Source: a bacterium (GTDB taxonomy: Bacteria > Hydrothermota > DG-26 > JAUXAN01). From it: 64,000 nucleotides of DNA. A program made the position numbers and the translations under genes. The stretch covers positions 1-64,000 of the forward strand of contig JAUXAN010000008.1 in assembly GCA_030619885.1 (NCBI GenBank), read 5' to 3'. Below the pieces are notes generated by a model. It had not been told where the DNA came from, searched no databases, and saw only the letters and a list, made by a program, of their open reading frames with translations. Within the stretch, counting starts at the first letter, position 1; every line of letters starts with the position of its first letter. Below are positions 1-64,000 of this stretch, piece after piece.

Positions 1-47
1 AAACTGACGATTTCCACTGCACAAAGAACCTGATATTATTGCGATAA
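1..47 (+). CDS. 3' end of a gene with a C-terminal sorting-type domain (partial)
   Basis: Reading frame from base 3 to the TAA at 45-47 encodes ETDDFHCTKNLILLR. This TKxLILLR ending is typical of the C-terminal secretion/sorting or FlgD-Ig-like domains found on many exported proteins of Bacteroidetes-like and candidate-phylum bacteria. The rest of the gene lies outside the window. A second copy of this tail, nearly identical at DNA level, lies at 2242-2289. Confidence 0.5.
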   Translation, partial: TDDFHCTKNLILLR

Positions 48-57
48 GTTACTAACA
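1..57 (+). repeat. 57-bp direct repeat, copy A (copy B at 2243-2299)
   Basis: Bases 1-57 match 2243-2299 with two differences. The match includes about 10 bases after the stop codon, so it is a DNA duplication and not only conserved coding sequence. The pair flanks the MNT/HEPN, transposase and NUDIX segment. Copy A may extend to the left of the window. Confidence 0.8.
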
Positions 58-89
58 GGCAACCACGAGATTTGCACAGACCGCCTGCT

Positions 90-225
90 CTATTTTTTTT
101 CTGTATCCTCAAATACCTTTTGAATCAGGGTCTTGATTTCCGGAATATGCTGGGTTGCGGTCTTCCATAGCATTTATAGAATCAAGTATGTCTTGGATGT
201 AATCTCCGAATTGCCGCTTTTTCAT
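90..225 (-). pseudogene. HEPN (DUF86-type) toxin remnant with internal deletion
   Basis: The frame starting at 225 reads MKKRQFGDYIQDILDSINAM, the usual N-terminus of the DUF86 HEPN partner of MNT nucleotidyltransferases. Directly after it, in the +1 frame, comes WKTATQHIPEIKTLIQKVF followed by EDTEKK and a TAG at 90-92, the usual C-terminus of the same family. Roughly 60-70 central residues are missing, including the R-x4-6-H ribonuclease motif, so no active HEPN nuclease can be made. The start overlaps the stop of the upstream MNT gene in an ATGA, which shows the original two-gene toxin-antitoxin arrangement. Confidence 0.75.
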
Positions 226-524
226 ATATACATCACTTCTCTTAAAATACTTTTGCCAATTCTTGGTTTTAAGGCGCTCTTCATAACCAAGTCAACTTTT
301 TCTCCTATAAGTTCAGAAATTTCTCTTTCTAATGCTACAAAATCCAAAAGGCTTATCACTTCGTAAAACTCGACCAATATATCCACATCACTTTTCTTTC
401 TTTCCTCCCTTCTTACCCTCGAGCCAAAGATGCCAATTTCTTTTATCTTAAATTTTTCTGCTAATAGAGGCTTGTTCTCTTTTAGTATCCTTTCTATTTC
501 TTCAAGTCCTTTTCTTTTGTTCAT
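222..524 (-). CDS. Minimal nucleotidyltransferase (MNT-type antitoxin)
   Basis: A 100-residue protein with the minimal nucleotidyltransferase signature: GSRVRREERKKSDVDILVEF at about residues 34-53, where GSR and the DVD pair give the nucleotide- and metal-binding site. Proteins of this size normally pair with a HEPN toxin and neutralise it, in studied cases by adding AMP to a HEPN tyrosine. The expected HEPN partner follows directly with a 4-base ATGA overlap, but it is reduced to a remnant (90-225). This antitoxin therefore appears orphaned. No strong Shine-Dalgarno is seen. Family assignment is firm; activity in the absence of its toxin is unknown. Confidence 0.85.
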   Translation of the reverse strand: MNKRKGLEEIERILKENKPLLAEKFKIKEIGIFGSRVRREERKKSDVDILVEFYEVISLLDFVALEREISELIGEKVDLVMKSALKPRIGKSILREVMYI

Positions 525-635
525 TTTAACTCTCTATATTTCTTTTTGTTAATTTTATTATAGATGAAATTCTTTATACATGTTACTAAAAACATATCAT
601 ACTATTTTAAAAATGTCAATACATATTTTGGGTGA

Positions 636-677
636 ATTCGGGGATGGTGCTTATAAGAAATTCGGGGGACACAATAC
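636..677. repeat. Left end motifs of REP-type transposon
   Basis: Two short motifs precede the transposase. ATTCGGGGATGGTGCTT at 636-652 recurs with one change at 2138-2154. GGGGACACAATAC at 665-677 recurs inverted directly after the transposase stop (1397-1409) and, with one change, in direct orientation at 2121-2133. They are plausible recognition ends for the Y1 transposase. Confidence 0.6.
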
Positions 678-684
678 ATAACTA

Positions 685-712
685 TTGACATTCGCCCCAT
701 TTTAGGTATGAT
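685..712 (+). promoter_or_regulatory. Promoter of the transposase gene
   Basis: TTGACA at 685-690, 16-base spacer, TATGAT at 707-712. The ATG of the transposase begins at 719, so transcription would start at or next to the start codon: a leaderless arrangement. Confidence 0.7.
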
Positions 713-718
713 GGTAAT

Positions 719-1396
719 ATGGCGCGGCTGGCAAGAGTTGTAGCACCCGGTATTCCTCACCACATCACGCAGCGAGGAAATCGACGGCAGCCAGTATTCT
801 TCAAGGACGAAGACTATCGGAACTACTTAAAGCTGATGGCGGAATGGTGTGGCAGGCGGCAAGTTGCGGTGTGGGCTTATTGTCTGATGCCTAATCATGT
901 GCATCTGATATCTGTGCCAGAAACAAAGGAGAACCTATCCCGCGCCATTGGTGAGGCGCATCGGCGTTACACGCGGATGATTAACTTCAGAGAGAACTGG
1001 AGGGGTTATCTGTGGCAAGGAAGATTTGCCTCATATCCCTTAGACGAGAAGCATCTACTGGCTGCAGTGCGATACATAGAGCTTAATCCAGTTCGAGCGG
1101 GCTTGGTAAAAGTCGCTTGGGCATACCCGTGGTCAAGTGCGTCGGCCTATATCCAAGGTAGGGATGACTTACTGGTCAAGGTAAAACCGATGTTAGAGAT
1201 CGTTGGAGACTGGCGAGGCTTTCTCAATACGGGCATAAGTGATGCAGAGATGGAGATGCTTCGCAGGCACATGCGGACTTGCCGTCCTCTGGGGAGCGAA
1301 GATTTCATCAAAACCATCGAGAGGGAACTTGGCCGCATATTAAGACCGCAGAAACCCGGGCCAAAGAAATTAAGAAATCCGAATGAGAAAAAATAA
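719..1396 (+). CDS. REP-associated Y1 transposase (IS200-like, TnpA_REP)
   Basis: A complete 225-residue member of the Y1 HUH transposase family of the REP-associated (RAYT) branch. N-terminal HITQRGNRRQPVF is diagnostic. The HUH metal site is the HVH in MPNHVHLI (about residues 58-65), and the catalytic tyrosine is probably Y83 in AHRRYTRMI. Such enzymes nick and rejoin single-stranded hairpin ends. A 13-base motif lies before the promoter (665-677) and inverted directly after the stop (1397-1409). The gene looks intact with a consensus promoter, so it may still be active. Its GC-richer composition compared with neighbours suggests recent arrival. Confidence 0.92.
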   Translation: MARLARVVAPGIPHHITQRGNRRQPVFFKDEDYRNYLKLMAEWCGRRQVAVWAYCLMPNHVHLISVPETKENLSRAIGEAHRRYTRMINFRENWRGYLWQGRFASYPLDEKHLLAAVRYIELNPVRAGLVKVAWAYPWSSASAYIQGRDDLLVKVKPMLEIVGDWRGFLNTGISDAEMEMLRRHMRTCRPLGSEDFIKTIERELGRILRPQKPGPKKLRNPNEKK

Positions 1397-1409
1397 GTAT
1401 TGTGTCCCC
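1397..1409. repeat. Right inverted copy of the 13-bp transposon end
   Basis: GTATTGTGTCCCC is the exact reverse complement of GGGGACACAATAC at 665-677 and begins directly after the transposase stop codon. The two copies bracket only promoter and transposase. Confidence 0.7.
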
Positions 1410-1512
1410 AGAACTCTCAAAAGAAGATAAGAACTCTTTGGGAAGAAATAAACGCAAGAAAACGTTGATTGGGGTTGGGGATTGACAAAATTGACATTCT
1501 GATGAACTAGGT

Positions 1513-2130
1513 ATGGAAAAAGTTCTGGTTTTTAGAAGAGAATTGCTTGAACAGGTTGGATATTTCAATGGGATATCTTTTGAGGTAAGTAAATACTTGG
1601 CAATTTTCAAAGATCCAAATAACTTGGTTTTTATTGATCGTGATCAAACAGAAAAAGATCCATTGCATAAGCAAATAATACCATATTCAATATTAGCATA
1701 TAAAGATCAAATACTATTCTATCGCCGCAGCAAGAAGGCGGATATTAGATTGCAAAGAAAGGCTTCAATCGGCGTGGGTGGACATATTAATCCTGAAGAC
1801 GCACCCAATTTAAGTGAATGGGAAAGGATTCTTATGTGTGCTCTTAAACGAGAGCTCTCTGAAGAATTTTATCTATCAGGGCCCTATAATATTTCTCATA
1901 TTGCCCTTATTAATGATGACTCGAATGAAGTTGGAAGTGTCCATTTTGGTATAGTAAATCTAATTGATCTTAATGATAGAACTATATCGATTAGAGATGC
2001 CGAGATAGAGCGTTGTGAATTTCTTGGAATTGATGAGATCAAATTAAGACGCGAAGACCTTGAATCATGGTCGAGAATATGCTTAGATCTAATTAATTGG
2101 AAGGAAATAAGAAGAATTCAGGGGACATAA
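1513..2130 (+). CDS. NUDIX-family hydrolase
   Basis: A 205-residue protein with a NUDIX box. GVGGHINPED (about residues 87-96) is followed by a stretch ending in ALKRELSEEFYL (near residues 116-127), giving the G-x-E-x-REUxEE pattern for metal-dependent pyrophosphate cleavage. The N-terminal half is a specific extension found in predicted phosphoesterases of this type; the substrate cannot be told. It lies just downstream of the transposase. Its last residues and stop are supplied by a copy of the transposon end motif (GGGGACATAATAC, 2121-2133), so it may be cargo or its original 3' end may have been replaced. Upstream, TTGACA/TAGGTATG resembles the transposase promoter. Confidence 0.8.
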   Translation: MEKVLVFRRELLEQVGYFNGISFEVSKYLAIFKDPNNLVFIDRDQTEKDPLHKQIIPYSILAYKDQILFYRRSKKADIRLQRKASIGVGGHINPEDAPNLSEWERILMCALKRELSEEFYLSGPYNISHIALINDDSNEVGSVHFGIVNLIDLNDRTISIRDAEIERCEFLGIDEIKLRREDLESWSRICLDLINWKEIRRIQGT

Positions 2131-2154
2131 TACAGGGATTCGGGGACGGTGCTT
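2121..2154. repeat. Outer copies of the transposon end motifs
   Basis: GGGGACATAATAC at 2121-2133 (one change from 665-677) and ATTCGGGGACGGTGCTT at 2138-2154 (one change from 636-652). Both keep the same orientation as the left copies, so together they enclose transposase plus NUDIX gene. Confidence 0.6.
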
Positions 2155-2289
2155 GACTCTGTGACTCTGGCAAACGAAACAGTTTCAACAGGTCACTATA
2201 TGATATACTGGGATGGAAGAAATGATAAAGAAAAAAAAGGTGAAACTGACGATTTCCACTGCACAAAGAAACTGATATTATTGCGATAA
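2155..2289 (+). pseudogene. Remnant of a sorting-domain gene, 3' end
   Basis: An open frame ending at TAA 2287-2289 encodes ETVSTGHYMIYWDGRNDK, then a short lysine-rich stretch, then ETDDFHCTKKLILLR. GHYxIxWDGRND and TKKLILLR are the two ends of a FlgD-Ig/sorting-type C-terminal domain. The usual middle strand (x-SGVYFYRL-like) is absent. There is no start codon and the 5' side abuts the transposon end motifs, so this is a broken gene tail cut by the insertion. The tail duplicates the one at the very start of the window. Confidence 0.6.
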
Positions 2290-2299
2290 GTTACCAACA
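2243..2299 (+). repeat. 57-bp direct repeat, copy B
   Basis: Matches bases 1-57 with two substitutions, running through the stop codon into untranslated sequence. Confidence 0.8.
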
Positions 2300-2301
2300 G
2301 C

Positions 2302-2331
2302 AAAGGGCGGGTTTTAACCCGCCCTTTTTTT
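2302..2331 (+). terminator. Intrinsic terminator
   Basis: AAAGGGCGGGTT and AACCCGCCCTTT form a perfect stem around a TT loop, continuing into a T-run ending at about 2331. It follows the stop of the sorting-domain remnant by 12 bases. Confidence 0.9.
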
Positions 2332-2488
2332 CTATGGAACATATTATCTATTCGAAAACATTCTAACAGGACGCAGATTTCCACAGATTTATTTTTATTT
2401 CCTTATGTTTGAAAAAACTTTGGGATCTATTGATTGGGGCCGGGTGAAGTTAACATAGAAAATTTTTCTGAAAAATGTCATTTTTCTC

Positions 2489-2516
2489 TTGACAAATTTT
2501 TGACATTCCTTACAAT
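2489..2516 (+). promoter_or_regulatory. Promoter upstream of the small gene at 2762
   Basis: TTGACA at 2489-2494, 16-base spacer, TACAAT at 2511-2516. The predicted transcription start is about 2523, directly at the 5' side of a terminator-like hairpin. Confidence 0.7.
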
Positions 2517-2524
2517 AACATTTG

Positions 2525-2568
2525 GAGGGTAGTAAAAGAAAAAAAAGATGTGCTGCCCTCGTTTTTTT
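2525..2568 (+). terminator. Promoter-proximal hairpin with T-run (attenuator or tiny RNA)
   Basis: GAGGGTAG (2525-2532) pairs fully, allowing one G-U, with CTGCCCTC (2553-2560) around an A-rich 20-base loop, followed by seven Ts (2562-2568). With the promoter at 2489-2516 the terminated transcript would be only about 45 bases. Readthrough would give the 240-base leader of the gene at 2762. Confidence 0.6.
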
Positions 2569-2625
2569 ATTCACCCGTATTTTCACCAAACCACATTTGA
2601 CTTTAAAGCAGGTGCTCTTCCTATC

Positions 2626-2703
2626 ATCCTAAACAAAGGAGGTGATACTGAAATATAGCATCATTCATAGGGCGGTATATACGACAATATGTCATATATA
2701 AAA
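2626..2703 (+). promoter_or_regulatory. Shared 5' leader element, copy 1 (orphan Shine-Dalgarno plus palindrome)
   Basis: The 24 bases at 2626-2649, containing AAAGGAGGTGA, are identical to the minus strand at 43505-43528. After 29 bases comes ATACGACA-AT-ATGTC-A-TATATAAAA (2679-2703), matching the minus strand at 43450-43474 except at the three spacer bases. The perfect ribosome-binding sequence has no ATG behind it; the real start at 2762 has its own AAAGGAGG at about 2750. Both copies lie 5' of otherwise unrelated small genes. Confidence 0.7.
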
Positions 2704-2761
2704 TTATCCACCACATGACCTTATTGTGGGGTAGTTTCATAAAAAGTAAAGGAGGTTTAAG

Positions 2762-2992
2762 ATGTCTACTCGACAAGATTCTTACTTAATCTATGTAGAA
2801 AAATATGCAAATTTCTTATTCGGGGTAGAACTCAACATTGGAGGTTGTGGAGAGAAAAAGGCTGAGGGATCTGCTATGTATGATGAACGAGGAATATTAG
2901 CTGTGGAAATTGCTGCAGATGATGTTAGAAAGAATGTCCCCCTGCGTTCCAGGAGCGAGTTTGAAGGGTACCTCAAGAGCCAAACGAAGTGA
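2762..2992 (+). CDS. Small protein of unknown function (76 aa)
   Basis: A 76-residue acidic, soluble protein with no signal peptide, membrane segment or recognisable domain; two glycines and a single cysteine occur in the central IGGCGEKK. A strong AAAGGAGG ends about 6 bases before the ATG, which supports real translation. It is unusual in its regulation: a promoter, a promoter-proximal terminator-like hairpin and a leader element shared with the unrelated membrane gene at 42930-43412. I do not recognise the family. It stands alone between the transposon region and a degraded zinc-ribbon gene. Confidence 0.6.
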   Translation: MSTRQDSYLIYVEKYANFLFGVELNIGGCGEKKAEGSAMYDERGILAVEIAADDVRKNVPLRSRSEFEGYLKSQTK

Positions 2993-3024
2993 TGATAAAT
3001 TGTGTTTGTAAAGGGGGCAGGCAT

Positions 3025-3244
3025 AAATATTATGATATTTTAGTCTTTTTACCTAACAGCTTTATACCCACCTTGAAAATAGGGACAGCGACCATTTATT
3101 TGTTTTAAAAACTATTTGTTAGTAATTGCCTCTCTGCGTAAGACGATGAGGGATGCCAGGTACTATAACTCTTGCTATCCTTGGCATAGTAAATAAATCT
3201 TATCATCTAAGTTTTATCTTGCCAATAAAAAATGGGATTTTTAC
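3025..3244. other. Intergenic stretch with one weak hairpin
   Basis: No convincing gene. An imperfect inverted repeat, ATGCCAGG (about 3151-3158) against CCTTGGCAT, spans about 35 bases and could be a weak terminator or structure. Nothing else is seen. Confidence 0.4.
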
Positions 3245-3272
3245 TTGACAGACTTTTGGTATTTTGTAAAAC
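3245..3272 (+). promoter_or_regulatory. Promoter of the degraded zinc-ribbon gene
   Basis: TTGACA 3245-3250, 16-base spacer, TAAAAC 3267-3272; ATG follows 12 bases later. The same promoter layout, with TTAACA in place of TTGACA, precedes the paralogue at 7033. Confidence 0.6.
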
Positions 3273-3284
3273 AAATATGCAAGT

Positions 3285-3407
3285 ATGGCTAAAAAGATGA
3301 TATCGAATTGCTCTGTCTCTGGTGAAAAAACGAGAAATTTCAGAGTAAAAATGAATGTAAGAACAAAAAAAATAGGTAAAAGCAGGAAAAGTATAAAAGA
3401 TGGTTGA
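3285..3407 (+). pseudogene. Truncated zinc-ribbon membrane protein paralogue
   Basis: The first 15 codons, MAKKMISNCSVSGEK, and the promoter upstream align with the intact gene at 7033 (MAKKLILNFPACGEK). After GEK the sequence diverges into a lysine-rich stretch that ends at TGA about 40 codons from the start, with no membrane segment and no second CxxC. The first cysteine of the ribbon is kept but the second is changed to serine. Best read as a decayed duplicate. Confidence 0.6.
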
Positions 3408-3489
3408 AAATCTTTCATTGCATTATTCGAAGTAAAGGGCGAAAAAAGCGCTGCATTGGGAGAACAAAACAAATTATTGGTGAGAAAAA

Positions 3490-4263
3490 ATGGAATTCAC
3501 ATTCGTCAGAAAAGAAAGGAAATATTTGCTCCCCTATGATCTCTACGAAGAATTGCGGGAAGAGATAACTACCTATTTGATAAGGGAGAGATTTAAGGAG
3601 TTCAATCCCGAGTCCTTTGTTAAATCCGTTTATTTTGATAACTCTGAATTGGAGTTGTATCATGACCATAAAAATGGAGTGCGGCAGAGATTTAAAATAA
3701 GAATTCGGCAATACGGTATGGGACGATTCTATTATAGAAAATCCTGGATTGAATTGAAAGAAAAGATTAATGGAACAAGTCTTAAGAGTAGATTCAGGTT
3801 GAAGACTAAATTGATACCCGATTTTCTTGAAGGAAGGAACATTTCCACCCAATTGATTAAATATAATAAAAAGGCAAATGTTGACCAAGTCGTGAATACC
3901 TATCATCAAATAAGAGATAAAATTGAAAAGTATCATCTCGAACCCATCATTAAAATTGGATTTAAGCGTGAGGCTTTCAGGAGTCCGGAGCAGAAAGTGA
4001 GAATAACTTTTGACCGTAATCTCTATTTCAAACCAATGCAGAACAGTTTTTTAGAACCTGTCAAAATTTTTGAAATGTATCCGATGAGAATAGTAATTAT
4101 GGAAACCAAGACAGTTGGACCACAGCCATGCTGGTTAAAAGCCATCCTTTCAAAATATAAACTCAAGAAACAGAAGTTCTCAAAGTATTGTTCTTCCATT
4201 GAGAATATTTACACGCCAAATGTTTGTTTAAATATAAATTCAAAGGAGAGGGAATATGGATAA
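3490..4263 (+). CDS. VTC-domain protein (polyphosphate polymerase-like)
   Basis: A 257-residue VTC-domain protein, the bacterial relative of the tunnel-fold catalytic subunit of yeast polyphosphate polymerase. The start (RKERKYLL), the strand with YFDN followed by acidic residues, KIRIRQYG, and the Glu/Lys-rich SWIELKEKINGTSLKSR match the family's alternating charged tunnel residues. The next gene, a DUF4956 membrane protein, overlaps it by 8 bases, and barrel and CotH genes follow. VTC+DUF4956+CotH is a recurrent bacterial association of unclear purpose. The predicted reaction, building polyphosphate from NTP at the membrane, comes from the family and is not proven here. Confidence 0.85.
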   Translation: MEFTFVRKERKYLLPYDLYEELREEITTYLIRERFKEFNPESFVKSVYFDNSELELYHDHKNGVRQRFKIRIRQYGMGRFYYRKSWIELKEKINGTSLKSRFRLKTKLIPDFLEGRNISTQLIKYNKKANVDQVVNTYHQIRDKIEKYHLEPIIKIGFKREAFRSPEQKVRITFDRNLYFKPMQNSFLEPVKIFEMYPMRIVIMETKTVGPQPCWLKAILSKYKLKKQKFSKYCSSIENIYTPNVCLNINSKEREYG

Positions 4264-4693
4264 ACTTTTTGATTTATTAAAAAGCAGTCCGGAATTAAAT
4301 GAACCAACGAGTATGATGACTATCCTATTATCACTTTTTGCTGCGACTCTATTGGTTTTTCCAGTTGCCCTTGTGTATATGAAAACTCGTAAGAAAGAGG
4401 GTTACGCTCAATCCTTTGTCCATGCAATTATTTTTATCTCTCCCATTGTAGCAGCTGTAATGCTCATCATTGGGAATAATTTAGCAAGGGCATTCGGGTT
4501 AGTTGGAGCGGTATCTATAATTCGGTTTCGAACAAAAATGAAAGACCCAAAAGATACGACCTTCATCTTCCTCTGTATAGCCATTGGTATGGCATGTGGG
4601 TTGAGGCTCTATTATATCGGTCTCATTACTGCTATCTTTGTAAGCTGTCTTACACTCTTTCTATGGAAGATCGGTCTCGGAAAAAGTGCTTAG
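4256..4693 (+). CDS. DUF4956 membrane protein
   Basis: A 145-residue protein with about four hydrophobic segments (roughly residues 22-44, 55-77, 98-116 and 119-139). The conserved core GLVGAVSIIRFRTKMKDPKD after the second helix is the DUF4956 signature. Its members sit next to VTC-domain genes, and here the start overlaps the VTC stop by 8 bases, so translation is coupled. It probably forms the membrane partner of the VTC protein, perhaps a channel for the polymer or substrate; that role is inference. Confidence 0.88.
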   Translation: MDKLFDLLKSSPELNEPTSMMTILLSLFAATLLVFPVALVYMKTRKKEGYAQSFVHAIIFISPIVAAVMLIIGNNLARAFGLVGAVSIIRFRTKMKDPKDTTFIFLCIAIGMACGLRLYYIGLITAIFVSCLTLFLWKIGLGKSA

Positions 4694-4708
4694 CGGGGAC
4701 ATTCCTTT

Positions 4709-5728
4709 ATGTATCGAAAGTGTACGGTCTCAATACTCCTTGCACTTTCATTAAAATTGACAAGTGCATTATATGGGGAAGAAAAAATATCATATGACGG
4801 TTATATCGAAACCGGATGGGAATATGAGAATGGGGAGACATACTGTGAGATATTTTCAAAAGCTAAACTCGAATTTAAATTCAAACTAACCGAGTATATC
4901 AAAGGGCAAATCGATCTCAGAGCAAATTCTAATAAACGGGAGATTGAATTAAGAGAAGCGAGTGCATTGTTTAAATACAACCCAGATTTTTTAATAAAAA
5001 TAGGGAATCTTAAAAAATGCTTCGGAATTGAGGAATTGATGTCTCATGAGGAGATTTACACTATTAAAAAGAGCGTAATTAATCAACACCTTTCTCCTTT
5101 TGGATATGTAAGTCGTGATCCGACTATCCGAATTTACAGAAAATATAAAAACGAAGGCCTACCATACTCCTATAATTTTCAGATCTCCTATAATCAGAGT
5201 TACCAAATCATTATCAACACCAGGATAAGTCATCACAATCTATGGGGGCTATCCGATGTAGGATTGGATGGTATCTACCAGCACGCTACATCAGGGCTGA
5301 AATGTGAATACCCTACACAGACTTTTGCTGTGGCTCTCAATTTCAAAAAAGAAAAGAGTTCATCCTATACAGATATCGAATTTTTTTCAGGACTCGACCC
5401 CATCGAAACCCAGCTATCCGAATTTTACGGTGAAGAGAAAAATATTATTTTTCTCGGCACAAAGCTACTCAGTGCATACCGTTTCAATATAGATAATATG
5501 GTTGTTAAGGGTATCGAGCCGATTTTTTTGTTCAGTTACCTCTCTTTTGACATCGAGAGACTCGATGTCAACCGAATTGAATCCTTATTTGGAATCAACA
5601 TTTACTTCGATTCCGATGTTCGCCTTCGCCTCAACGGAGATTTAATTAGTTCGAATAACCGCTACAATCGGAAAGACAGAACCCTCATTGGAAGCTGGGT
5701 CGGTGTAGGGCTCCAACTGAAATGGTAA
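4709..5728 (+). CDS. Outer-membrane beta-barrel protein of VTC/CotH operon
   Basis: A 339-residue exported protein. The N-terminus MYRKCTVSILLALSLKLTSA is a signal peptide, and the rest is alternating-pattern beta strand rich in Tyr, Asn and Phe. It ends in a terminal aromatic (GVGLQLKW), typical of outer-membrane barrels. Sequence such as IGNLKKCFGIEELMSHEE is reminiscent of phosphate-selective-porin-like barrels, but I cannot assign a family. It lies between the DUF4956 and CotH genes and its stop overlaps the CotH start by 7 bases, so it belongs to this operon. Confidence 0.7.
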   Translation: MYRKCTVSILLALSLKLTSALYGEEKISYDGYIETGWEYENGETYCEIFSKAKLEFKFKLTEYIKGQIDLRANSNKREIELREASALFKYNPDFLIKIGNLKKCFGIEELMSHEEIYTIKKSVINQHLSPFGYVSRDPTIRIYRKYKNEGLPYSYNFQISYNQSYQIIINTRISHHNLWGLSDVGLDGIYQHATSGLKCEYPTQTFAVALNFKKEKSSSYTDIEFFSGLDPIETQLSEFYGEEKNIIFLGTKLLSAYRFNIDNMVVKGIEPIFLFSYLSFDIERLDVNRIESLFGINIYFDSDVRLRLNGDLISSNNRYNRKDRTLIGSWVGVGLQLKW

Positions 5729-6840
5729 AGAGATTATTGATAATATTTCCCCTGTTATTTCATCTATCCTGCGACAGGCTCTACGACCCACAAGAACTCG
5801 AATTTGATCTCCCATCTGTAAAATTATATATTGATCCAGAAAACATAGAGATCTTAAATTCGAATATTTTTTCCAATAGATATGTAGATGGGAAGTTCGT
5901 TTATAACAACAGAGAGTATAATGTTCAACTTCGCTATCAAGGACAGGCATCCAGGCGCAGTTTTAAAAAATCGTACAAAATAAAATTCGAGAACACCGAT
6001 TTGTTTGAAAACAAGAAAAAGATTATCTTAAAGAGCCAACCGTTTGATCCGAGTTTATTAAGGTCTCAATTGTCTGTACACCTTTTCAGCAAAGCAGGAC
6101 TTTCGACCTTTGATAATAAATTTGTGACTCTGTTCATAAATGACGAGTATAAGGGACTCTATTGTTTAATCGAACCAATTGATGAATTTTTCTTCATTAA
6201 CAGGGGTAAATCGGTCGGACATTTCTATAAGGGGCAAACCGGGAAAGTGAGATTCAGTTTTGCTGGTGGGTATGATGTCAGAGAAGGATTCAAGAAAAAA
6301 CCGACAGATGATGGAAATTACAGTGACCTGGAATATCTCATAAATATTCTCGATGTAACACCTCTTGATCAACTGAAAGAAAAACTCGAGCCCATATTGT
6401 GGGTCGAAAATTATTTGAATTATCTCGCAGTCTCAATATTGATTTCCAATCGGGATGGTTTCTATAGTAACTTATATCTATACAATGACCCGGAAGTAAA
6501 TAGATTTGAAATTATCCCATGGGATTTAGACCTTACCTTCAAATCTGACTATATCACATATACAATCTATGGGTGGAATAATCTTAGCAGAAGAATATTA
6601 GAAGTAGAAGATTACCGCACCCGGTATAAGAACCGCCTTTTAGAACTACTCGACAGTGAATTTTCAGAAGAGGTTATGTTCCCTATAATAGATTCATTGT
6701 CTGAATATATCAAAGATTCTTATGAAAATGATCCGTATCTCAAGGCAAAGGGTTATAATTTAGAGCAAGAAGTAGAAAGTATAAAATCTTTTATTCAGTC
6801 CAGGCGAGCATATTTGGAGGAACAATTAGAAGATTTTTAA
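5722..6840 (+). CDS. CotH-family protein kinase-like lipoprotein
   Basis: A 372-residue protein with a lipoprotein signal (LLIIFPLLFHLSC, Cys near residue 17) and a CotH domain. Family landmarks are LRYQGQASRRSFKKSYKIKF at about residues 73-92, the AVSILISNRDG segment, and the PWDLDLTF metal motif near residue 265. CotH kinases are atypical kinases first known from spore-coat phosphorylation; bacterial members also occur in VTC/DUF4956 clusters without sporulation. This one is probably anchored on the periplasmic or outer face. The start codon lies inside the end of the barrel gene. Substrate is unknown. Confidence 0.85.
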   Translation: MVKRLLIIFPLLFHLSCDRLYDPQELEFDLPSVKLYIDPENIEILNSNIFSNRYVDGKFVYNNREYNVQLRYQGQASRRSFKKSYKIKFENTDLFENKKKIILKSQPFDPSLLRSQLSVHLFSKAGLSTFDNKFVTLFINDEYKGLYCLIEPIDEFFFINRGKSVGHFYKGQTGKVRFSFAGGYDVREGFKKKPTDDGNYSDLEYLINILDVTPLDQLKEKLEPILWVENYLNYLAVSILISNRDGFYSNLYLYNDPEVNRFEIIPWDLDLTFKSDYITYTIYGWNNLSRRILEVEDYRTRYKNRLLELLDSEFSEEVMFPIIDSLSEYIKDSYENDPYLKAKGYNLEQEVESIKSFIQSRRAYLEEQLEDF

Positions 6841-6862
6841 TGCGTACAGTAGGGGTTATTGA

Positions 6863-6894
6863 GGGTCAGGCTGAAATATAAAATTTATATCTTG
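6863..6894. repeat. Dispersed repeat (GGGTCAGGCTGAAA type)
   Basis: GGGTCAGGCTGAAA at 6863-6876 and the following about 18 A/T-rich bases recur at 10547-10578. Related GGGGTCA-containing scraps occur near 11515 and, inverted, near 40772 and 46535-46552. They look like ends left by REP/IS200-type elements. Confidence 0.6.
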
Positions 6895-7032
6895 TATTAA
6901 TAATCTTTTGATAATTTAAGAAAAAAATAAATACCTCCTTATGATAAAAGTATACTATCTTAATTATAATATTAGCCCTTTTCTCATTTGGCTTAACAAA
7001 CTTTTAAAATTTTGTAAAACAAAAATAAAAGT

Positions 7033-7290
7033 ATGGCAAAAAAGTTGATATTGAACTTCCCTGCCTGTGGTGAAAAACGGGAGATGAAGGCTATTAGTAA
7101 ATTGGAACATAGCCATGGTGTAGGTTGTCTCCTAGATATTGGTTTTTTAATATTCTTGGTGTTGGGATTCTTCAATCCTTTTCTCTGGATTTTAGCAGCC
7201 TTATTTTTTATTCTGGCTGCGTCCTTTGGGTTTAATAAACAAAAATTCTGGAAATGTAAAAATTGTGGACCTCTTTTGCCGAGAGATTAA
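7033..7290 (+). CDS. Small zinc-ribbon membrane protein
   Basis: An 85-residue protein. It begins with NFPACGEKREMKAI, where a CxxC knuckle is expected but the first cysteine is Phe. A glycine-rich turn (SHGVGCLL) and two hydrophobic segments (about residues 36-51 and 52-65) follow, then the second knuckle CKNCG near the C-terminus. This ribbon-helix-helix-ribbon layout is seen in small zinc-ribbon proteins of many phyla. With only three of four expected cysteines, zinc binding is doubtful. The promoter (TTAACA-N16-TAAAAC) and first codons are duplicated in the decayed gene at 3285. Confidence 0.7.
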   Translation: MAKKLILNFPACGEKREMKAISKLEHSHGVGCLLDIGFLIFLVLGFFNPFLWILAALFFILAASFGFNKQKFWKCKNCGPLLPRD

Positions 7291-7385
7291 TGCTACCCAG
7301 AAAAGAAACAATGTGATGCAACCTTCAAAAAACACTGAAAATATCTTGACATGAGAGAGACTGTTAAAAAAATTAGGATATGTCC

Positions 7386-7631
7386 CTATTTGATTATAAG
7401 CTTGAAAGCTACAATAACATTGATAATTGTAGAAATACTTATGACACCAGTCATGATGGTAATCCACTTTGTATATTTGAGCATTGCATTGGTTTGCTTT
7501 TCCTGATTACGTCGTGTGATTTCATTCAAGTAATGGTCTCTTGTTACCACTGTACGTTTTGCTACATTATCATACCTTGAAATAATTTTTTCATAAGATA
7601 AGGATCTTAAATCTTTTAATGTTTCAGACAT
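7386..7631 (-). CDS. Small membrane-anchored protein, unknown
   Basis: An 81-residue protein with a basic/acidic soluble N-terminal two thirds, helical and probably coiled, and one C-terminal membrane helix (about residues 55-78, ITIMTGVISISTIINVIVAF). A purine-rich GGGGGGGAATC lies 5-10 bases before the ATG. It is on the same strand as, and about 115 bases downstream of, the HEPN gene at 7746-8402, at the edge of the AbiE/HEPN island. A membrane-located accessory is possible, but no function can be assigned. Confidence 0.6.
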   Translation of the reverse strand: MSETLKDLRSLSYEKIISRYDNVAKRTVVTRDHYLNEITRRNQEKQTNAMLKYTKWITIMTGVISISTIINVIVAFKLIIK

Positions 7632-7745
7632 TTTATTGATTCCCCCCCTTTATCAAATCGTTTAATACAATTTTTTATGATTTTGTATGAACTTTGGCAG
7701 TACTTGACACAATTCAAATTGAACAGCAAGCGGTTAAGTACCCCC

Positions 7746-8402
7746 TTAATCGGTTGAAGTCAGTGGAATACCATGCTTTTTAGTCCAAGTTTCTTGCTCA
7801 TCAGCTTGCTGTAAATAAGTAACAATGGCTTCGCCATCCCCTTCCAGGACGACATGTTCGTAAAGGGTCTCAAAGTCCTCGAAGTGTACCTGAATGTGAT
7901 TTAAGAATTCCCGGATCATTCGAAGTGCATCCTCAACCATTTTTCGACTGATACCTGGTAAGGGCTCTGGATGATACTTGAGTGCAGTTAATAAATCCTT
8001 ATGAGCTATAACGCGGTTTCTCCATTTCCGAAAAGGCTTGCAATGATCCTGGATTCTATCTATTGACTCACTGACACTTTTATAAAAATCAGATTCACCA
8101 GATTCCTTAAGTTGCTTACCAAGTCTAGCAAGAGAGAGGTTTTTCCTTTTTCCAGTCTGTGGTGGATCAGTAAGGCGACTAAGTGACATGAAGACATCAT
8201 CACGCAATACGCGTTGAATGACTTTGAAGAAACTGCGTGCTTTACTGTCCAGAAATTTTACACGTTCTTTGCTAACAGTAAATAGCTGGCAAAGAATTTT
8301 CCATTCTGCGTGTAACCAGATTGCTTCCTGCTTAAGAGTCTCATAAAGATCTACCAAATCTTCTGGCATTGACTGCTTAATATCCGAATTTTTGTTTTCC
8401 AT
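7746..8402 (-). CDS. HEPN-domain protein, AbiU2-like
   Basis: A 218-residue, all-helical protein. The segment DVFMSLSRLTDPP followed by KRKNLSLARL, and then FRKWRNRVIAHKD near residues 123-135, match the AbiU2-type HEPN family. RNRVIAH supplies the R-x4-6-H ribonuclease motif, so this may be a functional RNase. AbiU2 relatives are linked to phage abortive infection. The AbiEi/AbiEii pair lies directly upstream on the same strand, which supports a defence role, though the family also occurs outside defence loci. No partner antitoxin is obvious; the 81-residue membrane protein downstream is the only neighbour. Confidence 0.65.
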   Translation of the reverse strand: MENKNSDIKQSMPEDLVDLYETLKQEAIWLHAEWKILCQLFTVSKERVKFLDSKARSFFKVIQRVLRDDVFMSLSRLTDPPQTGKRKNLSLARLGKQLKESGESDFYKSVSESIDRIQDHCKPFRKWRNRVIAHKDLLTALKYHPEPLPGISRKMVEDALRMIREFLNHIQVHFEDFETLYEHVVLEGDGEAIVTYLQQADEQETWTKKHGIPLTSTD

Positions 8403-8489
8403 CGTATCAAACCCGTAAACACGCTGTTATGCAGTCATTAGAATCAAGTTAAAGGTGGAATCTATGATTATTAAATCTTACTCTTGATT

Positions 8490-9443
8490 CTACAATCGCT
8501 TTAATTGTTGTACGATCTTTCTTTGCATAAGATTATAGAGTTCCTTTTTCCTTTGTATAAATGCTTCCTTTGTAAGAACAATCTCTTCATTGGTTAAATT
8601 TCTAAGGAATTCGTATCCAAACAGAAATTCCCTTTTCACCTCATCAATTGATGGTATTCCATTCCACATGTATTGAGGAATACACTCTTTACAGGTTAAC
8701 CAAGACTGCGATACTGTATCAAGTCCATCTTTAAACTCCTGCCAATCAAAGGAAATTTTCTCTTTCCATAATTTCATAATCAGCATTTTTCTTAACAACT
8801 TTTTGATTTTGGGGGACAACGCCTTTTCGGTTTGTAAGAAAAACCATGTATCGAAAAGATCTCTTTCGCCGAGTCTTTGAACTGCTGCTCGTAGTTTCTC
8901 CGCAATAATTTCGTATTTATGCAGACACATGAATTTTGGAAAACTATGTTTCACACTCATCACGGAAGAAATTTTTTCAAAATATTTTCTTTCAATTAAT
9001 TTACTACTAAATTCATCATATATTATGTCATCCCTAAGACTTATCTGAAATCTTATTACCTGAGGAATATCCTTATGTCGTTCATACTCTAATGTCAATT
9101 CACATGATTTTCCGTCTTTCTTTTTCTCAGCCTTTTGAATTTGGAATGGTATTTCACCCATCTGGCGTTGACCTGTATCACCTGAAAATAATTGTATTAG
9201 TTGGTTAAATATATCTCTATCTTTAGATTTTTGACGCAAAGTAAAGTCAATATCTTGGGAAATACGCCATTCCTTAAAGTGAATTTTTGCGAGGCAAGTG
9301 CCACCTTTAAAAACAAGGTATTGGGCGATTCTGTTTTTAGATAATAGAAGCAGTAAACAGGTAAGATACATATCCCGTTCGGCTTGTGTTTGATTTATTT
9401 GACGTTCTCTGGCATATTCTTCTATTTCACCTTCAGTAAACAT
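8490..9443 (-). CDS. AbiEii-family nucleotidyltransferase toxin
   Basis: A 317-residue protein of the AbiEii/AbiGii family, the toxin of type IV AbiE toxin-antitoxin systems. FKGGTCL at residues 45-51 followed by RISQDIDF (60-67) forms the nucleotidyltransferase site; the KYEIIAEKLRA helix carries the conserved Lys/Glu pair. Characterised relatives use GTP or CTP to block translation-related targets such as tRNA ends. The gene begins three bases after the stop of abiEi, so the two are co-transcribed and probably coupled. Length and motifs are complete, so it is likely active. Confidence 0.9.
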   Translation of the reverse strand: MFTEGEIEEYARERQINQTQAERDMYLTCLLLLLSKNRIAQYLVFKGGTCLAKIHFKEWRISQDIDFTLRQKSKDRDIFNQLIQLFSGDTGQRQMGEIPFQIQKAEKKKDGKSCELTLEYERHKDIPQVIRFQISLRDDIIYDEFSSKLIERKYFEKISSVMSVKHSFPKFMCLHKYEIIAEKLRAAVQRLGERDLFDTWFFLQTEKALSPKIKKLLRKMLIMKLWKEKISFDWQEFKDGLDTVSQSWLTCKECIPQYMWNGIPSIDEVKREFLFGYEFLRNLTNEEIVLTKEAFIQRKKELYNLMQRKIVQQLKRL

Positions 9444-9446
9444 CTT

Positions 9447-10298
9447 TTATCTAACTCCCTCTTCTCCTTGCAAATATGATAATGGTACATTTATCACAAG
9501 ATTCCATTTAGCAGAATACTCGGCAACTCGTTGTCTTCGAGTGGATGGATCCAAGTATGCCTTCGTTTTCATAATAATTTTTCTAATGCTCGCTATTTCT
9601 TGTGAATTCCATCTGTATCCTGCTAATTCTGTCAAGTAACCTAGTCGTTGCAACAGCGTCTTTTTCTTTATCTTGAGAGCATATATCAACAAATTACGTA
9701 AATTTACTTCATCTTTTGCTCGCTGTATTACCTCATATACAATAGGCAATCCTCCTGTATATTTTGGTTTGTTTACCGCATCGACAATCGTTCTCTCAAT
9801 ATCCGAAATGATGAGCTTGACGCCTCGATAATTTATTTCTTTACATCCAAAATCTAACATTTTTGAGGGTATATAAACAAATTTAAAGTTGTATTGCTTC
9901 TCAATTTTTTTATGGTATTTCGTTGGGGTAGAGATAAACACTGTCGCAGGTATTTGATCGGTAAGCCCGTGAAGAAATGCTGCCGAAAGATGCGAAATGT
10001 AATAAATTTTCGCACCTTTACTTGCAATATAGTATGGATCGCTTGGAATCGGCACATCTAAAGAATCACCATAACTCGATGGTATAACTTGATATACTCC
10101 TTTCTTAGTTCTGTTTAACCAATGCGCCTTTTGGAGACGGTGAACTAAGACTTTGGCATAACTTTCCTTTACACCTAAAATCTTTGCAATTTCATTGACA
10201 GTAAATACTCTTTTCCCTTGGGCTTCGAGCGTCGATATTACTTTCTTTATTGTTGATCCCTTACGTAACTTGCGTGTTTTTCCCATGTTCTCTTTCAT
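9447..10298 (-). CDS. AbiEi-family antitoxin with N-terminal HTH
   Basis: A 283-residue antitoxin of the AbiEi family. Residues about 15-65 form a winged HTH (FTVNEIAKILGVKESYAKVL), followed by the AbiEi core with SHLSAAFLHGL and the ISDIERTIVDA segment. It should neutralise AbiEii and bind its own promoter. A perfect 10-bp inverted repeat lies 20 bases upstream (10319-10346), fitting negative autoregulation. Two in-frame starts exist, 10298 and 10286 (MGKTRK). CGGAGAT lies about 13 bases before the first ATG and AAAGAG before the second; I keep the first. Confidence 0.88.
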   Translation of the reverse strand: MKENMGKTRKLRKGSTIKKVISTLEAQGKRVFTVNEIAKILGVKESYAKVLVHRLQKAHWLNRTKKGVYQVIPSSYGDSLDVPIPSDPYYIASKGAKIYYISHLSAAFLHGLTDQIPATVFISTPTKYHKKIEKQYNFKFVYIPSKMLDFGCKEINYRGVKLIISDIERTIVDAVNKPKYTGGLPIVYEVIQRAKDEVNLRNLLIYALKIKKKTLLQRLGYLTELAGYRWNSQEIASIRKIIMKTKAYLDPSTRRQRVAEYSAKWNLVINVPLSYLQGEEGVR

Positions 10299-10318
10299 TT
10301 AGGTTAAAATCTCCGCCA

Positions 10319-10346
10319 TAGGTTACAGATATAAAACTGTAACCTA
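10319..10346. promoter_or_regulatory. Operator-like inverted repeat upstream of abiEi
   Basis: TAGGTTACAG (10319-10328) and CTGTAACCTA (10337-10346) are perfect inverted arms around an 8-base A/T spacer. The position 21-48 bases before the abiEi start suits an autoregulatory AbiEi binding site. Confidence 0.7.
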
Positions 10347-10744
10347 CAGCGTAAAACCTAACCAGCATCAAATACATAAACTTATAATTTCCCTTTATCA
10401 CTTTATCGAGTATTAAAACTTCATCCTTTTCGTAAGTATATATAACAATTTATTATTGTCAATATACCTGCAAGAGTTAATATATATGATATCCTTTTCT
10501 GGGTAATTTTCATTCGAGTAATTGTGATCTTTATGGGGGGTCATTGGGGTCAGGCTGAAAGATAAAATATATAACTTGAGATAATTTATTAACCAAAAGT
10601 TCTGTCCTGCGTTCATCTGTGGTTAATTTCTTCTTGACATGGGAGTGGAATTGTGTAAAAACAGGTTGTGTCCATAGTTATTCCAATATTGGGCACCATT
10701 CGATAAAATGTTAGCCACAATATATCTCTGAAAAGATTAAAGTT
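10347..10744. other. Intergenic stretch with a transposon scar
   Basis: No credible gene on either strand. The GGGTCAGGCTGAAA repeat occupies 10547-10578. The rest is A/T-rich. A short ORF (10413-10616, minus) has no start signal or coding character. Confidence 0.5.
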
Positions 10745-11295
10745 ATGTTTTTAGCATTGATAGTCAATAATATTTGGCTTTCTATGACTATCTGGGCATG
10801 TCTATATATTTCAGATTATGCTCTCACAAACAACGCAGCTCGCATGCACTATGCGGGTGTGATTAAGCATATTGTTTTTGAAAAAGAATACGAACTTACA
10901 CCTTATTTTCAAAAAGATGTCGCATTACTTCGACGCTTCAGCCCATGGTTCATTTTGTGTTAGTATTATCGTCTCTTATAATTTTGTTTGTTTGGTTTCT
11001 TACAGTTCGGTCAACGATCTTGCCAGAAATGTTTGAATTTTTGATTGGAGCACTTATCTTATTGGAGATGAGCATTCATATTCGGCATTTTCGTAGTATC
11101 TTTATTTTCAAATATGCGACCAAATCTAAAGGAATACAAGGTCGGATTGAATATACGAGGTGGTTCTCGCTATGTACATCGTCCATAGAACTAGTTGCAT
11201 TTGCACTTTTATTTTTATTTGCATTTCTGGCCTCAAGCCGTTGGTTTTTTCTTGGGGGGACGGTAACTTGCCTTACTACAGCAGTAAAACATTGA
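10745..11295 (+). pseudogene. Frameshifted integral membrane protein
   Basis: Two overlapping frames encode one continuous protein. Frame 1 (10745-10963) gives an N-terminal membrane helix, then YISDYALT, ELTPYFQKDVALLRRFSPWFIL. Frame 2 continues from about 10960 as VLVLSSLIILFVWFL with further helices to 11295. The helix SPWFIL/VLVLSSLII is split by the shift, around the TTTTGTGTTAGT at 10955-10966. Joined, it would be a roughly 183-residue four-helix protein of an unnamed family. A single-base error in the sequence is an alternative explanation. Confidence 0.6.
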
Positions 11296-11716
11296 CAATG
11301 GTCAAATAAAGAAAAAACCCCACATGAGTAGGATAAACCTTGAAAAAGTTATTCGTTATTCATTCGTGGAAATAATACAGAATATCAGATTATCAGAATA
11401 CCAGATGGAGATTTCAGATATCAGAGTATCAGATTAAAAATTTATGAGGACGGAGGTTGACTTTGTGACATGTTCACAAATTCGAATTTTTGGTCGAGGG
11501 TAGAAAAAAAGATTATTGGGGTCACCTATGAAAAATTAAAACTTTAATCTTCATGAACTACGTATGTATATAGTCACTAGTCATTAGTTATTGGTCGTTG
11601 GTTGTTTGCTATATGAATACCTTCTTAGGATTTACTTTGGATTTTGAATCTTCAGATTAATATATGACTTGGATTTATATTTTTCGTGCAATTCGGGAAA
11701 GCCCTTCTTTTTTCCC
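11296..11716. repeat. Repeat-rich intergenic region
   Basis: No gene seen. 11377-11436 consists of degenerate iterations of an ATCAGA/ACCAGA unit (spacing 8-12 bases). A GGGGTCA scrap lies near 11517, and iterated TAGTCATTAGTTATTGGTC-type sequence lies near 11571-11612, similar to that at 63648-63690. Confidence 0.5.
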
Positions 11717-11763
11717 TTGACAAGAAATTTGGAAATCTATATAACATGACTGACTGGTCAGAT
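11717..11763 (+). promoter_or_regulatory. Promoter and TetR operator for the efflux operon
   Basis: TTGACA at 11717-11722, 17-base spacer, TATAAC at 11740-11745. Directly downstream, ATGACTGACTGGTCAGAT (11746-11763) contains TGAC-N6-GTCA, a typical TetR-family palindrome placed over the transcription start. This predicts that the TetR protein represses its own operon. Confidence 0.8.
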
Positions 11764-11767
11764 AGAA

Positions 11768-12403
11768 ATGAGAAAAAGCAATAAGATATTGAAGCGGGAA
11801 GCGATTTTGAATGCGGCAAAGGTGGCATTTGCTGAAAAGGGGTTTGATGCCGCACTGCTGCAGGAAATCGCTGATAGAGCAAAACTCGCAAAGGGAACTT
11901 TGTATCTATATTTCAATAGTAAAGAAGACCTTTTTTTGAGTTTGATTGAAGACGAACTCGATAAATTTATTGATATAACCGAAACTGTCTGCAAAGAATC
12001 TTGCCATTCGATTGAAAAGATAAAAATGCTGATCAAAAATATAGTTCGTCATTTTGAAGTCAATAAAGAGTTCTTTTGCATTTTTACTCCAGAACGGGCA
12101 GGGTTTACAAAAACCCATCATCCAGAAATAAGAGAGAGAGTTATACCAAAATATAGAAAGGGAATTAACCTCACTGCTAAGATTATGAAAGAAGGTATAA
12201 AAGAAGGCAAGATTAAAAGTTTAGACCCGATTTTGCTGGCGTATGCTCTCAGTGGCTTAATCAATACGTTGATAGCCAAGTGGCTATTAGACGAGGGGAA
12301 GGTCTCACTTGAAAAAAGTTCCATGGTTGTAACCACGATTTTTTTAGATGGAATAAAAACGGATAATGAGAAAAAGACAACCACAGAGACACGGAGAACG
12401 TAG
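11768..12403 (+). CDS. TetR-family regulator of the efflux operon
   Basis: A 211-residue repressor. Residues about 10-56 form the TetR HTH (ILNAAKVAFAEKGFDAALL, then EIADRAKLAKGTLYLYFNSK); the C-terminal ligand domain is all-helical. The operator-like palindrome at 11746-11763 overlaps its own promoter, and the TolC, adaptor and RND genes follow on the same strand, so it probably senses an exported toxic compound. No Shine-Dalgarno is present; the leader is about 16 bases. The final residues KKTTTETRRT are encoded by a dispersed ACCACAGAGACACGG repeat, a later addition to the C-terminus. Confidence 0.9.
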   Translation: MRKSNKILKREAILNAAKVAFAEKGFDAALLQEIADRAKLAKGTLYLYFNSKEDLFLSLIEDELDKFIDITETVCKESCHSIEKIKMLIKNIVRHFEVNKEFFCIFTPERAGFTKTHHPEIRERVIPKYRKGINLTAKIMKEGIKEGKIKSLDPILLAYALSGLINTLIAKWLLDEGKVSLEKSSMVVTTIFLDGIKTDNEKKTTTETRRT

Positions 12404-12414
12404 AGAAAAAATAT
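12379..12414. repeat. Dispersed ACCACAGAGACACGGAGA-type repeat
   Basis: Covers the end of the TetR gene. Related copies are at about 20501-20513, 36341-36363 with its inverse at 36464-36485, and 46396-46414. Confidence 0.55.
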
Positions 12415-12441
12415 ATTTAAAAGAATATCTGAATGTAAGGA

Positions 12442-13713
12442 GTGGATATGAGATACATCAGTTTGATTTTAATTCTGGCAATCCCTTTTGTCAGGGGTTT
12501 CACTGAGCAGATTTTGACTCTCGATGATGCAGTGGATATTGCCTTGGAAAATAATAAGGTTCTGCTCACACAAAAGGCGAAGGAGGATGAGGCAAAGGCA
12601 CAAACAATTGTAGCGAGGGCTAACTTTATGCCTACTATAACGGCTTCGGGAAGTTATACCAGACTCTCTAAGGTTCCGGAAATGGGGCCAGTAATGATGG
12701 GGGAATTGGATAATTATGTCACCGGAATAAGTCTCGAACAGCCTCTTTTTACCTGGGGAAAGATATGGAATGCATACCAACTTGCAAAATTAAATCTAAA
12801 TGCTGTCGAAGAAGATTATAATAAAACAGAAAGTGAGGTTATATTCAATGTAACGCAGGCTTTCTATGGAGTGATGCTGCTCACCGAACTTGTAAAACTG
12901 TCAGAAGAGGCATACCAACAGGTGAAACGTCATGTAGATGTTGTAAAGAAGAGATACGATGCAGGACTCGCACCAAAGTTCGACCTCATTCGTGCAAGGG
13001 TTCAACTCTCAAATATGGAACCGCAGGTTATAAAAGCAAAGAATGGGTTGAAGTCTGCGAAAAATGGGCTTAAAGTTCTCCTCGATATACCATTAGAGGA
13101 GTCGATTTCACTTGAAGGTGAACTAAAATACGAGCCAGTTGAAATCAATCTTAAAGAGTTAATAGAAGAGGCTCTTTTGAATCGGTCTGAACTCAAGTCT
13201 TTGAAATTTAGAAAAAAGATGGCAGAGAAAGCGCTGGCACTTGCACGAGCATCGAACAAACCCAATTTGATTGGTATTGCAAACTATGAATATAAAAATC
13301 CTTTCTTTTTTGAACCCAAGTGGGAAACGGGATGGAATGTTACAATTGCTTTGCAGATACCCTTCTTCAGTGGATTTTCAACTTTTGGAAAAGTTAAGAA
13401 AGCAAAATCTCAACTGAAACAGGTAGAGTTCGGTATGAAATTATTAAGGGATGGAATCGAACTGGAAGTGAGAGATGTGGTTTCTTCTTTGGAAGAAGGA
13501 AAGAAACTCGTCGAGTCTCAAGAAAAAAATGTTCATCAGGCAGAAGAGGCATTGGAAATAGCGGAAAGAAGATATAAAGATGGTTTGGCTACTTCTTTAG
13601 AAGTTATGGATACACAACTTGCCTTAACGCAGGCAAAAACGAACTATTTGCAGGCTATTTCCGACTATACCATTGCCAGAGCAAGATTGAAGAAAACAAT
13701 AGGAGAACGGTAA
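12442..13713 (+). CDS. TolC-family outer-membrane efflux channel
   Basis: A 423-residue TolC-like outer-membrane factor with an N-terminal signal (ISLILILAIPFVRGF) and two repeated long-helix units: LTLDDAVDIALENNKVLL at residues about 25-42, and the second unit near residues 215-400, with YKDGLATSLEVMDTQLALTQ. It forms the outer-membrane exit duct for the adaptor/RND pair downstream. The start is supported by AAGGAG 6-7 bases before the ATG (the ATG at 12448). The next gene is not efflux-related: a four-helix-bundle insertion separates it from the adaptor. Confidence 0.9.
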   Translation: MDMRYISLILILAIPFVRGFTEQILTLDDAVDIALENNKVLLTQKAKEDEAKAQTIVARANFMPTITASGSYTRLSKVPEMGPVMMGELDNYVTGISLEQPLFTWGKIWNAYQLAKLNLNAVEEDYNKTESEVIFNVTQAFYGVMLLTELVKLSEEAYQQVKRHVDVVKKRYDAGLAPKFDLIRARVQLSNMEPQVIKAKNGLKSAKNGLKVLLDIPLEESISLEGELKYEPVEINLKELIEEALLNRSELKSLKFRKKMAEKALALARASNKPNLIGIANYEYKNPFFFEPKWETGWNVTIALQIPFFSGFSTFGKVKKAKSQLKQVEFGMKLLRDGIELEVRDVVSSLEEGKKLVESQEKNVHQAEEALEIAERRYKDGLATSLEVMDTQLALTQAKTNYLQAISDYTIARARLKKTIGER

Positions 13714-13747
13714 CTAGATGCCGGATACTAGATGCTTGATACTGGAT
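13714..13747. repeat. Left flanking repeat of the four-helix-bundle insertion
   Basis: CTAGATGCCGGATACTAGAT and the next bases are iterations of a GGATnCTnGATGC unit directly after the tolC stop. An inverted equivalent lies at 14131-14170. Confidence 0.6.
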
Positions 13748-13755
13748 AAAGCATT

Positions 13756-14187
13756 ATGAAATATAAAAGCTATAAAGATTTGGAGATTTATAAACTTGCG
13801 CATCAATTGGCAGTAGAAATCCATAAGATGACATTAACTGAACTACCAAAATTTGAATTATATGAGGAAGGAAGCCAAATTAGAAGATCATCCAAATCTA
13901 TATCAGCCAATATTGCTGAAGGATCTGGTAAAAGAAGATATAAAAATGAATTCATCTATTTCTTAACAAATGCATTAGCTTCTTGTGACGAAACCAGAGA
14001 GCATCTCAATCTTCTATCTGAAACAGGTTCTTTGAAAGACCAAACCCGCTACACACATTTCACTGAAAGATATGAGGAATTAGGAAAGAGAATGACAAAA
14101 TTCATTCAAGCAGTAGAAAAAAATCACCTCGGATCCAAAACCAGCATCGAGCATCAAGGATCCAGCATCCAGAGTAGAGGGAGGTAA
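13756..14187 (+). CDS. Four-helix-bundle protein (S23/avd-like), inserted in operon
   Basis: A 143-residue protein of the four-helix-bundle family first seen in 23S rRNA intervening sequences and related to diversity-retroelement accessory protein Avd. Diagnostic parts are YKDLEIYKLAHQLAVEIH, QIRRSSKSISANIAEGSGK at about residues 43-61, and NEFIYFLTNALASCDETREH. The last 19 residues are coded by the flanking repeat and are not part of the fold. Family members are small basic bundles of unclear function, often found as mobile scraps. Its position between tolC and the adaptor gene, bracketed by inverted GGATGC-type repeats, indicates insertion into the efflux operon. Confidence 0.88.
   Translation: MKYKSYKDLEIYKLAHQLAVEIHKMTLTELPKFELYEEGSQIRRSSKSISANIAEGSGKRRYKNEFIYFLTNALASCDETREHLNLLSETGSLKDQTRYTHFTERYEELGKRMTKFIQAVEKNHLGSKTSIEHQGSSIQSRGR
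14131..14170. repeat. Right flanking repeat of the four-helix-bundle insertion
   Basis: GGATCCAAAACCAGCATCGA and the following AGCATCAAGGATCCAGC is an inverted relative of 13714-13747. It encodes the C-terminal tail of the inserted protein. Confidence 0.6.
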
Positions 14188-14188
14188 T

Positions 14189-15085
14189 ATGAAAAAAGTG
14201 ATTGTATTAGCCGTTTTAATAATAGTGGCAGGACTGATTGTCTTTCGTATCATCCAGCGTTTCCAGCCACAAAAAGAGGAGACCGGTATTGAAATCCCTA
14301 CAGATGTGGTGGTTCAAAATGTAACAAGAGGTAATATTGCAAAAACTATTTCTTTCACCGGGGATATTGTAGGAGAAGAGCAGGTAAATGTCCATCCAAT
14401 CGAAGAGACGGGCAGATTGATTAAGTATCTGGTAAAAGAGGGTGATAGAGTATCAAAGGGAGCCGTTATAGCCCTGGTTGACAGGTCAATCAAGGGATTA
14501 GAGTTTCAGCCAGCCAGGATAACTTCACCTATTTCAGGTGTCGTTGGGATGCTTTTTCTCGACCCAGGTGCAATGGTCTCTCCACAAATTTCCGTAGCAA
14601 TGATTGCAAATATGGATGCAGTAAAAGTAGAAATTGCTGTTGTGGAAAAAGATATATCACACATCAAAAAGGGACAGAAGGCTAAAATAAGAGTGGACGC
14701 CTATCCAGATGAGATATTTACAGGTATTCTCGAAGAGCTCTCGCCGGTTATCAACCCAATGAGCAGAACTGCAAAGTGTGAGATACATATCAAAAATCCC
14801 GGGCATAGATTGAGACCAGGAATGTATGCAAAAGTGTCTCTGATTATAGATGAACATAAAGATGTCATAGTGGTACCACAGAAAGCAGTGCTTGAGAGGA
14901 ACGGCGAAAAACTGGTATTCTTATCAGAAGGCGACAGTCTGGCAAGAGAGAGGAAAGTAGAAATTGGATTTGATGATGAAGAAAAGTTCGAAATAGTGAG
15001 CGGGTTAAAAGAAGGAGAAGCGATTATTGTTCTTGGAAATTATGGGCTGATAGACGGAGCAAAGATAGTAAGCAGTAAGAAGTAA
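14189..15085 (+). CDS. RND periplasmic adaptor (membrane fusion protein)
   Basis: A 298-residue HlyD/AcrA-type adaptor with one N-terminal membrane anchor (residues 4-22). A split lipoyl domain spans residues about 65-125, with VKEGDRVSKGAVIALVD and ITSPISGVVGMLFLDPGAMV. A beta-barrel (VEIAVVEKDISHIKKGQKAK) and the membrane-proximal domain follow, with IVVPQKAVLERNG. The long helical hairpin is very short, as in many adaptors outside Proteobacteria. It bridges the inner-membrane pump encoded next and the TolC homologue upstream. GGGAGGT precedes the ATG. Confidence 0.92.
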   Translation: MKKVIVLAVLIIVAGLIVFRIIQRFQPQKEETGIEIPTDVVVQNVTRGNIAKTISFTGDIVGEEQVNVHPIEETGRLIKYLVKEGDRVSKGAVIALVDRSIKGLEFQPARITSPISGVVGMLFLDPGAMVSPQISVAMIANMDAVKVEIAVVEKDISHIKKGQKAKIRVDAYPDEIFTGILEELSPVINPMSRTAKCEIHIKNPGHRLRPGMYAKVSLIIDEHKDVIVVPQKAVLERNGEKLVFLSEGDSLARERKVEIGFDDEEKFEIVSGLKEGEAIIVLGNYGLIDGAKIVSSKK

Positions 15086-15095
15086 GGAGTAAGCA
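15068..15095 (+). repeat. Short iterated AGTAAG repeat
   Basis: Four imperfect copies of AGTAAG at the end of the adaptor gene and into the gap before the RND gene. No function is evident. Confidence 0.5.
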
Positions 15096-15110
15096 CAAAG
15101 GAGGATATTT

Positions 15111-18100
15111 ATGACTCTTCCGCAATTTTCAGTTGAACGACGGGTTGCAATCACAATGTTAATACTTATTATCGTCGTTCTGGCATTCATCTCTTTTTCA
15201 AGAATCGGACTGGGCCTTTTCCCTGATATAGAATTTCCGATTGTTTCGGTTATCATCACTTATCCAGGGGCATCTCCTGAGGAGATAGAAAATAGTGTTA
15301 CTAAATTCTTAGAGGATGGAGTAAGCACAGTATCCGGGGTTAAATCCATCGAGTCCATTACGCAGGAAGGGCTGTCAGCAGTTATGGTCGAGTTCGAATG
15401 GGGGACAAATCTCGATTTTGCTGCTCAGGATATCAGGGATAGATTAGCAATGTATGAAGGTTATTTCCCTCAGGATGCAGGAAAACCAGTTGTATTAAAG
15501 TTCGATATATCAATGATGCCTATTGTTGCTTATGGAGTCGTAGGCGGAGATACAAAAGAACTGAGAAAGACCCTTGAGGATGTGGTGAAAGAAAGATTGG
15601 AAAGGACGGATGGCGTTGCCAGTTGTATGATATTCGGCGGAAAGATTAGAGAGATACTGGTAAGTGTTGATAAGAAGAAACTTGAATCCTATAATATCTC
15701 TCTATCCCAGGTCAGCGCCTTTTTGAGAGTAGAGGATGTAAATATATCGGGAGGTTGGCTTAAGAAGGGATATAGGGAGTACCTCGTCAGAACTGTTAGT
15801 GAATATAGAGAGTTGGATGATATTAGAAATTCTGTGGTGGGATATACAAAAGTTGGGACACCTGTTTATTTAAGGGATGTTGCAGAGGTAACCGATACCC
15901 ATCGTGAAATCAGGGATGTCCAACGGATCGATTTAAAAGAAGGGGTTATGATGATGGTGAGTAAATCATCTGGTGCCAACCCCCTGACTGTATCAAAAAG
16001 GATAGAAAAAGAATTGGGAAAGTTGGAAAAATTCCTGCCGGGTGGAATAAAATTCTATACACTCTTCTCTCAAGGAGAGATAATTGAAAAAATAGTGAAA
16101 AGGACTAGTTCTAACATTATCTGGGGTGGTTTACTTGCGATACTTGCTATTTTTTTCTTCTTGCGAAACTGGCGACCGACCCTTATAATCGGGATAGCAA
16201 TTCCTTTCTCAATTATCACTGCTTTTATCGCTATCCATTTTGCAGGTTATACTTTGAATCTTATGACATTAGGCGGGCTTGCGCTCGGAGTTGGTATGCT
16301 TGTTGATAATGCAATTGTTGTTATCGAAAATATTTTCAGACATATAGAAGAAGGTAAAACGAGAAAGATCGCATCAAGAATTGGTGCCGAGGAAGTAACC
16401 CGAGCAATTACCGCAAGTACTATAACCACAGTAGTCGTATTTCTCCCATTATTTTATGCCGGAGGAATTGCAGGAAAAATCTCACGGGGATTAGCATTGA
16501 CCGTTGCTTTTGCACTCTGTGCATCTCTGTTAGTTGCCCTCACAATCATACCGATGATTGCATCGATGCTGTTCAAAAAAGAAAGGTTTCGCCCAACCCG
16601 TTTTGAGAGAATTAGAAACTGGTATAAATCTGTACTCGGATTTTCACTCGGGCATCGAAAGAGGGTTCTAATCACTGCGGGAGGGATTTTTGTATTCACC
16701 ATATTTCTTGTTTTGATAATTGGTGGAGAGTTCATGCCCAAGATGGACCAGCACTTTTTAATGATGATGGTAAGAATGCCACCGGGAACGAATTTAGAAG
16801 AGACAGATAGAGTAGTAAAACAGATTGAGGAGTTTGCTATAAAACTCGATGATGTGGAAGATATCGGTGCTATAATTGGGATGGGTGAAATGGGAGAATT
16901 CGATGCCGCCTACGGGACTGGCCCATCAGATGTGAACGAAGCCCAAGTAATGTTAGGACTGGTAGAGAGAAGCAAGAGGAAGAAAAGTTCCGAAGAGATA
17001 GTGAATGAACTCCGTTCTAATATTCCAAAACTTCATGGGGTAAAGGTCGAGTTCATAGACCCTGGTGAGATGATGATGGGAGGTGGAATGGTTAAGCCTG
17101 TTGACATTAAAATCTTCGGTCTTGATCTGGACAGTTTGAAAAGCATTTCTGAAAGAGTTGTTTCAAGAATTGAGGATGTAGAGGGTATAGAAGATGTGGA
17201 GAACTCGATGAAGGCGGGCAAGTCAGAGTGGAAAGTGAATATTGACAAAGAACTTTTATCCAACTTTGGTTTAACCTCTTTTGAGGTTGCAAATGCAATA
17301 AAGGGCGCAATGCGTGGTGTTGTTGCTACGAAATTAAGGAAGGGTGGTGTGGAGACCGATGTAAGAGTGAAATTCAAATCAGATGATATAGCGAAATTTG
17401 AAGATATAAGGAACCTTTCAATCATTACACCCACAGGGACAAAAATTTTATTGAAACAGGTAGCCGAAGTTAGACATGCCATAGGTCCTGTCAAAATAGA
17501 AAGGGAAGGGAATTTCAGAAAGGCATCGGTTACAGCAAATGTGAGAGGCAGAGATTTAAAGAGTGCGATGGGTGATGTAAAGAAAGCGCTGGATGATATG
17601 TCTCTTCCCCATGGTTATTTTATCGAATTCGGGGGAGAGTATAAGGAAATGGTAAGTGCATTTATAACCTTGGGATATGCATTTGCACTGGCAATAGTTC
17701 TCGTCTATATGGTCATGGCTGTCGCCTTTGAGTCACTCGTCCATCCATTAGTAATAATGTTCACGGTGCCTCTCTCCTGGATTGGTGCAATTCTGCTTCT
17801 TTTGCTCAGTGGGAAGACCATCTCCTTAGTCTCAGGTATTGGAATACTCATTCTGGCTGGTATCGCCGTGAATAATGGGATTGTGATGGTTGATTTCATA
17901 AACAGATTGAGGAAAAAGGGAATGGACAGAAAATCTGCAATAATCAATGGTGCGAGTATAAGGCTGAGGCCGATACTCATCACAGCGATTACAACAATTT
18001 TAGGGATGCTTCCTATGGTTTTATCAAAGACAGAAGGTTCAGAAATGAGAGCGCCAATTGCAATAACTGTAATAGGTGGACTTTTGGCTTCCACATTACT

Positions 18101-18197
18101 CACCTTAGTGGTGATACCGGTAGTTTATACCATATTTGATGACCTTGCTCACAGGACGAAAAAAATAGCAAAGAAAAAGATACACGGGGAGGAATAA
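15111..18197 (+). CDS. RND-family efflux transporter (HAE1-like)
   Basis: A 1028-residue proton-driven RND pump. N-terminal helix, first porter domain with PGASPEEIENSVTKFLEDGV, six-helix block including GGLALGVGMLVDNAIVVIEN (about 388-407), second porter domain, then the last helices. Of the proton-relay residues known from AcrB, the first TM4 aspartate is kept (D399) but the second is Asn (N400), and the TM10 lysine is replaced by Asn in GIAVNNGIVMVDF (N921). This Asn pattern is common in non-proteobacterial and Gram-positive-type RND pumps. AAAGGAGGAT lies before the ATG. It completes the TetR-TolC-adaptor-RND operon; substrate unknown. Confidence 0.95.
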   Translation: MTLPQFSVERRVAITMLILIIVVLAFISFSRIGLGLFPDIEFPIVSVIITYPGASPEEIENSVTKFLEDGVSTVSGVKSIESITQEGLSAVMVEFEWGTNLDFAAQDIRDRLAMYEGYFPQDAGKPVVLKFDISMMPIVAYGVVGGDTKELRKTLEDVVKERLERTDGVASCMIFGGKIREILVSVDKKKLESYNISLSQVSAFLRVEDVNISGGWLKKGYREYLVRTVSEYRELDDIRNSVVGYTKVGTPVYLRDVAEVTDTHREIRDVQRIDLKEGVMMMVSKSSGANPLTVSKRIEKELGKLEKFLPGGIKFYTLFSQGEIIEKIVKRTSSNIIWGGLLAILAIFFFLRNWRPTLIIGIAIPFSIITAFIAIHFAGYTLNLMTLGGLALGVGMLVDNAIVVIENIFRHIEEGKTRKIASRIGAEEVTRAITASTITTVVVFLPLFYAGGIAGKISRGLALTVAFALCASLLVALTIIPMIASMLFKKERFRPTRFERIRNWYKSVLGFSLGHRKRVLITAGGIFVFTIFLVLIIGGEFMPKMDQHFLMMMVRMPPGTNLEETDRVVKQIEEFAIKLDDVEDIGAIIGMGEMGEFDAAYGTGPSDVNEAQVMLGLVERSKRKKSSEEIVNELRSNIPKLHGVKVEFIDPGEMMMGGGMVKPVDIKIFGLDLDSLKSISERVVSRIEDVEGIEDVENSMKAGKSEWKVNIDKELLSNFGLTSFEVANAIKGAMRGVVATKLRKGGVETDVRVKFKSDDIAKFEDIRNLSIITPTGTKILLKQVAEVRHAIGPVKIEREGNFRKASVTANVRGRDLKSAMGDVKKALDDMSLPHGYFIEFGGEYKEMVSAFITLGYAFALAIVLVYMVMAVAFESLVHPLVIMFTVPLSWIGAILLLLLSGKTISLVSGIGILILAGIAVNNGIVMVDFINRLRKKGMDRKSAIINGASIRLRPILITAITTILGMLPMVLSKTEGSEMRAPIAITVIGGLLASTLLTLVVIPVVYTIFDDLAHRTKKIAKKKIHGEE

Positions 18198-18198
18198 A

Positions 18199-18252
18199 AA
18201 GGCGCTCCGATAATCTCATTGCGAGGAGTGGAACGGTTGCGAGGTAGTGGAT
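18199..18252. repeat. Dispersed ATTGCGAGGAG repeat between convergent genes
   Basis: GATAATCTCATTGCGAGGAG is of the ATTGCGAGGAGCG intergenic repeat type found in many bacteria. GATAAT and ATTATC form the outer arms of an imperfect hairpin between the convergent RND and coiled-coil genes, and it may act as a terminator. Confidence 0.4.
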
Positions 18253-18253
18253 A

Positions 18254-20461
18254 TTATCTATAAGTTTCCTCCAGTTCTCTGTTGAATACCTCACCCTCCA
18301 TTTCATGAAGTTTCTTCTGGAGGATTTTTTCCTCTTTTCTTAGTTCGCTAACCTTCTCTTCGAGCTCCATCGCCTCCTTTCCTAAAGGTCCTATATGAGT
18401 CGAAAGTTTATCCATCTGTTTCTGGACATCCGTCAGTTCTTTTTTTAATTTTTCTGATTCTTTTCTGTCTTTTTCCAAATTTTGTGTCAAATCTATATAT
18501 TCTTTTTCCTTCCTTTCCATCTCCTCTATTCTCTTCTTCAATACCTTTTCCATATTCTCCATTTCTGCTACATCCTTTTTAAGAGCTGCACTCCTTTCTT
18601 CTTTTTCTTTAATCTCAAGCATCAATTTCTCCTCATCCTTTTCCATCTTTTCAATCGCTTTTTCCAACCCGCCTTTTTTGTTAATGCTCTCTTCCATAAG
18701 TCTCCTCAATGTAGATTCTTTTTCACGGGATTCGGCAATGTGGTCGCTTACCTGACGCATCAATGTTTTTTCGTCCTCCCGCAATTTCCTCACCCTTTCA
18801 ATCAGTTCTATCTCTTCCTTCTTATTATCTATTATGCTCTTATTGATGGCTTTTTCTTCCTTACGTGCTATCTCCTGGCTCGATGTAAGATTCTCAAACT
18901 CTGCTTTCGATTTCGCCAGTTTTTCGGTTAGTTCTCTATCTTCCCCCCTTTTACTTTCAATGACTGATGTGAGTTCATTCTCTTCTTTGTGAATTTTCCC
19001 AAGTCGTTCGCTTAAGGTCTCCATGAGTTTGCTCTGTTCCTCTCTAACTTTTGCAATATGTTCGGTAATTACTTTTTCTTCCTCTTCGAATTTTTCAATC
19101 CGTTTTAATTTCTCATTGATGGTCGCTTCTTGTTCTTTGAGTTTACTCAGTTTCTTTTGAAGGTCTACCAGATCTCTCTCTTCTTTTCTTAATGACTCAA
19201 CACGGATGAGAATTTCGGCTTGTTCCCCCTTCATTTTCTCCAAGTTTGCCTTGAAAGTTTCTTCTTCATCTCTGAGTCTCAAAATATCTTCTGCCTCCCT
19301 TTTGATGGCATCTAAATACTCGTCTAATTTCTCCTTCCTATCCTGAAGTTCTTTAATTGTAGAACTGAGGCTCTCTCCCTTTTTTTGCATTTCTTCTATA
19401 CCAGAAGGTATTACTATACTCTCTGTCTTTAATTTTTCAATAGATTCAGTTATTTTTGCCTTCTCTTCATTTAACTCTTCAATCAGTTTTGCCTCTTCTT
19501 CACAACTCTCTATAATCTTCTTCAATTCTTGTCCCTTTTGGTGCAAAATTCCTGTAATCTGTTTCCTCTCTTCACCGAGTTTTTCAATGTCGAATATGAT
19601 TTCCTTTTTCTCACCGGATAGTTTATCTATCTCTTTATTGAGATCTAAAATCTCCACTTTTTTTCCTTTGGCACTAACTACTTCCTTTGACAGGAGTGCA
19701 GCATCTTTCTGCAGTTCATTTACCCTTATCGCTATCGACTTTTCATCCTTTTCCAATTTGCTAATGGAAGTCTTTGTTTCTTCTTCTTCTTCTTTTAAAT
19801 ATGAGACTCGCTCAGTGAGTTCATTGACTTCCTTTTTCTTTTCCGCTATCTCGGTCCCCACAGATCCGAGGGTTTCGACTTCCTCTCTAATCTTCGTCTT
19901 ACGTTCTTCAAGTGAAGAGACTTCTCCCACAAGTTCTTTAAGTCTTTCTTCCTTATCCTTCTCGGTTTTTTCAATATACCTCGACGCCTCCCACTCTAAT
20001 TCATTAATATGTTTAGTTACAAGCTCTTCCTCTTTTTTAGCCTTGGCAACATCTGACTCCAGGGCTAATTTTTCATCTTTCAGGCTTTGCAAGATTTTAT
20101 TTTCTTCTTCAATCTGTTTCTGCAGTTCATCAGTTTTTCTTTTTAAATCAACTTCATCCTTTTTAAAAATTTCAACCCTCTCAGTAACTTTTCCTGCAAC
20201 ACCTTTTTCTTCCTTCATAGCACTAACGGATTTCACAAGGGCATTCCTCTCGTCCTTCAACTTGTCAATTTCTGAAATGAGTTTCTCCATTTCATCTACT
20301 CTGGACCGAATTTCAGTTTCTTCCTGTTTTAACTTGTTAACACTCTCTGCACCTTCTTCAATCTCTTTCATCATATCTTCATACCTGGATAGAAGTTCTG
20401 CTTCTACCGATTTCAGTTCTTTAATTCTTTTAACATACTCTTCTTCTCTCTCTTCCATCAT
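18254..20461 (-). CDS. Long coiled-coil protein (735 aa)
   Basis: A 735-residue protein that is almost entirely charged heptad repeat (Glu/Lys/Leu/Ile) from end to end. There is no signal peptide, no membrane helix, no Walker motif and no globular head, so it is not an SMC or Rad50. A repeating layout of roughly 40-60 residues, with kExxLxxRvxeLxxE-like units, suggests internal duplication. It could be a cytoskeletal or scaffold-type filament protein; no function is assigned. AGGAGG lies 2 bases before the first ATG and 5 before the second, so M2 (20458) is the likelier start. It is convergent with the RND gene. Confidence 0.75.
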   Translation of the reverse strand: MMEEREEEYVKRIKELKSVEAELLSRYEDMMKEIEEGAESVNKLKQEETEIRSRVDEMEKLISEIDKLKDERNALVKSVSAMKEEKGVAGKVTERVEIFKKDEVDLKRKTDELQKQIEEENKILQSLKDEKLALESDVAKAKKEEELVTKHINELEWEASRYIEKTEKDKEERLKELVGEVSSLEERKTKIREEVETLGSVGTEIAEKKKEVNELTERVSYLKEEEEETKTSISKLEKDEKSIAIRVNELQKDAALLSKEVVSAKGKKVEILDLNKEIDKLSGEKKEIIFDIEKLGEERKQITGILHQKGQELKKIIESCEEEAKLIEELNEEKAKITESIEKLKTESIVIPSGIEEMQKKGESLSSTIKELQDRKEKLDEYLDAIKREAEDILRLRDEEETFKANLEKMKGEQAEILIRVESLRKEERDLVDLQKKLSKLKEQEATINEKLKRIEKFEEEEKVITEHIAKVREEQSKLMETLSERLGKIHKEENELTSVIESKRGEDRELTEKLAKSKAEFENLTSSQEIARKEEKAINKSIIDNKKEEIELIERVRKLREDEKTLMRQVSDHIAESREKESTLRRLMEESINKKGGLEKAIEKMEKDEEKLMLEIKEKEERSAALKKDVAEMENMEKVLKKRIEEMERKEKEYIDLTQNLEKDRKESEKLKKELTDVQKQMDKLSTHIGPLGKEAMELEEKVSELRKEEKILQKKLHEMEGEVFNRELEETYR

Positions 20462-20519
20462 TTCCTCCTAATATTTTTAAAAGTATTATCAGATACATAA
20501 CCACAGAGAATTAACTTTT

Positions 20520-20753
20520 CTAAAATAGGCCCAACAGAACATAACCAACTTTGGAAGTATGAAAATTTATCCGCTTAAGGTCGGTTATTAAATCAAGATG
20601 AACTGTACTCGTTTCGAGAGACTCCTTCAACCCTCTATGTAGTCTATCAATATGCCTGCGATGGAGTTCTCTAAGCAAATCGTTCATTCCCACTCTTCTC
20701 TCTTGCAGTTTCAATGCAAGTTCTCTATCACTGGTATGGACTGACCAATACCA
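20520..20753 (-). pseudogene. C-terminal remnant of a PhoU-domain Na/Pi cotransporter-type protein
   Basis: The frame is open from a TGA at 20754-20756 to the stop at 20520. It reads SVHTSDRELALKLQERRVG, then RHIDRLHRGLKESLETSTVH, then LDLITDLKRIN. This matches the last helices of the PhoU-like domain at the C-terminus of Na/Pi-cotransporter family proteins. The transporter part is missing and no proper start remains. It lies just upstream of the coiled-coil gene on the same strand. Confidence 0.6.
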
Positions 20754-20967
20754 TCAAAATTTATTTTAAGGGAAAAAAGTTAAAAAGTCAATAAAAAAAC
20801 ACGGCTATAGACCCTTCCCTTCCACCCATATCCCTACGGATCCGTAGAAATATGAGATGTTGTGCAACGGCTCTGTGAGTGGATAAGGTAAGACTGAAGC
20901 CTTGTTCTACAAGCTCAAGAGAGGCAGAAAAAGGCACATTCCAGTCTTCTCAATGGTTGCTTTTCCC

Positions 20968-20996
20968 TTGACAATTTATACAAATTTTTCTATGTA
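20968..20996 (+). promoter_or_regulatory. Promoter of the ribosomal-protein operon
   Basis: TTGACA 20968-20973, 17-base spacer, TATGTA 20991-20996. The predicted start is near 21003, giving a leader of about 25 bases before rplM. The leader contains direct repeats of GAATATTATGAATATT and a micro-ORF. Confidence 0.65.
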
Positions 20997-21008
20997 TTTC
21001 TAAATATT

Positions 21009-21044
21009 ATGAATATTTCTGAATATTATGAATATTGTAAATAG
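21009..21044 (+). other. Upstream micro-ORF overlapping rplM start
   Basis: ATG at 21009 opens MNISEYYEYCK and a TAG at 21042-21044, in a different frame from rplM, whose ATG at 21028 lies inside it. Its own ATG is about 6 bases from the predicted transcription start. Translation of it could modulate rplM initiation. It may be chance, as it arises from the GAATATTATG repeat. Confidence 0.35.
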
Positions 21045-21435
21045 AAAATGGTGGCTCATAGATGCTAACAGACAGACTTTGGGACGTCTGGCATCGAAAA
21101 TTGCTAATATCCTTCGTGGAAAAAACAATCCCCGTTTTTCACCGAACAGAGACTGCGGCGATTTTGTCATCTGTATCAACGCAGAGAAGATATATCTGAG
21201 TGGAAAGAAGTTGAAGAATAAGTTCTACTACCACCATTCAGGTTATCCAGGTGGACTGAAAAAGGTAAGGTGCGATGAACTTTTGAAAAAACATCCTGAA
21301 AGACTGATCTTTATGGCTGTAAGAGGGATGTTACCAAAAAATAAGTTAAGAGCAAAGTTCTTGAGCAAGTTGAAAGTATATGCGGGTCCGCACCATCCGC
21401 ATCAATCACAAAAACCTATACTTCTGGAGGTTTGA
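21028..21435 (+). CDS. rplM: Ribosomal protein uL13
   Basis: 135 residues, a normal-length L13 of the 50S subunit. WWLIDANRQTLGRLASKIAN, the YHHSGYPGGLKK motif and AVRGMLPKNKLRAKFLSKLK are universally conserved. It is the first gene of the rplM-rpsI-rpsB-tsf-pyrH-frr operon, preceded by a consensus promoter and no strong Shine-Dalgarno. Its stop (TGA 21433-21435) overlaps the start of rpsI, so the two are translationally coupled, as in most bacteria. Confidence 0.98.
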   Translation: MNIVNRKWWLIDANRQTLGRLASKIANILRGKNNPRFSPNRDCGDFVICINAEKIYLSGKKLKNKFYYHHSGYPGGLKKVRCDELLKKHPERLIFMAVRGMLPKNKLRAKFLSKLKVYAGPHHPHQSQKPILLEV

Positions 21436-21827
21436 TGAAAGAAGAATCTTACGAAGCGACTGGCAGACGAAAAAGATCAGTAGCAAGAGTAAGACTTATC
21501 CCTGGTAGTGGCAGATTTTTAGTAGCCAAAAAGCCTATTAAAGAATATTTCAAAAGAGAGAGCCTTGTGCAGATATGTGAACAACCTTTTGAGGTAACTG
21601 AGACGGTTGGTAAGTTTGACTGCTTTGTTAGAGTGAATGGAGGGGGTATTTCTGGACAGGCAGGAGCTGTGCAACTGGGCATTGCGAGAGCACTTCTTGC
21701 ATATAACGCAGAGTTCAAAAAAAAGTTAAGAGAATTTGGTTTACTAACAAGAGACTCCAGAGAGAAAGAAAGGATGAAGTACGGTCTTGCAAAGAGAAGA
21801 AAAAGATACCAATACTCAAAGAGATAA
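21435..21827 (+). CDS. rpsI: Ribosomal protein uS9
   Basis: About 130 residues, S9 of the 30S subunit. The start region EATGRRKRSVARVRL, VNGGGISGQAGAVQLGIARAL in the centre and the basic tail LAKRRKRYQYSKR, whose last Lys-Arg reaches the P-site tRNA, are all present. The start is taken as ATG 21435, four bases after GGAGG and overlapping the rplM stop as TGATG. An in-frame TTG at 21432 would sit too close to the ribosome-binding site. Confidence 0.97.
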   Translation: MKEESYEATGRRKRSVARVRLIPGSGRFLVAKKPIKEYFKRESLVQICEQPFEVTETVGKFDCFVRVNGGGISGQAGAVQLGIARALLAYNAEFKKKLREFGLLTRDSREKERMKYGLAKRRKRYQYSKR

Positions 21828-21851
21828 AATGTCAAAGAAGGGAGGTAGACT

Positions 21852-22544
21852 TTGGCAATAGTATCTATGAAAGATTTGCTGGAGGCTGGAGTCCATTTTG
21901 GACATAGAAAAAAGAGATGGAATCCAAAGATGAGAAAATATATCTTTGCTGAACGGAATGGCATCCACATAATAGACCTCGAATTAACACTGGACCTACT
22001 CAAAGATGCCTATCTCGCAGTACGCACAAAAATCGAAGAAGATGGCAATATCCTATTCGTAGGAACAAAAAAGCAGATAAAGGATGTAATCGAAGCAGAG
22101 GCTCAAAGATGTGGTGGGTTCTATGTTACTGAAAGATGGCTTGGAGGAACTTTAACAAACTTCAGAAATATAAGAAAAAATGTCGAAAAGATGATTGAAC
22201 TTGAGAAATTTGAAAAAGGAAATAAATCTTTTACTAAAAAAGAGAGCTCAAAATTAAAAAAGAAAAAAGAAAAACTTGGCAAAGTTCTCACAGGTATAAA
22301 GGATATGCACGACCTCCCGGGTATATTGTTTGTTACCGATGTTAGAAAAGAACATATTGCAGTTACAGAGGCAAATAAGATGGAAATACCAATAGTTGCG
22401 ATAGTTGATACCAATGTAGATCCTACTCCTATTAATTATCCAATACCGGGAAACGATGATGCAATAAGGTCGGTCAGACTGATAACAAGTCTTATTGCCA
22501 ACTCGGTTATTGAGGGGCACCAGTCTGGAAGCAAGGAAGAGTAA
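21852..22544 (+). CDS. rpsB: Ribosomal protein uS2
   Basis: 230 residues, S2 of the 30S subunit. The start [20 protein letters not shown] with [12 protein letters not shown], the [13 protein letters not shown] motif and [13 protein letters not shown] near the end are diagnostic. It begins with TTG (21852), six bases after GGGAGGT; the first ATG in frame (21867) would delete conserved residues. The lysine-rich insertion at about residues 122-142 is typical in length. The stop overlaps the tsf start as TAATG. Confidence 0.97.
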
Positions 22545-23131
22545 TGATCGAAAAAGTTAAGGAATTAAGGGAGAAGACGGGTGTCGGGATACTTGATTGT
22601 AAAATTGCACTGCAGGAGTCTAAAGGAGACATCGATAAAGCCATCGAAATATTGCGAAAAAAAGGTATTGCAGCATCGGAGAGGAAGGCTGGCAGAATAA
22701 CTGAAGAAGGAATAATAGAATCTTATATACATCCCGGTGAAAAACTCGGAGCTATGGTTGAAGTGAATTGTGAAACAGATTTTGTTGCAAGAAATAAAAA
22801 TTTCAGAAAATTTGCCAAAGATATCACCATGCATATTGCAGCCTGTAATCCACTCTATATCAAACGGAGTGATGTTCCTCAAGAGGTCATCGAAAAGGAG
22901 AGGGAAATATATCTTGCTCAACTTAAAGACAAAAATAAACCCCAGAAGATATTGGACAAGATTGTAGAAGGCAAACTGGAAAAATTTTTTTCCGAATTTT
23001 GCCTTACCGAACAACCGTTTGTTAAAGACCCCGAAAAAACAGTTGAAGATGTTCTAAAAGACAATATTTTTAAACTGGGAGAGAATATTGTAATTAAAAG
23101 GTTTGTAAGATTTAGATTGGGGGAAGTGTGA
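22544..23131 (+). CDS. tsf: Elongation factor Ts (short form)
   Basis: 195 residues, the guanine-nucleotide exchange factor for EF-Tu. The N-terminal UBA-like domain ([20 protein letters not shown]), the [12 protein letters not shown] region with TEEG, and the TDFVARN motif that inserts beside the EF-Tu nucleotide site are intact. At 195 residues it is the short type with one core subdomain, as in thermophiles and many non-proteobacteria. It overlaps rpsB by one base and pyrH by four. Confidence 0.97.
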
Positions 23132-23835
23132 GGAAATATAAAAGAGTGCTTCTGAAATTGAGCGGAGAAATAATTGGCGGTGCAGATGGTGATGGAATTG
23201 ATAGAGATGCGCTTTGCATGGTAGCAGAAGAAATAAAGGGTGTCTCAATATTGGATGTAGATATAGGAATAGTTATTGGAGGAGGGAATATCTTCAGGGG
23301 CTCACTATCAAAAAAGATTGGTATAGACAGGGTGACAGGAGACTATATGGGTATGTTAGGCACAATGATGGATGCACTCGCCCTTCAGGATATCTTAGAA
23401 AGCAAAGGTATCACAACGAGGGTGATGAGCGCACTGGAGATGGCGCAGCTTTCCGAGAGATATATAAGGAGAAGAGCAATGAGGCACTTTGAAAAAAAAA
23501 GAACTCTAATATTTGCCTGCGGAACTGGTAATCCTTATTTTACAACCGACACCGCTGCATCCCTTCGTGCCATCGAAATAGGAGCAGAAGCACTACTGAA
23601 AGGAACCAAAGTAGATGGTGCTTACGCCAAAGACCCCATGAAAAATCCAAGAGCCAAAAAATTCAGTCGTTTGACCTATCTGGATGTTCTGAATAAAAAA
23701 CTGCAGGTTATAGACGCAACAGCCGTCACATTATGTATGGAAAATAATCTGCCCATAATAGTATTCAACATCAGGAAATCTGGAAATCTCAAAAAAATAA
23801 TTCAGGGAGAATCGGTAGGGACAATCATAAATTAA
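23128..23835 (+). CDS. pyrH: UMP kinase
   Basis: 235 residues, a bacterial hexameric UMP kinase of the amino-acid-kinase fold, converting UMP to UDP with [15 protein letters not shown] at the N-terminus, [11 protein letters not shown] at about residues 50-60, the [16 protein letters not shown] motif and [14 protein letters not shown] are diagnostic. It starts with GTG in a GTGTGAGG overlap with tsf. The tsf-pyrH-frr order is the common bacterial arrangement. Confidence 0.97.
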
Positions 23836-23838
23836 AAA

Positions 23839-24399
23839 ATGGACCTCGAAGAGATACATAATACAGAAAAAGAAAAAATGGAAAAGGCATGCGAGGCATT
23901 GAGACGTGAACTTTCGATGATAAGAACAGGAAGAGCAACAACCCAGTTGCTTGATGGTATAAAGGTCGAATGTTACAATTCTTCTTATCCAATAAAAGAG
24001 ATTGCAACCGTGGGAACCCCACAACCGAGGTTTCTCGTAGTTCAACCATGGGATAAAAGTCTAATTGGAAATATAGAAAAGGCTATATTAAAATCCGATT
24101 TAGGCCTAACTCCGAACAATGATGGTAATGTCATACGAATACCCATCCCACCACTTACAGAAGAGAGAAGGAAAGACTTGGTAAAACTCGTTAAAAAATT
24201 GACGGAGGATAGCAGGATAGAAGTTCGTAATGTGAGGAGGGAAGCGAATGAAAAGATACGCTCACTCCAACATAGTGGGGATATTTCTGAAGATGAACGG
24301 GACCGTGCATTGAAGAAAGTGCAGGAACTTACCGGTGATTACATAAAAAAAATTGACGAAATATTGAGCAGAAAAGAAGTCGAAATTATGGAAGAATAG
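23839..24399 (+). CDS. frr: Ribosome recycling factor
   Basis: 186 residues, RRF, which with EF-G splits post-termination ribosomes. The three-helix bundle is recognisable from LRRELSMIRTGRAT, KEIATVGTPQPRFLVVQPWD (domain II) and KLTEDSRIEVRNVRREANEK. It starts three bases after the pyrH stop and closes the translation operon. No clear intrinsic terminator follows. Confidence 0.98.
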   Translation: MDLEEIHNTEKEKMEKACEALRRELSMIRTGRATTQLLDGIKVECYNSSYPIKEIATVGTPQPRFLVVQPWDKSLIGNIEKAILKSDLGLTPNNDGNVIRIPIPPLTEERRKDLVKLVKKLTEDSRIEVRNVRREANEKIRSLQHSGDISEDERDRALKKVQELTGDYIKKIDEILSRKEVEIMEE

Positions 24400-24675
24400 A
24401 ACCGGCATTATCCCCCAACTTTGGAGTCAGCTTACAAATTCTATTATTTTATTTACTTTTTTTTATGAATAGTATTTATAACTAACAAGTTTTATACTGA
24501 ATGCTTCTTTTATGATTTCTCCTGTTATTTTTTTATACCTCATAATATTTTATCCTGTCTGGTTCCCTATTGTCAAGCCCATAAGAAGAAATGAGGGACA
24601 GGTAAACTCGGTTTTGACTTGACTTTTGAAAATCCTTTTCTACCATAGGAAAAAAAGTAAGGTCAGACGACCCGT
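24400..24675. other. Intergenic gap before the lysine catabolism pair
   Basis: A/T-rich with no gene. TTGACT-N16-TACCAT at about 24617-24644 is a possible promoter for the downstream genes. No terminator or RNA gene is recognised. Confidence 0.4.
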
Positions 24676-24687
24676 ATGGGAGGAAGG

Positions 24688-25971
24688 TTGAAGAGTATTG
24701 GAATAAGAAGGGAAGATAAAAATATATGGGAAAGGAGGGTTCCCATAATTCCTGATAATGTAAAAAGATTGAAGGAGGATATGGGTATAATTACATATAT
24801 TCAACCTTCTGAGATAAGGGTATTTAATGATGATGAATTTAGAGATGTCGGGGCTATTGTTCAAGAAAATCTTGATACAAATTTTATATTTGGAATTAAG
24901 GAAATGCCTGTAAATTTCTTTTCAGAAGGAAAGGCTTATATATTTTTCTCGCATACTATTAAGGGCCAACCCTATAATATGCCAATGTTAAAAAAGATAC
25001 TGGAGAAAAAGGATACACTTATAGATTATGAAAAGGTTGCAGATGAGAGTGGGAGGAGACTCATTGCATTTGGCAGGTTTGCAGGGATTGCTGGTATGAT
25101 TGATACATTGTGGGCATTGGGAAGAAGATGGGAATGGGAAGGTTATAAAACTCCATTTAAGCATATAAAAAGGGCATACGAATATCATAGTTTATCTAAA
25201 TTTGAATCTCAAAGTAAGGTTGTAGGTGAAGAGATTGTAAATATAGGATTTCCAGAAGAGATATCCCCTGTTGTTATTGGCATAGCAGGATATGGAAATG
25301 TCTCAAAGGGAGCACAAGAAGTTCTCTCTATGTTTCCTGTTAAAGAAATATCCCCCCAGGATTTATTTGAATTAAAGGATAATAATAAGATAATTTATAA
25401 GGTAGTCTTTAAAGAAGAACATACAGTTGAAAGAAAGGATGGTGGTCCACTTGATTTACAAGAATTCTATCAACATCCAGAACCTTATAAAGGGGTATTT
25501 GAGAAACATATAGATTACATTAGCGCTTTTGTTAATTCTATATATTGGGAGAAAAGATATCCAAGGCTTATAACAAAAAGGTATATTAAAGAGAATTATT
25601 CTGAGAATATGAAAATGAAGGTTGTTGGAGATATAAGCTGTGATATTGAAGGTGCTATTGAATTCACATTGAAGTCAACTAACCCCGGAGAGCCCGTTTA
25701 TGTTTATAATCCTGATGTGGATAATATAATAATGGGTTATAAAGCTAAGGGGCCTGTTGTGCTTGCAGTAGATATACTTGGAAGTGAACTTCCAAAAGAT
25801 GCGTCTATATATTTTAGCAAGATATTGATGAATTTTTTAACTGATATAGTAAATTCAGAGTATCCAGACAGATTTGAAGAATGTACACTTCCTGATTGCC
25901 TGAAAAAAGCAGTGATCGTTTATAAAGGAAGTCTCACCTCAAATTATGAGTATCTTAAACAATATATCTAA
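24688..25971 (+). CDS. Lysine-ketoglutarate reductase (saccharopine-forming)
   Basis: About 427 residues, homologous to the N-terminal (LKR) half of animal and plant bifunctional AASS. The alanine-dehydrogenase/PNT N-terminal fold is seen in IGIRREDKNIWERRVPIIPD; AYIFFSHTIKGQPYNMPML and the DYEKVADESGRRLIAFGRFA segment are typical of LKR. It condenses lysine and 2-oxoglutarate to saccharopine with NADPH. I place the start at TTG 24688, four bases after GGGAGG; the upstream in-frame ATG (24676) overlaps that ribosome-binding site. The next gene is the matching SDH nine bases on. Both are richer in ATA and AGG codons than the ribosomal operon, hinting at transfer. Confidence 0.85.
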   Translation: MKSIGIRREDKNIWERRVPIIPDNVKRLKEDMGIITYIQPSEIRVFNDDEFRDVGAIVQENLDTNFIFGIKEMPVNFFSEGKAYIFFSHTIKGQPYNMPMLKKILEKKDTLIDYEKVADESGRRLIAFGRFAGIAGMIDTLWALGRRWEWEGYKTPFKHIKRAYEYHSLSKFESQSKVVGEEIVNIGFPEEISPVVIGIAGYGNVSKGAQEVLSMFPVKEISPQDLFELKDNNKIIYKVVFKEEHTVERKDGGPLDLQEFYQHPEPYKGVFEKHIDYISAFVNSIYWEKRYPRLITKRYIKENYSENMKMKVVGDISCDIEGAIEFTLKSTNPGEPVYVYNPDVDNIIMGYKAKGPVVLAVDILGSELPKDASIYFSKILMNFLTDIVNSEYPDRFEECTLPDCLKKAVIVYKGSLTSNYEYLKQYI

Positions 25972-25980
25972 GGAGGTATA

Positions 25981-27294
25981 ATGGAAAAAGTTCTTATCTT
26001 AGGAGCAGGCCTTATATCTAAACCTATGGTAGATTATCTCTTAAGCAAGGGATTTTTTGTGAGGGTAGCAACAAGGACTGTCAGTAAAGCAGAGGCACTT
26101 ACAAAAGGACATAAAAATGGTGAATCAGTTCAATGGACTGCGGATGATAAGGAAGGACTTACCAAAATGGTGAAAGATTCTTCTTTAGTGGTAAGCCTTC
26201 TCCCCTATGCTCACCATCCAGATGTTGCTGAGATTTGCATTCAGGAGGGAAAGAATATGGTTACAACTTCCTATGTAAGTGAAAAAATGTCTGAAATGGA
26301 TGGAAGGGCAGGAGAAGCAAATATAATAATCCTGAATGAGATTGGACTTGACCCGGGGATTGACCATATGTCTGCAATGAAAATAATTGATGATGTTCAC
26401 AGTAAGAAAGGAGTGATTGAATCCTTCAGGTCAGTCTGTGGGGCTTTACCTTCTCCAGAAGCAAGTAATAATCCGTTCAGGTATAAATTCTCATGGAGTC
26501 CAAGGGGAGTGGCATTTGCAGGTAGGAATAGTGCACGATACCTTATAGATGGAAAGGAAATAAAAATCCCTGGAAAGGAGTTATTTAAGGATTACTCTAC
26601 TACAGAAATCCCGGATATTGGCAGACTTGAAGTTTATCCTAACAGGGATTCAATCCCCTATATTGAAAAATATGGGATTAAAGATGTTAATACAATGTTC
26701 AGAGGAACATTGAGATATTCAGGATGGTGCGATTTATGGTACAACATCTCACGATTGGGATTACTGGATACAGAAGAAAAGGAATTTAATGGGATGAGTT
26801 ATAAAGAATTCATGAAATCCCTTGCGGGTGCGAAAGCAGATGATATTAGAGGTGAAGCTGCAAAGTATCTTGGCATTAATAAAGATAATGAAATTCTTGA
26901 TAAGATTGAGTGGCTCAGTCTGTTCTCCGACGATAAAATAAAGATAGAAAAGGGTGGAAATATTGATGTGTTTGTGGAAAAATTACTCGAAAAATTACAA
27001 TATAAAGATGGAGAAAGAGATATGGTGATACTCAAAGACGAGTTTATTGTCCGTTATATCAATAAAAGAGAAAAGATAATTTCCACCCTAATTGATTTTG
27101 GCGTAATAGGGGAAGATACTGCAATTGCAAGAACTGTAAGCCTTCCTGCCGCTGTGGCTGTGAAACTTATAATAGAAGGAGAGATAAAGGAAAAGGGTGT
27201 TCATATACCTACAAAACCTGATATATATGAACCTGTTTTAAGAGAACTGGAAACACTGGGGATTTCATTTCGGGAAGATGTATTAGAGATTTAA
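25981..27294 (+). CDS. Saccharopine dehydrogenase (LYS9-type)
   Basis: 437 residues, homologous to the SDH half of AASS and to fungal LYS9. An N-terminal Rossmann motif (VLILGAGLISKPMVDYLLSK) binds NAD(P), VSLLPYAHHPDVAEICI and NEIGLDPGIDHMSAMKIID are family signatures, and the C-terminal YRGTLRYSGWCD-like stretch lies at about residues 240-251. It splits saccharopine to glutamate and 2-aminoadipate semialdehyde. AAGGAGG lies six bases before the ATG. Paired with LKR it makes a complete saccharopine module for lysine degradation or, in reverse, synthesis. Confidence 0.88.
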   Translation: MEKVLILGAGLISKPMVDYLLSKGFFVRVATRTVSKAEALTKGHKNGESVQWTADDKEGLTKMVKDSSLVVSLLPYAHHPDVAEICIQEGKNMVTTSYVSEKMSEMDGRAGEANIIILNEIGLDPGIDHMSAMKIIDDVHSKKGVIESFRSVCGALPSPEASNNPFRYKFSWSPRGVAFAGRNSARYLIDGKEIKIPGKELFKDYSTTEIPDIGRLEVYPNRDSIPYIEKYGIKDVNTMFRGTLRYSGWCDLWYNISRLGLLDTEEKEFNGMSYKEFMKSLAGAKADDIRGEAAKYLGINKDNEILDKIEWLSLFSDDKIKIEKGGNIDVFVEKLLEKLQYKDGERDMVILKDEFIVRYINKREKIISTLIDFGVIGEDTAIARTVSLPAAVAVKLIIEGEIKEKGVHIPTKPDIYEPVLRELETLGISFREDVLEI

Positions 27295-27373
27295 AAAGGA
27301 GAAAGATTATCAAGGAAAGCATAATGTATTTTAACAGACACTTTCATAAAAGTTAATAAATTTTTGTTTCGTT

Positions 27374-27398
27374 TAAGTCTAAGTAAATCAAAGACTTA
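27374..27398. terminator. Possible weak terminator after SDH
   Basis: TAAGTCT and AGACTTA form a 7-bp stem around an 11-base loop, about 80 bases after the stop and without a strong T-run. Low confidence. Confidence 0.3.
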
Positions 27399-27514
27399 GT
27401 CAATTTTCGAAGGGACCCCCATTAAATTTCTATCCATGAACAAAAGACTAATGAACATAACCACACTCAATGTTTCCACGACAATATGATGAGAATTTTT
27501 AACAATGTTTTTAC

Positions 27515-27543
27515 TTGACACCTCATTTTTTAATTACTAACAT
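27515..27543 (+). promoter_or_regulatory. Leaderless promoter of HEAT/HD-GYP operon
   Basis: TTGACA 27515-27520, 17-base spacer, TAACAT 27538-27543. The ATG is at 27551, so transcription would begin at about the start codon. Confidence 0.7.
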
Positions 27544-27550
27544 ACTCTAA

Positions 27551-29242
27551 ATGGTGGGTGAAGATAGTGTTGAAAAAGTAGACCAGCAGGAAGTTGCGGA
27601 TGTAAAAACCGTAATGACTTTTCTGACAAAGGCATTTACTTCACTGAGAATCTACCTTCCCAATAATCCTTTCGTTAAAAAGTTTCATGCGAATTTATAC
27701 GAAAGCCTTGCAAAATTCCTTGACAATTATGGAAAAATTGCATTGAGAATTAACGAATTCGAGTTACTATATAAAGATACCGTCGTCTATCGAAATACGG
27801 ATAGGAATGGAAGTATCGCTTTTATATTACATAAAGACGGAGTGAGAGAAATTTCATTTCTTAAAGATGTAGATTCAGACGAGGTGTTCGATTTCCTCAA
27901 TATTTTGAAGAAAAACGCCGAACTCACCGATGAAGAAAGTGACCTAGTCGGTTCTTTGTGGCCAAGAGATTTTCAGTATATTAAATATACGGCTGTTGAG
28001 GATATTGTTGAAACTCGGTCTCTCGGTATGGAGCCCATAGAGATGGAACCGGAAGAGAAAGTCGTAGACTCCAATATCAATGCTAAAAAGATACTTGCTT
28101 CACAAAAAGTAAATGACAACATTCCAGTGTTCGATACATACACGGACCTTCTTCTACTCGAAGATAAAGAGATGCATGATATAGAAAACCTAATCTCTAC
28201 GCAACTTGAAATTAAACCTGGACTCGCACTTGTGAAAATCCTTTTCAACTTGCTCAAACTGGAAAGTAATCACAAAGAGTTTGCACAAATTGTCCAATTC
28301 TCTGCGGAATTATTGCAAAGATTTATTGATGGATGCAAGTTTACTTATGCTCTCCAGATTCTTAAGGAAGCGAAGATATTTTTCCATAGCACAGAGGATT
28401 TGCCACTAAAGAATAAAGAAAAAATTTCAAACTTTTTAAGAGTAGCAGAAGAAACAGATACTATAGAGAAACTGGCTGCCAGAATTAATGAAGTGCAGGA
28501 TGAAGATGAGATGAAATCTGCTTTGCAATACCTTGGACTTGTCGAAAAAAAAACAATGCCTTTAATATGCGACCTCCTTTTTAAAGCCTCAGGCGTTAAG
28601 ACGAAAAACTATCTTCTCAATCTTATTGAAATATTAGGTGAAGAGAATCCTGCGACCATTAGAAAATTTCTCTCTGATAAACGGGCTGATTTAGTGATGG
28701 AGCTCATTCCACTCGTCATAAAAATAGACAAAACAAAAAGCATCAAATACCTCGAAAGATTCATTAAACATAATGAAGAGAAAGTACGACTTCGGGTTAT
28801 ATCGTCATTAAAGACACTGAAAGGAACGGAGGCTAATCGGTTATTTGTAAAATTTTTAGATGATAAGAGTGAGCGAGTTCGTCTCTCTGCTGCAGAAAAT
28901 TTGCAATATAGCGATGATAAATCGGTAATACAAAAGGTATGCAATATAGTCGAGAATAAAGATTTTTTAAACAAAGAAACAGCAGAACAACTTGTATTGA
29001 TAAATTTTTTAGGGAAATCAAAATCGAACGCCGCAGTGTCAACTCTTCGAAAGATTTTAAACATTGGGGGATTGTTTTCGGGTAGTAAGAATGATGCAAT
29101 CCGAATTGCATCAGCACATGCATTGGGTGAGATTGGAAGTAAGACCGCGATGGAAGTATTGAAAAAAGGTTCCATGATTAGAAGGAAAAAAATAAGCAAG
29201 GTATGCAAAACCCTTTTGCAGAAAACAGGTGAGATAGAATAA
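27551..29242 (+). CDS. HEAT-repeat protein paired with HD-GYP protein
   Basis: 563 residues, cytoplasmic. The N-terminal 120 residues (LRIYLPNNPFVKKFHANLYE onward, with ALRINEFELLYKDTVVY) resemble the N-terminus of the next gene, so the two share a paralogous input domain. From about residue 350 to the end are HEAT repeats (VRLRVISSLKTLKG, RVRLSAAENLQY, AIRIASAHALGEIGS). No catalytic domain. It ends one base into the HD-GYP gene, so they are co-translated and probably interact; HEAT arrays usually serve as protein-protein scaffolds. The gene appears leaderless. Confidence 0.75.
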   Translation: MVGEDSVEKVDQQEVADVKTVMTFLTKAFTSLRIYLPNNPFVKKFHANLYESLAKFLDNYGKIALRINEFELLYKDTVVYRNTDRNGSIAFILHKDGVREISFLKDVDSDEVFDFLNILKKNAELTDEESDLVGSLWPRDFQYIKYTAVEDIVETRSLGMEPIEMEPEEKVVDSNINAKKILASQKVNDNIPVFDTYTDLLLLEDKEMHDIENLISTQLEIKPGLALVKILFNLLKLESNHKEFAQIVQFSAELLQRFIDGCKFTYALQILKEAKIFFHSTEDLPLKNKEKISNFLRVAEETDTIEKLAARINEVQDEDEMKSALQYLGLVEKKTMPLICDLLFKASGVKTKNYLLNLIEILGEENPATIRKFLSDKRADLVMELIPLVIKIDKTKSIKYLERFIKHNEEKVRLRVISSLKTLKGTEANRLFVKFLDDKSERVRLSAAENLQYSDDKSVIQKVCNIVENKDFLNKETAEQLVLINFLGKSKSNAAVSTLRKILNIGGLFSGSKNDAIRIASAHALGEIGSKTAMEVLKKGSMIRRKKISKVCKTLLQKTGEIE

Positions 29243-30660
29243 TGGGTGAGGGTATATCTGATTTAAGGCTCAAAAGAGAGATAGAATTGGGAAGATCACT
29301 CGTCTTAAAATTTGTTGCATCGGTTAAAACTGCCCAGATTTATGATATGAACAATACAGCATTTCTCACCCAGTCAAATGCCTTGATGGAAATTCTGGAC
29401 AAAATCTTTGAAACAGGAAATGAAGTGACATTAAGTTTAAAAGAGAATAATCTTTTTCTCAATGAAACAAGGTTGAAAGTCGATTTTGGTAGTTTTCCTA
29501 ATTTCAGATTCGTAGTTTCTGAATTCAAGAACAGAGGGATAGGGTCTCTATGTTTTAGACCACAAATCAGTCTCGAAGAAGTTAAAAAATTTGTTTCCCT
29601 ATTCGCAAAAACATCTGTAAACCCCAAAGAGCCTTTTCAATCTTTCACAAAATTCTTTAAAGAAGCAGAAATCTCGAATGTAGACATTGAAGAGATAAAA
29701 GAGTTTGACACTCGGGAACTATCTCCAGAAGAAGTGCGAATAGTTGCCAAGAAGACCTTCTTCGAGGGTATTTCCTATCTAAAAGGAACCTTTGAAAAAG
29801 CAGCCGTATCACCCCAGTCGGTTAATGTTAAACATACCAGAAGGTTTGTCCGTTCTATTGTAGATTTACTTTCAAAGGATGAATCATATATGTTAGGTCT
29901 GACCGTCATTAAAAATCACGAAGAGTATACTTTGAACCATTCTATGAATGTTTGCATCTTATCGCTTGCCCTTGCAACAAGGCTTCGGCTCAACCGGCAA
30001 TTATTAGATGAGATTGGAATAGCATCTATATTTCATGATGTTGGAAAAGTTGCAATCCCAACGAAAATCCTATGCAAGCCAGGACCACTCACCAAAGAAG
30101 AGTTTGCAAAAGTGAAGAAGCACCCCCAGAGGGGCGTGGAGATGATGCTTCAAATGAAGGGGTTGAGCGAGGTTCCTGTTAGAGTGCTTCAATGTATCCT
30201 TGAACATCACATTAAATACGATGGCTCCGGATACCCATCTCTGCACCTTAATGAACTCGGGGTACTCTCAAGAATAGTCACTATCACCGATACCTTCGAC
30301 GCCATGACTACAGAGAGGGTATACCATAAAAATCCTTTTTCTTTTGATTCTGCAATCCATTTTATGTGGGAAAAGCGGGGGGACTATTACGACCCTCTTT
30401 TTATGAAGGCATTCGTGAATACGATGGGTATATATCCAAGAGGCACGATGCTTCTGCTCGATACCAACGAGGTGGGCATAGTTATTGAAGGCACTCAGGA
30501 CCCCGAATTTGGTTATCGGGCAAAAGTAAAACTAATCACCGACAGAGATGGGAACAGGATTGATGCCGTAGACTTTATTGATGAGAACGGATTCAAAAAA
30601 AGGGTTGCTAAAATCCTCAATCCGAATGATTTCAATATAGAGATATCAAAATATTTTTAA
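29242..30660 (+). CDS. HD-GYP domain protein (cyclic-dinucleotide phosphodiesterase-like)
   Basis: 472 residues. The N-terminal domain resembles that of the HEAT protein upstream; the HD-GYP domain spans about residues 200-390. The metal-binding HD is in IFHDVGKVAIP (near 263), and HH followed by KYDGSGYP (near 322-331) is the GYP motif. HD-GYP proteins hydrolyse cyclic di-GMP or related dinucleotides. The C-terminal 80 residues (YPRGTMLLLDTNEVGIVI) match the extension common in this subgroup. All key residues are present, so activity is likely. The TAATG junction couples it to the HEAT gene. No GGDEF gene lies in the window. Confidence 0.88.
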   Translation: MGEGISDLRLKREIELGRSLVLKFVASVKTAQIYDMNNTAFLTQSNALMEILDKIFETGNEVTLSLKENNLFLNETRLKVDFGSFPNFRFVVSEFKNRGIGSLCFRPQISLEEVKKFVSLFAKTSVNPKEPFQSFTKFFKEAEISNVDIEEIKEFDTRELSPEEVRIVAKKTFFEGISYLKGTFEKAAVSPQSVNVKHTRRFVRSIVDLLSKDESYMLGLTVIKNHEEYTLNHSMNVCILSLALATRLRLNRQLLDEIGIASIFHDVGKVAIPTKILCKPGPLTKEEFAKVKKHPQRGVEMMLQMKGLSEVPVRVLQCILEHHIKYDGSGYPSLHLNELGVLSRIVTITDTFDAMTTERVYHKNPFSFDSAIHFMWEKRGDYYDPLFMKAFVNTMGIYPRGTMLLLDTNEVGIVIEGTQDPEFGYRAKVKLITDRDGNRIDAVDFIDENGFKKRVAKILNPNDFNIEISKYF

Positions 30661-30669
30661 ACCCACTTT

Positions 30670-31572
30670 ATGGATGATGAGACTTTGTTCAAAAAACGAA
30701 TCAAGAGAAACTTCATTTTCTACCTTGTGTATAGTTTATACATTCTATTGAATCTGCTCCCCCACTCAGCTGCCTCTTTTCTCCTCTCATCCCTTGCTCT
30801 TTTCCTTTTTTTCATACTTAAAAAAGTAAGATCGACAATGATTGCCAATCTAAACTATGTTTATGGAATATCCCCGAGTCATAAAAAGTTCGCTTTTAAA
30901 AACTTTTTAAATCTCAGCAGAAATGCGGTTGATTTTTTGAGACTTAAAAAAATGTGTTTGAATAAGAAAATAATTATGAGGAGAGAAGAAATTTTTCAGA
31001 ATGCATTGAAAATAGGGAATGGAGTAATATTCATTTCAGGACATTTAGGGGCATGGGAACTCATCCCTGCTTATTTATCAGAGAAAGGTTATCCAATAAA
31101 TGTTGTTACAAGGACTGTATATGAACCTAAACTTGGAAATTTGATAGATAATATTCGACAGAGCAAAGGGATGAACATTATTGACCGGAAGGTATCATTA
31201 AAGGAGTCTTTTAAGGTTTTAAAAAGGGGAGAATCTCTTGGTGTTTTAATAGACCAGGATACCGGGAGTAAAGGTGTTTTCATACAATTTTTAGGCAAAC
31301 GTGCATTTACTCCAACAGGTATAGTTAAATTGGCAATGAAAACTAAATCCTCTGTTATCCCTATGGCAATTCACAGAGAAAGAGACTCCCACATAATCGA
31401 TGTAGACCATCCACTTAAATTTGTATTGACAGGGAATAAAGAAATGGATATAATGAATAACACTGCACTGTGTTCTAATGCGGTAGAAAAGTTTATAAGA
31501 ACATATCCGGAAGAATGGGTATGGATGCATAGAAGATGGAAGAGAAAACCTGATAAACGAAAAGATGAGTAG
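30670..31572 (+). CDS. Lipid A-type acyltransferase (LpxL/HtrB family)
   Basis: 300 residues, one N-terminal membrane helix (about 18-50) and a lysophospholipid/LPS acyltransferase fold. The H-x4-E catalytic motif is GHLGAWE near residue 124; DQDTGSKGVFIQFLGK with FTPTG is the second family motif. It would add a secondary acyl chain to a lipid A precursor in the inner membrane. lptC follows with an 8-base overlap, so both serve LPS assembly. This supports an LPS-bearing outer membrane. Confidence 0.88.
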   Translation: MDDETLFKKRIKRNFIFYLVYSLYILLNLLPHSAASFLLSSLALFLFFILKKVRSTMIANLNYVYGISPSHKKFAFKNFLNLSRNAVDFLRLKKMCLNKKIIMRREEIFQNALKIGNGVIFISGHLGAWELIPAYLSEKGYPINVVTRTVYEPKLGNLIDNIRQSKGMNIIDRKVSLKESFKVLKRGESLGVLIDQDTGSKGVFIQFLGKRAFTPTGIVKLAMKTKSSVIPMAIHRERDSHIIDVDHPLKFVLTGNKEMDIMNNTALCSNAVEKFIRTYPEEWVWMHRRWKRKPDKRKDE

Positions 31573-32089
31573 AACAATTGTCTTTGTCTTGATGCTCTCC
31601 CTATTCGCTTGTAAGGAAGATGTGAAAGAGAGTGAACCTACCACGAATGAAGTTATACCAACTCAAACGGTTGAAGACTTTGCGCTGAAAGAAACACATG
31701 GAGACAAAAAAATCTGGCTTTTACGAGCAGAGAAGGCTCTTTCTTATGAAGAAAAACATACAATTTGGATATATGATGTAAATTTAAACTTTTTTGATGA
31801 GAATGGACTGATCTCTTCAACACTCACCTCAGATTCGGGAATAGTCTTTAGCCAGACCAATAATATGCGTGCACTTGGAAATGTCGTGGTCGTATCAAAA
31901 GATGGAGACAGACTTGAAACCGAAACATTGGACTGGCTAAATACAGAAAGGAAGATTTATACCAAAGATCTGGTAAAAGTTATACAGGAAAAATCCGTTA
32001 TGACAGGCATAGGATTGGAATCCGATCCGAGTTTAGAGCATATAAAGATAAAAAAAGACCTCCGTATAAAATACGAGGGAAGAGACTGA
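31565..32089 (+). CDS. lptC: LPS export protein LptC (lipoprotein form)
   Basis: 174 residues with a lipoprotein signal (IVFVLMLSLFAC, Cys 16) and an LptC/YrbK beta-jellyroll. The sequence FALKETHGDKKIWLLRAEKA and the pattern GNVVVVSKDGDRLETETLDW are typical of the family. It would receive LPS from the LptB2FG transporter and pass it along the periplasmic bridge. Lipidation replaces the usual membrane helix, as in several non-proteobacterial homologues. It overlaps the acyltransferase gene by 8 bases. Confidence 0.85.
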   Translation: MSRTIVFVLMLSLFACKEDVKESEPTTNEVIPTQTVEDFALKETHGDKKIWLLRAEKALSYEEKHTIWIYDVNLNFFDENGLISSTLTSDSGIVFSQTNNMRALGNVVVVSKDGDRLETETLDWLNTERKIYTKDLVKVIQEKSVMTGIGLESDPSLEHIKIKKDLRIKYEGRD

Positions 32090-32154
32090 ACTTAACTGCT
32101 AAAGTGTTATCTCTACCATACTAAAGGAATCTATCAATAATTGGTAATGAAGAA

Positions 32155-32805
32155 GTGAATGTTATTTTTATGGAAAAATTGGAACGAGGATTGAAAAAAT
32201 TTGGGATTAAATTCAACCGAAAACAACAGGAGAAATTTGTGCTATATCAAAAAGAGATAATAGCATGGAACCGAAAGGTTAATCTCATATCAAAAAAAGA
32301 CGAGAATAGAATCGTTACTCACCATTTCCTCGATTCCGCCTGTTGTCTGAGATATTTTCCGCAAAAAGCGCTGGTTATAGCCGATGTGGGTAGTGGAGCA
32401 GGCCTGCCAGGCATTCCCATAAAGATATTGAGACCTGACTTGAAAATCACCCTCATCGAATCGAAGAGGAAGAAAATATACTTCCTAAAATCTGTTGTAG
32501 AAAAACTATCACTTGTAAATATAAACATAATTTGTGAACGGGCAGAGAATATCAAAACTCAATACGATATTGTTGTAACAAGAAAACTCATGAGATTAAA
32601 AAAATCATTGAAAATCTGCCTTCCGCTTCTCAAAGAAGGTGGACTGTTCATCAATTTCAAAGGAGGAGACATAACATCTGAATTAAAAGAAGCAGAAAGA
32701 ATACTGAAAAAATTAGGGGGGTGTATAAAATGCGTGGAAAAGGTGAAACTACCCTTTACCAATAAAGAAAGAAAACTCGTCTTAATTCATAAATGTTTCA
32801 CGTGA
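32155..32805 (+). CDS. rsmG: 16S rRNA G527 N7-methyltransferase
   Basis: 216 residues, RsmG (GidB). WNRKVNLISKKDE, then HHFLDSACC, and the SAM-binding DVGSGAGLPGIPIKI at about residues 79-93 are diagnostic. The start may instead be ATG 32170 (MEKLERG). The last codons and stop (CFT, TGA) lie inside a perfect 16-bp parS palindrome at 32794-32809. rsmG adjoins parAB in many genomes; here parAB is 27 kb away but the centromere site remains with rsmG. Confidence 0.93.
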   Translation: MNVIFMEKLERGLKKFGIKFNRKQQEKFVLYQKEIIAWNRKVNLISKKDENRIVTHHFLDSACCLRYFPQKALVIADVGSGAGLPGIPIKILRPDLKITLIESKRKKIYFLKSVVEKLSLVNINIICERAENIKTQYDIVVTRKLMRLKKSLKICLPLLKEGGLFINFKGGDITSELKEAERILKKLGGCIKCVEKVKLPFTNKERKLVLIHKCFT

Positions 32806-32809
32806 AACA
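32794..32809. promoter_or_regulatory. parS centromere site (ParB-binding)
   Basis: TGTTTCACGTGAAACA is a perfect 16-bp palindrome identical to the conserved chromosomal parS consensus TGTTnCACGTGAAACA. It spans the rsmG stop codon. ParB, encoded at 60607-61431, would load and spread from here. It is the only perfect copy I found in the window. Confidence 0.93.
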
Positions 32810-32850
32810 TTTACACAGATTCAAATCAAAATAAGCAATTATCAATTGCT

Positions 32851-32874
32851 CCCGCACATAAATTTATGTGCGGG
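32851..32874. terminator. Bidirectional terminator between rsmG and aldehyde dehydrogenase
   Basis: CCCGCACATAAA and TTTATGTGCGGG form a perfect 24-base palindrome in the gap between convergent genes. A second inverted repeat, AGCAATT-ATC-AATTGCT (32834-32850), abuts it. T-runs are weak, but the position favours termination. Confidence 0.65.
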
Positions 32875-32954
32875 AATTTCTCAGTCCAGTTATTTACAGA
32901 ATAAATTGATAACTTTAAATTGCTAATTGATAATTTCAAATTGTTATCTCAATC

Positions 32955-34448
32955 TCATGTATCTATCTGTGCTTTTTGCAGTTTTGCCGAATAGTCCACA
33001 TAGACAGTTTTCCATTCTGTAAATATATCATATACTGTCCACCCACCTTCTCTGTGTCCATTGCCTGTATCCTTCACCCCACCGAATGGAAGATGGCATT
33101 CGGCACCTATGGTGGGACCGTTCACATAGGTTATGCCAGCTTCTATCTGTTCAGCAGCTTTGAAAGCAAGGTTCACATTTTGTGTATAGATAGAAGAGGA
33201 GAGTCCGTAAAAGGAGTTATTTATTACTTCGATTGCCTCATCAATATCTTTAACTTCAATCACGGAGACTACTGGGCCAAAGATTTCTTCCTGTGCTATT
33301 CGAAAATTGGGTCCTACATCCACGAATACGGTAGGTTCATAGAACCATCCCTTTTTACAACTACCTTTTTCATAAAATTTTCCACCATATAAAAGTCTCG
33401 CGCCTTCCTTTTTTCCTATCTCTACATACTTGTGGACGGTTTCTCTTTGACTCTCATTTATGAGTGGTCCCATCTCCACTGATTCATTGAGTCCGTTACC
33501 AATTTTGAGCGATTTTGCTCTTTCTACGAATTTATCTATGAATTTTGAATATATCCCTTTCTGAACTATCAACCTACTCATTGCAGTGCATCTCTGTCCT
33601 GTCGTTCCAAAAGCACCCCATAGTGCCCCGTCTACTGCGAGGTATAAATTTGCATCATCTAAAACTATCTGTCCATTTTTACCACCTAACTCCAGTGAAC
33701 ATCTTTTTAATCCTTTGCCACATATTTCAGCGATTCTTCGACCCACGAGCGATGAACCTGTGAAAGAGACGAGGCGCACATCCTTATGTGATAGGATTGC
33801 TTCGCCGACTTCCCTTCCACTGCCGTAGACGATATTCACAACACCCTTTGGTATTCCTGCATCCTCCAATATTTCAACGAGTTTCCCTCCGCAAGCAGGT
33901 GTTGCGGTCGCTGGTTTGAACACGACCGTATTGCCGCATAAGAGGGCAGGGAATATTTTCCATGTTGGTATAGCAATCGGAAAGTTCCACGGTGAGATAA
34001 TACCACAGACCCCTATTGGTTGTCTTGTAGTTATGCAGACCTTATTGGGGAGTTCAGATGGTGTTGTCTCTCCGAATAATCTTCTCCCTTCACCAAAGGC
34101 ATAGAAGGCGGTATCGATACCTTCCTGCACATCGCCTCTTGTTTCTTTGATTATTTTCCCCATCTCTTTAGTCATCAATTTTGCGATTTCTTCCTTTCTT
34201 TCAACAAGAAGTTCAGCAACCTTGCGCAGAATTTCTCCTCTTTTTGGTGCGGGCACCTTTCTCCATTTTGGAAATGCCTCTTTGGCAGCCGAGACTGCAT
34301 CTTCAACATCTTCTTTTTTAGATTTTGGGAAGATGCCGATAATTTCGTCCCAGTTTGCAGGGTTTCTATTTTTAAAAGTCTCATCTGATTTTGAATTTAC
34401 CCATCGTCCATTTATATAATTTTTGTAAATTTTTGGTTTTTTAGCCAT
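32955..34448 (-). CDS. Aldehyde dehydrogenase (NAD(P)-dependent)
   Basis: About 497 residues, ALDH superfamily. Landmarks are SPWNFPIAIPTWKIFPAL, VSFTGSSLVGRRIAE, the general base Glu in LELGGKNGQIV and the catalytic Cys in GTTGQRCTAMSRL. The close match of GGVKDTGNGHREGG near the C-terminus suggests the semialdehyde-type ALDHs (2-oxoglutarate or aminoadipate semialdehyde). It could therefore oxidise the product of the LKR/SDH pair at 24.7-27.3 kb, which is inference. The start is MAKKPK at 34448, seven bases after AAAGGAGGT; the upstream in-frame ATG (34466) contains that site. Confidence 0.9.
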   Translation of the reverse strand: MAKKPKIYKNYINGRWVNSKSDETFKNRNPANWDEIIGIFPKSKKEDVEDAVSAAKEAFPKWRKVPAPKRGEILRKVAELLVERKEEIAKLMTKEMGKIIKETRGDVQEGIDTAFYAFGEGRRLFGETTPSELPNKVCITTRQPIGVCGIISPWNFPIAIPTWKIFPALLCGNTVVFKPATATPACGGKLVEILEDAGIPKGVVNIVYGSGREVGEAILSHKDVRLVSFTGSSLVGRRIAEICGKGLKRCSLELGGKNGQIVLDDANLYLAVDGALWGAFGTTGQRCTAMSRLIVQKGIYSKFIDKFVERAKSLKIGNGLNESVEMGPLINESQRETVHKYVEIGKKEGARLLYGGKFYEKGSCKKGWFYEPTVFVDVGPNFRIAQEEIFGPVVSVIEVKDIDEAIEVINNSFYGLSSSIYTQNVNLAFKAAEQIEAGITYVNGPTIGAECHLPFGGVKDTGNGHREGGWTVYDIFTEWKTVYVDYSAKLQKAQIDT

Positions 34449-34462
34449 TTTTGAACCTCCTT

Positions 34463-34708
34463 TCAAGACTCTTGAATTATTTCTCTAATCTTAGGCGGTA
34501 TAAAAATGTCATCTACCGGTAATTTTTTTAACTCTGCTGATAGCAATTTTATTTTTTCATTTACAGGCAACGATTTATTTATAATTAGCAGGTTTTCTCC
34601 GCGAAGCCGACATCTGCCGCCTTTCCCTTCAAAATTATCATAGATTACTCTAAAAGCAAACCTCTCTGCCACTTTCTCCAGTTCTTCTCTAATGAGTTCT
34701 TTCTTCAT
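34463..34708 (-). CDS. Small conserved hypothetical protein (81 aa)
   Basis: 81 residues, basic N-terminal half and no membrane segment. The layout (ELEKVAERFAFRVIYDNFEG, GGRCRLRGENLLIINKSLPV, then DDIFIPPKIREIIQ) resembles a small family seen beside phosphoesterase and nusB genes in several candidate phyla; I know no function. It lies between the phosphoesterase and the aldehyde dehydrogenase, two bases from the former, so it is part of this minus-strand operon. Confidence 0.7.
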   Translation of the reverse strand: MKKELIREELEKVAERFAFRVIYDNFEGKGGRCRLRGENLLIINKSLPVNEKIKLLSAELKKLPVDDIFIPPKIREIIQES

Positions 34709-34710
34709 CT

Positions 34711-35436
34711 CTATCTGCCATATTTAAGTCTCTCTGCAAGAAAATGAGGAAGTCCAGCATCCAATATTTTTTTCTGTGCTTTTTCAATATCATATTCACT
34801 ACGGATGAATTTTACACTCTTTCTTTCATTATCGAACACCACGCAAGATGCTCTCGGGTCTAAATCTCTTGGCTGACCTACACTTCCAACATTTACGATA
34901 TACTTGGCATTGGTGTCTATGGTGAATTCTTCCCCCTCTATTGCACTGTATCTTCCTTGTTTTTCTTTTATGGCGAATGCTATATGTGAATGTCCAATGA
35001 AACAAATCTTCTCTTCAAAATATCGAAACTCGAAAATAGCATCATCTAACGAGAAGATATATTGCCACTCGGCAGGTTCAGATGGGGAGGAGTGTACAAA
35101 GAAGGTATCTTTTATTTTAAGCGTCAGTCCCAAGTTTTTTACATATTCTCTGTATTCTTCTTTCAATACACTTTCTGTCCAGAATATTGCCTGTTTGGCA
35201 ACAGGATTGAAATATTTAGTATCTGTCAAGCCACAGGATGCGTAATCGTGATTTCCGGCGATGACTAAATCAGTGAGTTCTTTCACCCGTTCGACACACT
35301 CATTGGGGTTTGCACCGTAACCAACAAGGTCTCCAAGACAGATGAATTTCTCAATATTTTCTATCTCGAGAGCTGAGAGAATCCTTTCGAACGCTTCTTG
35401 ATTGCTATGAATGTCTGATATTATTGCGTATCTCAT
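34711..35436 (-). CDS. Calcineurin-like metallophosphoesterase
   Basis: 241 residues with the full metallophosphoesterase set: ISDIHSN (residues 5-11), CLGDLVGYGANP, AGNHDYA, and GHSH near residue 150. It binds two metal ions and belongs to the YfcE/diadenosine tetraphosphatase-like group; substrate unknown. Its start overlaps the end of nusB by 32 bases, tying it into the nusB operon. Confidence 0.88.
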   Translation of the reverse strand: MRYAIISDIHSNQEAFERILSALEIENIEKFICLGDLVGYGANPNECVERVKELTDLVIAGNHDYASCGLTDTKYFNPVAKQAIFWTESVLKEEYREYVKNLGLTLKIKDTFFVHSSPSEPAEWQYIFSLDDAIFEFRYFEEKICFIGHSHIAFAIKEKQGRYSAIEGEEFTIDTNAKYIVNVGSVGQPRDLDPRASCVVFDNERKSVKFIRSEYDIEKAQKKILDAGLPHFLAERLKYGR

Positions 35437-35836
35437 CTATATTATTTGCTATTTTATCCAGAACCCCATTTACAAATCTTCCTGAATCTTCCGTAGAATA
35501 TTCTTTAGCAATTTCAATTGCCTCATCTAAAGTCACTTTAACAGGAATATCATCAAAATAGAGAAGTTCACATACTGCAAGTCTGAGTATATTTTTGTCA
35601 ATTATAGCAATCCGTGACATTTCCCAATTTTCCACCGTATTAGAGACTACTTTATCTATTTCATCCATTCTTTCGACTGTTTTGTGGACTAATCTATTGG
35701 TATAAGTAAAGACCTCATCACCGTATTCTTTCTGTGAAAATATATCCTCCAAAATGAACTCACAGTTATTTTGAGTCATTTCAATATCATATAGTGCTGT
35801 AAGTGCCAGCACCCGTGCCTTTCTTCTACCACCCAC
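35405..35836 (-). CDS. nusB: Transcription antitermination factor NusB
   Basis: 143 residues, all-helical NusB, which with S10 binds boxA RNA in rRNA operons. The start GGRRKARVLALTALYDIEM, the ILRLAVCELLYFDDIPVKVT segment and EYSTEDSGRFVNGVLDKI are diagnostic. ribH lies 13 bases upstream; the ribH-nusB pairing is widespread. Confidence 0.95.
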   Translation of the reverse strand: MGGRRKARVLALTALYDIEMTQNNCEFILEDIFSQKEYGDEVFTYTNRLVHKTVERMDEIDKVVSNTVENWEMSRIAIIDKNILRLAVCELLYFDDIPVKVTLDEAIEIAKEYSTEDSGRFVNGVLDKIANNIDEIRNNIRHS

Positions 35837-35848
35837 AGTAAGGATAGG

Positions 35849-36316
35849 TTATATTATTTTCTTATAAAGGTCTGCAAGTTCAATTGCTGAAAGTGCCGCA
35901 GATTCGCCTCTGTTGCCCAATTTCCCACCTGCTCTGTCCAACGCCTGTTCGAGATTATCGGCAGTCACCACTCCAAAGATGGTCGGGATTTTTTCTTCCA
36001 GTCCAATCCTTGCAATCCCTTTAGCGACTTCACCAGCAACGAAATCGAAGTGGGGTGTATCGCCTCTTATCACTGTACCAAGACAGATGATAGCATCGAA
36101 TCTCTTCGTCTGCACCAATTTTTTCGCGCAGGGTGGAATCTCAAAAGCACCTGGAGTCCAGTATACTTCTATTTTATTCTCATCACAGTTATGCCTCACA
36201 AGACAGTCGATTGCTCCATCTAAGAGTCTTTTAGAAACGGCATCATTAAATCTTGATACGACTATGCCAAATCTTTTCCCTTTCCCGATCACTTTCCCTT
36301 CAAACACCTTTGCCAT
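35849..36316 (-). CDS. ribH: 6,7-dimethyl-8-ribityllumazine synthase
   Basis: 155 residues, lumazine synthase, joining the pyrimidine ribitylamine with dihydroxybutanone phosphate. FGIVVSRFNDAVSKRLLDGA, the WTPGAFEIP loop and the catalytic His in VIRGDTPHFDFVAGEVAKG are all present; the C-terminal NRGESAALSAIELADL is typical. AAGGAGGTTAC precedes the ATG. A 145-bp inverted-repeat element separates it from ribBA upstream. Confidence 0.96.
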   Translation of the reverse strand: MAKVFEGKVIGKGKRFGIVVSRFNDAVSKRLLDGAIDCLVRHNCDENKIEVYWTPGAFEIPPCAKKLVQTKRFDAIICLGTVIRGDTPHFDFVAGEVAKGIARIGLEEKIPTIFGVVTADNLEQALDRAGGKLGNRGESAALSAIELADLYKKII

Positions 36317-36340
36317 GTAACCTCCTTAATATATTTATAA

Positions 36341-36485
36341 AACCATAGAGGTCACAGAGACATCAGAGAATACACAGTCCATACGGATCCTGCCATTTTG
36401 CAGGATGCTGTGCAACAGCCCGTATGGGCGGAAGAGATTCAATCCGTATGAGTGGTTTCTTTTCTTCTCTGTGTTCTCTATGGTT
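36341..36485. mobile_element. 145-bp MITE-like element between ribBA and ribH
   Basis: AACCATAGAG (36341-36350) and CTCTATGGTT (36476-36485) are perfect terminal arms, extended inward by GTCACAGAGA versus the complement of TCTCTGTGTT. The inside contains CCATACGGATCC and CCGTATGGGCGG pieces of the window's dispersed palindrome. No coding capacity. Confidence 0.6.
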
Positions 36486-36492
36486 AACATTA

Positions 36493-37710
36493 CTATAACT
36501 TTGGTATTATATGCCCTAATTTATCGCGTTTTGCCCTCAGGTATTTCACATTCTCCTTTCTCGGATGAATAAGTATTGGAATCCTTTCAACTATCTTCAA
36601 CCCATAGCCTTCCAGTCCAACAACTTTCTTGGGGTTATTGGTGAGGAGTCGTATAGTTGAAATGCCCAGATCCACCAGTATTTGAGCACCGATTCCATAG
36701 TCACGCAGATCGGGTTCAAGCCCCAGAGCTTCATTTGCTTCTACTGTATCGAGTCCCCTATCCTGCAGTTCGTAGGCTCTCAGTTTATTCAAAAGTCCTA
36801 CACCTCTCCCCTCCTGTCTCATATACAAAAAAACCCCCCTCCCTTCTTTCTGAATTAGGCTTAGCGTCTCACCTAACTGGTCACCGCAGTCACATCGCAG
36901 GGAACCAAATACATCTCCTGTGAGACATTGGGAGTGGACTCTAACCAATACATTTTTCTTTCCAGACACCTCACCTTTTACAATGGCAAGATGGTGGTAT
37001 TTATCGAGAACACTTTCATAAACGAAGAGTTTGAAATCGCCGTATTTAGTCGGTAGAGTGGTTTGAACTATCATAGATACAAGTTTATCCCTTTTTCTTC
37101 TGTATTCAATCAGGTCTTTTATAGTTATCAATTTTAGATTGTGTTTCTTTACGAACTTTATCAGTCTATGGAGACGGGCCATCGAGCCATCCGAGTCCAT
37201 TATGGGACAGAGCACTCCTGCGGGATAGAGACCTGAGAGTCTGGCGAGGTCAACCGATGCCTCCGTATGTCCTGTCCTTCTTAAAACCCCTGCTTTTACT
37301 GCACGAAGCGGAAATACATGTCCTGGTTTTGCTATATCTTCTGGGTGGGTATTGGGCTCCACTGCAACTAAAATAGTCTTTGCACGGTCATAAGCCGACT
37401 CCCCTGTAGTCGTTCCCTTTACCGCATCTATAGATACGGTAAAGGGTGTCCCCATCTTCGAGGTATTCTCTGAAACCATTACAGGAATCTTGAGCTCTTC
37501 GAGTCTATCTGGTAAGAGGGCGAGACAGAGGAGTCCTCTCGCTTCTTTTAACATAAAGTTCATCGCTTCGGGTGTTGTCTTGCTTGCCGCCATAATGAGG
37601 TCACCTTCGTTCTCCCTGTCTTCATCATCTACGCAGACCACCATATTTCCCTTGCCTATTTCTTTGAGTGCATCCTCAATAGTGTTGAATCTATATCTTC
37701 TCCGTTTCAT
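36493..37710 (-). CDS. ribBA: Bifunctional DHBP synthase / GTP cyclohydrolase II
   Basis: 405 residues. Residues about 1-200 are RibB, with the acidic VVCVDDEDRENEGDLIMAA loop and GHTEASVDLARL; it forms dihydroxybutanone phosphate. Residues about 205-400 are RibA, with HSQCLTGDVFGSLRCDCGDQ supplying the three zinc cysteines, and EGRGVGLLNKLRAYELQD. Both halves look active. Its start overlaps the end of ribE by 20 bases. ribD is not in this window. Confidence 0.96.
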   Translation of the reverse strand: MKRRRYRFNTIEDALKEIGKGNMVVCVDDEDRENEGDLIMAASKTTPEAMNFMLKEARGLLCLALLPDRLEELKIPVMVSENTSKMGTPFTVSIDAVKGTTTGESAYDRAKTILVAVEPNTHPEDIAKPGHVFPLRAVKAGVLRRTGHTEASVDLARLSGLYPAGVLCPIMDSDGSMARLHRLIKFVKKHNLKLITIKDLIEYRRKRDKLVSMIVQTTLPTKYGDFKLFVYESVLDKYHHLAIVKGEVSGKKNVLVRVHSQCLTGDVFGSLRCDCGDQLGETLSLIQKEGRGVFLYMRQEGRGVGLLNKLRAYELQDRGLDTVEANEALGLEPDLRDYGIGAQILVDLGISTIRLLTNNPKKVVGLEGYGLKIVERIPILIHPRKENVKYLRAKRDKLGHIIPKL

Positions 37711-38296
37711 ATCTGCTCAGGTATTTTATAATATATTTACCAATAATGTCAAGTTCAATATTGACCTCATCGCCGATTCTTTTGAATCCGAAAGTCGTAT
37801 TATGTGCTGTATGCGGGATTATAGTCACGGAAAATCCATCCTCTCTTACGGAAGTCACTGTTAAACTAACTCCATCTACACTTATGGAACCTTTTTCTAC
37901 GAGATAATTTCTGTACTTCCTATCCAACTCTATAAAGAAGTCGGTCGATAGCCCGTTCTTTTTTCTGTTTCTGATTTTCGCTGTACAATCTATGTGTCCT
38001 GTTAAGATATGTCCACCAAGTCTCGTCTCAGCCTTCACAGCCCGTTCAAGATTCACTTTCTCGTTGATTTTGAAATTTGATAAGGTCGTGCGTTCGAGTG
38101 TCTCTTTAGTTACATCAACTTTGAACAGGTTTTTTTTATTTTCTATGACTGTCAGGCATACCCCGTTTATGGAGACACTATCACCTACTTTTAAATCTCT
38201 ACTTATTTCTGATGAATGGATAGTAAGAACGACTCCATCCCTTTTTCTGTGAATACTCTTCACATTCCCGAGTTCTTCTATCAATCCTGTAAACAT
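37691..38296 (-). CDS. ribE: Riboflavin synthase alpha chain
   Basis: 201 residues with two tandem beta-barrel repeats: MFTGLIEELGNVKSI with DSVSINGVCLTV, and GHIDCTAKI with GSISVDGVSLTV. It dismutates two lumazines to riboflavin. First gene of a minus-strand run ribE-ribBA-(repeat)-ribH-nusB-phosphoesterase-81aa-ALDH. A consensus promoter sits so close (38310-38338) that the mRNA would be nearly leaderless, and no FMN riboswitch is present upstream. Confidence 0.95.
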   Translation of the reverse strand: MFTGLIEELGNVKSIHRKRDGVVLTIHSSEISRDLKVGDSVSINGVCLTVIENKKNLFKVDVTKETLERTTLSNFKINEKVNLERAVKAETRLGGHILTGHIDCTAKIRNRKKNGLSTDFFIELDRKYRNYLVEKGSISVDGVSLTVTSVREDGFSVTIIPHTAHNTTFGFKRIGDEVNIELDIIGKYIIKYLSRYETEKI

Positions 38297-38309
38297 AGAT
38301 TATTTTCAA

Positions 38310-38338
38310 ATAATATCAAACCTTATATAGAATGTCAA
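38310..38338 (-). promoter_or_regulatory. Near-leaderless promoter of the rib operon
   Basis: On the minus strand TTGACA (38338-38333), 17-base spacer, TATTAT (38315-38310). The ribE ATG begins 13 bases after the -10 box. No room remains for a riboswitch downstream of the promoter. Confidence 0.8.
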
Positions 38339-38408
38339 CGAATTTTTTATAGGGGAGACTCGAACCCATAGTTACAGTATCGACGCCAATCCCATTACAT
38401 AAAGTGGT

Positions 38409-40694
38409 CTAAATATACTCTATGTTCAGCTCCACGGTACCTTTGAGGGAAGCAGGAAAGTGGAGTTTCTTGAATATCTTTTCCAGAATTTCTTTCTTGC
38501 AATCTTTACCTTTGTAATTTTTTATTTCTATCGCCTTAACTCTTCCTTTTTCTACCTCCAGCACGATGCTCAGGCTCTTCAGTTCCCATTCTTTGAAAGT
38601 TTCTTCCATCTCTTTCCCAACCTGGCTGAGTATAGTTTTCTCTACAGCATCCAGACTTATTCCAGAAGGCAATTTCCCGCCGGTTACATAAATCTGTTTA
38701 GAAATCTTTTTGTCCTTACCGATGTAAAGTGCTTCTTCTTTTGCTGCTTTAGAATAAAGACTTGGGGCCATCAGACGTTTGGCTCTTGCACCAACTGCAC
38801 CACTTCCAACTGCATAATCGCTTACCCCTTGGGGAAGCGGTAGGGGCTGTTTAACGGTCACTACTTCGCCAGTTTTTCTAACTACTTTATCTACCGCAAC
38901 AAAAGAAGTGTAATCGGTCATGAGATGGTATTTTAATCCCAGATTTGTCACTTCTTCTTTAACCTGTACTCCTACCCTTCCGTAATCAGCGAGTCGGGTT
39001 ATCTTCTCCCTCGCCCAGAGATATCTGAGAGCTGAATTATTTTTATCTTCCATCGATGTGGTCACTGCGATCTTTTTCTTATAATCGCCTCGTGTGGTCT
39101 TCCCGTTTACTCTGATCTTACCGGATGCATTTTTGTATTTACCGAAAAGAATGAGAGGACGTTGGGCAAAGAGGTCTGGTAAAGAAAGCGGCTCCACCTC
39201 GTACGCATCAAATCCCTCAAACTTTACCTCTATGTCGGTCAAAAGAGGATGCTCTATGTAACGGATAAACTTTTCTGCCGTCTCATCTGCCTCTTCCTTA
39301 TTGCAGACCACAAAGGGTTCTCCCCTACCTACCCTGGCCATTCCTTCAATAAGAAAACGGTTTACCGATGTTCCTATACCAAAGGCAAAAAAGTTCGCCT
39401 GGCCGAGGTTTTCCCTCATGAGGTCAAATACTTCTTTCTCCACCGCCACATATCCATCAGTCGCAGTAACAATTACGCGGGATAGGCCTTTCTTTTTCTC
39501 CAACGATAAGGCCCTTTTTAAAGCATCGAGTATTCTGGTTCCTCCGCCGCCTCTTTGGGACATAACCATATCTATGGCTTTCTTTTTGTTCTCCTCTGTG
39601 GCGGGAAGAGGATGAGGAGAAAGCACCTGGGAACCCCCGGCAAAAAACAGCACATTGAAGTAATCTTTCTTTCTTAAACTTGCTATTATTTTCTTTATCA
39701 AAGCTTTGGAAACTTCTAATGGAAAACCATTCATAGAACCGGAGACATCAACAATGAACACATACTCACGGGGTGGAACCATCTTCATATTTACCCTCTC
39801 CGGTGGTTCAAGCATTAAGAGGAAAAATTTCTCTTCTTCACCAGGATAGAGAAGGAGTCCGGTATGTATGGCTTTGCCCTGTAAGGTGTACCTTAGAATA
39901 AAGTCTCTATTCCCTCCCTTCTTCTCCTTGGGTGAGAGCAGAATTTTTGCTCCATCTGAACTTTCTTTCTTTATTTTTACCTCATGAGAAGGTGCCCATA
40001 CTTTGGCAAGAGGAATTCCTGTCTTTAGATTTACTTCTATGTGAAATTTATAGGGTGGCTCTTCTCCTTCATGAAGATATGGACTGGCTGTCCAGCTGTC
40101 TTTACCTTTCAGTGTTTCTAAATCCTTCTCACCAGTAAACCGGGGACCAACCACGGTGGGGAAGACAAATTCGTATATCCCTTTTTCAGGAACAAGCATC
40201 TCCGTATAACTTACCGTCACCTCCACGACGTCACCGGGCATTATGTTGGCAACCATCATCTGGAATACATTGGGCCTTTTCTGTTCCAGCAGAGAAGCCA
40301 CTCTGCCTTCATCTTTTGCCTTTTGATATATCTTCTGTGCTCTTATCGTCTCTTCGATATCTGCCTCGATTACCCTGTTGCCGATTTTCATCTTCATAGC
40401 ATGTATGGCAGATTTTGTCCCCAGGGGAAATACATAGACGGCCTCTATGGTACTTTTGCCGTCATTCTTATACACCTGGACAAGTTCTATCTCGGCGGTA
40501 ATCCCGGCAATATTTACCTTCGCTTTCGTTTCAAGCAGGGGAAAACGGTCTACTTTGGGGTCGCCCTGAACAAAGAAGTAAGGAGAGAGGGGTTCATCTC
40601 CTTCCTCTCCAGGCGGGGCAGATTGAATTACCTCTGTCTGAAAGACAAAGATAGAGACGGTTAAAAATAGCAAAGTTACCAACCTTTTCATCAT
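38409..40694 (-). CDS. VIT and VWA domain envelope protein
   Basis: 761 residues with a signal peptide (about 1-25). The VIT domain spans about residues 35-160 (EIELVQVYKNDGKSTIEAVY, VFPLG). The VWA domain from about 312 has an intact MIDAS (VDVSGSMNG; DxSxS), later T and D residues (TATDGY), as in inter-alpha-trypsin inhibitor-like proteins. The last 80 residues resemble a TonB/AgmX-type C-terminal domain (FPASLKGTVELNIEY). It is periplasmic or surface-exposed, binding partners in a metal-dependent way. AGGAGGTAGATG precedes the ATG. Confidence 0.85.
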   Translation of the reverse strand: MMKRLVTLLFLTVSIFVFQTEVIQSAPPGEEGDEPLSPYFFVQGDPKVDRFPLLETKAKVNIAGITAEIELVQVYKNDGKSTIEAVYVFPLGTKSAIHAMKMKIGNRVIEADIEETIRAQKIYQKAKDEGRVASLLEQKRPNVFQMMVANIMPGDVVEVTVSYTEMLVPEKGIYEFVFPTVVGPRFTGEKDLETLKGKDSWTASPYLHEGEEPPYKFHIEVNLKTGIPLAKVWAPSHEVKIKKESSDGAKILLSPKEKKGGNRDFILRYTLQGKAIHTGLLLYPGEEEKFFLLMLEPPERVNMKMVPPREYVFIVDVSGSMNGFPLEVSKALIKKIIASLRKKDYFNVLFFAGGSQVLSPHPLPATEENKKKAIDMVMSQRGGGGTRILDALKRALSLEKKKGLSRVIVTATDGYVAVEKEVFDLMRENLGQANFFAFGIGTSVNRFLIEGMARVGRGEPFVVCNKEEADETAEKFIRYIEHPLLTDIEVKFEGFDAYEVEPLSLPDLFAQRPLILFGKYKNASGKIRVNGKTTRGDYKKKIAVTTSMEDKNNSALRYLWAREKITRLADYGRVGVQVKEEVTNLGLKYHLMTDYTSFVAVDKVVRKTGEVVTVKQPLPLPQGVSDYAVGSGAVGARAKRLMAPSLYSKAAKEEALYIGKDKKISKQIYVTGGKLPSGISLDAVEKTILSQVGKEMEETFKEWELKSLSIVLEVEKGRVKAIEIKNYKGKDCKKEILEKIFKKLHFPASLKGTVELNIEYI

Positions 40695-40857
40695 CTACCT
40701 CCTTGTTCTCTACTGTATAATACAAAAAAATTCTCTAAATATTCCAAATTTTTCTGCTAGTTCATAGTGAAAAGTGTAGCTTTGACCCCAATTTTTATAA
40801 AGAAATGAAGATGTAATCAGCGATTAAAGCGAACATGGTTCACTTCCATTTTCTTCT

Positions 40858-41129
40858 TCAACCCTTTTCAGGAGAAATGATCCCATATACTTTATACTCG
40901 TAATCCCTCCTCTTCCACCAGTACATTCTCAAAGAAGGTGTGAAGTATTTAAATCCATTTCTGTATGCCCCCATAGGTGGAAAAAATACACAAATTTCAT
41001 TCGAGTCAGTAGTGCCCCTCCAACTTTTTGATATGGAGTAATATGGGCTAAATTTTCCTCCAGACCAATCCCATTCTTTCAATTTGAAGACCTTTGTTAA
41101 TTCATCTAATATGCCTTTGATACATCCTT
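40858..41129 (-). CDS. Short uncharacterised ORF, possibly a gene fragment
   Basis: An open frame in which IKGILDELTKVFKLKEWDW is followed by SGGKFSPYYSISKSWRGT and an aromatic-rich stretch to EKG at 40858. No ATG is available; a TTG at 41082 or an upstream non-ATG codon would be needed. A consensus minus-strand promoter lies just upstream (41134-41163). The aromatic, Trp-rich composition is protein-like, but I do not recognise a family. It may be the C-terminal part of a lost gene. Confidence 0.35.
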
Positions 41130-41133
41130 TAAT

Positions 41134-41163
41134 ATTATACCAATAAAAATATCATTTTGTCAA
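41134..41163 (-). promoter_or_regulatory. Consensus promoter pointing into 41130-40858
   Basis: Minus strand TTGACA (41163-41158), 18-base spacer, TATAAT (41139-41134), among the best-matching promoters of the window. Only the fragmentary ORF at 40858 follows it, so it could also drive a small RNA. Confidence 0.6.
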
Positions 41164-41270
41164 GAAGGGAGGTTTTGCTCTAACCCCTTGAATGCCAAAA
41201 GGTTACAGTGGCTTTCCTCAATCCCATTGCATAACGGTTTGTGTGTTTGCGGGAAGTTTAAGCAATTTTT

Positions 41271-41298
41271 CTGGGGCGGGAGTTCACGCCCGCCCCAG
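41271..41298. terminator. GC-rich hairpin after the TPR lipoprotein gene
   Basis: CTGGGGCGGG (41271-41280) and CCCGCCCCAG (41289-41298) form a perfect 10-bp stem around an 8-base loop, 13 bases beyond the TPR stop. The T-run lies on the wrong side for the minus strand, so it may act mainly as a 3'-end stabiliser. Confidence 0.55.
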
Positions 41299-41310
41299 AT
41301 ATCCTCGAAG

Positions 41311-42786
41311 CTACATCTCAGCCAGTTTTTTCTTGGCTTTATTCCGGATGAATGCGTAGGAATAGTTTCTTTCATTGAAGTTTGCAGCCTTTGTCCACAT
41401 TTCTTTGGCGTTTTCTTTGTCGCCTTTTCCTTCATAAGCCTGCGCCATTCTGTAGAGGTTACGTGGATTCCGCTGGTTAGCCTGCTGGAGTTCTTTTAGT
41501 GCGTCATCGAAGCGTTTTTCGCGGAGTGCGATCATTCCTGCCAGCTCGTGATAAAACTGTATTTCCAATGGGTCATGACCAGATTCTACCAGTTCTCGAA
41601 ATTCCTCCGCTTTGGACTTTGCGGTAGCTAAATCTTCCTTTTCCAAAGCAATTCGAGCCTCGTCAAAGAGAAGAACTTGTTTTGCATCGTCTTTTATCTC
41701 TTTTGGACGATCTGATTTCTCGATGATTTCCACAGACTTGAGGTATTTAGCCTTAGCTTCATCCAACTTTCCAGTCTCAAAAAGAATGTCACCCATCCTC
41801 CAGAGGTCCCAACGCATTGCTACAACGTCATTGCTCTTTTCAGCAATAGCATACCCCTTTTGTAGTTCTTCTAATGCCTTATCGAATTTGCCTTCATCGA
41901 TATAGGAGACCATCATCCAGAAGAGCGCCTGCCGACGTTGACCATCTGTGGGAGCAATGTCATAGAATTTCTGAAACTCTTTTCTACCTTCATCTGGTTT
42001 CCCTTTGAATATAAGGTTCATACCGACACCCACATATGCCGAAAAGAAGTCGGACTTGAGCGACAATGCCTTTTGATACGTCTCAATAGACTCGTCGAAT
42101 TTGCCCTGCTTCATCAATATCTCAGCCCATGAGTCATACGGGTTTGGTTCACCAGGAATGAGTTTTGTATACTTTTTCAAAGCTTTTTCAGCTTCGGGAT
42201 AGTTGCCTAAATTAGAATAGGCATAGCCCAACTCATTATAAGACGGTGCAAAGTCCGGATCAATCTCAATTGCTTTTTTAATCTCTTCAATTGCTGCGGG
42301 GTATTCACGTTGAATGAAGTAATATAACCCCAAGTTATAGTGTGCTCGTTTATCTTTTGGATATAGTTCAACCAGCTTCTGGTACAGCTCTTTCTGTTTT
42401 GTCGGATTGTCATTAACTCCTGCCTGAGCGCCAAGGATACGTAAACGTTCGCCTTCAGAAACTTTATCTACTAAAGCCACAGCTTTATTGAAATTCTCCC
42501 AAAACCCCTTCGAGTTCCCTGCACTGCTATGGGCAGAAGCCAAGTCTAAATAAGCCCTGGCGAAGTTCGGGTCTTTGGTGATGGCTTTCTCGTAGTATTG
42601 GATGGATTCATAAGATCGCAGTCTTTCAGAAAGATCACGTCCCTGCTTGTATAGCGTTAGAGCCTCATCAGAAGAAGTAGTGATCGGAATTTCCACTTCT
42701 TTGGGTGCCTTACAACCAATTGCTGTGAGCACGAACACAGTAACAGTAACTAGCAGTATAGATTTAACTAATCTATTTGTTTTCAT
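41311..42786 (-). CDS. TPR-repeat lipoprotein
   Basis: 491 residues with a lipoprotein signal (LVTVTVFVLTAIGC, Cys near 25). Mature protein is a TPR array; clear units include AHYNLGLYYFIQREYPAAIE, then APSYNELGYAYSNLGNYPEA, and DSWAEILMKQGKFDESIETY. The last half has less regular units. It should act as a scaffold on the periplasmic face of a membrane. Its own AAAAGGAGGAAG lies six bases before the ATG. In addition a perfect AAAGGAGGTGA lies 84 bases further upstream (42870-42880) with no start codon behind it. It follows the membrane protein gene on the same strand. Confidence 0.85.
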   Translation of the reverse strand: MKTNRLVKSILLVTVTVFVLTAIGCKAPKEVEIPITTSSDEALTLYKQGRDLSERLRSYESIQYYEKAITKDPNFARAYLDLASAHSSAGNSKGFWENFNKAVALVDKVSEGERLRILGAQAGVNDNPTKQKELYQKLVELYPKDKRAHYNLGLYYFIQREYPAAIEEIKKAIEIDPDFAPSYNELGYAYSNLGNYPEAEKALKKYTKLIPGEPNPYDSWAEILMKQGKFDESIETYQKALSLKSDFFSAYVGVGMNLIFKGKPDEGRKEFQKFYDIAPTDGQRRQALFWMMVSYIDEGKFDKALEELQKGYAIAEKSNDVVAMRWDLWRMGDILFETGKLDEAKAKYLKSVEIIEKSDRPKEIKDDAKQVLLFDEARIALEKEDLATAKSKAEEFRELVESGHDPLEIQFYHELAGMIALREKRFDDALKELQQANQRNPRNLYRMAQAYEGKGDKENAKEMWTKAANFNERNYSYAFIRNKAKKKLAEM

Positions 42787-42869
42787 ATCTTCCTCCTTTT
42801 GTTAAATGTAACTTAACGACTTTTCAGCCAGGAAAAGCCGTCTTACCTTCTGTTTATATCTTGTAAGCC

Positions 42870-42880
42870 TCACCTCCTTT
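42870..42880 (-). promoter_or_regulatory. Orphan Shine-Dalgarno in the TPR gene leader
   Basis: Minus strand AAAGGAGGTGA, a full match to the 16S rRNA tail, followed by GGCTTACAAGATATAAAC with no ATG or GTG at proper spacing. The gene's own ribosome-binding site is separate. Confidence 0.5.
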
Positions 42881-42929
42881 CAGAAATAGAGTCTAATTCC
42901 GCTCAGAAGACACAACTTTTAACAGAATA

Positions 42930-43412
42930 TTAAGTTTCAGTAGGTTGTGGTAAGCTATTTACCGCATCGCAGACTTTAATCACAATTATTATCAAAATGA
43001 CAAGGTTAATAATTGAAAATACTAATCCTGCAACTGCTACTCGGCTTAAGACCCCTGTCACTAAGGTTAAGATGCAATAAGTCAAGAATAGTCCCTCAGT
43101 GAGTTTAGGAGTGGAAATCTCATGTCGGGTTATATATGAGTTATAATCCTTAGCAAATCCCCAAATTGCTTGAAAAATCCAATAGAGATTGTAAAAAGGT
43201 ATAAATAGAAAGCCGACAGCCTTGCCAGGTGTAGTTCGAGCATGACCATCCTGAATAGCCTTCCATGCTTTATACCACATCACTAAGGATACCACTGCAG
43301 CATAGAGCACCAAGATTGCCCCGAACGGAACTTCCGCTCCAATAAGTATTGTGCCCAAAATTCCAGCACCTGCAATTGAACCCAAGTAAAAACCTTTCGA
43401 TAAATTTTCCAC
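42930..43412 (-). CDS. Integral membrane protein, unknown (160 aa)
   Basis: 160 residues with four predicted membrane helices (about 8-26, 30-48, 64-84 and 105-150, the last long enough for two). The central RTTPGKAVGFLFIPFYNLYW with AKDYNSY is a recurrent motif in small uncharacterised bacterial membrane proteins. GAAAGGAGGGAATC precedes the ATG. Its 5' leader carries the same element as the gene at 2762. No function assigned. Confidence 0.7.
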   Translation of the reverse strand: MENLSKGFYLGSIAGAGILGTILIGAEVPFGAILVLYAAVVSLVMWYKAWKAIQDGHARTTPGKAVGFLFIPFYNLYWIFQAIWGFAKDYNSYITRHEISTPKLTEGLFLTYCILTLVTGVLSRVAVAGLVFSIINLVILIIIVIKVCDAVNSLPQPTET

Positions 43413-43449
43413 GATTCCCTCCTTTCTCTGCTCTTAATAGCAGATGACG

Positions 43450-43528
43450 TTTTATATACGACATGGTGTCGTATGTACTTACAATGTGGTGGTATATGTG
43501 ACTTAGTATCACCTCCTTTGTTTAGGAT
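43450..43528 (-). promoter_or_regulatory. Shared 5' leader element, copy 2
   Basis: Minus-strand counterpart of 2626-2703. Block 1 (43505-43528) is identical over 24 bases; block 2 (43450-43474) has a better palindrome, ATACGACA-CC-ATGTCGTAT, than copy 1. The spacing between blocks is 30 here and 29 there. Further upstream a TTGACA (43633-43628) and an AACATTAGGG segment also echo copy 1. Confidence 0.7.
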
Positions 43529-43681
43529 TATCCAAAAGATGCTGTGCATAAGAAAGAACAACTACATTTTTTCCTTTCACTACTTCCCTAATGTTACATT
43601 ATCTATTTTCAAAGATATCAAAAAAATTGTCAAGAAAAAAATGGCATTATTCCTAATTCATAGTGAAAGGTATCCTTAAAT

Positions 43682-45070
43682 TTAATGGATATATAGTGTA
43701 AACTCTTTCGATATCTTTTTCCCGATATCTTTTAATGCGTTCACAATTGCCTGATTTTCACTTAAACCAAACCCTTTGCCTTCGATAGTTTTAGAATATA
43801 TTACTTCTTTTTTTTCAATGTCTATCGCCTTGATGTCAACCATTGCACGGTAGCAGAGCATATTTTCTAATTCAGAAGAGAAAAAGGTGGTCGTCTTCCC
43901 TATAATGAATATAGAAACATCAATCCTTTTAGCGATTTCCTCCATTTCTTCCATATTTTCTTTCAATATAGATTCTACCTCATCGTCTGTCAAATCTTTT
44001 GGCCTTACAGAAATATCACCTTCGATTTTTGCAACAATCGCTGGTTCAATAATAGATTCTGGTTCTTTTATACAGACCAGAACCCCCTTTTTCTCTTTGT
44101 AAGATGGAAAAGAAAAATAGACTCTGGGTGCTTTGAAAGTTTCTGTGAGGGAAAGTTCTTTTAACGAGATACTTACTTCGATGATATTGGCATCGGTTTC
44201 CAAATCTACTCTTAGAACTTTTGTCAGAGCAATACCATCTTTATCAGAATAGACAGGTGTGTTAATAATTCCCGAAGACTTGATAAATATAAACTCCAGA
44301 GGTATGCCCGGTATTTTTTTACCTTTGTATAAAACCTGCACTTCTAAAGGGATTTCTACTTCTTTGCCAACTATGCCTTTCAGTTCATGCTCATCGGTCA
44401 ATTTCATTATATTCAAAAGAGAAAGAAGTCGTTTTATTCTCAATCTGCTTTTTTGGTCCACTTCAACGGCAGCCGGTTCATCTTTTATATCCTGAAGCAA
44501 CCCGCACACAGAGGAAAGTCTACTTAAAGCGCTACCAATATTGTAATCTCTTATCAAAATTTCCGATTCATAGTAGAGACTCCTTGCAAGAGCTATTTTT
44601 TTTTCTATTCTTTCTTTCGCTTTCATCACCGCATCTTCGAGTTCTTTCTTTCTCCCCCTCAAGAGCACCCATACATTGTAGGTATATCTCACTACTTCCC
44701 CTTCAGATTTTTCTTTTTCCCAATAAGAATCTATCTGTCGAATCCCCCATATTTCTCCAGAACTCTCCACTCTGAGCGTATCCGTATATTGAGTTTCCAT
44801 AGTCTTTTTGACTCTTTGATAGATATGTTTTCCTTTCATTCCAAAATATGTCTCGAGCAGTTTCCTGAAGCCATTTATTCTCGCATCGGTTTCTCCTCCT
44901 TCGAGCGTGGGAGCAAAAGTTCTGACACCTACTTCAAAGATATATTCGGATGTCTCTTCTGGAAGATTTTTGAGCCAATCTGGTTTCTTTGAATGGGACC
45001 TGTCAACGACAATCGAGGGATGTGCACATGAAAGCAGAATTACAAATAAGAGGCAAATGTTTTTATTCAT
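43682..45070 (-). CDS. LPP20-like lipoprotein with Ig-like middle domain
   Basis: 462 residues with a lipoprotein signal (LLFVILLSC, Cys near 15). The N-terminal domain (KKPDWLKNLPEETSEYIFEV, then DARINGFRKLLETYFG) matches the LPP20 family of envelope lipoproteins. The middle (VGKEVEIPLEVQVLYKGKKI, then YSDKDGIAL) looks like an Ig/invasin-type fold. The C-terminal part (AMVDIKAIDIEKKEVIYSKT, GLSENQAIVNALKDI) resembles the FlgT/CsgG-like periplasmic domains. It overlaps miaB by 8 bases. Function unknown, envelope located. Confidence 0.75.
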   Translation of the reverse strand: MNKNICLLFVILLSCAHPSIVVDRSHSKKPDWLKNLPEETSEYIFEVGVRTFAPTLEGGETDARINGFRKLLETYFGMKGKHIYQRVKKTMETQYTDTLRVESSGEIWGIRQIDSYWEKEKSEGEVVRYTYNVWVLLRGRKKELEDAVMKAKERIEKKIALARSLYYESEILIRDYNIGSALSRLSSVCGLLQDIKDEPAAVEVDQKSRLRIKRLLSLLNIMKLTDEHELKGIVGKEVEIPLEVQVLYKGKKIPGIPLEFIFIKSSGIINTPVYSDKDGIALTKVLRVDLETDANIIEVSISLKELSLTETFKAPRVYFSFPSYKEKKGVLVCIKEPESIIEPAIVAKIEGDISVRPKDLTDDEVESILKENMEEMEEIAKRIDVSIFIIGKTTTFFSSELENMLCYRAMVDIKAIDIEKKEVIYSKTIEGKGFGLSENQAIVNALKDIGKKISKEFTLYIH

Positions 45071-46352
45071 ACACCACTTTCCCGTATGGTGTCCATCCTC
45101 TGATTTCAGAAACTTTTACATTTACTATATCTCCTATTTGAACATTGCCACTTAGAACCACTGCTTTATTTTCTTTCGTCTTTCCATAAAATTCGTCTGC
45201 CCTTCTGCTTTTTGCCTCAACTAAAACTTGTACACTCTTTCCAACGAGTTCAGAATTTTTATCTTTTGTAATCTTATTCTGAAGTGCTATCACCTCTTTC
45301 AATCTTTCTCCCTTTATCTTTTCTGGAATATCACCGAGTTCTGCCGCACGGGTCCCTTCTCTTTTAGAATATCGGAACATATATGCAAAATCAAATCTTA
45401 TTCTTCTGATGATATCGAGGGTGGCTTTAAAATCTTCTTCTTTCTCCGTAGGGAAACCTACCAGAATATCTGTGGTTATGGCTACACTTTGGAGTTTCCC
45501 CCTTATTTTCTCCACAAGTTTTATATAATATTCCCTCGTATATTGTCTATTCATTAGAGAGAGTATTCGATTTGAACCTGACTGGAGTGGAAGATGCAGA
45601 TGATTGCAGATTTTATCAGAAGAAGATATAATATCGAGCAGTTCATCGGTCACATCCTTCGGGTGGGAGGTTATAAATCTCGCCCGTTCTATCTGCGGAA
45701 CTGTCTGCACCATTTTTAAAAGTCCTGCAAAATTTACAACACCATAATTGTATGAGTTGACATTCTGTCCAAGAAGGATTATCTCTTTTACCCCTTCAAA
45801 TGCTTTGAGAGTTATTTCTCTCATTATATCTTTATGGTTTCTCGAGCGCTCTCTGCCTCTGAGATATGGAACGATGCAGTAGGAACAGAAATTGTTGCAT
45901 CCTCTCGTAACTGCAATAAATGAAGAGACTTTTCTATCATTTGATGCGATGCACCCTGTATATTTCTCGGAATTGTTTTCTGTTGTGAATATACCCCTTG
46001 TAATGGAGTCATTCAAGAGATCTGGAATTTTTCTATAGTTATCAGGACCGACTATAAAATTAACAAAAGGAAATTTCGTCCAGATTTTCTCTTCCATTCT
46101 CTTTGCCATACATCCTACAACGAAGAGCTTCAAATTCGGGTTATCTATCTTCAATCTGTTCAAAGATGCGATTCTCCCAAATGCCCTCGTTTCGGCATGT
46201 TCTCTTACTGAGCAGGTATTGATGAAAATAATATCGGCATCTTCAGGGGTGTTAACAGAGGAGAATCCATTTTTGATTAGAAATTTTGCTATTAGTTGGG
46301 AATCGTAAACATTCATTTGACATCCGTAAGTAATTATATGGAATTTTCTCAC
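45063..46352 (-). CDS. miaB: tRNA-2-methylthio-N6-dimethylallyladenosine synthase
   Basis: 429 residues, radical-SAM methylthiotransferase MiaB. The UPF0004 domain has three cluster cysteines (YGCQMNVYDS, NTCSVREHA, VVGCMAKR). The radical-SAM CxxxCxxC is RGCNNFCSYCIVPYLRGRE near residue 150. A TRAM domain closes the protein. It adds the methylthio group at tRNA A37. The start is GTG 46352, only seven bases after a TATTAC box, so the mRNA appears leaderless. Confidence 0.94.
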   Translation of the reverse strand: MRKFHIITYGCQMNVYDSQLIAKFLIKNGFSSVNTPEDADIIFINTCSVREHAETRAFGRIASLNRLKIDNPNLKLFVVGCMAKRMEEKIWTKFPFVNFIVGPDNYRKIPDLLNDSITRGIFTTENNSEKYTGCIASNDRKVSSFIAVTRGCNNFCSYCIVPYLRGRERSRNHKDIMREITLKAFEGVKEIILLGQNVNSYNYGVVNFAGLLKMVQTVPQIERARFITSHPKDVTDELLDIISSSDKICNHLHLPLQSGSNRILSLMNRQYTREYYIKLVEKIRGKLQSVAITTDILVGFPTEKEEDFKATLDIIRRIRFDFAYMFRYSKREGTRAAELGDIPEKIKGERLKEVIALQNKITKDKNSELVGKSVQVLVEAKSRRADEFYGKTKENKAVVLSGNVQIGDIVNVKVSEIRGWTPYGKVVYE

Positions 46353-46359
46353 TATTAAA

Positions 46360-46387
46360 GTAATATTAAAAATTCCTGCTATGTCAA
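46360..46387 (-). promoter_or_regulatory. Leaderless promoter of miaB
   Basis: Minus strand TTGACA (46387-46382), 16-base spacer, TATTAC (46365-46360). The GTG start at 46352 is seven bases on. Confidence 0.65.
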
Positions 46388-46395
46388 GTCAAAAG

Positions 46396-46560
46396 GCAAC
46401 CGCAGAAAACACGGAGAAAAAGAATAAAATTGTCCCTATGGATTCCATATCCCTACTGTCTCAGATCCGTAGGGGCGATTATAGGGCAAGGTTTAAGAGG
46501 CTGTCCGAGTTTTGGGGGCAGGTATTCACAAAAATCTGAAAGGCTGACCCCAAAGTATAG
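46396..46560. repeat. Cluster of dispersed repeat fragments
   Basis: Contains ACCGCAGAAAACACGGAGAA (46396-46415), CCATATCCCTACTG/GATCCGTAGG pieces (about 46442-46475) and an inverted TGGGGTCAGCCTTTCAG (46535-46552). These belong to three repeat families seen elsewhere in the window. Confidence 0.5.
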
Positions 46561-46562
46561 GT

Positions 46563-48593
46563 TTAAAATCTCCTGGTATATTCCAATTTTAATACTTTCT
46601 CGTTGTAGTTTCTATCATCATATTCGTAATCGTATTCGGTATCATTAAAGTCCGCAAACCCAAAACTAAAAAGAACTGAAGAGTTGTCACTCTCATACCC
46701 CAATCCAAGATTGTAAAACTGCTTTTCTGAATCACTCTCCTCATTGTAATCTTCAGTGATTTCAAGGTCGTCTTGAGACCCACTGCTGAATCCGCTTTCA
46801 AAAAAAATGCGCAGCTTATCCTCAAAGAGTCTGTAATCTCCCCCTGTGTTGAATATATTGTATCTACTCTTTGCGCCCATGCCTTCATATTCGTTGGTCG
46901 TTGTGGTAAATCCAAATTTGCAGGTGAGTGGAAAGTTAAACTCGCTTCTTATATACAAAGAGAAGACATTTGTATTCATTTCCTTCGTCTCATCGAACGT
47001 GTCTTCCCTCATAAGTTGAAGAAAGTTGAGTGTAGGCTTCAGTTTCATCATACCCAGGTCAAAATCCCTTCCACCTCCAATAGAATAGGTCTTTGTATTA
47101 TCGTCTGAGATTTCATTCTTCTTATTGCCGAGTCGAAACATAATGTTGAGCGTTGGAAACTGAGAGACATAGAGTCCTATATTTGTAGAGAATTTTGAAA
47201 AAGTAGTAGTGTATTCTTTATTATCTGATAAATTATCATTGAACCTCTCGTATGCAAATTGAGCAGAGACCCTGCCCTTCTTTCCACCTCCACTCACAAC
47301 GTCATGTAGTTTGAAACCTGCCCTGTCATTTTGCAGAGAAGGGCTTCCCAGTGAGTTATATGCCGGTCCAATAGACCTATACGAAAAATTAAAGGTATTG
47401 TATGGAAGAGATGTTTTTAAATTTGCTTCCCAAGCAAACGATGATGGGTATCCTAGTAGAGATGTGCTTTCATTAAGCACTATAAAATCCGATATATTTT
47501 TCGGATTCATCCCACCGATGTCCTTATCTGCTATCCCTCCTGATATGTCGTTGGTAAGGATACTCGCTGCAACCTCACCTGATAATGTAACTTTTTTTGG
47601 AAAATTGAATCCGGTGATTATCCCTGCAACGAGATTATCTTTGGGTTTTAGACCATATTCTATCGAGTTGATATCATCCTTTATCTTCAATAGACTCCCA
47701 CCAAAATTAAAAAATCCTCCGCTTCTTTTTGACATTATCATAATTCCAAGGATCTTCCTTGCATAGGTTCCCGATTGTTTAAGGGTATCTCCCTCAACAT
47801 CACCCTCTATCGGTCTTCTTATCTCACCCCAGACGAAGTCCGTAAACACATCGGAGGTTCCATACCTGAAATCTATACCCCTCGTTCTTATGCCACTCAA
47901 TACGAGATTGGAGTAAAAAAGGCCAACATCGCCCATCATCAATTTATATTTTGAGATACTCAAAACCCCTCTAAATTTGTTACGAGGTTGAGTCGAACCA
48001 CTCTCGTCAGAGGTGAGAAAGACCTCGCATCCACAATTGAAGTCCTTGTATCCAATATTTAGTTCAAGTTTCTGTTTATTCGTCCACTCGGGCTCATTCC
48101 TTCTCGACACCACTGCACTGTCTCCTTCAATCTTATCGAACCTTGAATCGAAGGTTAAGCTTCCTGTAAATCTAATGCGTGTTGGTGGTTTCTCAATCTT
48201 GCCTAGTATAAGCGCTTCATAGATAGGTTCGCCTTTCAGTTTGAATTTTCTAATAATGGGACCAACCTCATTCCCTGTTGTATCCCTCAAACTGAAAACA
48301 ATTTCATGCACCCCAGCATCGAGCCTTTCTTCTGGTATATATATTAAAATATCAGGAGAAATTTTCGCGTTTTCCACTACAGAAACTCCATCAATTTCGA
48401 GTACGATAGATTTTAAATCTATATCACCATCTTCATCGTAGAAAGAAATGGCGATAACCATATCGCCCATTCTCAATTCTTCACCCTCTTCAGGTGATAG
48501 AATTGAAACCTCTGGCGGACTCGCAGTGGTAGAAAAGCAGAACAGAAAAAATATAGCAAGATTTGCAACTATAGTTTTATTCAATGCTGACAT
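46563..48593 (-). CDS. Outer-membrane barrel protein with N-terminal Ig-like domain
   Basis: 676 residues with a signal peptide ending near 24 (FFLFCFSTTASP). Residues about 26-125 form an Ig/cadherin-like domain (PPEVSILSPEEGEELRMGDM, DEDGDIDLKSIVLEIDG). The remaining 550 residues are beta-rich, in alternating strands with Asn, Asp and Tyr, and end in LKLEYTRRF with the C-terminal Phe expected of outer-membrane barrels. It overlaps the upstream gene by 17 bases. Probably a large barrel whose Ig domain faces the periplasm; partner likely the product of that gene. Confidence 0.75.
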   Translation of the reverse strand: MSALNKTIVANLAIFFLFCFSTTASPPEVSILSPEEGEELRMGDMVIAISFYDEDGDIDLKSIVLEIDGVSVVENAKISPDILIYIPEERLDAGVHEIVFSLRDTTGNEVGPIIRKFKLKGEPIYEALILGKIEKPPTRIRFTGSLTFDSRFDKIEGDSAVVSRRNEPEWTNKQKLELNIGYKDFNCGCEVFLTSDESGSTQPRNKFRGVLSISKYKLMMGDVGLFYSNLVLSGIRTRGIDFRYGTSDVFTDFVWGEIRRPIEGDVEGDTLKQSGTYARKILGIMIMSKRSGGFFNFGGSLLKIKDDINSIEYGLKPKDNLVAGIITGFNFPKKVTLSGEVAASILTNDISGGIADKDIGGMNPKNISDFIVLNESTSLLGYPSSFAWEANLKTSLPYNTFNFSYRSIGPAYNSLGSPSLQNDRAGFKLHDVVSGGGKKGRVSAQFAYERFNDNLSDNKEYTTTFSKFSTNIGLYVSQFPTLNIMFRLGNKKNEISDDNTKTYSIGGGRDFDLGMMKLKPTLNFLQLMREDTFDETKEMNTNVFSLYIRSEFNFPLTCKFGFTTTTNEYEGMGAKSRYNIFNTGGDYRLFEDKLRIFFESGFSSGSQDDLEITEDYNEESDSEKQFYNLGLGYESDNSSVLFSFGFADFNDTEYDYEYDDRNYNEKVLKLEYTRRF

Positions 48594-49641
48594 CTTTAAT
48601 TTTTAACTTTCCATCTGCAAAATCTTTGGCAAGTGCAGAGAGCTTTGAAAGGTCAATCGAAATGCCATTCAAGAGGAGCTTTCCCGTTGGAGAGTAACCA
48701 TCGGATTTCAATCGGTTCAAAACGGTCTCATAATCACCCCCAACTATATGAGAAAGTATGACTAAAATCTGATACCGTTCAGGAAGAATTACCTCTTCTC
48801 TTCGTTCACCAAATCTAAAACTCCATATCTCACTCGGAATTCCAAGTTCTCCACCTGATGTCATGACCTTCGGAATCACCTGCCAGCAGTATATCTGCCC
48901 ATCCTCCAGAGCTTCAGCATAAGATGGATATTGCAGAACATTCCCGACGATATTCTTCAATTCGAATTTCGGGTGATTATTCATTGCTTCCTCACCAGAA
49001 ATCTGGCCCAAGTCTAATTCACATAGCTTGAAATCAAAATTTGTTGCAGAAGATGTCCACTGAAATGTAGGAAGTGAATTGAAGACCACAGGGGGGTCGA
49101 GAGTAAATGGGCCACCAGGACTGTTCAACTCTATAAACGAAAGAGCAGAAACTGTGAGTTCATCACTCCACGAGTCGAGTAAAGTACCCGATACCGCATC
49201 CATTACATCGATTCTGAAAGTATATGTATCGGCAGGAAGCATTCCTGTTTTAAAAACTACATCCTTCAAATCATCTCCTGCCTCGTCTATATGATAGTCG
49301 TCGATTGCCTGTTCACTTTCAGGATTGGAGAGGTCTCTGTTAGTGACTAAAACAGTCGAATTGGCTGGGATCGTGAACTTTTTAGAGTCTCCGTATGCGA
49401 GTCGTCCATACTTTCCGCTCCGTATTTCCAGAAAGAGGTAGACTCTTATACTACTTACCAAATCGGTATTTCTTATATCTACCCGAAGTATGAGAGGTTG
49501 AAATCTGGAAGTTTCCAGTGTCATATCTGCGGCATAGAAGACCTCGATTGATGGGTTCAGCCATCCATTCTCAATTATCACATCTGCATGTAGAAAACTT
49601 GCGATTAGAAGGGATGGAATTAAAATTTTCAAGTTTTTCAT
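48577..49641 (-). CDS. Exported protein with Fn3/Ig-type domains
   Basis: About 354 residues with a signal peptide (KNLKILIPSLLIASFLHA). The mature part has beta-sandwich segments (TLETSRFQPLILRVDIRNTD; then FNSLPTFQWTSSATNFDFKL) followed by a helical tail (YETVLNRLKSDGYSPTG). The PTFQWTS motif is common in secreted candidate-phylum proteins. The start is taken at 49641 and not the in-frame ATG at 49659, because that ATG lies inside the -10 box of the promoter (49651-49679). It is co-transcribed with the barrel gene downstream. Confidence 0.7.
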   Translation of the reverse strand: MKNLKILIPSLLIASFLHADVIIENGWLNPSIEVFYAADMTLETSRFQPLILRVDIRNTDLVSSIRVYLFLEIRSGKYGRLAYGDSKKFTIPANSTVLVTNRDLSNPESEQAIDDYHIDEAGDDLKDVVFKTGMLPADTYTFRIDVMDAVSGTLLDSWSDELTVSALSFIELNSPGGPFTLDPPVVFNSLPTFQWTSSATNFDFKLCELDLGQISGEEAMNNHPKFELKNIVGNVLQYPSYAEALEDGQIYCWQVIPKVMTSGGELGIPSEIWSFRFGERREEVILPERYQILVILSHIVGGDYETVLNRLKSDGYSPTGKLLLNGISIDLSKLSALAKDFADGKLKIKDVSIE

Positions 49642-49650
49642 AGTAAAAAT

Positions 49651-49679
49651 AATATACATATTTTAAAAAAAGTTGTCAA
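49651..49679 (-). promoter_or_regulatory. Leaderless promoter of the envelope pair
   Basis: Minus strand TTGACA (49679-49674), 17-base spacer, TATATT (49656-49651). The start codon at 49641 is nine bases beyond the -10 box, and this decides between two in-frame ATGs. Confidence 0.75.
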
Positions 49680-49714
49680 GTGTATTGACAATTTTTTTCA
49701 TATTTGTAGAATAG

Positions 49715-49850
49715 GGACGCAGATGAACGCAGATTTTCCTCAGGATCCGTATGGACAGGATTTTAATAAACATAAGGAAATAAATCTGCGGTTATCAGCG
49801 AAAATCTGTCATACGATCCATACGGATCCGTATGGACCCGTATGGTCGTT
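49715..49850. repeat. Repeat cluster with perfect CCATACGGATCCGTATGG palindrome
   Basis: GAACGCAGATTTTC near 49724 and GAAAATCTGTC near 49799 are inverted arms. Inside the right end TCCATACGGATCCGTATGGA (49817-49836) is a perfect 20-base palindrome. Half-sites occur at 20829-20845, 36382-36430, 46442-46475 and about 49743-49755. Confidence 0.6.
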
Positions 49851-49879
49851 CTATTAAATAATTTTTAAGGAGGTTCAAG

Positions 49880-50536
49880 ATGAGATTGAAAACATTTTTT
49901 TTGCTCACCTTCTTAATGGTCTCATTTGCATTCGGTGGAGAAGGTTCACCTGTAGCTGTTATTTTGAAAGTGCGTGGAGAAGTGAATGTGAGGAGTTCTG
50001 AGACTGTAGAGTGGAAAGATGCGGTGAGGGGTAAACTCCTCTACAATCAGGATATAGTGCGCACAGCCCAAAAGAGCCTCGCTGCACTCAAGTTCATAGA
50101 TAACAAGACAATCGTGAAGGTACGGCAGAACAGTTCCTTTGCCGTCGAGGGAGAGCGAGAAGAGATAACATTTAAAAAGAAAATAACACTTCTCTTTGGT
50201 GGGATCTGGTCACGCGTAAGACATGGTACCCACTATGAGGTTGAGACGACCACCGCTACCGCCGCTGTGAAAGGAACTGAATTTTTTGCAGCCCTTTTGG
50301 GAGATACAGCGACATTCATTGTAGAAGACGGCGGAATCAATCTGCAAGGCGAGTTCGGTGAGATAGTAGTGGAAAAAGGATATACAGGTACTGTTGTGAA
50401 GGGTAAATCACCTGTTGTAGAAAAGACGAAATTCGTCCCTACCTGGAATAAAGAACTGGAGGAAGCAGCGAGACTTGAAGTAGAATTTGAAGACGAGACA
50501 GGAAGGAAGAAAAAAGTGATAATTGATTTCGAGTAG
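49880..50536 (+). CDS. FecR-domain periplasmic protein
   Basis: 218 residues with a signal peptide (LKTFFLLTFLMVSFAFG). The FecR domain covers about residues 45-165: VEWKDAVRGKLLYNQDIVRT, ALKFIDNKTIVKVRQNS, HYEVETTTATAAVKGTEFFA. In many phyla FecR genes sit beside CHASE2-cyclase genes, exactly as here; FecR probably supplies periplasmic input to the cyclase. AAGGAGGTTCAAG lies upstream of the ATG. The cyclase ATG follows the stop by one base. Confidence 0.85.
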   Translation: MRLKTFFLLTFLMVSFAFGGEGSPVAVILKVRGEVNVRSSETVEWKDAVRGKLLYNQDIVRTAQKSLAALKFIDNKTIVKVRQNSSFAVEGEREEITFKKKITLLFGGIWSRVRHGTHYEVETTTATAAVKGTEFFAALLGDTATFIVEDGGINLQGEFGEIVVEKGYTGTVVKGKSPVVEKTKFVPTWNKELEEAARLEVEFEDETGRKKKVIIDFE

Positions 50537-50537
50537 G

Positions 50538-52580
50538 ATGACTCCATTTTTGCGAAAATTTAACTTCAAACTGACACTCACCTCTTTATTACTAACCTAC
50601 TTCTTATTCATAGTTGGAGCTTTTGACTTGCTTGAATCGAAGTCGATTGACTCCCGTTTCAAATGGAGGGGCAAAAAAGAAACTACAGGCAAGGTAGCCA
50701 TTGTCAGTATTGACGACGATACATACGATACCCTCCGTAGAAAATTCCCGTGGTCAAGAGAACTATATGCCAGGTTATTGAGGAATTTGAGAAAAGCAGG
50801 CGCCAAAGTTATCGTCTTTGACCTCGAGTTTGATATACCCAATATCGAAGACCCTCGGGGCGATTTCCAATTTGCAAAGGCAATCTCTGAAAAAAAAGAT
50901 GTAGTCCTTGCAAGTAAACTAATGAATGTAGGGGGCAAAAATTACCATATCATTCCTCCAATCCCATCTTTATTGTATGAGTGTGCATCTGTAGGACTCG
51001 TCGGTATCTTCACCGATCCGGATGGTTTTGTTCGTCATTATCCATTATATTTCGAACTTGGGGCCAAGCAGCATCTTACCCTCGCTTTGCAGGCGCTTAA
51101 AGAATATTTAGGTAAGACACCAGAAGTCCCAAAGGTAGGTCCCAACAGGTTTCTTATAAACTACAGGGGGCCGGCAAAGACGATTCCAACATACCCATTC
51201 TGGTGTGTAATCGACGATGAATCCTTTACTATTGAGGAGACTGAGACAAGCATGGACCTCGATGCCTTTAATGAACTTTTAAAAGACGAAGTGTTCAAGG
51301 ATAAGATTGTATTTGTTGGTGCTACACTCGCAGAATTGCATGACTTAAAACTTACCCCTTTTTACGATTGGGGAGGCAAGAAAGTAATGATGCCAGGGGT
51401 GGAAGTGCATGCAAATGCCTGTGAGACGATTATTGGAAAAGATTTTATACACAAGTTAGATTTTATATGGGAACTCGGGCTCCTACTCATTTTCTGCACA
51501 GTTGTCCCCTTTGTTACATTTAAAGAAAGACCCAAACTTTCAATACCTATAATATTGGTTCTAATCGGGATATATGTCTTTTTTACCTATCTCATGTTCT
51601 TTACTAAAAATATCTGGTTACCGCTCGTCGCTCCGTGTGCAGCGTTAGTGCTGAGCTACGGAGTAAATACCGTCTCCCATTACTGGAGCGCCCAGAAAGA
51701 GAAGAGATTCATAAAAGACCTCTTTGGACACTATCTTTCGAAATCATTGGTTGATAAGTTGATTGCAAATCCTGATATGGTAAAATTGGGTGGTGAACGT
51801 AAATATCTCACAGTATTATTCTCTGATGTGGCGGGATTCACAACTGTTGCAGAAAAGTATGAACCGGAGTTTTTAGTATCGTTTCTAAATGAATATCTTT
51901 CAGAAATGACAGAAATCATCTTCAAATATGAGGGAATGCTCGACAAGTATGAAGGCGACGCTATAATGGCTGTCTTTGGCGCACCCATCCCTACCGAAGC
52001 ACATCCAAAACTCGCCTGTCTGGCTGCCATTGAAATGCAAGAAAAACTGGTTGAATTGCGAGAAAAATGGAAAACTGAAGGTAAACCCGAACTGAAAGTC
52101 AGGATGGGCATCAACTCGGGATTTATGGTCATTGGGAATATGGGTTCGGGTAGCAGGATGGATTACACCGTTATGGGTGACAGTGTGAATCTGGCATCGA
52201 GACTTGAAGGAAGTAACAAGGTATACTCAACGGATATAATGATAAGTGAGGAGACCTATAACAAGGCGAAGGAATATATAAATGCAAGGGAGATAGACCT
52301 TATAAAGGTAAAAGGGAAGAGTCAACCCGTAAGGGTATATCAACTGCTCTCAAAGAGCGACGAAGTCAGGTTTGACCAGGAGTTTTTAGAAAATTACAAT
52401 CGTGGGATTGAACTCTATCGATACAGAAACTGGGAAGCATCGCTTGCCTGTTTCAAAAAATGCAGCGAATTACAAGTTGATGATATACTTGCATCAATCT
52501 ATGTAAGAAGGTGTCAACATTTTATTGAAAACCCGCCGCCGCCCGACTGGGATGGCGTATATGAACTGAAAGAGAAATAG
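50538..52580 (+). CDS. CHASE2 sensor with class III nucleotidyl cyclase
   Basis: About 680 residues. An N-terminal membrane helix, a CHASE2 periplasmic sensor (about 30-300, with DSRFKWRGKK, VAIVSIDDDTYD and VVFDLEF-like strands), three membrane helices (about 305-375) and a class III adenylate/guanylate cyclase domain (about 415-600). Metal aspartates lie in LFSDVAGFT and KYEGDAIMAVFG; NLASRLEGSNK is the transition-state motif. A short C-terminal TPR-like tail follows. Start is ATG 50538, one base after the fecR stop; an in-frame TTG at 50523 lacks a site. A cyclic-nucleotide-binding protein is encoded just downstream. Confidence 0.92.
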   Translation: MTPFLRKFNFKLTLTSLLLTYFLFIVGAFDLLESKSIDSRFKWRGKKETTGKVAIVSIDDDTYDTLRRKFPWSRELYARLLRNLRKAGAKVIVFDLEFDIPNIEDPRGDFQFAKAISEKKDVVLASKLMNVGGKNYHIIPPIPSLLYECASVGLVGIFTDPDGFVRHYPLYFELGAKQHLTLALQALKEYLGKTPEVPKVGPNRFLINYRGPAKTIPTYPFWCVIDDESFTIEETETSMDLDAFNELLKDEVFKDKIVFVGATLAELHDLKLTPFYDWGGKKVMMPGVEVHANACETIIGKDFIHKLDFIWELGLLLIFCTVVPFVTFKERPKLSIPIILVLIGIYVFFTYLMFFTKNIWLPLVAPCAALVLSYGVNTVSHYWSAQKEKRFIKDLFGHYLSKSLVDKLIANPDMVKLGGERKYLTVLFSDVAGFTTVAEKYEPEFLVSFLNEYLSEMTEIIFKYEGMLDKYEGDAIMAVFGAPIPTEAHPKLACLAAIEMQEKLVELREKWKTEGKPELKVRMGINSGFMVIGNMGSGSRMDYTVMGDSVNLASRLEGSNKVYSTDIMISEETYNKAKEYINAREIDLIKVKGKSQPVRVYQLLSKSDEVRFDQEFLENYNRGIELYRYRNWEASLACFKKCSELQVDDILASIYVRRCQHFIENPPPPDWDGVYELKEK

Positions 52581-52688
52581 TTGGAGACGGTGAAGGTTTT
52601 ACCCCATCGTTCATTATATTTGGTCTGCGAACAGTGGTTAATTTTATCTTGACAATTTTTGTTTTTTATTGCATTTAATTTAAAATAA

Positions 52689-52761
52689 GGGCCGTTAGCT
52701 CAGTTGGCAGAGCACCGGATTTTTAATCCGGGAGTCGCAGGTTCGACTCCTGCACGGCCCA
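52689..52761 (+). tRNA. tRNA-Lys (TTT)
   Basis: 73-base cloverleaf. Acceptor arms GGGCCGT and ACGGCCC pair fully, the D arm contains AGCTCAGTTGGCAGAGC, the anticodon stem CCGGA/TCCGG holds loop TTTTTAA (anticodon TTT), and the T arm has GGTTCGACTCC. CCA is not encoded. TTGACA at 52649-52654 is the likely -35 box. The cyclic-nucleotide-binding gene starts 18 bases downstream. Confidence 0.97.
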
Positions 52762-52778
52762 TAGAAAAAGGAGATTTT

Positions 52779-53297
52779 ATGAAAAAGGGAACTTCTATTA
52801 AAAATGTCGAACTCTTTAAATATTTTAAACCCAAAGATATTGATTTTATTACACATAAATTGAAGAAGATCGAAGTACCAAAGGGTTCGATTATCTTTAA
52901 AGAGAAAGATAAAGGTAAAGAGATGTTTATCATAAGAAAGGGTAAGGTAGAAGTGAGCCTCTGCAGGGATGATGCAGTCCTGGTGCTCGCAGAACTGGGT
53001 GAAAACTCTTTTTTTGGCGAGATGGCACTCCTTACTGAAAAAGAAAGGTCAGCGACCATCTCTGCCTTGACTGACTGCAAACTCTACTCTCTGTCTCGAC
53101 AGGACTTTCTTAAGCTATTCAAGGAACAACCTGCGATAACAGCGAAGATTCTTTTGGGCCTTGCAGAAGTTCTCTGTGAGCGTGTCCTTTTAACTAATCA
53201 GAATTTAGAAACATATTTTCTCGTAAACAAGGCAATCGTTGATAATGAACAGTTCAGAAATCTCTATATCTATTCTCAGAAAAAAGTGTCCCCATAG
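52779..53297 (+). CDS. Cyclic-nucleotide-binding domain protein without HTH
   Basis: 172 residues. Residues about 10-125 are a cNMP-binding domain: VPKGSIIFKEKDKGKEMFII and the phosphate-binding cassette GENSFFGEMALL with KERSATI, keeping the Glu, Arg and Ser contacts. The C-terminal 45 residues are helical, with no DNA-binding domain, so it is not a Crp-type regulator but an effector or subunit. It lies 200 bases after the CHASE2-cyclase, suggesting a local cAMP or cGMP circuit. Start ATG 52779 has AAGGAGA; longer ORFs would run through tRNA-Lys. The stop TAG (53295-53297) lies inside tRNA-Glu. Confidence 0.85.
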   Translation: MKKGTSIKNVELFKYFKPKDIDFITHKLKKIEVPKGSIIFKEKDKGKEMFIIRKGKVEVSLCRDDAVLVLAELGENSFFGEMALLTEKERSATISALTDCKLYSLSRQDFLKLFKEQPAITAKILLGLAEVLCERVLLTNQNLETYFLVNKAIVDNEQFRNLYIYSQKKVSP

Positions 53298-53362
53298 TCT
53301 AGCGGTTAGGACACCACTCTTTCAAGGTGGAAGCACGGGTTCGACTCCCGTTGGGGACACCA
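53288..53362 (+). tRNA. tRNA-Glu (TTC), CCA encoded
   Basis: GTCCCCA and TGGGGAC form the acceptor stem. CCACT/GGTGG enclose loop CTTTCAA (anticodon TTC), and the T arm has GGTTCGACTCC. Discriminator A at 53359 is followed by an encoded CCA (53360-53362), unlike the nearby tRNA-Lys. The first ten bases double as the last codons and stop of the cyclic-nucleotide-binding gene. Confidence 0.96.
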
Positions 53363-53374
53363 TAAATAGAAAAG

Positions 53375-54127
53375 ATGAAAAGATTGGTAGTGATATTTTT
53401 GTTAATTTTTTTAAATAGTTCGTTCTGTCAGTCAAATATGTATGGTAATAGAGGGCTCCTCCGTCTGGTTTCCGCTCTGAATGAAAGTCCCTCGACTTTA
53501 AGTATTAGCTTTACAGATCAATATTCTGAAGAGGATGTCTTGACCATTGGGCACTTGAAGAATGTAGTGCGGATAGTAGGAATTGGATATTCTCTATCAG
53601 AGTACGCTGAGTGCAGTTTCAATAGTACGATAAAGGGTAGTAAAGCCAACGATGATACGGAATTCAACCCTGATGAGCTCAAAATTGGATTTAAACTATC
53701 TTACCCATACAAGTCCCATAGGTTTGCACTTCTGTATATGTTCTATCTGAATGAACCAAAATTTGACTTGGAACTCCTTTCGACGACAAACCTCGGCGAA
53801 GGATTACAGTTTCATATCAACACGGGTTATTCTTTCACCGAGAAAGGAAGGAAGGATGAGTTTCTATTACTCGGCCTCGGGATTGAATTGAAATCGGAGA
53901 CCTTCACACCCTTCATCGAATATACAACAGAACAGATGGTAAATAACTCCGATATTAGTTATCAGAAATCTCCACACAGAATCACACCTGGACTGCAACT
54001 GGTCTATAAATGGATTAGATTGAATTTTGGGCTCGAACTCGGGATGTCTCATGAGGTCGAATACGGTGTGAAACTCGTCCCGGATTGGAACATCATTTTA
54101 GGAATTGAGGCAAAGGGGGTATTATGA
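53375..54127 (+). CDS. Outer-membrane barrel-type protein (250 aa)
   Basis: 250 residues with a signal peptide (LVVIFLLIFLNSSFC). The mature start, MYGNRGLLRLVSA, matches the mature start of the next protein (IYGERGILRLLTG), and both continue as beta-rich barrel-like sequence, so they are paralogues. It ends four bases into the downstream gene (ATGA-type overlap). Probably an outer-membrane protein assembled with the OmpA-like neighbour. No named family beyond that. Confidence 0.7.
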   Translation: MKRLVVIFLLIFLNSSFCQSNMYGNRGLLRLVSALNESPSTLSISFTDQYSEEDVLTIGHLKNVVRIVGIGYSLSEYAECSFNSTIKGSKANDDTEFNPDELKIGFKLSYPYKSHRFALLYMFYLNEPKFDLELLSTTNLGEGLQFHINTGYSFTEKGRKDEFLLLGLGIELKSETFTPFIEYTTEQMVNNSDISYQKSPHRITPGLQLVYKWIRLNFGLELGMSHEVEYGVKLVPDWNIILGIEAKGVL

Positions 54128-56043
54128 AAAAAACGATAATCGCTTCATTGCTTATCCTGACATTTACACCTATCTACCCACAGGAGATATCACACGGAGT
54201 CTCCATATATGGAGAACGGGGAATATTGAGGTTACTCACGGGGAGACCTACGAAAAAGGGAAACCTGATCGTTAACCTTCATACAGAATATAGAACCGAT
54301 AAATATACAGTAGTGGATACAGCGGATACCTTTGAGAGTAAACACAATTATGCCAAAGAACATATCGGTGTGACTTATGGTGCGGTCGACTGGCTGGAGT
54401 TTTCTATTCTTACGAACCTCTACTTGAAATACGACGGAGATATGTTTGCAGAAGAACCGAGAGGCGATGTAAGTTCAGTCGGACTGGATGATATTGAGAT
54501 CGGTATAAAGGTAGGGACCCCGCTCTTTGAAAACCCCCAGACAGGCATGGAATGGTCTACAGGCATTCAGGGGTATCTGTCCATTATGCCAGTGGTAGCG
54601 AATGCAGAGAAAGAGTCCACACTGGTAGATAGAGGGATGGAACCCTTTTTGAGGAGAAAACCAGGAGGCGGGTTCAGGGTGATGAGCGATTTTATATTGA
54701 GCCCACTTGCTCTGAATTTAAGTTTCAAGTATTTTGCAACAGGGGAATTCTTCGAAAATGAAGAAGAGAAGATGGAAAGATACAATACTTTACTCGCTGC
54801 TGAGGCAGGGGGATGGGATATAGTCGATTCGACGAAACTATTCCATATACCGAGAAACAATATATCGTGGGGCGTAGGTGTGAGGATTTTTGCAGGACCT
54901 CATGTTGAGTTTTTCACAGAATATACAGGGACAAAGGTGATTGACCAGAAAGTATCCCCCTTGAATGCAATGTATCTCACACCTGGGATAAGATTCAAAA
55001 CCCTTCAGGGGGTCACTTTCGAGTTTGCATGTGATTTCGGTATATCAGAAGGTTCAAAACCATGGAATGCGATAGTGGGGCTATCTGTGGCATCATCCTT
55101 GATTCCTCCTCCACCACCTCCTGCACCACCACCACCACCTCCACCTCCACCACCGGAAATCGTCACCGCAACGATTGCAGGCATAGTAACAGATGCAGAA
55201 ACAGGAGACCCACTACTTGCACAGATAACATTTCCTGAAGAAGAGGATATTGAATCTGCCGCAACCGATCCGAAAACAGGATTCTATGAAATTGAGTTGG
55301 AACCTGGTAAGTATCTGATGGAAGTGCGTAAAAAGGGATACAAATGGAAGAGGGCAACCTTATTATTGAAGGATGGAGAGGAAAAGGTGCTCGATTTGAC
55401 CCTGACCAAAAAGGAGGCGCCGCCAGTAGTCGTCGTAGAGAAGGGCACCATCTTCGGTAAAGTATACGATGCGATGAGCCAGGCACCGCTCCTTGCCCAG
55501 ATATCCTTTCCTGAAACAGAAATCCCACGTTTAGCAACAGACCCTGCAACAGGAACCTACAAGATTGAATTGAACCCGGGCACCTACACGATGAAGGTAG
55601 AGGTAGACGGCTACACTCCTGCTGTTGAGCCGATCGCCATCAAAGCAAAAGAGACCGTTATCACAAATTTTTCAATGACACCCGTTTTGAAAAAAGAGAC
55701 CAGGCTCGTTATATCAGGAATAAACTTCGATTCAGGTAAATCGACCATCAAACCCATCTCATACCCTATTCTTGATGAGGCAGCGAGAATCTTGAAAAAT
55801 AACCCAAATGTAAAGATAGAAATTGGGGGGCATACCGATAGTGTAGGGAGTAAGTCTTTGAACATGAATCTCTCTTTCGCAAGGGCGAATGCTGTTCGCC
55901 AGTATCTGATTTCAAGACATGGTATAGATCCAAACAGACTCGTAGCAAGGGGGTACGGCGAATCGATGCCCATCGCACCCAACACTACCAGAGAAGGAAG
56001 GACACAGAATAGAAGGATAGAATTCATGGCTTTGAGCGAATAA
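54124..56043 (+). CDS. OmpA-family protein with barrel, two CarboxypepD_reg-like domains
   Basis: 639 residues with a signal peptide. Residues about 20-325 form a barrel homologous to the preceding protein. A proline-rich linker lies at about 327-344, an almost pure proline run. Two repeated carboxypeptidase-regulatory-like beta-sandwiches follow (AGIVTDAETGDPLLAQITFP and GKVYDAMSQAPLLAQISFPE). The OmpA C-terminal domain at about 535-639 has GINFDSGKSTIKP, GGHTDSVGS and RANAVRQYL with RVARGYGES-like residues for peptidoglycan binding. It tethers outer membrane to cell wall. Confidence 0.88.
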   Translation: MKKTIIASLLILTFTPIYPQEISHGVSIYGERGILRLLTGRPTKKGNLIVNLHTEYRTDKYTVVDTADTFESKHNYAKEHIGVTYGAVDWLEFSILTNLYLKYDGDMFAEEPRGDVSSVGLDDIEIGIKVGTPLFENPQTGMEWSTGIQGYLSIMPVVANAEKESTLVDRGMEPFLRRKPGGGFRVMSDFILSPLALNLSFKYFATGEFFENEEEKMERYNTLLAAEAGGWDIVDSTKLFHIPRNNISWGVGVRIFAGPHVEFFTEYTGTKVIDQKVSPLNAMYLTPGIRFKTLQGVTFEFACDFGISEGSKPWNAIVGLSVASSLIPPPPPPAPPPPPPPPPPEIVTATIAGIVTDAETGDPLLAQITFPEEEDIESAATDPKTGFYEIELEPGKYLMEVRKKGYKWKRATLLLKDGEEKVLDLTLTKKEAPPVVVVEKGTIFGKVYDAMSQAPLLAQISFPETEIPRLATDPATGTYKIELNPGTYTMKVEVDGYTPAVEPIAIKAKETVITNFSMTPVLKKETRLVISGINFDSGKSTIKPISYPILDEAARILKNNPNVKIEIGGHTDSVGSKSLNMNLSFARANAVRQYLISRHGIDPNRLVARGYGESMPIAPNTTREGRTQNRRIEFMALSE

Positions 56044-56164
56044 GGGAAAAGAGGCCACGAATTACATTCGTGTTTATACTTTCACTGTGATGGCAAAGAA
56101 ATTAAGATAAAAAGAAAGATATTTGCTCAGTGAATATCTTTGAAAATCAGTATCTGAATTGCAA

Positions 56165-57238
56165 ATGAAGTATAATATACTTGTTATCAATCCCGGTTCT
56201 AGTTCGACAAAATTGGCATGGTATGAGAATGAGAGACCCGCCTTCGAAAAATCGCTCAGACACACAAAAGAGAAGATATCAAAGTTCCCGAAGGTAATCG
56301 ATCAGTACGATTATCGGAAAGGTTGCATACTCGAAAAACTGAAGGAGAGTAAATTCGACATAAAAAGTCTTTCATGTGTAGTTGGAAGGGGGGGACCGTT
56401 CAAACCTCTTCTATCAGGTACTTATGAGATAAATAAGCAGTTAATAGAAGATATAAAAGCAGGGAATGTACAGAGTGAACATTCCTCTCTATTAGGTGCC
56501 CTCCTTGCAAGTACCATCGCCAAACCATTGAACATCCCTGCTTTTTTCGTGGACCCTGTTTCTGTGGACGAATTCTGGTGGCCATCCCGTTTTTCAGGTT
56601 TACCAGAGATAGAAAGAAAATCACTCTCACATGCCTTAAATGTGAGAATGGTAGCAAAAGAAGCTGCAAAGAGACTGAAAAAAACATCCCAAAAATGCAA
56701 CTTCGTTATAGTCCATCTGGGAACAGGAATTACCGTTGCAGCCCATTTGAAAGGGATACAGGTTGATGCGAGCAATGCGAATGAAGATGGCCCTTTCTCT
56801 CCACAACGAGCAGGAAATCTGCCAACAGCCCCGCTCGTTGAACTATGTTACAGTAGAAAGTATACAAAGGATGAAATATTGGAAAAATTACAACGCAGCG
56901 GTGGACTCATCGCATATCTCGGTACAGATGACATATCTGAGATTGAACAAAGAATAGATAGTGGAGATATGAAAGCAAAGAGAGTCTACGATGCTATGAT
57001 ATATCAGATTGCCAAAGAAATAGGTGCATACTCGGTGGTATTAAAAGGAACCTTTGATGCTATCATAATAACAGGCGGCATCGCGCATTCAAAACACTTT
57101 ATTCAAAAATTGAAGACCTGGATAAAATTTCTCTCTAATAGAATTTTCGTCTATCCTGGTGAAGGTGAGATGCTCGCTCTGGCAAAGGGTGCTTTGAGGG
57201 TACTTAAAGGGGAAGAGAAGGCAAAAGAGTATAGATGA
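56165..57238 (+). CDS. buk: Butyrate kinase
   Basis: About 357 residues, ASKHA-fold acyl kinase. Phosphate-1 loop ILVINPGSSSTKLAWYENE, VGRGGPFKPLLSGTY, HLGTGITVAAH and DANxDGPFSPQRAG-like sequence (NEDGPFSPQRAGNLP) are diagnostic of Buk and not AckA. It interconverts butyryl phosphate and butyrate with ATP; branched-chain acids are alternatives. No phosphotransbutyrylase is in the window. Start ATG 56165; a TTG two codons earlier is less likely. The EndoQ gene overlaps its stop by 4 bases. Confidence 0.9.
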   Translation: MKYNILVINPGSSSTKLAWYENERPAFEKSLRHTKEKISKFPKVIDQYDYRKGCILEKLKESKFDIKSLSCVVGRGGPFKPLLSGTYEINKQLIEDIKAGNVQSEHSSLLGALLASTIAKPLNIPAFFVDPVSVDEFWWPSRFSGLPEIERKSLSHALNVRMVAKEAAKRLKKTSQKCNFVIVHLGTGITVAAHLKGIQVDASNANEDGPFSPQRAGNLPTAPLVELCYSRKYTKDEILEKLQRSGGLIAYLGTDDISEIEQRIDSGDMKAKRVYDAMIYQIAKEIGAYSVVLKGTFDAIIITGGIAHSKHFIQKLKTWIKFLSNRIFVYPGEGEMLALAKGALRVLKGEEKAKEYR

Positions 57239-58461
57239 AATTCATCGCAGACTTCCATATCCATTCGAAATATTCGAGAGCCACATCCAAGGAGATGTTG
57301 GTTGAACCGATTGCTGATGTCTGCAGGTCAAAAGGCATTCAGCTTGTAGGAACAGGAGATTTCACACATCCGAAATGGGTCGAGGAACTGAAAGAGAAAC
57401 TGAAACCGTCTGCAGAAGGACTCTTCGAATGCAATGGAGTAAACTTCTTACTCACTGCGGAGGTAAACAATACCTACACAAAAAATGGGAAGTTGAGGAG
57501 AATACATAACCTCATATTTGCTCCAGGTTTTAAGGAAGTAGAGAGTATCAACAAAAAATTGCAAAGTTATGGTAATCTTGTAGTAGATGGAAGACCTACG
57601 CTCTCGATTGACTCAAAAAATATGGTTGAACTTCTTCTTGCTATCTCGGAGGATATTTTAATCATACCCGGACATATATGGACACCATGGTTTTCTCTAT
57701 TTGGCGCAAATTCTGGATTCGACTCAATTGAAGAATGTTTTGAAGACCTGACCACCAATATATATGGACTTGAAACAGGACTCTCATCAGACCCCGCTAT
57801 GAATTGGATGCTTTCATCACTCGATAGATTTACACTCGTCTCAAACTCAGATGCCCACTCACCGTCAAGGATCGGAAGAGAGGCAAATTGCTTCGACTGC
57901 CGACTCTCTTACTATGAAATATGCGATGTTATTCGAAAGAAGGATAGAAAGAGGTTCCTCTTTACAATCGAGTTCTACCCCGAAGAAGGGAAATATCATT
58001 ATGATGGTCATCGCAAGTGTGGGGTGAGAAGTTCTCCATCAGAGGCAATTGCCAACAACGATATCTGTCCAATATGTGGAAGAAGGCTCACAATAGGCGT
58101 TCTCCATCGGGTTCAACTCCTGTCGGATAGAAAAGAAGGGTATACTCACCCTGACGCGATACCATTCAAGAGACTCGTTCCACTTCAAGAAATAATCGCA
58201 GATTTGTTGAAGGTTGGCAAAGATACCCAGGTAGTTCACACCAAATATGAAAAACTCATCCAGACTTTCAAAACGGAGTTCAACATACTATTAGATGTCC
58301 CATATGAAGATATAGAGAAAGGTTCGGACCCTAAAATTGCGGAAGGGATAAAACGGGTGAGGGAAGGGAGAATTCGGGTAGAGCCGGGTTATGATGGTGT
58401 ATACGGTGAGATAAAGATATTCGATGAAGACAGTAAAACTGAACAGATAGACCTTTTTTAA
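57235..58461 (+). CDS. Endonuclease Q-like DNA repair nuclease
   Basis: 408 residues of the EndoQ family. A PHP-type metal site opens the protein (DFHIHSKYSR, residues 6-15) with further His/Asp in GTGDFTHP and SNSDAHSPSRIGREAN. A zinc-ribbon-like segment (RKCGV near 260, then CPICGRRLTIGVLHR) and a helical C-terminus follow. EndoQ cuts 5' of deaminated or abasic bases in archaea and a few bacteria. The last five residues QIDLF match the bacterial sliding-clamp-binding pentapeptide. It overlaps buk by 4 bases, an odd functional pairing. Confidence 0.85.
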   Translation: MKFIADFHIHSKYSRATSKEMLVEPIADVCRSKGIQLVGTGDFTHPKWVEELKEKLKPSAEGLFECNGVNFLLTAEVNNTYTKNGKLRRIHNLIFAPGFKEVESINKKLQSYGNLVVDGRPTLSIDSKNMVELLLAISEDILIIPGHIWTPWFSLFGANSGFDSIEECFEDLTTNIYGLETGLSSDPAMNWMLSSLDRFTLVSNSDAHSPSRIGREANCFDCRLSYYEICDVIRKKDRKRFLFTIEFYPEEGKYHYDGHRKCGVRSSPSEAIANNDICPICGRRLTIGVLHRVQLLSDRKEGYTHPDAIPFKRLVPLQEIIADLLKVGKDTQVVHTKYEKLIQTFKTEFNILLDVPYEDIEKGSDPKIAEGIKRVREGRIRVEPGYDGVYGEIKIFDEDSKTEQIDLF

Positions 58462-58515
58462 TGTATAATGAAACTATAAACACGAATGTGGTTCGTGGTG
58501 TTTTTTTTCTTGACG

Positions 58516-59853
58516 ATGGCAGGAGATAGAATACTGATAGTCGACGATGAGAAGAGTATATGTGACTGGCTTGAGATAGCTCTGAAGAAAGAAGGGTATA
58601 ACATATCTACTGCTAACGATGGTAAGGATGCACTTGAAAAATTTAAACTCAAAAAATACGATGCTGTAATAGCAGATATAAAAATGCCCAGAATGGACGG
58701 GATAACGCTTTTGAGAAAGGTAAAAAAACTCGAACCAGATGTAAACTTTATTTTCATAACCGCATACGGCTCGTTAGAGACTGCTGTCGACGCGCTCAAA
58801 TTGGGCGCAAAGGATTATATAACTAAACCATTTAAGTTCATAGAAGTTAAAAACAAGTTAAGAAATATATTAGAAAGTGAAGAATTGCGAAGAGAAAATG
58901 TGTATCTAAAAAAGCAAGTTGAGGATTTCTACAAAGGGAAAAAGATTGTGATTAAAAGCAAGAGGTTCAGAGATGTGATGAAGTTAGTAGACAAAGTAGC
59001 CAGAACATCTTCAACGGTTTTGATATATGGCGAATCCGGCACAGGGAAGGAAGTCATCGCAAGGGAGATACATCACAAAAGCGGAAGGGTAGAAAAAACC
59101 TTTGTATCCATAAACTGCGGTGCACTGCCAGAAACACTATTAGAGAGTGAACTATTTGGACATAAGAAAGGTTCATTCACAGGGGCATACAAAGACAAAG
59201 ATGGAATGTTCAAGGTTGCAGACAAGGGGACCATATTTCTCGATGAGATTGGAGTGACATCTCCACTTATTCAGATAAAACTCTTGAGGGTGCTTCAAGA
59301 GATGGAGATAATACCTGTAGGTGATACGAAACCTACGAAGGTAGATGTTAGAGTTATTGTGGCGAGCAACCAGGATCTTGAACAACTCATTGAAGACGGG
59401 AAGTTCAGAGAAGACCTCTTCTACAGAATCAATGTGATTCAGATAAAACTACCACCGCTACGGGAGAGAAAAGAGGACATACCCCTTCTTGCAAATTATT
59501 TTGTAGACATCTATTGCAAAAAAATTGGAGTCCCCAAAAAGAAGATTTCCAAAGAGGTGATGCACAGATTTTTAAAATACTTCTGGCCCGGGAATGTGAG
59601 GGAACTGGAGAATGCGATAGAACGGGCAGTCGCGATTGAAGAAAGTAGTAAGATAGTTTTAGAGGACCTCCCTGATAAAATCAGAATGGGCGAAATCCCG
59701 AAAGAAAAATCACTGAGACTAACAGAGATAGAGCGTATAAAAGATACCCTGCGCAAAACTAAATGGAACAAATTAAAAACCGCAAAAATTCTTGGAATCC
59801 ATCCATCCACACTTTACAGAAAGCTCAAATCTTACAAGATTGAAAGGGAATGA
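58516..59853 (+). CDS. NtrC-family sigma-54-dependent response regulator
   Basis: About 445 residues. Receiver domain 1-120 with phospho-acceptor D54 in [15 protein letters not shown]+ domain from about 140 with Walker A GESGTGKE near 172, the sigma-54 contact loop GSFTGA near 218 (GAFTGA in most), Walker B GTIFLDEI; and a Fis-type HTH at the C-terminus. An in-frame ATG at 58486 would add MWFVVFFFLT, which is unlike a receiver; starting at 58516 puts the aspartate at the canonical position. No cognate kinase is encoded here. parA overlaps its stop by 4 bases. Confidence 0.92.
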
Positions 59854-60629
59854 TGGGAAAGGTGATAACGATAGCGAACCAGAAAGGGGGTGTTGGCAAG
59901 ACAACTACTGCAATAAACCTCGCTGGCTGTCTTGCTGCTTATGAGTTGAAGACACTCCTGGTGGATATCGACCCTCAGGCGAATGCGACCAGCGGACTTG
60001 GCTTCGATAAAAAGGATATAAAAAGTTCCATCTATGATGTTTTAATAAATAATATCTCTTTAAATGAGATAATTATAAATACTCAACTCCCGTATCTATT
60101 TTTAGCACCATCGAATCTATCGTTGGTTGGTGCCGAGATAGAACTGGTGAACTTAAAAGAGAGGGAGAACAGATTGAAACATAACCTCTCTTCCATAAAA
60201 TCCAATTATGACTTTATATTCATCGACTGCCCCCCATCGCTCGGACTCTTAACTATAAATGGACTCGTAGCAGGGGATTCAGTCTTGATACCCATCCAGT
60301 GTGAGTATTATGCTCTTGAAGGGTTAAGTAAGTTATTAAATTCGATAAGACTCGTTCAGAAAAACTTGAATCTGGATTTGAAGATAGAAGGTATTCTTAT
60401 GACGATGTATGATTTGAGATTGAATCTCTCCCTGCAGGTTGTAGAGGATGCTCGAAAATATTTTCAAAACAGAGTATACAAGACGATTATTCACAGGAAT
60501 GTGAGACTCGCGGAAGCGCCAAGTTTTGGGAAGCCGATAATTCTCTATGATATTTTATCCAGAGGTGCAGAGAATTATATGGCGCTGGCAAAGGAAATTT
60601 TAGACCATGTACAGAAAAGCACTGGGTAA
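59850..60629 (+). CDS. parA: Chromosome partitioning ATPase ParA
   Basis: 259 residues, ParA/Soj. Deviant Walker [15 protein letters not shown] at about residues 11-24 with the signature lysine, [13 protein letters not shown], and the [13 protein letters not shown] Walker B region. It binds DNA non-specifically in the ATP state and positions ParB-parS complexes. parB overlaps its end by 23 bases. The only perfect parS in the window lies at 32794-32809. Either ATG at 59850 or 59853 could be the start. Confidence 0.96.
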
Positions 60630-61431
60630 GGGACTTTCTGCCCTAATACCTGAAAAGATTGTCCCGCACCAAATAGTCCAACAGATTGCAGTAAAAGATA
60701 TTAAATTGAATCCCTATCAACCAAGAACTTTAATAAAAAAAGAGAAACTGAAAGAACTTGCCGATTCGATTAGAGAAAAAGGCGTGATTCAACCGATAGT
60801 TTTGAGGAAGGTAGAAAATGGGTATGAGTTGATTATAGGCGAAAGACGATTCAGGGCAGTGAAGTTAATAGGGTATGAATCTATCCCTGCGATAGTGAGG
60901 GATGTTTCTGAATCCGAAGTTCTGGAACTCGCTTTAATAGAGAACATCCAGAGAGAAGATTTGAATCCAATTGAAGAAGCGAAGGCGTATAAATCTTTGA
61001 TAAAAGATTTCAACTTGAACCATTCACAGATTGCGAAGAAAGTGGGTAAAGACCGTTCAACGATTACAAATCGTTTAAGATTGCTCAATTTGCCACAGGA
61101 TATAAAAAACTATCTTTTGGAGGGAAGGATAACAGAGGGACATGCCCGAGTATTGCTTATGATAAAGGATAAAGACCGTCAATTCAAACTATGCAGAAGT
61201 ATACTTTCCAGGGGTTTAAGTGTGAGGTCGGTTGAAAAATCTGTTGAAAAAAGAGGTAGTAAAACTAAAGTTAGCGACCCATTCCTTCAATCGATTGAAG
61301 ATGCGATGAGGAACAAATTTGGGACCAAAGTATCTGTAGTAAAGGGGAGAAAAAAGGGGAGGATAGAGATAGAATTCTACTCCGACAACGATCTTAACAG
61401 GATAATAGAACTGCTCGGAGTGAAGATATAA
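60607..61431 (+). CDS. parB: Chromosome partitioning protein ParB (CTPase)
   Basis: 274 residues, ParB/Spo0J. The N-terminal CTP-binding domain contains NPYQPR and [13 protein letters not shown] (about 78-90); [20 protein letters not shown] follows, then the parS-reading [23 protein letters not shown] and a C-terminal dimerisation domain. [13 protein letters not shown] at the very start is the ParA-stimulating peptide. It loads as a sliding clamp at parS. Overlap with parA indicates coupling. Confidence 0.96.
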
Positions 61432-61434
61432 AAG

Positions 61435-62934
61435 ATGCGTAAGTATAAGATTCTGTCCAAAATAGCTACGGGTGGGATGTCAACCACATATAAAGCCTCC
61501 TTAAAAGGTAAACTTGTTTGCATAAAGGAACTCCATCCCCATCTGGCTCAGGATAAGAGTTTTGTCAGCCGATTTGAGAGAGAAGCATTCATCTTGAAGA
61601 AAATCAAACATGAAAATATCGTCCGGATTTTAGATTATTACACAAAGGATAATTCTTACTTCATCGTCCTCGAATACCTTGAGGGGATTTCTCTGCAGGA
61701 ATTGATTGCAAAAGAGGGCAAGATTCCATACGATGTCGCTCTCGTAATTCTTCAAAAAATAGCAGAAGGCCTCTCTTATGCACATGAAAGGGGTGTGGTC
61801 CATCGAGATATAAAACCTGCAAATATCTTGATAACCACTGAAGGAAAGGTTAAGATCACAGATTTTGGTCTGGCAATAGGGGCTGAAACGGTCTCTATAA
61901 CCGACCCTGGAATATACATCGGTACACCCGCATATATGGCACCGGAAAGGATGAAAGGAAGTGAGGCTACGCCGATTTCCGACATATTTTCGTTGGGCCC
62001 ACTCTTCTACGAAATGCTTTCAGGTTCTAATCCATTCTTGGGTAAAACCCATTCGGAAACTATAAATAGGATACTGAACACAGACCCGCCTCCTTTAAAA
62101 CTCCCATTGGAAATCTGTTCAATCTGCGAAAAACTATTGAAGAAAAATCCCAAATCCAGATACCAGCGTGTTTCAGGGATACTAAAAGATGTTAAATCTC
62201 TCTCTCCACATGGTTCTGTCAAGTCATGGATGAAAGACCCACAAAGTTATAGAATAAGAGGTATAAGAAAAAATATTTTTTACAGAACAAAGCGATTATG
62301 GAAAGCAGCCTCTCTGGCAATTTTAATCCCTGTCACTTATTTCGCCTTCGCCTATATGAGTAAAAAGCAAGAGGAATCCTTATCTTCAATGGATAGTTTT
62401 ACAGTCGCGAAAAGACCTGATTCGTCTACGATAGTTAACCAACCCACAGTTCCTGTAGTGGCAGATAGCGGAATTGCGAATAATGAAACCTTAACGGTCG
62501 TTGAGGCAGAATTAGGCTACGGTTTCTTGAAAGTTGTCTGTAAACCATGGGCAGATGTATACATAGATGGTAAATTTTTTGCACAGACGCCTTTCGATGA
62601 ACTGATAAGATTAGAAGAGGGCGAACACGAATTGATTTTGAGACATCCAAATAGAAATGAATACAAGGAACTGATAACCATCCCAAAAGGTGATACGATA
62701 GCGAAGGTAGTGACCCTGCCAGAGGTTTACGGTTTCTTGAATGTCGTTTCCATCCCATGGGCAAAGATTATCGTAGATGGCGAAGAAGTTGGAACGACCC
62801 CCTTGGAGATAAAATTGACTATAGGGAAACACAAATTAGAATTACAAAATCCAAAGTACAAGAAATGGGGGCCAGAAAATATAGTAATAGAAGAGGGAAA
62901 GACTTTGAAAAAGGTGGTGCCATTAGAAGGATAG
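61435..62934 (+). CDS. Ser/Thr protein kinase with two PEGA domains
   Basis: 499 residues. A Hanks-type kinase domain (about 1-265): Gly-rich loop ATGGMSTTYKA, lysine in VCIKEL, HRDIKPANIL near 123, DFG near 143, APERM. One membrane helix at about 288-308. The outer part has two PEGA repeats (GFLKVVCKPWADVYIDGKFF and GFLNVVSIPWAKIIVDGEEV). All catalytic residues are present. PEGA domains are surface or cell-wall-associated, so the kinase probably senses envelope state. It begins four bases after the parB stop, so parA-parB-kinase form one transcript. Confidence 0.93.
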   Translation: MRKYKILSKIATGGMSTTYKASLKGKLVCIKELHPHLAQDKSFVSRFEREAFILKKIKHENIVRILDYYTKDNSYFIVLEYLEGISLQELIAKEGKIPYDVALVILQKIAEGLSYAHERGVVHRDIKPANILITTEGKVKITDFGLAIGAETVSITDPGIYIGTPAYMAPERMKGSEATPISDIFSLGPLFYEMLSGSNPFLGKTHSETINRILNTDPPPLKLPLEICSICEKLLKKNPKSRYQRVSGILKDVKSLSPHGSVKSWMKDPQSYRIRGIRKNIFYRTKRLWKAASLAILIPVTYFAFAYMSKKQEESLSSMDSFTVAKRPDSSTIVNQPTVPVVADSGIANNETLTVVEAELGYGFLKVVCKPWADVYIDGKFFAQTPFDELIRLEEGEHELILRHPNRNEYKELITIPKGDTIAKVVTLPEVYGFLNVVSIPWAKIIVDGEEVGTTPLEIKLTIGKHKLELQNPKYKKWGPENIVIEEGKTLKKVVPLEG

Positions 62935-63551
62935 TAATAATTCTGTTTTTGCTGCTTTTGTCTTCTTATTTAAACTCCCAGGAAAGATTATTGAATAGAA
63001 TAATACTCGCATACGACAGAGGAGACTTCAGGAATGTAATAGATATTGCAAATGAGGGTTTAAAGGATACTCTTACATATACTGTAGACGAGGAGGTAAA
63101 GATAAGAACCTATCTCGCATTTTCCTATGTTGCAATTGGAGAAGAGGGAGAAGCATCACTGCAATTTGAAGAGATCCTAAATCTTAATCCTCAATACGAT
63201 TTAAACCCAGAGTTTGTCTCGCCAAAGATAGTGAGTGTCTTCAAAAAGGTAAAGATAAGAAGGGAAAGTATAAATCTGGGACTACCTGATGTGAGACTGA
63301 TGGATGCAGCATTCAGAACCGTTCTCTTACCAGGGTGGGGTCATCATTACCAGGGGGAAAAGCGCAAGGGCAAAGTGCTTATGTATTCTTACACGGTATC
63401 TGCCATTGGGCTTGCAGTCAGCCATATTATTGCGACAAGGGCAAATGACCCTCACATCGATGCAATAGAATCTTTCTTCCTTAATTCCACATTAATAATA
63501 TGGGGATACAGTTTTATAGATATTCTTTTCGCACACATCATCGAAGAATAA
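62922..63551 (+). CDS. DUF5683-like envelope protein, probable ATT start
   Basis: About 210 residues. A signal peptide (RRIVIILFLLLLSSYLNSQ) is followed by a short TPR-like helical region (AYLAFSYVAIGEEGEASLQFEE-like repeats) and a C-terminal domain with LPGWGHHYQGEKRKGKVLMY and two membrane helices, the DUF5683 pattern. The frame has no ATG, GTG or TTG before the signal peptide except an ATG 165 bases earlier, deep inside the kinase gene. ATT at 62922, preceded by AAGGTGG at 4-5 bases, gives a perfect signal peptide, so a rare ATT start is proposed. It overlaps the kinase stop by 13 bases. Confidence 0.75.
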   Translation: MRRIVIILFLLLLSSYLNSQERLLNRIILAYDRGDFRNVIDIANEGLKDTLTYTVDEEVKIRTYLAFSYVAIGEEGEASLQFEEILNLNPQYDLNPEFVSPKIVSVFKKVKIRRESINLGLPDVRLMDAAFRTVLLPGWGHHYQGEKRKGKVLMYSYTVSAIGLAVSHIIATRANDPHIDAIESFFLNSTLIIWGYSFIDILFAHIIEE

Positions 63552-63628
63552 TTTTTTTTCCTTGACAAGTTTTTAATATTTCATAAGTTAAACAAAGTTG
63601 TGATTTACAAAAATCTCCATTGTATGGG

Positions 63629-63690
63629 AAGGAGGTGAAAAAAAACAGTAATTAGTTGTTAGTATTTAGTTGTTAAAAATAACTAAATGC
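63629..63690 (+). promoter_or_regulatory. Orphan Shine-Dalgarno and hairpin in leader of last gene
   Basis: AAGGAGGTGA at 63629-63638 is followed by A-rich sequence with no start codon. TTAGTTGTTA and the complementary TAACTAA form a small hairpin at about 63668-63688. The gene's own site is GGAGG at 63747-63751. TTGACA near 63564 may be the promoter. Confidence 0.5.
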
Positions 63691-63756
63691 AAATTTTTAA
63701 ATATTGAAAGAGAATCCAGGATTAAGTATCCAGGATATATAACGATGGAGGTAAAG

Positions 63757-64000
63757 ATGAAGAAAGTATTGTTTTTCTCCTCGCTTCTGGTCTTGTGTGG
63801 CATGGTGTGGGCTATGAATTATCAGGATATTGATGTTAATCCAGAGAGGAGAGAGAGTAAACCGATATGGAAGGGTCTCGAAAGACTCACTCTTGCTGAG
63901 AAGGAAAATGCTATATTGGAGATTGAACTCTCAAACGATGCAGGTTTAGAGGCTATTGAACATTCCAAATTGGTGGAAAACACCTGGAACAGCGGGGACT
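63757..64000 (+). CDS. Exported protein, N-terminal part (runs off window)
   Basis: 81 codons visible, no stop. A signal peptide KKVLFFSSLLVLCGMVWA is followed by MNYQDIDVNPERRESKPIWK and a stretch rich in charged residues. GGAGG lies five bases before the ATG. The leader is long, about 165 bases, with an orphan Shine-Dalgarno sequence 118 bases upstream. No family can be assigned from this part. Confidence 0.7.
   Translation, partial: MKKVLFFSSLLVLCGMVWAMNYQDIDVNPERRESKPIWKGLERLTLAEKENAILEIELSNDAGLEAIEHSKLVENTWNSGD

Follow-up and report, generated by a model that had tools for sequence, protein, structure and literature searches.

The paired leaders described here lie in a 64,000-nucleotide stretch of bacterial DNA (the window), and they are very probably internally deleted, integrase-less integron platforms of one family, each standing in front of an orphan gene. 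We read them as platform remnants because of the position of a putative attI site 3' of recombinase genes, the attC-type ends of the genes that follow it and a cassette shared with a genome of another taxonomic family. The intact form, known from relatives, consists of a promoter, an intI-like tyrosine recombinase gene, a putative attI site immediately after the stop codon and cassettes in the same orientation (a 'reverse' integron). This site has a GTTRRRY core and a pair of palindromes, each with 9-bp arms, that lie ~40 bp from one another; the recombinase would bind the palindromes and insert cassettes at the core.

In the window, the recombinase gene of both copies has very probably undergone an internal deletion, leaving the promoter region, a few N-terminal codons, the last codons (block 1), a partly deleted attI (block 2) and the captured gene. 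In the copy at 43528 (C9b), palindrome 2 and the spacer are still there along with the right half of palindrome 1, whereas the copy at 2626 (C9a) has a hybrid of the left of palindrome 1 and the right of palindrome 2. Because the same-strand integrase gene between them would be deleted, the old integrase promoter would end up close to the captured gene, which it may now drive. Both window genes may have arrived as cassettes, and the attI sites of the window are probably no longer active. The duplicated leader reported in an earlier note on this sequence is real, yet it is explained as scars of an integron family. Such scars are of modest interest; the notable part is an integron-like system with a recombinase that fails the IntI test.

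The two leaders and their copies in the genome

Block 1, a 24-mer (ATCCTAAACAAAGGAGGTGATACT), is present on the forward strand in the left copy and, with 0 mismatches, on the reverse strand in the right copy (Table 1). By our own estimate, the chance expectation for an exact 24-base repeat in a window of this size is ~1e-5. Block 2 (ATACGACA..ATGTC.TATATAAAA) was found at 2679-2703 and 43474-43450, at a spacing of 29 and 30, respectively, and its pattern had 2 matches in the window against 0.00 expected. The reverse-strand copy is the better palindrome of the two and the genes behind the leaders are mutually unrelated, all in agreement with the earlier note. The spacer, which the note had taken to be not conserved, does differ between the copies, but it consists of conserved DNA from which each copy has lost a different part.

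Table 1. Features of the left (C9a) and right (C9b) platform remnants in the window
Feature	Position	Strand	Basis
Probable old integrase promoter, left; TTGACA N16 TACAAT	2489..2516	+	inferred from sequence
Leader ORF MCCPRFFIHPYFHQTTFDFKAGALPIILNKGGDTEI, then stop; putative integrase 5' remnant joined to the integrase C-terminal end (..LNKGGD..)	2548..2658	+	
Block 1, left; final codons of the integrase (C70 has ..SPLDNLNKGGDIGK, then stop)	2626..2649	+	
Damaged putative attI, left; left of palindrome 1 fused to right of palindrome 2, with arms at 2676-2684 and 2692-2700	2671..2706	+	
Orphan 76-aa gene in the captured-gene position of the left platform	2762..2992	+	
Probable old integrase promoter, right; TTGACA N17 GAAAAT	43605..43633	-	position as in relatives
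Leader ORF VKGKNVVVLSYAQHLLDNPKQRR, then stop; putative integrase N-terminal remnant, then out of frame into the 3' end	43509..43580	-	
Block 1, right; probable deletion junction ATCCT (N-terminal Asn-Pro codons)/AAACAAAGGAGGTGATACT (integrase 3' end)	43505..43528	-	
Putative attI, right; palindrome 1 right half (43502-43491), spacer, palindrome 2, degenerate core ACGTCATC	43448..43510	-	
Orphan 160-aa membrane-protein gene behind the right platform	42930..43412	-	

When more copies of the leader motif were sought, they were found both in relatives and in the same genome, a draft assembly of 2.46 Mb in 86 contigs. Genome-wide, a third exact copy of block 1 is located at C33:2939, and a fourth, with three mismatches, at C70:27170 within a recombinase gene. 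Other copies of the palindrome are found in C36, C70 (two) and C23, and DNA similarity revealed additional ones in C58 and C68. The left copy and C33 are a true duplication that reaches into the coding gene and includes the 76-aa gene (378/402 aligned columns identical), so the view that the repeat is not a gene duplication does not hold for C9a. C33 is a small contig (L016, 3594 bp) that begins and ends in parts of a gmd-like gene and also carries a transposase-like gene; a repeated GGTCAAAAAATGTCAAGCC... segment flanks the third platform copy on both sides, and the end of the contig cuts the 76-aa gene. In the window, an IS200-like (Y1) transposase gene lies near the left copy (719-1396, forward strand).

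At C70, block 1 lies in the frame of the recombinase C-terminus (..SITSPLDNLNKGGDIGK and ...THVSNKFLGSITSPLDNLNKGGDIGK, each followed by a stop codon; …PLDNLNKGGD, then stop). Judged by this comparison, block 1 corresponds to the last codons of a tyrosine recombinase gene, a residue of coding sequence and no regulatory motif, and block 2 to half of a two-palindrome recombination site, a putative attI, located 3' of recombinases. The first five bases of block 1, ATCCT, would correspond to the N-terminal Asn-Pro codons (LPYNP or LPYAQHPVDNP) and its remaining bases to the 3' end of the recombinase gene. On our own reading of the alignment, the 24-mer would span one deletion junction reached in both copies.

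Remnants of the 5' end of the gene were also detected. The right leader peptide (VVVLSYAQHLLDNP, compared with IAVTLPYAQHPVDNP in the recombinase) retains the N-terminal YAQHxxDNP; YAQH occurs only once in the six frames of the window, and 25/32 bases of the right leader are those of the integrase start at C58. In the left leader ORF, which has a near-equal counterpart in C33, the putative 5' remnant is a short match only (..KAGALP.. versus KIAVALPY of the integrase). Both C9a and C33 have block 1 in its original reading frame (..LNKGGD..), followed by a hybrid palindrome. The left-copy promoter has the same relative position as TTGAC..TATTATA before intact and stub integrase genes. A profile of the promoter and 5' stub built from relatives did not score the window copies as significant, though the relatives resemble each other, and the window promoters are therefore listed as probable.

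In a DNA search, the right attI matched the attI consensus query with 92% identity over 60 bp (E=1.5e-18; palindrome 2 arms at 43477-43469 and 43461-43453) and the damaged left attI with E=9.6e-5. The core CGTT is kept in C33 (core ACGTTATCC) and gone in C9a (AAAA--TTATCC; CG missing), and the GTTRRRY core is degenerate in the window copies, reading GTCATCT at 43448 and being lost at 2702 (C33 has GTTATCC).

The recombinase gene and attI in relatives

The C70 protein is a tyrosine recombinase (PF00589, 2e-25) whose top NCBIfam match is integron integrase TIGR02249 (4e-30), and the palindromes come after its stop codon. An internal deletion affects the C70 gene too, in which MRRMKSNRIRITTAQQEKIAVALPY is joined to SNVALNTLRQYY..., and a search of the genome that contains the window yielded no intact member of this recombinase family; as the assembly is a draft in many contigs, such a gene could be absent from the data. 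Long or full-length genes of the family were found in relatives from the same phylum, including one encoding 350 aa in G035 (WOR-3 bacterium UBA6260). The sequences 3' of the stop codons in relatives share a common plan, made up of two palindromes, a GTTRRRY-like core and then, usually, a genome-specific gene (for example TATACC..GACACTATGTCACATATACCGCCAAATCGGAAGTATATACGACACCATGTCGTATATAAACAAGTTGTGCGAAAT in G046 and GGTATATACGAACCATTCGCATATACCACCAAATTGGAAGGATATCCGAACCATTCGGATATAAACGAGTTAGCCGAAAT in G008). The palindrome pair stands behind the recombinase gene of C70 and behind its counterparts at several loci of relatives, and the cores at which unrelated genes begin (relatives, C70/C58) include GTTAGGC, GTTATAC and GTTAGCC. 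For the family, a recombinase gene thus adjoins the insertion site; the window keeps only the gene ends. Because the palindromes are located 3' of recombinase genes and are followed by a conserved GTTRRRY-like boundary and then by different genes, we read them as a recombination site.

The same plan of recombinase and palindromes was seen in contigs assigned to WOR-3, Thermoanaerobaculaceae, Marinimicrobia, Caldisericum, Euryarchaeota, Methanosarcinales, Nitrospirae and Dehalococcoidia; it is less clear in Bacteroidetes, and in more distant relatives of the recombinase (e.g. in Firmicutes) a transposase-like gene comes next instead. DNA matches to the attI query were obtained in 27 of 100 relatives, the weakest of which (E above 0.001) may be due to chance.

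Cassette boundaries at attI

In an integron, the inserted cassette starts with the end of its own attC, and the start of a cassette should therefore complement the attC box near its end. The first gene at the attI of C70, C58, C44, C36 and G008:C120 has an end complementary to its own start, with scores of 12-14 of a possible 20 against at most 10 in shuffles. The complementarity was absent at several other loci in the same test, some of them truncated where the contig or locus ends. This test was more informative than the first attC scans, which either overlooked known sites (strict rules) or returned a mixture of candidates (looser rules). After tuning, the scan picked up the known sites at C70, C36 and G008 and detected none beyond chance in the window. 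Complete attC hairpins were found with the tuned scan at C70, C36 (ATATAACAGCGTGTTTGCAG...CGCAAACACGCAAACCGTTATAT) and G008:C120, and the boundary only at C58 and C44. In addition, a cassette encoding a SnoaL-domain protein is found at the attI of both C70 and G056, which belongs to another taxonomic family; from the core on 108/110 bp are identical, and the 60 bp preceding the cassette share 35% identity. Taken by comparison, the cassette boundaries and the shared SnoaL cassette make gene capture at the palindromic site, in relatives and in the same genome, well supported.

No attC was found behind the 76-aa or the 160-aa gene of the window by either the complementarity test or the tuned scan, and the two are therefore treated as putative cassettes only. 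The two proteins belong to no Pfam, NCBIfam or PADLOC family, and a search of 100 relative genomes yielded no convincing homologues; one match (E=2e-4, 29% identity) was judged to be chance-like.

A type II restriction-modification pair is the cargo of the C36 cassette. Several genomes have genes for restriction-modification or a DNA methylase beside attI (L018 (C36), L019 (C23), L071 and L073), and at C23 an MjaI-type pair lies beside an orphan attI half. C58 (L024:2305-2340) and C44 (L025:100-150) carry different cassettes, yet in both the attC box CTAACGAG is immediately followed by the same ACTGTCGAAAAAGTCC..., as would be seen if a single insertion element used attC as its target.

The recombinase and known systems

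The recombinase passes the cut-off of NF040815 (XerA-type recombinase/integron integrase) and falls below that of TIGR02249, the IntI model; its match to this model is split in two, with ~50 positions missing (about 180-230). Compared with the IntI structure PDB 2a3v, it has 18 residues where IntI has about 60, and no extra helix is seen at the position of the IntI additional domain in a predicted AlphaFold model of moderate confidence (pLDDT 72, pTM 0.45), which was used for this point only. The IntI-specific additional domain between the catalytic patches is thus not present by profile, structure comparison or predicted model. The catalytic residues R200, K225, H290, R293, H316 and Y325 (the R-K-H-R-H-Y set) are invariant in six intact members, and the N-terminus carries an extra module of ~70 aa that matches no Pfam family. 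In a member from a Bacteroidetes MAG (L083:2476-4086), this module appears to be present about three times in tandem. A canonical IntI above the cut-off was not found in the genomes of 60 relatives. As the additional domain that defines IntI is absent, the use of attC by this recombinase is presumed.

One close likeness is to the chromosomal integrons of Treponema, which are same-strand ('reverse') integrons with intI transcribed towards attI (PMC3607928). Both have attI at the 3' end of the recombinase gene, same-strand cassettes and attC-type ends, and integrase-less remnants are known in Treponema too (PMC3607928). In the family described here, unlike in Treponema, the attI is a pair of long palindromes, there are many platforms per genome, and the recombinase lacks the IntI additional domain and has the extra N-terminal module. 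Archaeal integrons share the location of attI downstream of intI, the occurrence in MAGs and a canonical insertion point, but their IntIs have been described with the additional domain (PMC9668308), whereas this recombinase is without it and passes the NF040815 cut-off only. XerA, XerC and XerD with dif (PDB 4a8e, 5hxy, 1a0p) also combine a core lacking the additional domain with a site of inverted arms and a short centre. In contrast to Xer/dif, the site here lies beside its own gene in two copies, with a GTTRRRY core and different captured genes, and it is no chromosome-dimer site.

The additional domain has been treated as the defining mark of IntI (PMC2426708, PMC9668308), and an integron survey picked integrases by it (PMC2426708). 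Under that definition, the present family would escape notice, and arrays of its cassettes would be scored as orphans. Among open-licence papers, we found none on WOR-3 integrons or on attC cassettes served by a recombinase that lacks the domain. Should this recombinase indeed mobilise attC cassettes, the domain could no longer be regarded as necessary for activity. As a tentative extension, the family may be a separate integron class in WOR-3 and other bacterial and archaeal phyla, with an Xer-type recombinase that lacks the IntI additional domain and integrase-less promoter-attI stubs that function as landing pads served in trans, giving many exchangeable one-gene expression slots per genome.

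Recurrent integrase-less stubs

Deletion stubs that keep the 5' end of the platform and attI, with or without the last codons, were found at C36, C68, G033:C75, G008:C114 and G041:C311; the junctions read MENYRIRLTALTGRTTGKMQ/NPLDNLKEEG.. at C68 and, at G033:C75, MKGSKIKISSSQPGTDL/RKIKSPLDNMKVDKWDL followed by a stop codon. In G038, stubs are present at about nine places. Four units of ~135 bp in this genome are 71-85% identical from the promoter to the core (GTT) and have different genes behind them, and their 150 bp flanks on each side are at about the shuffled level, apart from one pair with 59% upstream. Three units lie in tandem at C62 of G038. In several recombinase deletions (C70, C36, C9 at 2626 and 43528, C33 and G008:C114 (L070)), the 5' breakpoint is at about the same codons (LPY or LPYNP, residues 20-25), and the 3' breakpoints differ.

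The unit of promoter, stub and attI could also be a small non-autonomous, MITE-like mobile element, copied as a unit and landing before genes, which we consider unlikely. This explanation agrees with ours on the parts, and differs only in how the stubs spread, as against the independent decay of full integrons. The four alike units with unrelated flanks in G038, the tandem at C62 and the presence of a single unit, together with its gene, in two copies (C9a and C33) are all consistent with it. However, neither a constant target-site duplication nor a terminal repeat was seen, the breakpoints vary among C9a, C9b, C36, C68, C70 and G033, and the left-flank similarity of units c and d in G038 suggests ordinary segmental duplication.

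The stubs resemble known integrons with an inactivated intI, which affects nearly one third of intI genes (PMC2426708); functional integrases carry a cost (PMC3510236). In both cases the integrase is lost and the cassettes and platform are kept (PMC2426708, PMC3510236), but in the present family most losses are due to large internal deletions sparing the promoter region and attI, and several stubs occur in one genome. Recurrent stubs suggest a route to fixing captured genes behind an old integrase promoter, and stub platforms dispersed through genomes with different genes behind them are of wider interest.

Regulatory readings of the leaders

The earlier note proposed a cis-regulatory RNA or a protein operator. 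The palindrome does have the behaviour of a protein-read DNA site; the RNA reading does not hold, and a repressor operator is most unlikely. The predicted recurrence of the palindrome 5' of unrelated genes was borne out, and compensated changes in the arms were indeed found across relatives (TATATACGA/TCGTATATA, ATATCCGAA/TTCGGATAT, TATATCCGC/GCGGATATA, TTATATCAG/CTGATATAA and TAAGTACGC/GCGTACTTA), but they belong to a DNA palindrome at a recombination site, not to an RNA, and are the pattern expected of a two-fold symmetric protein site.

These symmetric arms, and the position of the site between promoter and gene in the stub copies, would also suit an operator at which a transcription factor, possibly the recombinase itself, controls the downstream gene. 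This is very improbable, as the intact cases place the site 3' of the recombinase gene, at the edge of the captured genes and with no promoter there, and no regulator is conserved beside the copies. Binding of the recombinase with a transcriptional effect is possible as a side role of the palindromes. An RNA leader common to both genes (a riboswitch or leader-peptide attenuator) was rejected as extremely improbable, despite the place of the small palindrome 5' of two unrelated genes, the strong SD-like AAAGGAGGTGAT and the short leader ORF, since fold z-scores were -1.36 and -1.63, no Rfam family matched at the gathering threshold (the best chance match had E=0.92), the SD-like string is recombinase coding sequence at C70, and relatives have the palindrome behind the recombinase gene, with a boundary for gene insertion after it. 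Within the recombinase genes and attI sites of relatives (L057, L059 and L067), a short palindromic insert resembling ACCTGCCTACCGGCAGGCAGG is also recurrent. For annotation, the case is a warning that scars of recombinase genes can pass for paired leader motifs.
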